This document shows positions 1 to 20,320 of a stretch of 20,320 nt of DNA, in pieces. The stretch comes from a virus. Made by a program: the position numbers and the translations under genes. The stretch lies in the IMG/VR virus record IMGVR_UViG_3300030060_004514, positions 1 to 20,320 of that record. One strand, given 5' to 3'. How positions within the stretch are numbered: the first letter of the stretch is position 1; every line of letters starts with the position of its first letter. Below the pieces are notes generated by a model. It saw only the letters and a list, made by a program, of their open reading frames with translations. It did no database searches and had not been told where the DNA came from.

Positions 1-64
1 CTCTTTTTTCTTTATTGCAAAGTCTTAATACTGTTTGATATACTTTATTTACACTTACTGCCAT
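1..64 (-). CDS. Partial conserved phage structural-region protein (N-terminus only)
   Basis: An ATG at 64 on the minus strand opens a frame that stays open to the window edge: 21 complete codons, beginning MAVSVNKVYQTV and continuing into a lysine-rich stretch. The rest lies outside the window. The opening resembles a conserved protein found downstream of capsid genes in uncultured marine phages (SVNKVYQTVL-type N-termini), which is recognition from memory. It follows the 273-aa gene in the same direction and continues the late structural operon. The function is unknown; an adaptor or head-tail connector role would fit the position but cannot be shown from 21 residues. Confidence 0.6.
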   Translation of the reverse strand, partial: MAVSVNKVYQTVLRLCNKEKR

Positions 65-85
65 TTAAATATTTTTTTATAGTTA

Positions 86-114
86 AGCAACCACCCTATA
101 ATAGAGTGGCTGCT
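86..114 (-). other. 12-bp stem-loop between two late genes
   Basis: Positions 86-97 and 103-114 form a 12-bp inverted repeat around a 5-nt loop (98-102), with two G-U wobbles when read as minus-strand RNA. It lies 14 nt beyond the stop codon of the 273-aa gene and 22 nt before the next start codon. No U-run follows the stem on the minus strand, so it is not a classical intrinsic terminator. It could be a weak terminator, an RNase processing site or an mRNA-stabilising hairpin. Confidence 0.5.
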
Positions 115-128
115 CTACTATATAGTGA

Positions 129-950
129 TTACGCGTTTAAGCGTTTTTCTATGTTGGAGTAAATCTCCATACCTTCATCAGTTTTAAACCAATGTGCCAA
201 AGCGGTATATGGATGCTCATCGAAAGGCACTGTCATTATAGGTCTATCATTAGATCCCCATAAAAAGTTTCTTTGATCTGAGCTTAACTTTATAATACCA
301 AGTTCTGTTGCTTTTATTCCAAAGTTTCTAAGTTGAACGTTGTCATCAGCGGCTAACTCTAGCAATAAACTAGGATTATTTCTAGCAAACAGTAACAAAT
401 CTCTTCTAAGCTCCTTAGAACTCATCTTAGATACCTCAGAGCCTTTTTCTACACGCATAATAGCTTCTGCCGTATCAATATCTAGCTCTCTAGCCATTAT
501 TATAGCATCTGCTTCTAATTCTAAAACTTCTATTTCATCAGCAGCAACTTCATCAGCTATAAACTCGTAATATATTTTATCTTTATGCGGGTGATACAAA
601 GATAAAAGTTTTTGTAAGGTAGTTTTTTCTTTTGGAACAAACAAAGTTCCATCTCTAAAAACAATATGAGATAATCTTTGATCACCTGTCATCTCATCTA
701 CAAAAGGAGTTCTTTGGTTCTCACAATACTTTAACTCTCTTTCATAACCTTTTTCTTTATCAAACCAAAACACGTTTGCAGACTTTATTGATCTAGATAT
801 AGGTTTTTTACTACCTCTTAAATAATAAACTCTATCTTTTATTTCCCACTTAGGTGATTTAGGTTCTATTTTTTTAGGTTTTGGTGCTTCAGCAGCTATT
901 GCTTCGACAACAGGTACTTCTACCTTTTCTATTTTTTGTTTTTTTGCCAT
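129..950 (-). CDS. Conserved phage protein downstream of major capsid gene (273 aa)
   Basis: A 273-residue protein follows the capsid gene and its terminator. Residues 1-33 form a Lys/Ala/Pro/Glu-rich, probably disordered tail. The rest is a mixed alpha/beta protein with a charged helical centre (about residues 120-190) and a conserved-looking MSSKELRRDLLLFARNNP stretch. No enzyme motif is visible. I recall similar proteins (YYLRG start, ENQRTPFVDE, helical middle, VPFDEHP near the end) placed just after the capsid gene in marine phages, so a virion or assembly role is likely by position. The start at 950 has an A/T-only leader and no Shine-Dalgarno sequence. The frame is intact. The function is unknown. 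Confidence 0.8.
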   Translation of the reverse strand: MAKKQKIEKVEVPVVEAIAAEAPKPKKIEPKSPKWEIKDRVYYLRGSKKPISRSIKSANVFWFDKEKGYERELKYCENQRTPFVDEMTGDQRLSHIVFRDGTLFVPKEKTTLQKLLSLYHPHKDKIYYEFIADEVAADEIEVLELEADAIIMARELDIDTAEAIMRVEKGSEVSKMSSKELRRDLLLFARNNPSLLLELAADDNVQLRNFGIKATELGIIKLSSDQRNFLWGSNDRPIMTVPFDEHPYTALAHWFKTDEGMEIYSNIEKRLNA

Positions 951-970
951 GATATAATATAATAAAAATT

Positions 971-1003
971 AAAAAAAAAGATCGGAGGCCGAAGCCCCCG
1001 ACC
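971..1003 (-). terminator. Rho-independent terminator after the major capsid gene
   Basis: On the minus strand, positions 1003-994 pair with 989-980 to give a 10-bp, GC-rich stem with two G-U wobbles, closed by a UUCG tetraloop. A run of nine T residues (979-971) follows directly. It begins 10 nt beyond the capsid stop codon and ends 20 nt before the next start codon. This is a textbook intrinsic terminator. It probably separates abundant capsid mRNA from the genes downstream. Confidence 0.92.
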
Positions 1004-1012
1004 TAATATAAA

Positions 1013-2527
1013 TTACTTCATCAACATAAAGTTGTTTGCACCTTGAGTAATCAAACATCTCTCAGTTAAGAAGTGTAACTGCATTGAGTCTAAAGCAGTA
1101 GTCGCAGCTCCAACAGAACCAGTAGTCCAAGTCTTCATTCTACGATCGTCAGTTTGAGAAGCTCTATAACGTACGTGTAAGAACGGACGCTTCATGCTTT
1201 GCCCAACAGTTTGATCATAAACAGAAGAAGTACCAGCTGGAATAATAACACCTCTAATTGCATTAGTAGGGCTAGCATCGTTGATTCCACCACGAGTAGC
1301 TTTATCGTTTAAGTAACGGAAGTCAGACTTATAGAAGTCATAAGATCCTCTACGGAAACCAGAGAAACCTAAGTTCAATGCCATATCTTCAGAGTTGTTG
1401 AACACACCGTAAGATGTACCACCAGCTCCGTAAGAGTTCATTGAAGCTAACATATCGTCAATAGCTAACGAAGTGTTTCTATTAACAAACATCATGTTCT
1501 CTTCAATAGCACCTTGCTTATCAAACTCAGCTAAAATAGCGTCGAACTCTGCTAAATCAGTAGCAGCGTTAACACCATTAACGCCAGAAGTAACATTACC
1601 TCTAGCTTCTATAGCAGCGAATAAACCTTCAGTACCTACAGTTCCATTACCAGCTGCAGAGCCTAGTAAAACAGAAGTAGCTCCATCAAGAACAGAAGAG
1701 CTATCATTAAGCTCAGCTTCTAACATTGCCATTTCAATATAGTCAGTGAAACGAGATCTTGTATCAGCTTCAGCTTTTAAGTACCATAAGTAACCTGACT
1801 GTCCATTTTCAGCAGAAACCTCTACCCAACCAATACGAGATGCATCAGATCCTGATACTTCGTAGTAATCTTTCATGATAATAGGTTTGTTAGTGAAAGT
1901 TTGAAACTGAGGCTCGTTAGCTCCTCTTGAATCAAGTTGAGCAGTAGTACCAGCACCAGCAGTATATCCCATAGCTTTACCAAATTCAGAACCATAAACT
2001 AAAATAGTAGTAGCTTCTGAAGAAGTAGCACTTAATTGAGCAGCGCCAGCGTCATAAGGTGAAACCTCAATAGTAGTAGTAGAAGGAACTTTAGTTACTA
2101 AACACTTAACGATACCGTTAGTAGCATCAGATACAATAATAGTATCATTAACTCTAACACCGTGACCGTTAGCGTGAAGTGAGTTTCCATCAATATCTTT
2201 ACTAATAGTAATGATAGAAACGTTCGTACTGTTTACTTGAGTACCACCAGAAGCAGTACTAATGTTTGCTTTGTAAGATAAATGTAATCTACCTTGTTCA
2301 GACCATACAACTTGATCAGATGTCATAGCCTCTTCTGCACCAACTTGAGAAAGGAAACCAGAAATTGTACGAGGTCCAAAAACCTCAGCTTCTTTTTCCA
2401 TTAAGTCAGGCAGGTATTGTTGTCCCCACGAGTTTGCTGTACCCGTAAAGTCTAAGTAGTTTGTAGCTAGTGTCTGCTTTCTTGCAGCAGGTACACTGTT
2501 TAAACTACCACCTGGAGTAATTGCCAT
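1013..2527 (-). CDS. Major capsid protein (HK97-type, inferred)
   Basis: This 504-residue protein is assigned as major capsid protein from its place and make-up. It directly follows portal and scaffold genes, has the usual size, is rich in Ala, Gly, Ser, Thr and beta-forming segments, and is followed by a very strong terminator, as expected for the most abundant late product. Visible landmarks are the N-terminal arm (MAITPGGSLNSVPAARKQ), a conserved-looking GFLSQVGAEEAMTSDQVVWS segment near residues 57-76, a long helix-rich middle, and the ending TERCLITQGANNFMLMK. I recall closely similar proteins in uncultured marine phages and more distantly in crAss-like phages. The HK97 fold is inferred from the family of neighbours; structure prediction would decide it. 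The start at 2527 has an A/T-rich leader. Confidence 0.85.
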   Translation of the reverse strand: MAITPGGSLNSVPAARKQTLATNYLDFTGTANSWGQQYLPDLMEKEAEVFGPRTISGFLSQVGAEEAMTSDQVVWSEQGRLHLSYKANISTASGGTQVNSTNVSIITISKDIDGNSLHANGHGVRVNDTIIVSDATNGIVKCLVTKVPSTTTIEVSPYDAGAAQLSATSSEATTILVYGSEFGKAMGYTAGAGTTAQLDSRGANEPQFQTFTNKPIIMKDYYEVSGSDASRIGWVEVSAENGQSGYLWYLKAEADTRSRFTDYIEMAMLEAELNDSSSVLDGATSVLLGSAAGNGTVGTEGLFAAIEARGNVTSGVNGVNAATDLAEFDAILAEFDKQGAIEENMMFVNRNTSLAIDDMLASMNSYGAGGTSYGVFNNSEDMALNLGFSGFRRGSYDFYKSDFRYLNDKATRGGINDASPTNAIRGVIIPAGTSSVYDQTVGQSMKRPFLHVRYRASQTDDRRMKTWTTGSVGAATTALDSMQLHFLTERCLITQGANNFMLMK

Positions 2528-2554
2528 AATTATAAATTTTAAGCGTTAAATAAA

Positions 2555-3721
2555 TTATTTTTTGTTTTTAATTTTAAACTTAAAATCTGAAGAATCGTTA
2601 CCTAAAACTCTAACTTTAACACCATCAATAATAGCTCCTTGTGTTTGACGTGGATCCATATTAACATTTTTTGATTTTGATACGCTGTCTTTTAAAGCAT
2701 CAGCTCTACCTTGATCGTAAAAATGTTTTGCGATAGTATCTGCGTTCATAGCCGTAAACAAACTTTTATGATAACCAGCAGCATCTTCCATCATACCATC
2801 TTTGTTCAAAAACCTTTTGACAAAAGTACTAATGTCTTGCTGTGATTCTTTAACTTTGTTTGCGTCTTTAACATTAAATCTAAATTTCTTTTCACCAACG
2901 TTATATTCAAAACCTTTGAACTTATTGTTAAAAACATTATCTGTTTTTTTAAGAAAGTTAGACTTTTCTTTTTCAAACTTTAGTTTTGTCTCTTCAGACT
3001 CTTTGTTATATCGATTAAAGAAGTCCATTGCTTTTTGCTGTTCAGGCGTAAGCTTTGATCCAGCTTTAATCTCATCATAATATTTAGACTTTTGCCCGTC
3101 TAAGTAGGCTTTAGCCTCGGCAACTTGCTCTTTTAAGGCTATTTTCTTTTTTCTAATATCTTTTTCCTCGTCTACTTCTTCATCATAAGAAAAGTTTTCT
3201 TTCATTAAAAAATCTACTTCTTCTGAGTCTAAGTGAGGTTTAGTTTTTTTATAATACTCTCTTAACAAAGCGGTATTATCTAGTTTGCTATAATCTTGAT
3301 TTAAACGAACATAGTCTTCAACATCTCCACCTGTTTCGTTCATAAAGTCTACTAACTTTTGAATGTTTTCAGGTAGAGGCTCACCAGTTTCTTGAGCTTT
3401 AGCTACGGCTTCTTCGACTTGCTCTACAACTTCTTCAACTTCTTCTTCAACCTCTTCGTTAGTTATTTCTTCAACAACGGGTTGTTCTTGTGCTTCATCT
3501 TCCGGCTGTACTTCTTCTTGTTCTTGTACGGGCTCGGCGTTTTCATCGCTTCCAACCACTCCTGAGTCGTCAGTTTCACTTGTTGTAACTTCTTCTGTTT
3601 GCTCTTCTGGTTTGTCATCTTGTTCCGTTGCCGGTGGTTTGTTTAAATCTACTTTGATAACGCTATCGTCACTAGCAGATTTAAATTTCGTTTCTTCAAC
3701 GTTTTCTAGTTCTTGTTCCAT
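2555..3721 (-). CDS. Putative capsid scaffolding protein (388 aa, acidic, coiled-coil)
   Basis: The protein lies between portal and capsid genes, the usual place for a scaffold. Its sequence fits: residues 1-125 are extremely acidic and low in complexity (Glu, Val, Gln, Asp), residues about 165-270 are highly charged and helical (Lys/Glu heptad-like, probable coiled coil), and the C-terminus is basic, ending KFKIKNKK. Phage scaffolds often combine acidic disordered, coiled-coil and basic capsid-binding C-terminal parts. No protease motif (Ser-His or prohead protease type) is visible, so I do not call a protease fusion. The start at 3721 is followed directly by the acidic tail, and the gap to the portal gene is 28 nt. 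The role is inferred from position and composition. Confidence 0.7.
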   Translation of the reverse strand: MEQELENVEETKFKSASDDSVIKVDLNKPPATEQDDKPEEQTEEVTTSETDDSGVVGSDENAEPVQEQEEVQPEDEAQEQPVVEEITNEEVEEEVEEVVEQVEEAVAKAQETGEPLPENIQKLVDFMNETGGDVEDYVRLNQDYSKLDNTALLREYYKKTKPHLDSEEVDFLMKENFSYDEEVDEEKDIRKKKIALKEQVAEAKAYLDGQKSKYYDEIKAGSKLTPEQQKAMDFFNRYNKESEETKLKFEKEKSNFLKKTDNVFNNKFKGFEYNVGEKKFRFNVKDANKVKESQQDISTFVKRFLNKDGMMEDAAGYHKSLFTAMNADTIAKHFYDQGRADALKDSVSKSKNVNMDPRQTQGAIIDGVKVRVLGNDSSDFKFKIKNKK

Positions 3722-3749
3722 AATATAAAATATAAAAAATTAGTGTTAA

Positions 3750-6167
3750 TTAGCTAGGTCCCATTGCACCTAGATTAAATCCACCTTCAAGTATATCATT
3801 ACCGGCAGACTCAAAGTTTTTAGGTGGTCTACCTGATTTTCTTTGATCTATCATCTCTGATTGTTGAGTGGCTTGTATTTTTGTTCTTTTGTCTTTACGA
3901 TCTTCTTTTTCTTTTTCTCTTTGTTGTAATCCATCAGTTTCAACTTGCTTTAACTGCATATTATACTGAAACTCTAGTTGCATTAACTCTTTTTTAAGAT
4001 CAACTTCTTGTTGCATTTTTTGAGCATCAAGTTGCGCTTGCATTTGAGCTAGCTGCATTTTGCTTTGATTTAAAGCTTGATTTTTTTGCACTTCTACTTG
4101 AGCAGCTTGTTGAGAAGCTTGAGCGTTAGCTTGTGATTGTGCTTGTATGTTTTCTCTTTGAAGTCTTCTATCATTAGCTTGTTTTTTCTTTCTTCTAATT
4201 TTTAAAACTTCATTAGCTAGCTTTACATTTTTAATGTTTCTAATATCAATAGCATCTTCAAGCTCTATAGTCTGCTGTTGCAGTGCCATTTGTATATTGT
4301 TTTCTAACCTTTGTTTTTCTTCTTCATCTGGAGATAGCTCTATAAATATACCAAAGTCATACAAGTGTAGTTCTGATATTTCTTCTAATGTAGCAACATT
4401 ATGAACACCTAACGCGTGAACAAAAGCATCTTTAGTTGGCGAGTATTCTAATACATCAGATATTCTAAGTGACAAGCACTCTGCTAGCTCTGCAGTTAAA
4501 AATAAACCAGACTGTAATATATGTCTTGTAGCAGTATTACTATTAGCAGCTGCTATTTTTTGTATACCTACTAAAGCGTTTTTATCTGGCATGCTACCAT
4601 CACGAGCCTCGTTAAGCCCGGTGACGTCACGTATCATTTGCATGTAATAATTGTAGTTTGCTATCAAAGCTTGTATCTTGTTGCCACCAGATCCTGACGT
4701 AATTTCTTGTATAGGCACTTTACCTGGATTCATATCACCCTCAGAAGTAAATGATCTACCAATAACACTACCTGTTTGGAAGAACATGTTTAAAGCTTCT
4801 TGCGGATTATAGTTTGTTCCGTTACCTAAATCTATTTCAGCTAAACCATCAGCGTCAAGATAAACGCCATCTGGCACCATACGCGACATTACTTGTTGCA
4901 GCTTTAAATGCGTGAGTTGTATCATATCAGCAAAACCAGTAATACGCTTAACAAGAGAGTCTATTCTATTATTATACATCCTTGGCGCAACAATACTATA
5001 ATTCATTTTAACTTTAGTATAGTCGCTTTTAGGCCTAATCATATTTTTACAAAGCTCCCAACGCAAAAGTTTTTTAGTACCAAGTATAATAGCTCCATCA
5101 TATAAAACCTCTATAGCTCTTTGTAGTCTAGTAAAACCTTCTTGTTTTTCTTCTGGTGGATTAAAAGTATCATCTTTTTCAATAGCTTTTTCCCCTCCAG
5201 CTAGTGTTTCTTTAATCTTATAAACATGATTCATATAAGTTTTATAATTAAAATATAAAACTTGAATTTTGTTATTATCTTCTTTTTGTTGATTATAACT
5301 ATTGTAAGAGTTACTTCTATATACTCCTTGGGACTGTTTTATTTCTTCTAAATCTTCTTCTGTTAAATGTGGAAATTGTTTAGCCAGCTCGTTAAAAGGT
5401 ATTTGTTTTACTTCACCAACATAATATATATCGTCAAAATATGGTGAGTCAGTATACGAATATACTAAATTGGCAGGATCAACATAATCTATTGTTATAC
5501 CTTCTGAAGTTGTAAAGTTATTTTTAACAGCTCCAATACCTAATACAGCTAAATCGTAATAAAATCTTTTTTTAGTAAGTTCATATTTGTTACCTTCCAT
5601 AAGCATGCGTATCGCTTGCTCTTGAGCAATTTCTACGTTTTGCTTATAATTTAACTGCATGTGTATACCTAGTTCTTCAAGATTTTCAGGTAATTCTTTT
5701 TCATCGCTTTCCGTCATATCAACACCAAGCTCTGCTTGAACTAAATCGTTTAAATCTTTAAACTCCATATCAGACATTATAGCCTCCATGTATTCAGTTC
5801 TTTTATCAACACCGTTTTGTGATTGTGAAAAAGCTTTTATATCATAAGTTCTTTCAGCTATTCCATTAACTACAATATCAACAAACTTAGGTATTATTGG
5901 TACAGGTGTCCAATCTAAATTTAAATAACTTAAATCACCATTAATAGAAAGCTCGTCTTTATATTTTTGTACGCCTTGCTCTCCTCTAGCATATAATCTT
6001 AAACTATGAAACTCATCATAGTTAGATCTATATTTATTTCTATAATTGTTTTCGTCATAAAACCACTCAGCCTCTATAGCTTTAGCAACTTTGAGACCAT
6101 ATTCGTAGCTAATTTTTTCAGCATCACTAACTACTTGACTTGGAAAATATCTATTAGTGTAAGCCAT
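3750..6167 (-). CDS. Portal protein (805 aa)
   Basis: This large protein sits between the terminase and scaffold genes and is the expected portal, the dodecameric ring at the capsid vertex through which DNA enters and leaves. Its order fits portals of the larger marine and crAss-like type: an N-terminal region with YRSNYDEFHSLRLYARGEQG (about residues 44-63), a segment PKFVDIVVNGIAER, a long helical centre, and a C-terminal tail. The tail, about residues 640-790, is a very Gln/Lys/Glu-rich coiled coil (repeated Q-A-Q, QQ and KE runs). It ends in a short Gly-rich piece, GGFNLGAMGPS. The length is above that of classical lambdoid portals because of this tail. The gene starts 1 nt after the terminase stop codon. 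Position and size carry most of the weight; no catalytic motif is expected. Confidence 0.85.
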   Translation of the reverse strand: MAYTNRYFPSQVVSDAEKISYEYGLKVAKAIEAEWFYDENNYRNKYRSNYDEFHSLRLYARGEQGVQKYKDELSINGDLSYLNLDWTPVPIIPKFVDIVVNGIAERTYDIKAFSQSQNGVDKRTEYMEAIMSDMEFKDLNDLVQAELGVDMTESDEKELPENLEELGIHMQLNYKQNVEIAQEQAIRMLMEGNKYELTKKRFYYDLAVLGIGAVKNNFTTSEGITIDYVDPANLVYSYTDSPYFDDIYYVGEVKQIPFNELAKQFPHLTEEDLEEIKQSQGVYRSNSYNSYNQQKEDNNKIQVLYFNYKTYMNHVYKIKETLAGGEKAIEKDDTFNPPEEKQEGFTRLQRAIEVLYDGAIILGTKKLLRWELCKNMIRPKSDYTKVKMNYSIVAPRMYNNRIDSLVKRITGFADMIQLTHLKLQQVMSRMVPDGVYLDADGLAEIDLGNGTNYNPQEALNMFFQTGSVIGRSFTSEGDMNPGKVPIQEITSGSGGNKIQALIANYNYYMQMIRDVTGLNEARDGSMPDKNALVGIQKIAAANSNTATRHILQSGLFLTAELAECLSLRISDVLEYSPTKDAFVHALGVHNVATLEEISELHLYDFGIFIELSPDEEEKQRLENNIQMALQQQTIELEDAIDIRNIKNVKLANEVLKIRRKKKQANDRRLQRENIQAQSQANAQASQQAAQVEVQKNQALNQSKMQLAQMQAQLDAQKMQQEVDLKKELMQLEFQYNMQLKQVETDGLQQREKEKEDRKDKRTKIQATQQSEMIDQRKSGRPPKNFESAGNDILEGGFNLGAMGPS

Positions 6168-6168
6168 A

Positions 6169-8382
6169 TTATTTTATTATTTTTGACATAGAGCCATTAT
6201 TAGAATATCTTGATATATTTATGTTCAATTTACTTTTTTGTTTTTCGGGATTAGGTCTATATAAATGTCTATTACAAGCCATTATTGCTAAGCCAGAGCT
6301 AATACTAGCATCAAACTTAGTTCTTTTATTTATGTCAAACTTTGCCCAATCATTAAGTAAACTGTTAAAATACAAGTCTCCAAAAGTATTGTCAGGCATC
6401 ATACCAACGTGGTTTTGAATATACATTTCTATAGCAGCAGCGTGAGCTTGCTTTATATCTTCACTAGAGTTTGGTATTCCACCAACTTCTTTTTCTGCTA
6501 CAGATAATTTATTCCATATCTTGTCTGGTCTGTTCATGCTGAAACCCCTATAACCTCTACGTCTTAAATAGTATAGTAATCTTGGTTTGTTATTCTCTGC
6601 AAGTAGTGGCATACCGTAAAACACTAATGCCATTAATACATCTTCAAAAAATATTTCAGCGGTTTGCGGTCTACATAAATACTCCAAGAAAAAATGGTTT
6701 GGTGGAGCATCTTCCATGGAAAACTTTGTTAATCCATGAAGTGATCCTTTTGATCCACGGCCGTCTACAGTACCACTAATATCATAGCTATCACAACCAA
6801 ACGCACCAATGTGTTCATTTCCTGGGTATTTAATTCCATTTTTATCTATAACTCTATTTTGCATGCTTTCTTTAGGAGTCCAACTAATTTTAAATCTTCC
6901 GTTTTGATCAGGATAAAAAATTACTTTACTATCTTTTACTCCATTTACCCACTGAAAATTACCAGTAGTTACACCTAAAGATCTCCCAAGCTCTTCGTTA
7001 TAATCTATTTGTTCGTATATTTTAACTAAGTTAAATATACTATTTTTTGTTTCATCTCTAAACGCGTGCTCTTCAGTTCTTGGAAACTGTCTATAAAACT
7101 CGTTCAACGCGTCTTGATCATCTCTTAATCCTTCAGCTTCATTTTGCCAGTGATCAATAACACCAACATCTATTAGTTCACCGTCGGGTCCACAACACTC
7201 TCGTGTTGGGGTATCGAAAACTGGTCGTCCATACTCATCAATAAATCCTTCATAGTTCCATTCCATTGGGATAAACAAAGAATATAAACCAGAGCGTGTT
7301 TGACCATTTCTATTTCTTTTTGTGACATTGCTGTCGTTATACAGTTTTTTAAAGTTATCACCACCTTTTTCTAATGAATTACTAGTTGAACCCATCATGC
7401 ATTTACCTACAATTCTACTACCCAATCTTAAACAAGTTTTTGTAACTCGCCAGTTATTTAAAATATTATCAGGTCTTTCCCACTTACCACTTTCATCATG
7501 TACTAACAAATTAAGCTTTTCTCCATCATAACTGTTGTCACCTGTATTTTTCCAATCAATAGTAGTGTCAAGTCCAGCCAACTCTTCTTGCTTTTCGTTG
7601 GTAGTAATTTTTTTACGCGTAAACTTACTTGCAGGTACGCGATAAGCAAGTTCAGACTTAGGTCTGTCCATACCGTCTTGAATCGGTTTGAAAAAGAACG
7701 GATAGTTGATCGATATTGGAACAACTTTATCTGTAAACATTTTTTTAGCATCAGCACCACTTTTTGATAATATTCCATATCTAGAATCACTTGATATAGT
7801 TGCTAAGTTAACGGTCTCAGCAGAACTCATAAACGAAAAACCACTACGTCTATTTTTTAAATAACACATACCGTAGCATCGTTTATCAGCTTTGCACGCT
7901 TCCCAAAATATAAAGAACAGTCTGTTGGCTTCTCTAAAATCTGGAGCACCAACATCTATTTTACTCCATTGTAAATACATATAATGGCTACCTGTTATAT
8001 ATGTAGGTTCGCCATCATTCATAAACCAAAAGCCCTCATCTCTGCGTTTGAACTCTTCGTCTATAAAATCGTACCACTTGTCTTTACTTTCTTCTGGATA
8101 GTTTCTCCAGTCAAATATATTTTTAAGTTTACTTAACTCTTTAGGGTACTCTATTTTTTGCCACTTGTCGTTGTGCACGTGCACTGTTTGCGGTTTAGCT
8201 GGCAAGCCAATTTGCAAACCTTGTATCTCCAGTATCTGTCCAACTCGCCCAGTTTTAGAGATAACCACGATATTATGTTCTTTATTGTATCCATACTCCC
8301 ATTTACGTTTTTTGTTAAGTCGACTTATTGTTGTCTTCTTAACTGGTTCAACTATTTTATATAAGCTTTGCTCGTAACTCAT
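6169..8382 (-). CDS. terL: Terminase large subunit (ATPase-nuclease, 737 aa)
   Basis: This is the packaging motor that pumps genomic DNA into the capsid and cuts concatemers. The ATPase half shows a terminase-type Walker A variant at about residues 174-184 (YLKNRRSGFSF), a Walker B strand LNLLVHDE at 290-297 with the Asp-Glu pair, and a coupling-motif candidate GSTSN at 331-335. The C-terminal half has the look of an RNase H-like nuclease: an acidic residue in GCDSYD near 531, a second in MPLLAENN near 596, and a late NDWAKFD segment. At 737 aa it is longer than typical terminases and closer to crAss-like enzymes. It overlaps the upstream 92-aa gene by ATGA, consistent with translational coupling. 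The frame is intact. Confidence 0.9.
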   Translation of the reverse strand: MSYEQSLYKIVEPVKKTTISRLNKKRKWEYGYNKEHNIVVISKTGRVGQILEIQGLQIGLPAKPQTVHVHNDKWQKIEYPKELSKLKNIFDWRNYPEESKDKWYDFIDEEFKRRDEGFWFMNDGEPTYITGSHYMYLQWSKIDVGAPDFREANRLFFIFWEACKADKRCYGMCYLKNRRSGFSFMSSAETVNLATISSDSRYGILSKSGADAKKMFTDKVVPISINYPFFFKPIQDGMDRPKSELAYRVPASKFTRKKITTNEKQEELAGLDTTIDWKNTGDNSYDGEKLNLLVHDESGKWERPDNILNNWRVTKTCLRLGSRIVGKCMMGSTSNSLEKGGDNFKKLYNDSNVTKRNRNGQTRSGLYSLFIPMEWNYEGFIDEYGRPVFDTPTRECCGPDGELIDVGVIDHWQNEAEGLRDDQDALNEFYRQFPRTEEHAFRDETKNSIFNLVKIYEQIDYNEELGRSLGVTTGNFQWVNGVKDSKVIFYPDQNGRFKISWTPKESMQNRVIDKNGIKYPGNEHIGAFGCDSYDISGTVDGRGSKGSLHGLTKFSMEDAPPNHFFLEYLCRPQTAEIFFEDVLMALVFYGMPLLAENNKPRLLYYLRRRGYRGFSMNRPDKIWNKLSVAEKEVGGIPNSSEDIKQAHAAAIEMYIQNHVGMMPDNTFGDLYFNSLLNDWAKFDINKRTKFDASISSGLAIMACNRHLYRPNPEKQKSKLNINISRYSNNGSMSKIIK

Positions 8383-8657
8383 TTCGATCTGCCTTCCGCG
8401 AAGCCTTTAAATACTCTGTCTTTTTTCTCTTCAAGTGTCTTTCCTTCCAAAATATTCTCTTCTTCTTGTATACGGTTGAGTATTTCGAATGCATCAAATA
8501 TAGCTAACTTTTTAGTAGCCGCAGCGTTCTTCAGTCTATCAGCAGATACATCATCATCTGTGTTAGTAATGATTTGCTCTTGAGCTACTTTAATTAGCTC
8601 ATCAACTGCTTTGCGCCCAGCTAGGATTATACGCTTCTTCGTTTCCTTGATACTCAT
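8379..8657 (-). CDS. Small helical protein upstream of terL; candidate terminase small subunit
   Basis: A 92-residue, almost wholly helical protein stops in an ATGA overlap with the terminase start, the usual site of the small terminase subunit that recognises phage DNA. It is charged (Lys, Glu, Asp) and carries a segment SADRLKNAAATKKLAIFDAFEIL that I recall from small proteins next to terminases in marine phages. No clear helix-turn-helix is obvious by eye, and it is shorter than most small terminases, so the call rests on position. Its start overlaps the upstream gene by 56 nt. No later ATG exists in the frame, so this start is kept. Confidence 0.65.
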   Translation of the reverse strand: MSIKETKKRIILAGRKAVDELIKVAQEQIITNTDDDVSADRLKNAAATKKLAIFDAFEILNRIQEEENILEGKTLEEKKDRVFKGFAEGRSK

Positions 8658-9192
8658 ATTTAATTGTAATAAATTTGTTCATAACCCTATAAAGTCTTGT
8701 ATCATTAATAATAAACTCATAGGTTGAAAATGGTGTAAAACCAACTAGCTCTTCTTTTTTGTAAACTCCATCGGTATATTTAACTATACCAATACACTGT
8801 TCTTCTTCTCCAACAGCTAGTTTGTTTCTTTGTTTTATAGGTTGTACAAAACAATAACCATCGCAAGCTTTCCACTCGTTATTTTTTTTATATAAAAATA
8901 TTTGATCTTCTTTTACAACGTAAGTGTTTTCATTAAAAAAAGATCTACTATTTTTTTCTATGCCTTTTACATCATGCCATCTTCTAAAAACATTATGATG
9001 AACAATAACTTCATCGTTTTTGTTTATACAAGTTTCAAATGCTGTTGGTGTAGATTTAACAATAGCATGGCGATTTATAAACTCATGATTAAATATCTCT
9101 GTATTTAATATTAGCTCTTTATCGCCAACTTTTTTACTATTGTTATATCTATTACCTTTTGGTTCTATTACAAAGTCAAAAGGTGATTTCAT
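8602..9192 (-). CDS. Putative tandem GroES-fold (co-chaperonin-like) phage protein
   Basis: This 196-residue protein shows no catalytic motif but resembles the GroES barrel twice. The first half has an opening strand near residue 5 (FDFVIEPKG), a turn and VGDKELIL, then INRHAIVKSTP, then NKNDEVIVHHNVF (the GroES V-x-GD-x-V-like strand), and a closing VKEDQIFLYKK. The second half, from about residue 108, repeats the scheme: DGYCFVQPI, QCIGIVKYT, ELVGFTPFSTYEFII, and a final ITIKYE strand. I recall similar proteins beside packaging genes in marine flavophages. The GroES relation is an inference, supported in principle by a phage GroEL in the same operon. It starts in a TAATG overlap with the upstream gene and overlaps the downstream one by 56 nt. 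Alternative: an unrelated beta-barrel structural protein. Confidence 0.55.
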   Translation of the reverse strand: MKSPFDFVIEPKGNRYNNSKKVGDKELILNTEIFNHEFINRHAIVKSTPTAFETCINKNDEVIVHHNVFRRWHDVKGIEKNSRSFFNENTYVVKEDQIFLYKKNNEWKACDGYCFVQPIKQRNKLAVGEEEQCIGIVKYTDGVYKKEELVGFTPFSTYEFIINDTRLYRVMNKFITIKYEYQGNEEAYNPSWAQSS

Positions 9193-9413
9193 TAGTATTC
9201 TAAATTATACTCAACAGATACAGCCATATTCTTGTTAAAGTCTTTCCAAGGTATAACTACTTTGTCTTTTCTTATATAAACAGAGTATTTATCTTTTTCT
9301 TCTATAATATCACATATAGTGTGACCACCATATACTTCTTGTCCAACAGCATAATGCATCGCATCATTTTTATAATCCTTACCTACACTAATCTTTCTTA
9401 TCAACTTCGCCAT
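9192..9413 (-). CDS. Small conserved phage protein, function unknown (73 aa)
   Basis: This is a 73-residue, mixed-charge protein with predicted short beta strands. Its most distinctive stretch is VGKDYKNDAMHYAVGQEVYG, ending in VSVEYNLEY. I recall closely similar small proteins with the same GKDYKNDAMHY core and EYN ending in uncultured marine phages and flavophages, but none with a known function. It overlaps the upstream coiled-coil gene by 26 nt and the downstream GroES-like gene by a TAATG junction. It therefore probably works in the same head-assembly setting. Confidence 0.75.
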   Translation of the reverse strand: MAKLIRKISVGKDYKNDAMHYAVGQEVYGGHTICDIIEEKDKYSVYIRKDKVVIPWKDFNKNMAVSVEYNLEY

Positions 9414-9693
9414 CTTCTTTCGGATAATTTATTACACCTGTTTGCATATCTATATCAAAAGTTCCATATTCTTTTTCTAAAGTATTTTGTACTTCAGTAA
9501 TCTTTTCTTGCACCAAAGTTAATTGATGTAAGATTTGATGTTTCCTTGATTCAGCTACACCAATATCCATTTGCATCCTGTGCATTGCTGTAACTAATCC
9601 TTGAACTTCTTTTAGTTGTTCTTCTGTAACTTTTTCCGGTTTAGGCGTAATGTCAATAACGTCTTTCACCTTTGGTGTTTTTCTTTTTGCCAT
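9388..9693 (-). CDS. Small coiled-coil phage protein (101 aa)
   Basis: The protein has a basic N-terminus (MAKRKTPKVKDV) and a long amphipathic helix from about residue 20 to 75 (EEQLKEVQGLVTAMHRMQMD and onward) likely to form a coiled coil. A short tail around FDIDMQTGVINYP and an acidic end follow. No catalytic motif is visible. Similar short coiled-coil proteins are common between tail or decoration genes and packaging genes in marine phages, but their roles are unknown. The start at 9693 is preceded by an A/T-only leader. The stop overlaps the next gene's start by 26 nt, which suggests coupled translation. Confidence 0.75.
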   Translation of the reverse strand: MAKRKTPKVKDVIDITPKPEKVTEEQLKEVQGLVTAMHRMQMDIGVAESRKHQILHQLTLVQEKITEVQNTLEKEYGTFDIDMQTGVINYPKEDGEVDKKD

Positions 9694-9716
9694 AATTTTA
9701 TTTAATTAAATTAATA

Positions 9717-10442
9717 TTATAAACTATTTCTATTGTTTATGTCTGCTTCTATTAAAGCTATATTTGTATCACTTACTAGTTCGTTAAAAATAACTACTTC
9801 AGAAAATTTAGTACCAACTGCTGTAGCAGCTGTAGCTCCTAATCTAATTATTCTAAATTCTCCAGTTTGAGAAGCCGCTGGAAAAGCGCCTCCTAAAGAA
9901 GTGCCGTTTTGAAATACGTCAACAGCGTTACTTCCATTTCTTTGTATTCTAAACAAAGCTTTGCTAGTAGAAGGAGTTGTTGATGAGATTGGTGCGTAAT
10001 CGTTTCCGTTAAACTTGTATCTAAATTTATTATCTTGGTTACCATTAGCAAATCTAAAAAAGTTTGCACCTGGACTGCTACTACCTTGAAGTACTGTTTC
10101 TGTGTTTAAATCATCTGCTACATCTATTACCATAAATATAGTAAACGCTCCTGAAAAAACCATTTCGGAAGTAAAGTTTACCTCTGGATGCGTGTTAGAA
10201 GAATCTAATTGCTTTAAGTGTAATGAACCGCTAGTAAATTCTACTTTATCGTCTGTACCGGCTGAAGCATCGTCTATAGGATTACCTTGACCGCTACTAT
10301 CGGCCCATATAATTCTATCACCGTCGTCTGATTGGCCTTCGTTAAACTTCAGCCAAGTTTGTATACCAGATACATCTGCTATGCTAAACGCAGAAGAACT
10401 AATATAAGGCATGCTTGATATGCTATTTCCTAATCCTAACAT
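9717..10442 (-). CDS. LamG/concanavalin A-like lectin-fold phage protein (241 aa)
   Basis: The composition is that of an extracellular beta-sandwich: many Ser, Thr, Asn, Gly and Phe residues and alternating strands. Typical LamG-type landmarks are visible: an early TWLKFNEGQSDDGDRIIWAD followed by a DSSGQGN turn, a central GAFTIFMVIDVADD strand near residues 97-110, a LFRIQRNGSNAVDVFQNG hairpin, and a late GTKFSEVVIFN strand. The family usually binds carbohydrate, so a virion surface or adhesion role is likely. The first 25 residues could be an anchoring arm. It starts in a TAATG overlap with the upstream decoration-like gene, which suggests that the two products are made together. Sugar binding itself is not shown. 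Confidence 0.7.
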   Translation of the reverse strand: MLGLGNSISSMPYISSSAFSIADVSGIQTWLKFNEGQSDDGDRIIWADSSGQGNPIDDASAGTDDKVEFTSGSLHLKQLDSSNTHPEVNFTSEMVFSGAFTIFMVIDVADDLNTETVLQGSSSPGANFFRFANGNQDNKFRYKFNGNDYAPISSTTPSTSKALFRIQRNGSNAVDVFQNGTSLGGAFPAASQTGEFRIIRLGATAATAVGTKFSEVVIFNELVSDTNIALIEADINNRNSL

Positions 10443-10813
10443 TAATGTCCGAAGTAACAGATTATACCGCCAGTTGTTGACGCTGCACTAGGATCAACGC
10501 TTGACCATCTGCCATATATAGTTAATCCTGCAGGAAACTTAGTAGCGCTATCTATTTCTGCTGCATTACCGCCGTTTACAGCTAAAGCAGTTGTGCTACC
10601 AAAAGATATTGCAGATCCAGCTAAATCAGCGCCAGTAGTTCCGTCTAATAACATATCTTGAGCTGGAGTTAACGCTGTTAATGTTGTTTCTTCTAAAAAC
10701 GTAATAGCTACAATTACTCTACCCGCTGGTGGAGTTACAGCTGCGTCTTCGTCTGTAAAAGCGCTACCCATTTGTCCGAAGCCATAAGCTACTTCTGTTG
10801 AATTTATTCCCAT
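10442..10813 (-). CDS. Small phage structural/decoration-type protein (123 aa)
   Basis: A 123-residue Gly/Ala/Thr-rich protein, mostly beta by appearance, with almost no basic residues. The N-terminus MGINSTEVAYGFGQMGSAFTD followed by a proline-containing turn and VIVAITFLEE matches small proteins I recall from the structural region of many marine phages. The C-terminus, around GLTIYGRWSSVD and GGIICYFGH, has the look of a receptor- or capsid-bound beta domain. It lies between the holin and the LamG-like gene and shares a TAATG junction with the latter. A decoration or fibre-tip role is inferred from composition and neighbours only. Confidence 0.7.
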   Translation of the reverse strand: MGINSTEVAYGFGQMGSAFTDEDAAVTPPAGRVIVAITFLEETTLTALTPAQDMLLDGTTGADLAGSAISFGSTTALAVNGGNAAEIDSATKFPAGLTIYGRWSSVDPSAASTTGGIICYFGH

Positions 10814-10814
10814 T

Positions 10815-11237
10815 TTATTTTTCTTTTGATTGTTCGTTTTTCTTTGATGATCCTCCGAAGAAGAAGTCTATAATTGTATTTACTTTAGCACTCATAGCGC
10901 CAAATATTGTAGAGATGAAACTAATTTCAAACTCTCCTAGTTCTATTGATTTTGTAACAAAGTAATTAAACATTACAAATGTAATACCAAAGTATGCTAC
11001 AGTAAATAACGTTGCTAATACTTTTTGAATAATAGCATCGTCTTTATACATATCACGCGCAGACTTACGATCTTCTACTTCTTTAGCAAAAGCTTCACGC
11101 TCTGCGTCTAGTAATAGTTTTTTAAGAGCTAGCTTTGCTTCGTCTCTTTCTTTGTCTGTGGTAATTACTTTATCAAGGATGCCTTCTGCATTATCAACGA
11201 TCTTACCGAATAAGCCTCCAACTAAATTATTTATCAT
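10815..11237 (-). CDS. Holin (3TM gene-transfer-agent/phage type)
   Basis: The layout fits the GTA/3TM holin family, which makes membrane lesions at lysis. It has an amphipathic N-terminal helix (about 1-22), a charged helical stretch (28-66) including EVEDRKSARDMYKDD, hydrophobic segments at about 72-94 and 103-128, and a short basic tail after FFFGGSSKK. That FFFGxSS-lysine ending and the R-SAR-MYK segment are typical of the family as I remember it. At 140 residues the size is normal. It starts in an ATGA overlap with the upstream HEXXH gene, making a possible lysis pair. No signal peptide or lytic enzyme domain is present. Confidence 0.8.
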   Translation of the reverse strand: MINNLVGGLFGKIVDNAEGILDKVITTDKERDEAKLALKKLLLDAEREAFAKEVEDRKSARDMYKDDAIIQKVLATLFTVAYFGITFVMFNYFVTKSIELGEFEISFISTIFGAMSAKVNTIIDFFFGGSSKKNEQSKEK

Positions 11238-11629
11238 ATCTTATTGTTTTCCCAAGGTAACCGTCTGTCTCCTTCAACAAGTCTTTCACCTGTTTTAGGA
11301 TTAGTAACATAACCATTGCTACGCTTCCAAACTTCACCTTTATAATATACAGCTTCATCATCATAGTACTCAGTACCTAACTTCATAGCTGTTATGTGTT
11401 GCATTTCATGAGCTAAAGCTTGTTGAAACATTGGATCTTCTATATTTATATCTTTATCAATATAAATACTTCCATCGTAGTTTGCTTCAGCTATAACATC
11501 TTTACCTAGCTGTTTTCTAAACACGGGCGTTCCAGGTACTATTTCATCTCCTGATTTAAAACTAAGCTTGCTTTTAACTACACCGTTATTAGCTTCAAAT
11601 TTATTTTTTTTACTTAGTTTAAACGCCAT
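11234..11629 (-). CDS. HEXXH zinc metalloprotease-like protein (131 aa)
   Basis: The key feature is HEMQH at residues 74-78 in a predicted helix (QALAHEMQHITAM), the HEXXH signature that in zinc metallopeptidases supplies two zinc-binding His and the catalytic Glu. A candidate third ligand lies shortly after, in YYDDEAVYYKG (residues 88-98). The middle has GTPVFRK and a strand GSIYIDK before the helix, as in small minimal metalloproteases of phages. The N-terminus MAFKLSKK matches other small proteins in this operon. The gene overlaps the holin start by ATGA and shares a TAATG junction with the gene before it. A lysis or virion-processing role is possible; activity and substrate are not shown. 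Confidence 0.65.
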   Translation of the reverse strand: MAFKLSKKNKFEANNGVVKSKLSFKSGDEIVPGTPVFRKQLGKDVIAEANYDGSIYIDKDINIEDPMFQQALAHEMQHITAMKLGTEYYDDEAVYYKGEVWKRSNGYVTNPKTGERLVEGDRRLPWENNKI

Positions 11630-12069
11630 TATCTATCTTTGTCTTTTATCATATCGTCAATAGCTTTATTATAAACTTTATCAGTATATGATTTGTTATC
11701 GTAAAATACACTTCTGTTTGATATAGGTAAATCTTCTTCACCTAACAGTATTCTGTATATTCTACTTATTATTTGGCCGCACTTAAACGACGTTTTAAAT
11801 ACAGAATATTTTATAGTCGTTCTGTTTCTTTGTCTCCACACCTCGATCCAACCATCAGATCGTAGTCTTTCCCACCTTTCTTTATCCCAAGAGTATGTAT
11901 ATGTTCCATCAATAAACTCTTGTCTTGTAAAACGCTTCTTACAGTCTAAATAAATTAGCAACTCTAAGTCAGCGTCTTTTAACCCGTAAGTCTTACAGGC
12001 CCATTTTCTAACGAGCCTGTAATACTTAAGGATTTGTAATTCACGTAAATCGTGACTAGTTAGTCGCAT
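11629..12069 (-). CDS. Winged-helix (MarR-like) phage protein, putative DNA-binding
   Basis: A basic 146-residue protein. Helices at about 5-28 and 31-45 (LKDADLELLIYLDCKKRFTRQEF) are followed by a helix containing WDKERWERLRSDGW and a hairpin IEVWRQRNRTTIKYSVF. That order, helix-helix-recognition helix-wing, is that of MarR-like winged helix proteins. Similar proteins occur in the structural region of marine phages. The role could be a regulator of late genes or a virion-associated DNA-binding protein. The recognition helix is aromatic and basic, which suits DNA contact. Assignment is by fold pattern only. Confidence 0.6.
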   Translation of the reverse strand: MRLTSHDLRELQILKYYRLVRKWACKTYGLKDADLELLIYLDCKKRFTRQEFIDGTYTYSWDKERWERLRSDGWIEVWRQRNRTTIKYSVFKTSFKCGQIISRIYRILLGEEDLPISNRSVFYDNKSYTDKVYNKAIDDMIKDKDR

Positions 12070-12072
12070 TTA

Positions 12073-12759
12073 TTACGAAGCAGTAGCTGTTTGAGCAACG
12101 CTCGCTATACCGCTAGCATTTTCAACTGTTAAGTTAATATCTCTAATATCGTCTCTAACAACAACCATACCTTTAACTTTATTGTCATCAGCAATAACAT
12201 CTGTTAGCTCTTGAGCAAACTCTTTAAATTTAGCTGATCCATGAGTTACAGTAATAGTGTCCACGTCGTGTGTTGCTCCAAAATCTCCAGTTTTACCTTG
12301 GAAGTGAAGCTCAGTTGTGGTAGCTGTTTGATAGTGTACACCTCTTAAATACTTAGAATTGTACAAGAAGCCATCACCATCATCGTAAGGTTTAAGTTGA
12401 GTTACGTCAAAATCGTTATTAGCAGCTGTTGAAGCATCACCTGTAAAACCGTTAACAGGATCAGTAGCAACCGTATTAACAGTAATAGTACCGTTTGTAG
12501 CGTGTATTGTACAAGCTGCTGTAATATCAACTTCAACACCAGCAGCTGGAGAACCATAAGCGCTACCAAAAGAATGGTTAGCATGAGCAGTTACAGTTAC
12601 TTTAGCCCCGCCGTTAGTTAAAAAGTTTACACCAGTTGGAATTGGATTTTGAAAACCACCTGTTGTTAATTGGAAAGTTTGAGCACCACTACAGTCAACA
12701 TCGTCAAAAGCTTGAGTAGCCGCAGCGTTTAGCCCAAAGTATAAATATTTATCTCTCAT
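12073..12759 (-). CDS. Beta-rich structural protein, long member of a three-gene paralogous family (228 aa)
   Basis: This protein begins like its two upstream neighbours (KYLYFGLNAAATQAFDD) and ends like them: a YLRGVHYQTATTTELHFQ strand, a DTITVTHG strand, a helix, then a GMVVVRDDIRDINL strand near the C-terminus. Between these parts, from about residue 20 to 130, it carries an extra beta-rich stretch high in Thr, Gly, Asn and Ala. The extra stretch looks like an inserted domain. The family appears to be a small phage structural or decoration protein, by composition and position. No enzyme motif is seen. Homology to the neighbours is by visual alignment. Confidence 0.7.
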   Translation of the reverse strand: MRDKYLYFGLNAAATQAFDDVDCSGAQTFQLTTGGFQNPIPTGVNFLTNGGAKVTVTAHANHSFGSAYGSPAAGVEVDITAACTIHATNGTITVNTVATDPVNGFTGDASTAANNDFDVTQLKPYDDGDGFLYNSKYLRGVHYQTATTTELHFQGKTGDFGATHDVDTITVTHGSAKFKEFAQELTDVIADDNKVKGMVVVRDDIRDINLTVENASGIASVAQTATAS

Positions 12760-12778
12760 TGTTTTATTCTTTAATAGT

Positions 12779-13105
12779 TTATAATTGAGTTAATGTGCAT
12801 GCAGTTATAAATGGACTGCAAAAGTCTCCTTCAGCCTCATCTGCAATTACTATGAAACCATCTCTTGGTTCACCCGCCATAGCTTCACAAACATCTTCTA
12901 ATACATCAATACCTCTACCTTCATCATGAGTAAGAGTTATTATTGTTTCAGCAGCACCTGTGTTAGCTCTATCTGCAAAGAATAATTTAGAAGTAGTTGC
13001 AGTTGCAAAACCAGCAGCAATAAATAAATCTGCGTTAATCATCAACGCGTCATCAGCAGCATCCGAAGGATTGTTACTGATTGAAAAATATAATGTTTTA
13101 GTCAT
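12779..13105 (-). CDS. Small beta-rich structural protein, paralogue (108 aa)
   Basis: The protein has the family pattern in its shortest form: KTLYFSISNN, then DDALMINADLFIAAGF, then TTSKLFFADR, a strand IITLTHDE, a helix with VLEDVCEAMAG, and GFIVIADEAEGDF before a final ITACTL strand. It is acidic and has no catalytic residues in an obvious arrangement. The neighbours on both sides carry the same order of segments. Likely a virion decoration or tail-associated subunit, from its place among late structural genes; this is inference. The start has an A/T-rich leader without a Shine-Dalgarno sequence. Confidence 0.7.
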   Translation of the reverse strand: MTKTLYFSISNNPSDAADDALMINADLFIAAGFATATTSKLFFADRANTGAAETIITLTHDEGRGIDVLEDVCEAMAGEPRDGFIVIADEAEGDFCSPFITACTLTQL

Positions 13106-13122
13106 TTCTTTAAATTTTAAAA

Positions 13123-13467
13123 TTAATTAATATCGTCAACTACAACACCTGTAAATGGCGCTACGTGAACATTATTTACGTCATCTGCTAAAACTAACAT
13201 TTTACCTTTTGCTTGATTTAAAACACCTGCAATAATTTTACAAATAGCTTTAAATTTTAATTCGTTAGTTGTACCTAAGTTAGCTGGAACTGTTAAAGTA
13301 ACAACTCCATTTTTTGTGCCGTATCCTTCTCCTGCTTTAAATCTTAACTCAACAGTGCTAGCGCTAGCAATTTCTGCTGACATAAAATCAGAAGCTTTGA
13401 AAATACCGGCATCATCAGCTGTACCAGACAAAGTATCTGCTACATAAATAAAAGTATCCCCTTTCAT
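13123..13467 (-). CDS. Small beta-rich structural protein, paralogue (114 aa)
   Basis: First of the three related genes after groES. The order of segments is TFIYVADTLSG, AGIFKASDFMSAEI, STVELRFKAGEG, GVVTLTVPANLG, a helix ELKFKAICKIIAGVL, and GKMLVLADDVNNVHVAP before a closing valine-rich strand. This lines up with the 108- and 228-residue proteins that follow. A 72-nt gap with A/T-rich sequence separates it from groES, so it may have its own promoter, although I cannot point to a clear one. Probably a virion component. The function is unknown. Confidence 0.7.
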   Translation of the reverse strand: MKGDTFIYVADTLSGTADDAGIFKASDFMSAEIASASTVELRFKAGEGYGTKNGVVTLTVPANLGTTNELKFKAICKIIAGVLNQAKGKMLVLADDVNNVHVAPFTGVVVDDIN

Positions 13468-13539
13468 AATTTTTGTTTTGATTAATGAATAATTTGTTTT
13501 TCGTTTTTAGTTCAGTAGTGTTTAGTTTATGGTTTAGGT

Positions 13540-13797
13540 TTAATCAATTAATACGACGTCCATTTGTTTTATAACGCCGTAAAATTTATCGTTATGCTGA
13601 ACACCATGCCCAGCGTGTCTATCGTAATAGACTATATCGTTTTGATTTATACCTTCAACAAGGTTTCCTACTGATATAACTTTAGCTTTTAAATATCTAT
13701 TGTCTTCGTTTATATCATCTGTAAGAACTAATCCACCAACCTTTTTGTGATCTTGCTTTATAGGCTCTATCACTATATAATGATTAACTGCTTTCAT
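13540..13797 (-). CDS. groES: Phage co-chaperonin GroES (85 aa)
   Basis: GroES caps the GroEL cage during ATP-driven protein folding. The protein shows the family order: an opening strand HYIVIEPIKQ, a mobile-loop segment GGLVLTDD at about residues 21-28 (equivalent to the GGIVL GroEL-contact tripeptide), a strand AKVISVG, a NQNDIVYYDRHAG segment in the place of the usual VKVGDIVIF, and a closing MDVVLID. At 85 residues it is about 10 shorter than bacterial GroES, with a short roof region. Its start overlaps the groEL end by 14 nt, so the two are co-translated. The order groEL-groES is the reverse of the standard bacterial operon. Likely folds capsid or tail proteins. Confidence 0.88.
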   Translation of the reverse strand: MKAVNHYIVIEPIKQDHKKVGGLVLTDDINEDNRYLKAKVISVGNLVEGINQNDIVYYDRHAGHGVQHNDKFYGVIKQMDVVLID

Positions 13798-15346
13798 TGA
13801 CTCTGATATTAGAGATTACACAGTCTGCGGATATAATAGTAGTTACAACTGATACAGCGTTTTTAAGCGCAGTCTTAGTAACTAGCACAGGATCAATGAT
13901 ACCTTCTTCAACCATATTAACAGGCTTTCCAGTTATTACATTTAATCCACAACCTTCTTCTAGATTTACGTTAAAATCTATACCACCGTTTTCTAGTATA
14001 GTGTGAAAAGGTGATTTAACAGCTTCAAGTAGTATATCTTCACCTATTGTTTCAGTTATAATTTTTTCTGAAGCATTTAATAAAGCTACACCACCACCTG
14101 GTACAATACCTTCTTTTAAAGCGGCTTTAGTAGCATATATAGCGTCTTCAACGCGATCTTTCTTTTCTTTTAGCTCTACTTTTGAGTTAGCACCAACTCT
14201 AACAATACCAACACAGCCAGACAGCATAGCTAGTCTATCTTGAAGTTTCATTTTTATAAAACCATTTTTTTCTTCAGCTACACGTTTAGCAACATCATCA
14301 ATGCGTTCTTTTACAAGTTCATGCATGTCTTCTACTGTAATAACAGTGCTTGTCTCGCTAGTTTCTGCATAATCAACTTCACCAAGATCTTCTACACTCA
14401 TAGCGTCAAGATCATCACCTAACTCTTCGTTAAACATAGTAGCGCCTGTGATAATAGCTAAATCTTCGCAAGTATCTTTTTTAGTAGGACCAAAACCTGG
14501 TAAATCAATAATATTAACTTTAATATTACCTTTTACTTTATTCATCAACAACGCTGATTTAACTTGTTGTGATACTGGTGCTACTATTAGTAAAGATCTG
14601 TTTTGCTTTATAACGTGTTCTAATATCTTTTGTATCTTACGCACGTTTGGTATTTCAGACATACATATTAAAACATAAGGATTATCTAGCTCTGCTTTTT
14701 GTTTATCAGTATTTGTAACAAAATGAGGTGATGTTAAACCGCACTCTATTTGCACACCGTCAACCATTTCAACGTAAGTCTCATCTGTTTCCGATGTTTC
14801 CATTAGTACTACGCCATCTTTACCTACAGCTTCATAAGCTTCTGATATAATCTTGCCAAGAGCCTCATCATTATTACAACTAATGGCTGACACGTTTTTA
14901 AGCATATCACCATCAACATCTATCTTGATGCTGTCTAAATACTCGTTTATTTTATCTAAACAAGAGTATATACCTTCTTTTATTTCTCGAACAGAAGAAT
15001 CTTTTAAGTTATCGTAAATACTTTTAATTAATGCTTGAGCCAAGACTGTGGCTGTTGTAGTACCATCACCTGCTTCACTAACAGTTTTTTGTGCAGCTTC
15101 TTTTATTAAAGTAGCTCCCATGTTTTCAACCGGGTCAAATAAGACTACGCTCTCTGCAACGGTTACACCATCTTTTGTGATGACCGGTTTGCCTCTGCCG
15201 TCTTCGTAGATAACGCATTTTCCTGAGGCTCCAAGGGTAGACTTTACGGCTTGAGCAAGCTTGTCTACTCCAGTGATGATTTTTTGTTTAGCGGAATCGC
15301 CAAAGTTCAAGTCTTTGACAATTTCGCTAGGTAAACTGTATTCCAT
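13784..15346 (-). CDS. groEL: Phage chaperonin GroEL (520 aa)
   Basis: A complete group I chaperonin. ATP-site motifs are intact: ITKDGVTVA with D59 (E. coli D52), GDGTTTATVLAQA with D94 (D87), and RVEDAIYATKAALKEG with D401 (D398), followed by PGGGVALL. The equatorial, intermediate and apical parts are in normal order, and the apical domain at about 198-380 includes the hydrophobic groove helices. The C-terminus stops at ISNIRVNESS and lacks the flexible Gly-Gly-Met tail of cellular GroEL, which explains the length of 520 instead of about 545 residues. The sequence is clearly diverged from bacterial GroEL, as expected for a phage copy under its own selection. Substrates are probably the phage's own capsid, portal or tail proteins, by analogy with other phage chaperonins. 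Confidence 0.95.
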   Translation of the reverse strand: MEYSLPSEIVKDLNFGDSAKQKIITGVDKLAQAVKSTLGASGKCVIYEDGRGKPVITKDGVTVAESVVLFDPVENMGATLIKEAAQKTVSEAGDGTTTATVLAQALIKSIYDNLKDSSVREIKEGIYSCLDKINEYLDSIKIDVDGDMLKNVSAISCNNDEALGKIISEAYEAVGKDGVVLMETSETDETYVEMVDGVQIECGLTSPHFVTNTDKQKAELDNPYVLICMSEIPNVRKIQKILEHVIKQNRSLLIVAPVSQQVKSALLMNKVKGNIKVNIIDLPGFGPTKKDTCEDLAIITGATMFNEELGDDLDAMSVEDLGEVDYAETSETSTVITVEDMHELVKERIDDVAKRVAEEKNGFIKMKLQDRLAMLSGCVGIVRVGANSKVELKEKKDRVEDAIYATKAALKEGIVPGGGVALLNASEKIITETIGEDILLEAVKSPFHTILENGGIDFNVNLEEGCGLNVITGKPVNMVEEGIIDPVLVTKTALKNAVSVVTTIISADCVISNIRVNESS

Positions 15347-15370
15347 TATATTATATTAAATTAAATTGGT

Positions 15371-15661
15371 TTATTCAAATGTTTTAACGACCTTAGGTCC
15401 TTTGGTTGCTTCTAGCTTTTTAGTGAAGTGTTCAATACTTCCATCAATAGCTTTTTCAGCACCTTCTATAGTTTCTCGCCTTGTAACATCGACATACTCA
15501 TCGCTGTTAGGTTTTGAAACTTCTGTTTGGTAATAACCATTTGGCAACTGGGTAATACGCCAGTTAGCTTTGTTAGCTAAGTGTTCCCATTGCTCTTTGG
15601 TTTTTTCATTAATCTGTGGATTACCGGTCCACGTGCTTGTCTTGTAATACAAATACGTCAT
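15371..15661 (-). CDS. Small conserved phage protein, function unknown (96 aa)
   Basis: A 96-residue protein with a central NGYYQTEVSKPNSDEYVDVTRRET segment and a C-terminal helix TIEGAEKAIDGSIEHFTKKL. It could be a small two-strand plus helix domain. I recall similar proteins in marine phages, with the V-T-R-R-E-T-I-E-G-A-E-x-A-I-D segment conserved, but no function. It is placed 24 nt upstream of groEL and is probably co-transcribed with it. No membrane segment or signal peptide is visible. Confidence 0.7.
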   Translation of the reverse strand: MTYLYYKTSTWTGNPQINEKTKEQWEHLANKANWRITQLPNGYYQTEVSKPNSDEYVDVTRRETIEGAEKAIDGSIEHFTKKLEATKGPKVVKTFE

Positions 15662-15691
15662 TTTGGTTTTATTTATTGGTTAGTAATTAAT

Positions 15692-16006
15692 TTACTTTTT
15701 GTGGCCCATCTTCATAGCAGCTTTCATCATTGTAGCCGCTTTCTTAAGCTTCATAGCAGATTCTTTTTTCATCTTCATACCTGCCTTCTTCATTTTCATA
15801 GCTGCATCTTTTGCTTTCTTCATTTTCATAGCAGCAGCTTTTTTCATTTTCATAGCAGCGTCTTTTTCTTTTTTAAGCTTCATAGCAGCAGCTTTCTTCA
15901 TCATTTTTGGGCTTTTACCTTCTTTCTTTTCTTTTGCAATAATTGCTTTTTGTAAGTTTTCAGGTAAAGTCTTTTGTTTTGCCGTAATTTTCTTTGGACT
16001 TTTCAT
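15692..16006 (-). CDS. Lys/Met/Ala-rich repeat protein (104 aa)
   Basis: From about residue 35 to the end, the protein consists of imperfect 8-14-residue repeats built from AAMKMKKA and AAMKLKKEKD units. It contains many lysines and methionines and almost no acidic residues. I place the start at 16006 (MKSPKKITAKQK), just after the stop of the PAP2 gene; an upstream in-frame ATG at 16045 would add 13 residues and overlap that gene. Such histone H1-like tails bind DNA without sequence preference, so DNA compaction in the capsid is a reasonable guess. The repeat in the DNA can recombine, which may explain length variation among relatives. Function not shown. Confidence 0.7.
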   Translation of the reverse strand: MKSPKKITAKQKTLPENLQKAIIAKEKKEGKSPKMMKKAAAMKLKKEKDAAMKMKKAAAMKMKKAKDAAMKMKKAGMKMKKESAMKLKKAATMMKAAMKMGHKK

Positions 16007-16007
16007 T

Positions 16008-16556
16008 TTAAATTTTGTTTTTAATATGTTTAAACATTGCATCACCTATTTTCTCGCCAAACTTACTGTCTGACTTATAATGAGCGTGAGCTACTCTTCT
16101 ACTATAAGATATGTTTTCTGCTGTTTTCTTAAAAGCTTTAGAAGCTTTGGGATGTTTATCAGCTAAAACATTACCTATTAATATTCCTTGAACAGAGTGA
16201 CCTGATGGATACGAAGGAGTTTTCATAGACTTCATTTCGTAATCTTTCATGCTAATATTCATTTTCTTAGCAGATACTTTAGGTCTTGGCCTGTTAAAGT
16301 GTTTCTTCAGTTTTAATATTACAGGCGCAGAGTCTTTTATTAACTTTGTAGCTATACTTTTGTCGTAGTCTTCTATATTGTTTTCCTCTGCTGTCTTTTT
16401 AAAAGCAGCTTCAATATCATCGTACTTTTTTACAAACTCTTTTTTAAGCGGTATGCTTTTAAGCTCTTTAACCTCTTGCATAGTTCTAAAAGAATTATCA
16501 CTAGGTGGTTTTTGCTTTTTAAAGCTAGATATATTAAAATCTTTAAACAAACTCAT
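16008..16556 (-). CDS. PAP2-superfamily acid phosphatase (182 aa)
   Basis: The three active-site blocks of the PAP2 family are complete and correctly ordered: K82-x6-R89-P90 (KLKKHFNRP), PSGH at 117-120, and S152-R153-x5-H159-x3-D163 (SRRVAHAHYKSD). H159 is expected to be the phosphate-accepting nucleophile and H120 the acid/base, as in bacterial class A acid phosphatases and vanadium haloperoxidases. No signal peptide or membrane segment is visible, unlike lipid phosphatases, so a soluble enzyme acting on small phosphate esters is more likely. It lies among the small basic proteins, with an ATGA overlap to the gene upstream, and may be packaged or act on nucleotides late in infection. The substrate is unknown. 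Confidence 0.9.
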   Translation of the reverse strand: MSLFKDFNISSFKKQKPPSDNSFRTMQEVKELKSIPLKKEFVKKYDDIEAAFKKTAEENNIEDYDKSIATKLIKDSAPVILKLKKHFNRPRPKVSAKKMNISMKDYEMKSMKTPSYPSGHSVQGILIGNVLADKHPKASKAFKKTAENISYSRRVAHAHYKSDSKFGEKIGDAMFKHIKNKI

Positions 16557-16837
16557 TTTTCACCGCATTTCTTACTAGGATTACCAACTTGCACCCAGTT
16601 TTCTTTTTGGAACCAATCACGTAATGTAGCACCTTTTTTACGAGCACCTTTTACATTACTCTTACTTGATCTTCTATAACCACCGCTTTTAGCTGCTTTA
16701 CGTTTAGCTCTAACGACAGATGCGCGCTCAGACTTAGACATGCTACGAACTTTAGCTGCGGGTAAACAAACTTTCTTTGTACCTCCACCTTTTATCTTAG
16801 ACTTTTTAGCTAACGGTGATTTTAGTTTAAATGCCAT
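16553..16837 (-). CDS. Small basic phage protein with DUF5872-like ending (94 aa)
   Basis: A strongly basic protein (many Lys, Arg, Ser) with two recognisable parts: VCLPAAKVRSMSKSERASVV near residues 23-42, and a C-terminal GATLRDWFQKENWVQVGNP segment. I recall this combination from small proteins of marine phages and large DNA viruses, similar to the DUF5872 type (GGY... then a L-x-x-W-x-x-x-x-W ending), with no known function. The start MAFKLKSPL is shared with other genes of this cluster. It sits between TAATG and ATGA junctions, so it is translated with its neighbours. DNA binding is likely from charge, but not proven. Confidence 0.65.
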   Translation of the reverse strand: MAFKLKSPLAKKSKIKGGGTKKVCLPAAKVRSMSKSERASVVRAKRKAAKSGGYRRSSKSNVKGARKKGATLRDWFQKENWVQVGNPSKKCGEK

Positions 16838-17292
16838 TATTTCTTTTTTAATCTTCTTATAGCAGCTTTACATCTTTTAGCAATACCTGCTTGTTGAGGT
16901 TTTTTACCAAATCGTGATCTTTGCTCCATAACTGTTAATATCTGTATTTTTCTAGCGTATGGCTTACTAATACGTTTTACTTTAGCGCAAGTACTTCTAG
17001 CGTCTGCTGGAGTAGCATATTTAATCCTAACTGTATCTTTAGGATTTTCGTCAGTATATAATCTTCTGCTGCTACCTTTAGGTTTTTTGCCAGTACCAAC
17101 AACTGGGTCTTTACGTTTCTTTTTTGGTGATGGCCTGTTAGTTTGCATGTTTATAAACCAGTTTGCTAATTGCTTATCACGAGGCGTAGCATCTTTTCTA
17201 GATTTTAGTTTTCTAGCTTTAGCTATTGTTACATCTCCGCCGTATAGTTTAGATATACGAGCTTTTAATACACCTCTGTAAGCTTTACTCAT
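16837..17292 (-). CDS. Basic phage protein with DUF5824-like domain (151 aa)
   Basis: Residues 1-70 are a Lys/Arg-rich arm containing ATPRDKQLANWFINMQ. Residues about 73-128 match the DUF5824 pattern as I remember it: GSSRRLYTDENPKDTVRIK, then YATPADARSTCAKVK, then ARKIQILTVMEQRS. The family is found in phages and giant viruses, and no activity is known. The tail is again very basic. ATGA overlap upstream and TAATG downstream make it part of a translationally coupled series. A nucleic-acid-binding virion protein is the most likely role. Confidence 0.7.
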   Translation of the reverse strand: MSKAYRGVLKARISKLYGGDVTIAKARKLKSRKDATPRDKQLANWFINMQTNRPSPKKKRKDPVVGTGKKPKGSSRRLYTDENPKDTVRIKYATPADARSTCAKVKRISKPYARKIQILTVMEQRSRFGKKPQQAGIAKRCKAAIRRLKKK

Positions 17293-17561
17293 TTTTTCTT
17301 TTTACCTAATCTTTTTCTTACGATGTCCATAGTTCTACGCATTTTAGCCGCGTACTTTGGATCTTTGTTTCTTCTAAATACTATTTGTTGATTTAAACTA
17401 CTAATAATTTTAGATAAATTACCTTTACGCGACTTAATCATCCAACTAGCTAAAGCAGGTGCAGATAAATCTCTAAACTTACCTTTAGCATCAGGCGCAT
17501 CAGATTCTTGAAACTTACCCATACGTTTAAGTAAGGCACTATTTTTTAATTTAAAAGCCAT
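17289..17561 (-). CDS. Small basic phage protein, function unknown (90 aa)
   Basis: Begins MAFKLKNSALLKRMGKF, the recurring start of this cluster, followed by a helical protein with SAPALASWMIKSRKGNLSKI and a C-terminal RRTMDIVRKRLGKKKK. It is basic throughout. Similar small proteins with the MRRTMxxVRKRL helix are familiar to me from marine phages, with no assigned function. It shares a TAATG with the 41-aa gene upstream and an ATGA with the gene downstream. DNA binding or packaging is inferred from charge and position. Confidence 0.65.
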   Translation of the reverse strand: MAFKLKNSALLKRMGKFQESDAPDAKGKFRDLSAPALASWMIKSRKGNLSKIISSLNQQIVFRRNKDPKYAAKMRRTMDIVRKRLGKKKK

Positions 17562-17686
17562 TATTTCTTTTTTCTTCTAGGCACACAGTTTGGAACCATT
17601 CGATTACCTTTTTTCTTCATACCTTTTTGTACGTGTGATTTCCAGCATGCTTTCAAAGGTGATTTTATTTTCATTTTAAAAGCCAT
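17561..17686 (-). CDS. Very small basic protein (41 aa)
   Basis: A 41-codon frame begins MAFKMKIKSPLKACWKS and ends PNCVPRRKKK. It fills the space between two neighbours exactly: its start overlaps the stop of the 54-aa gene and its stop overlaps the next start, both as TAATG. That fit, the shared MAFK start, and the same charge bias as the neighbours support a real gene despite the short length. Two Cys and one Trp may give it a small structured core. The function is unknown; it is probably nucleic-acid or virion associated. Confidence 0.6.
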   Translation of the reverse strand: MAFKMKIKSPLKACWKSHVQKGMKKKGNRMVPNCVPRRKKK

Positions 17687-17850
17687 TACTTCTTTTTCTT
17701 TTTACCACCACCAAATCTACTAGGACCACCGGCTCTAGTGCATCGTACACCCCAGCCAGAGGCGTAAGCTGAAGGCCATACTTTAAATTTACGTTTTGCA
17801 GCAGCTTTACAAGCAGCAGATATTTTCTTTAATGCTGAACTTTTTTTCAT
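17686..17850 (-). CDS. Very small basic protein with WPSAYASG motif (54 aa)
   Basis: A 54-codon frame encodes a lysine-rich start (MKKSSALKKISAACK), then KFKVWPSAYASGWGVRC, then a Gly-rich, lysine-ending tail. The WPSAYASG block is one I recognise from small proteins of phages and giant DNA viruses, often within basic proteins, with unknown function. The stop overlaps the next gene's start as TAATG, and the start lies 10 nt below the 134-aa gene's stop. Its conserved block and tight fit support a real gene. Confidence 0.65.
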   Translation of the reverse strand: MKKSSALKKISAACKAAAKRKFKVWPSAYASGWGVRCTRAGGPSRFGGGKKKKK

Positions 17851-17860
17851 GTTATATATT

Positions 17861-18265
17861 TTAGCAGTTCCATCTGCGTCTAGCAGCTAAACCTCGTTTA
17901 CTTTTCCAACTTCTTGATCTTGCGCAGAACGACTTTCTACGTTTTGCGGCTTTACTACCTTTTTTAAGCCTTGACGGCGGTGTTGTTACCGCTGTTTTTA
18001 GCTTACTACCTGGATTTTTACGTCTATATTCGCGTACACCTTTCTCTGTCATACCACCACCTGCTTTACCACCGGTGCCAGTTGACTTAGCTTTGTTAAA
18101 ATTCTTGCCAGGACCTATAGTTCTACGCACATCTGGCTTGCGTTTACGCTTTTGCATCGGGCTTTCTTCTTCCATTAAACGTTTTGGCGTCGATGTTGTT
18201 TGAAAGCTACGACGTCTACCACAGCTAGTAACAGAAAATGGATGATTTTTTTGTACGTATGCCAT
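17861..18265 (-). CDS. Basic phage protein with DUF6321-like C-terminus (134 aa)
   Basis: The protein is highly basic. Residues 1-60 are disordered-looking. From about residue 68 to the end it matches the DUF6321 pattern as I remember it: GGMTEKGVREYRRKNPGSKL, a turn with TTPPSRLKKGS, then KRRKSFCARS and the terminal block RRRWNC. The two Cys (114 and 134) are in the usual places. The family is common in phages and no activity is known. The gene shares a TAATG junction with the 78-aa gene before it. A role in binding or compacting phage DNA is plausible from charge alone. Confidence 0.7.
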   Translation of the reverse strand: MAYVQKNHPFSVTSCGRRRSFQTTSTPKRLMEEESPMQKRKRKPDVRRTIGPGKNFNKAKSTGTGGKAGGGMTEKGVREYRRKNPGSKLKTAVTTPPSRLKKGSKAAKRRKSFCARSRSWKSKRGLAARRRWNC

Positions 18266-18501
18266 TATTTTTCTTTTTTAGTGCCTTTTCCGTCATTACC
18301 ACGGTTGTCTTTAACAGACTTAAACTTACGATCTTTGTGATCGAAGTCTTTACCACTGATATTTATACCAGCTTTCATTGCAGCACGTCTTTTTCGTTGA
18401 TTTTCGGCTTTTTTCCTACGTCTAGCAGGCGTCATCGCAGCTTTTTTATCACGATTAGCTTTCATGCGCGCAGCAGTAGGTGTTAATTTTTGCTTTGCCA
18501 T
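18265..18501 (-). CDS. First gene of late block; small very basic protein (78 aa)
   Basis: About a third of its residues are Lys or Arg, concentrated in residues 1-42 (ARMKANRDKKAAMTPARRRK). A less basic second half (GINISGKDFDHKDRKFKSV) ends in NRGNDGKGTKKEK. I recall similar proteins, with the D-H-K and N-R-G-N-x-G-K-G-T blocks, beside DUF6321-type genes in marine phages. As the gene nearest the divergent intergenic region, it is the first of the minus-strand late operon as seen here. The function is unknown; a nucleoid-like DNA-binding protein is likely. Confidence 0.65.
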   Translation of the reverse strand: MAKQKLTPTAARMKANRDKKAAMTPARRRKKAENQRKRRAAMKAGINISGKDFDHKDRKFKSVKDNRGNDGKGTKKEK

Positions 18502-18786
18502 AAGAATATTATCACATAGTAGTAAAAATAGTTAAAAGTGTGACAATAGCTTGTTACTAATACACCTTAATAGGCTTATGTCATATAAAATACGTTATAA
18601 ATATAGGAGTAGAGTGTAGCCCCTACCTCCCTGGTAGCCAGCCAGTTACAAAAATCGTTTATAAATACCCCACCGGCCCCCGTTTTTGCCGTTTTGCGTC
18701 AGATTTTTTACGTTTTACTTGCAATATAAATACGAAACTATTTGGATAATATATATAAATAAATACTAATAATTAAATAATAAAAT
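18502..18786. promoter_or_regulatory. Divergent intergenic region with GC-rich island
   Basis: This stretch without genes separates the two opposed transcription units and must hold at least the rightward promoter (described separately) and probably a leftward one. About 18617-18704 is much richer in G and C than anything around it, with C-rich runs on the plus strand (G-runs on the minus strand, at about 18668-18681 and 18619-18631). CTACC at 18623-18627 can pair with GGTAG at 18633-18637 around a 5-nt loop. The octamer TATAAATA occurs at 18596, 18660 and 18725, 64 and 65 nt apart. A replication origin, a structured RNA or a regulator site are all possible; I cannot tell which. Confidence 0.5.
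18728..18760 (+). promoter_or_regulatory. Repeated phage promoter-like element, copy 1
   Basis: AAATACG, 8 nt of free sequence, then TGGATAATATATAT. The second part looks like an extended -10 element (TG-N-ATAAT-like), and the first lies where an activator or sigma contact would be, roughly -28 to -22. It is followed by the first plus-strand small gene, whose ATG is at 18787. The same layout occurs twice more in this block with identical spacing. Confidence 0.65.
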
Positions 18787-18984
18787 ATGAATACTTTAAA
18801 AATTTATACCAATCAATCAAATCAATTAATCTACCAAAATAATAATATAAATGAATTACTTGAATTATACAATATAAATAAAAATTCAGAGAAATTCCAA
18901 GAATTATTTGAAACCGAAATATTAAATGATATATTTGAAAATGAAAAATTCTCTTCTTCTTATGTATACTATGAATTATATTAA
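18787..18984 (+). CDS. Small hypothetical early protein (65 aa)
   Basis: First gene of the plus-strand block, directly behind promoter copy 1 with an A/T-only leader. The product is acidic and rich in Asn, Glu, Ile and Tyr, and appears mostly helical (ELLELYNINKNSEKFQELFE in the middle), ending SSSYVYYELY. No known motif is recognised. The very high A+T content and the opposite strand set it apart from the late genes. Small, host-directed early proteins of phages often look like this. The function is unknown. Confidence 0.6.
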   Translation: MNTLKIYTNQSNQLIYQNNNINELLELYNINKNSEKFQELFETEILNDIFENEKFSSSYVYYELY

Positions 18985-18998
18985 AATAATTACAAATT

Positions 18999-19031
18999 AA
19001 ATACGGAATAAACTGGATAATATATATAAAT
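18999..19031 (+). promoter_or_regulatory. Repeated phage promoter-like element, copy 2
   Basis: AAATACG, 8 nt, then TGGATAATATATAT, identical to copy 1 in both blocks, in spacing, and in the ATAAATAAA that follows. The free 8 nt differ, which argues that the two blocks are under selection. It stands 37 nt before the ATG of the gene that carries the ribozyme. Confidence 0.7.
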
Positions 19032-19068
19032 AAACATAAACTATTAAACTAAATTAAACTAAATTATT

Positions 19069-19287
19069 ATGACTAAATTAACTAAAAAAAGATTTGTTAT
19101 CTCAAAATCTCTAATCGGAAAAAATGTAACTATTGAATTTACAACTAAAAAAGGTACTTTTGAATATAATCATGACGATGTATACTCAATCAATCAAGAA
19201 AGACTTGAGTCAATGGAGTGCTTCCAAAAATATGGTAACTACACTAACAGTAATAACTTACCAACATGGGCTCGCCTATCTGAGTAA
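19069..19287 (+). CDS. Small hypothetical early protein; 3' end overlaps a hammerhead ribozyme (72 aa)
   Basis: A 72-residue basic protein with KRFVISKSLIGKNVTIEF at the start, followed by a TKKGTFEYNHDDVYSINQE segment and a C-terminal NNLPTWARLSE. The alternating pattern suggests a small beta-rich domain. No family is recognised. The gene has promoter copy 2 upstream. Its last codon and its TAA stop lie in the 5' strand of stem I of the hammerhead ribozyme. I prefer this frame to the overlapping plus-strand frame 19133-19348 because its start follows the promoter and leader, and the other frame would run through the ribozyme core. Confidence 0.65.
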   Translation: MTKLTKKRFVISKSLIGKNVTIEFTTKKGTFEYNHDDVYSINQERLESMECFQKYGNYTNSNNLPTWARLSE

Positions 19288-19333
19288 TACTGATGAGACT
19301 TCAATAGTCGAAACTACTTCGGTAGTCTATTAC
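19284..19333 (+). ncRNA. Type I hammerhead self-cleaving ribozyme
   Basis: Every conserved part is present. Stem I: GTAATA (19284-19289) pairs with TATTAC (19328-19333), 6 bp, open end, hence type I. Core: CTGATGA (19290-19296). Stem II: GACT (19297-19300) with AGTC (19306-19309), loop TCAAT. Core: GAAA (19310-19313). Stem III: ACTAC (19313-19317, sharing the last A of the core) with GTAGT (19322-19326), closed by a TTCG loop, including the obligatory A15.1-U16.1 pair. The cleavage triplet is GTC, with C17 at 19327 and the cut between 19327 and 19328. All pairs are Watson-Crick. Cleavage should leave a 2',3'-cyclic phosphate upstream and a 5'-OH downstream. It overlaps the stop codon of the gene before it. 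Self-cleavage in cells is inferred, not shown. Confidence 0.93.
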
Positions 19334-19353
19334 AAATCAACTAATTAAATACT

Positions 19354-19464
19354 ATGTTACAATACATTTTAGAAATTATTACACACTTAACAATTATAGG
19401 TACAATTTGTTACCTGACAGAAAAATTCGTTATAAAGAAAGACAGTGAGTGCAATAACTCTTAA
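19354..19464 (+). CDS. Putative 36-residue membrane peptide
   Basis: A short open frame begins 26 nt after the ribozyme cut. The product is mainly hydrophobic from about residue 4 to 21 (YILEIITHLTIIGTICYL), one possible membrane helix, followed by a charged end (TEKFVIKKDSECNNS). Such single-pass peptides are frequent among early phage genes. The start is preceded by AATTAAATAC, like the 5' half of the promoter element, but no TGGATAAT follows. No homologue is recognised. The length makes the call uncertain; it fills a gap otherwise without a gene between 19288 and 19511. Confidence 0.45.
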   Translation: MLQYILEIITHLTIIGTICYLTEKFVIKKDSECNNS

Positions 19465-19511
19465 CGATTATTATTACTTAAACAATTAACCTACTTTAAA
19501 AATATACTATT

Positions 19512-19766
19512 ATGAATAAAACTAGATTACACAGAGAATTACTTAAACAACAATTATTTAACTATGATTACTCAAATACTCCTGAAGACAAATCAATACT
19601 TGTCGAGTTAGACTGCTCACAAATTACTGTGTCGACTGAAGGTCCAAATGGCTTTACTCACTGGAAATCGTCAGGTGGTTCTATTGAAAACTTGGTAGAG
19701 TTAATGAATAAAAAAGTATCTCAAAATCCTGACTTTGATTTAATAATAGTTGACAGTGCAAATTAA
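19512..19766 (+). CDS. Small hypothetical early protein (84 aa)
   Basis: An 84-residue protein with a basic helix at the start (MNKTRLHRELLKQQLFNYDY), then acidic and beta-like segments (SILVELDCSQITVSTEG), then WKSSGGSIENLVELMNKK and a hydrophobic FDLIIVDSAN ending. No known motif. The A/T-only leader contains no copy of the promoter element, so the gene is probably read through from the ribozyme-bearing transcript. Its TAA stop overlaps the first bases of promoter copy 3. The function is unknown. Confidence 0.6.
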   Translation: MNKTRLHRELLKQQLFNYDYSNTPEDKSILVELDCSQITVSTEGPNGFTHWKSSGGSIENLVELMNKKVSQNPDFDLIIVDSAN

Positions 19767-19797
19767 ATACGATGCTTGATGGATAATATACATGAAT
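19765..19797 (+). promoter_or_regulatory. Repeated phage promoter-like element, copy 3
   Basis: AAATACG, 8 nt, then TGGATAATATACATGAAT. It shares both blocks and the 8-nt spacing of copies 1 and 2 but differs in the trailing bases. It begins inside the stop codon of the 84-aa gene and lies 24 nt before the ATG of the next one. Confidence 0.65.
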
Positions 19798-19821
19798 TTA
19801 AACTTATAAAAATAATATACT

Positions 19822-20067
19822 ATGTCTTACAAAAAATCTCAAATTAACATTTTAAAACTAAAAAACCAAACTTATTTACCATTTCAATTACACCAATTAC
19901 CAAAATGGTTTAATAACTCAACAACAAATTACTTTAACTATAAAGGCTATATTTATATATCACTAACAGATATGCTTGAATTTAATCCATACTTTAATCT
20001 TAAAAACTTTAAAGATAACTTAACATTCAACAATCAATTACCTCAACAATATAAATCATCAAAATAA
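19822..20067 (+). CDS. Small hypothetical early protein (81 aa)
   Basis: A basic 81-residue protein rich in Asn, Lys, Phe, Tyr and Leu, with YLPFQLHQLPKWFNNSTTNY, then a short YKGYIYISLTDMLEF segment and a polar tail ending YKSSK. No family recognised. It sits behind promoter copy 3, and the next gene starts 8 nt after its stop, so the two are probably one transcript. Codon use is strongly A/T-biased as in the neighbours. Confidence 0.6.
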   Translation: MSYKKSQINILKLKNQTYLPFQLHQLPKWFNNSTTNYFNYKGYIYISLTDMLEFNPYFNLKNFKDNLTFNNQLPQQYKSSK

Positions 20068-20075
20068 TAATAACT

Positions 20076-20312
20076 ATGACTTACAATAAATTAAAATCAA
20101 TACTAAAAAATAACTCTGAAGTACATTACTTAACTGACTGCGATATATTTCTTGAAGATAATAACTTAAATATATCTGACTTTAAAAACAATGAATTTAT
20201 ACTATTCGAATATACAACTCAAATGATTACTACAATTAAATTATTAAAAGAAAATAATATAAAGTATTCAATTCATGAAGATGAACTAGACTTACAATAT
20301 ATAATAATATAA
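20076..20312 (+). CDS. Small hypothetical early protein (78 aa)
   Basis: An acidic 78-residue protein beginning MTYNKLKSILKNNSEVHYLT, with a CDIFLEDNNLNISDFKNN segment, then a beta-like FILFEYTTQMITTIKLLKEN stretch and a C-terminal DELDLQYIII. The alternating strands and helices could make a small alpha/beta domain, but no known motif is visible. It follows the 81-aa gene after 8 nt without a promoter of its own, which indicates co-translation from copy 3. The stop lies 8 nt before the window end. The function is unknown. Confidence 0.6.
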   Translation: MTYNKLKSILKNNSEVHYLTDCDIFLEDNNLNISDFKNNEFILFEYTTQMITTIKLLKENNIKYSIHEDELDLQYIII

Positions 20313-20320
20313 TACAAACA

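Follow-up and report, generated by a model that had tools for sequence, protein, structure and literature searches.

A type I hammerhead ribozyme at the stop codon of a small phage gene, and the elements that take its place in related phages

The stretch of DNA described here, which we refer to as the window, comprises the 20,320 bp of one IMG/VR virus record and comes from a marine bacterial virus. Its terminase is 63% identical to that of a Manatee Spring podovirus and 44% identical to that of a Flavobacterium Elemovirus, and further matches are to Cellulophaga, Tenacibaculum and Maribacter phages; judging from sequence, the host is likely a member of the Flavobacteriia. A DNA search with the early region found no match among the named phages. 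The element of interest lies between two small genes of a rightward, presumably early, operon, where the initial annotation had placed it. The upstream gene, gene A (P0001; 19069-19287, + strand), is located directly 5' of the element throughout the window's lineage and encodes a 72-aa protein that has no Pfam or PHROG match and no match in a protein search against named phages. The structure of this protein is predicted with confidence (pLDDT 91), and a structure search with the model found no match in the PDB or among viral structures. The downstream ORF (19354-19464, + strand) encodes a membrane-like protein of 36 aa.

A promoter-like motif, TGGATAATAT, is present upstream of gene A at 19014-19023 (+ strand). 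The same motif occurs at 18743-18752 and 19780-19789, in each case ahead of small rightward genes and with AATACG about 10 nt upstream, and the combination is likely the phage early promoter. No exact copy of TGGATAATAT is present between gene A and the 36-aa ORF. A 45-bp palindrome, GTGACA...TGTCAT, occupies 18538-18582 (+ strand), and relatives have this element behind gene A or behind the hammerhead. Other parts of these genomes have features of their own. For example, small proteins starting with MAFKLK or MAFKMK, most of them very basic, are encoded beside the structural genes of the window (11234-11629 and 15692-18501, - strand), and a conserved leader, CCAGTTAGTTTAGTGTTTACTGGTAAATCAAA, precedes small genes at about position 5810 of locus L127 and in L150, L160 and L164. 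This leader is possibly a small riboswitch or a regulatory hairpin.

The window contains a complete type I hammerhead ribozyme at 19284-19333 (+ strand), which confirms the central claim of the initial annotation; every base and pair was read in the sequence. From 5' to 3' it consists of one strand of stem I (GTAATA, 19284-19289), the catalytic core CTGATGA (C3-A9, 19290-19296), one strand of stem II (GACT, 19297-19300), loop II (UCAAU), the other strand of stem II (AGTC, 19306-19309), GAA (G12-A14, 19310-19312), one strand of stem III (ACTAC, 19313-19317), a UUCG loop (19318-19321), the other strand of stem III (GTAGT, 19322-19326), C17 (19327) and the closing strand of stem I (TATTAC, 19328-19333). 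The stems have 6, 4 and 5 bp, the last including the A15.1-U16.1 pair, and A15.1 also completes the core GAAA (19310-19313). All of the core bases and 15 of 15 pairs are present, with every position of the invariant core (C3 U4 G5 A6 N7 G8 A9, G12 A13 A14, A15.1-U16.1 and H17) as expected and with three stems around the core, stem I being the open one, as in the type I topology. The UUCG cap, the GUC triplet and the compactness pointed out earlier are likewise borne out in this 50-nt element. The stop codon of gene A (TAA, 19285-19287) is inside the 5' strand of stem I.

Hammerheads cleave themselves 3' of H17 and leave a 2',3'-cyclic phosphate and a 5'-OH. From the sequence and this established chemistry, cleavage of the window hammerhead is predicted between 19327 and 19328, and the downstream message would then carry a leader of 26 nt (19328-19353) that starts with the 3' strand of stem I.

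The minimum-free-energy structure of the 50-mer alone is the hammerhead (-8.0 kcal/mol). This energy is unremarkable (z -0.5), and therefore the case for the hammerhead rests on the core, the covariation and the context. When 60 nt of the gene A coding sequence are included, a fold other than the hammerhead becomes better by 4.3 kcal/mol, with 20 nt included a competing fold is ahead by 1.6 kcal/mol, and with gene A omitted there is no competitor. Consequently, misfolding may occur in the transcript unless it is averted by ribosomes or by folding during transcription, and ribosomes on gene A could influence the predicted cleavage. One explanation built on these results is that the hammerhead is a translation-coupled switch: ribosomes at the stop codon in stem I, or clearing the 3' end of gene A, would gate its folding, and cleavage would report translation. 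The location of the stop codon and the better folding in the window's lineage once the gene A tail is omitted agree with such a switch, as does the survey described below, where 58 of the 115 phage hammerheads with an upstream stop have this codon overlapping the core or stem I. However, the overlap may merely reflect tight packing, and the competing fold is not universal, as four loci (L017, L003, L087 and L132) show little or none. We regard the switch as unlikely.

The compensatory pairing expected of a type I hammerhead is found both in orthologues and in cultured phages. The unbiased set consists of 11 orthologous hammerheads that were chosen by a gene-A homologue upstream and a pattern of the core only. 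In these, 99.4% of the pair cells are paired, double-sided changes occur at nine of the 15 pairs, and covariation is 0.48, versus 0.15 for shuffled alignments and no more than 0.06 for slid structures. An alignment of 76 sequences has double-sided changes at 13 of the 15 pairs, although its rows had been chosen by pairing. The pairs of stem II covary, and the core CTGATGA is invariant in alignment A1 apart from N7. Cultured Flavobacterium Elemovirus phages carry related hammerheads and provide the clearest case: in one orthologous hammerhead elemoE has GACU/AGUC as stem II, whereas elemoB and elemoC have GGUU/AACC, a double compensatory change, and beyond this the core differs only at the free N7 (U or C). 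The elemoF phage has two mismatched pairs in stem II and is perhaps an intermediate or a recombinant. In L197 (MT497072.1) the hammerhead is at 3994-4055, and the public Elemovirus annotation has a hypothetical antisense ORF over it (3961-4068, - strand), which is probably spurious.

The initial annotation had proposed the Rfam type I model as a check and had named a score below the Rfam threshold as grounds against the assignment. RF00163 gives the window 23.9 bits where its gathering score is 34, so that by this measure the claim formally fails; yet the cut-off, which is curated and not a defining property of type I hammerheads, is uninformative here. The reason is that in 21 phage records, where our phage model reports about 79 hammerheads, most of them at 45-74 bits (a count that is not blind, as many of the records contributed to the model), RF00163 has 34 matches listed, 33 of them below the gathering score and one above. 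A test that 1 of about 79 passes is the wrong one, and the structure, the covariation and the position of the window hammerhead all agree with expectation. The Rfam type I cut-off is a blind spot for a large group of phage hammerheads, and hence the number of hammerheads in viral metagenomes is underestimated. A scan of the whole window against Rfam at E<=1 lists no hammerhead, since short models are lost to filters and to the size of the library; a scan of 131 nt does list it. RAGATH-1 (RF03152) shares CUGAUGAGACUU...CGAAAC with the window, but the 5' part of the model is missing from the window, and membership was rejected: the score is 25.6 bits against a gathering score of 56.3, with positions 26-77 only of the 77-position model matched.

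The phage model itself is a covariance model built from 68 phage hammerheads from which the window's lineage had been excluded. It gives the window hammerhead 67.1 bits (E 1.9e-15), and the runner-up in the window has 11.2 bits. The bare core is expected by chance 0.07 times per window. We also searched for the exact core together with stem II (CTGATGAGACTTN2-8AGTCGAAAC), with stems I and III unconstrained, and found it in at least 120 IMG/VR stretches, versus one contig among 84,980 species genomes. That contig (L122 449-2561; NHCX01000075.1, a Verrucomicrobia MAG) has three clear hammerheads inside 2 kb and a weak fourth, and is probably a phage contig. Outside the window, 91 of 92 unique exact-core sites form complete hammerheads (82 type I and nine type III); exchanging the flanks among sites lowers this share to 15%, and shuffling them lowers it to 3%. 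The type III hammerheads with this core are located upstream of phage genes (L008, L009, L041, L050, L052, L057, L066, L085 and L118).

The window group resembles the RF00163 hammerheads in its full core, GUC triplet, open stem I and closed stems II and III, and differs in having a stem I of exactly 6 bp with A-A flanks and a short loop II that begins with U. Among the phage type I hammerheads, an A is present 5' of the 6-bp stem I in 147 of 152 and A-A flanks in 133 of 152; the short, U-first loop II and the conserved A-A flank beyond stem I would be compatible with a tertiary contact between loop II and stem I of the kind that speeds cleavage in the cell.

Some phages have arrays of hammerheads, with 10 in genome G016, seven in G017 and six in G013. 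Arrays of 6-10 copies run along phage operons, often with about one per gene (e.g., L093 2813-7576 in G016, L031 and L067), and at three array loci there is no Rfam match at the gathering threshold. Stem I tends to be alike within a genome, with an identity of 0.73 versus 0.49 between genomes (12 sd from shuffles), and this likeness is absent for stem II and scarcely present for stem III. For example, one phage may share stem I among its hammerheads (L031, L017, L110, L070 and L080), as with GTTCAA/TTGAAC six times. The common stem I and the arrays of up to 10 copies would be consistent with circular RNA production, in which the cut ends are joined to each other, in one copy or across copies, as happens in retrozymes. 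However, the window's lineage has a single hammerhead per record, and thus no flanked unit to excise, and Perreault et al. (2011), who searched prophage arrays for products of this kind, did not find any (PMC3088659). A retrozyme-like unit needs two direct flanking copies of the hammerhead, which are lacking even in records of 66,408 and 55,322 bp. For the window's lineage circular RNA production was rejected on the single copy per record, and we consider it highly improbable.

The position of the hammerheads relative to genes was surveyed with 138 unique phage type I hammerheads that have enough flank, using random positions on the same strand as controls. The stop codon of an upstream ORF falls within -60 to +10 of the core in 115 of the 138, versus 17% of random positions, and in 100 of those 115 it is at -13 to +1. 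Only two of the 138 are inside an ORF, as compared with 44% of random positions. An ATG is present within 80 nt past the cut in 111 of the 138, mostly at 19-33 nt, whereas the value for random positions is 21%.

The last result, together with the 26-nt leader in the window, could mean that the hammerhead mainly serves the downstream gene, the mRNA of which would begin with a short 5'-OH leader produced by the cut. There is a precedent in haloviruses HF1/HF2, where a start codon comes 13 nt after the hammerhead and an mRNA 5' end was mapped near the cut (PMC3088659). Like the window, these are lytic phages with the hammerhead in the early region and the next start codon close by, and they differ in a variant core, a proposed salt response and a link to a downstream helicase gene (PMC3088659). 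In the window's lineage, however, it is the following gene that varies. Relatives with the hammerhead have unrelated ORFs after it that encode the 36-aa membrane-like protein or proteins of 55 aa (two kinds), 35-37 aa or 43 aa, and gene A is constant, which implies that the ribozyme goes with the upstream gene. In two loci (L129 and L160) the promoter-like TGGATAATAT (or CGGATAATAT) separates the hammerhead from the next gene, and so the hammerhead there can only concern the upstream message. Furthermore, the 45-bp palindrome follows the cut in L126-L128, L131, L132 and L138. A main role for the downstream gene is weakened by these observations and would seem doubtful.

Relatives of gene A are present at 75 viral loci, a profile search finds 128 members, and many genomes have two paralogs. 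The 83 distinct sequences downstream of the family show which elements occupy this slot: a hammerhead in 13, a tRNA-like element in 22, the 45-bp palindrome in 19, a GC hairpin with TGTATAGCA in 10, a promoter motif in four and something else or nothing in 15. As most relatives lack the hammerhead, it is not essential. The GC-rich hairpin is followed by one or two TGTATAGCA repeats in L130, L139, L141, L171 and L176.

The tRNA-like element (alignment A2, model R2) combines an acceptor-like stem, about 6 bp long, with a linker reminiscent of a D-loop (AAnGGTTAAT), a T-arm with the loop TTCGATT and a 3' tail ACTA; it has neither a D-stem nor an anticodon arm. Double changes occur at eight of its 10 pairs, covariation is 0.76 versus 0.19 shuffled, and neither ARAGORN nor Rfam reports it. 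These elements are located directly or shortly after the stop codons of gene-A paralogs (L128 6594-6636, L145 5228-5270, L077 8878-8921, L187 5286-5329 and others). In L128 a hammerhead follows paralog 1 and a tRNA-like element follows paralog 2, and the same division between paralogs is seen in L077 and its overlap L165. A different small RNA, tmRNA-like (GGGAGTGATAAGGTAA...TTCGA...CACTTCCACTA) and about 77-95 nt long, with no room for a tag reading frame, is present in L191/L192 (7600-7686), L185 (7556-7640) and L196 (7287-7363); in L191/L192 and L185 it is just 5' of tRNA-Met.

The palindrome (GTGACA-N-TGTCAC; GTGACAnnnGCCTnTTAC...TTAATAGGCnnATGTCAC) is 44-48 bp long and recurs at many loci (e.g., at about 5221 in L149 and about 5275 in L127), including after gene A. 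It directly follows the stop codon in L142 and many others, and in seven loci (L012, L020, L051, L062, L099, L131 and L132) a hammerhead separates the palindrome from the stop codon and looks like an insertion. The palindrome is also present in the divergent late/early operon region of many relatives, and it is absent from a consensus terminator scan of the window. A DNA site, a terminator and an RNase III hairpin are all candidates for its function.

On the gene tree, the identity of the slot element changes 26 times, as compared with 54 times when the labels are shuffled, and the well-supported branches force at least four gains or losses of the hammerhead; the tree is based on 74 columns and many of its forks are unsettled, so the exact counts are soft. 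Two of the forced changes involve L091 and L098, whose hammerheads are found in a part of the tree where the genes otherwise have the tRNA-like element behind them. The hammerhead has been gained or lost repeatedly behind gene A. This patchy presence, together with the small share of slots it occupies, would fit a neutral or selfish RNA module that is tolerated at gene ends and plays no role for the phage. Against this, the pairing is strongly maintained by double changes, the fit to the gene junction is precise, and the replacements are other structured RNA elements and not nothing. We think that such a module is quite unlikely.

The explanation that we favor, and hold to be probable, is that the hammerhead is an exchangeable device belonging to gene A, and not to the following gene, that cuts the early mRNA behind the stop codon. 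The ribozyme would cut the rightward transcript between C19327 and U19328, just behind gene A, whose message would then have the folded hammerhead at its 3' end, terminated by a 2',3'-cyclic phosphate; the downstream message would begin with a 5'-OH and its leader. In relatives the slot is filled by the hammerhead, the truncated tRNA-like element or the palindrome. RNase P accepts minihelices that consist of an acceptor stem and a T-arm, and the tRNA-like element is plausibly processed by the RNase P of the host. Because the slot elements swap and the gene stays, the task they share is most likely to give the gene A/B message its 3' end or to separate this message from the following sequence. 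Should the palindrome turn out to be a DNA-binding site, the slot would be less uniform than proposed here.

Hammerheads are already known from phages, as the initial annotation had stated. Perreault et al. (2011) reported them between genes in phages and prophages, some in clusters that flank genes, and proposed that they process long phage transcripts (PMC3088659); a triple array from A. tumefaciens cleaves in E. coli (PMC3088659). What differs from those phages is the fusion of the ribozyme to the stop codon of one conserved small gene, its presence or absence in orthologues, its exchange with tRNA-like elements and its occurrence in uncultured Flavobacterium-type phages. The theta ribozymes beside phage tRNAs are likewise self-cleaving RNAs used for RNA processing in Bacteroidota phages; however, they have an HDV-like fold and trim tRNA 3' trailers, and involve no hammerhead and no mRNA slot (PMC10879173). 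We found no report of a hammerhead/tRNA-like element exchange in phages, which is weak evidence, as subscription papers and bioRxiv were largely outside the search. A paper on Baltic Flavobacterium phages mentions neither ribozymes nor the elemo phages. As far as we have found, then, the stop-codon fusion to a conserved gene is new, as are the exchange with tRNA-like elements and palindromes, the compensatory evolution in cultured isolates and the Rfam blind spot.

Ever since their discovery it has been asked what use phages make of hammerheads, and this locus bears on the question. It offers natural controls, as one position behind one gene is occupied by a hammerhead in some genomes, by a tRNA-like element in others and by neither of them in the rest, and there are cultured relatives with a related ribozyme. 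Should the exchange with the tRNA-like element hold up, self-cleavage and the RNase P of the host are interchangeable means by which phages cut their messages. More tentatively, we suggest that Flavobacterium-type phages may have an exchangeable RNA-processing slot, fused to the stop codon in a family of small, conserved early genes, in which a hammerhead, a truncated tRNA-like RNase P substrate and a palindromic element for processing or termination interchange for one job. If this is true, phages would have two alternatives for punctuating their mRNA, namely the tRNA processing of the host and catalysis by a ribozyme.
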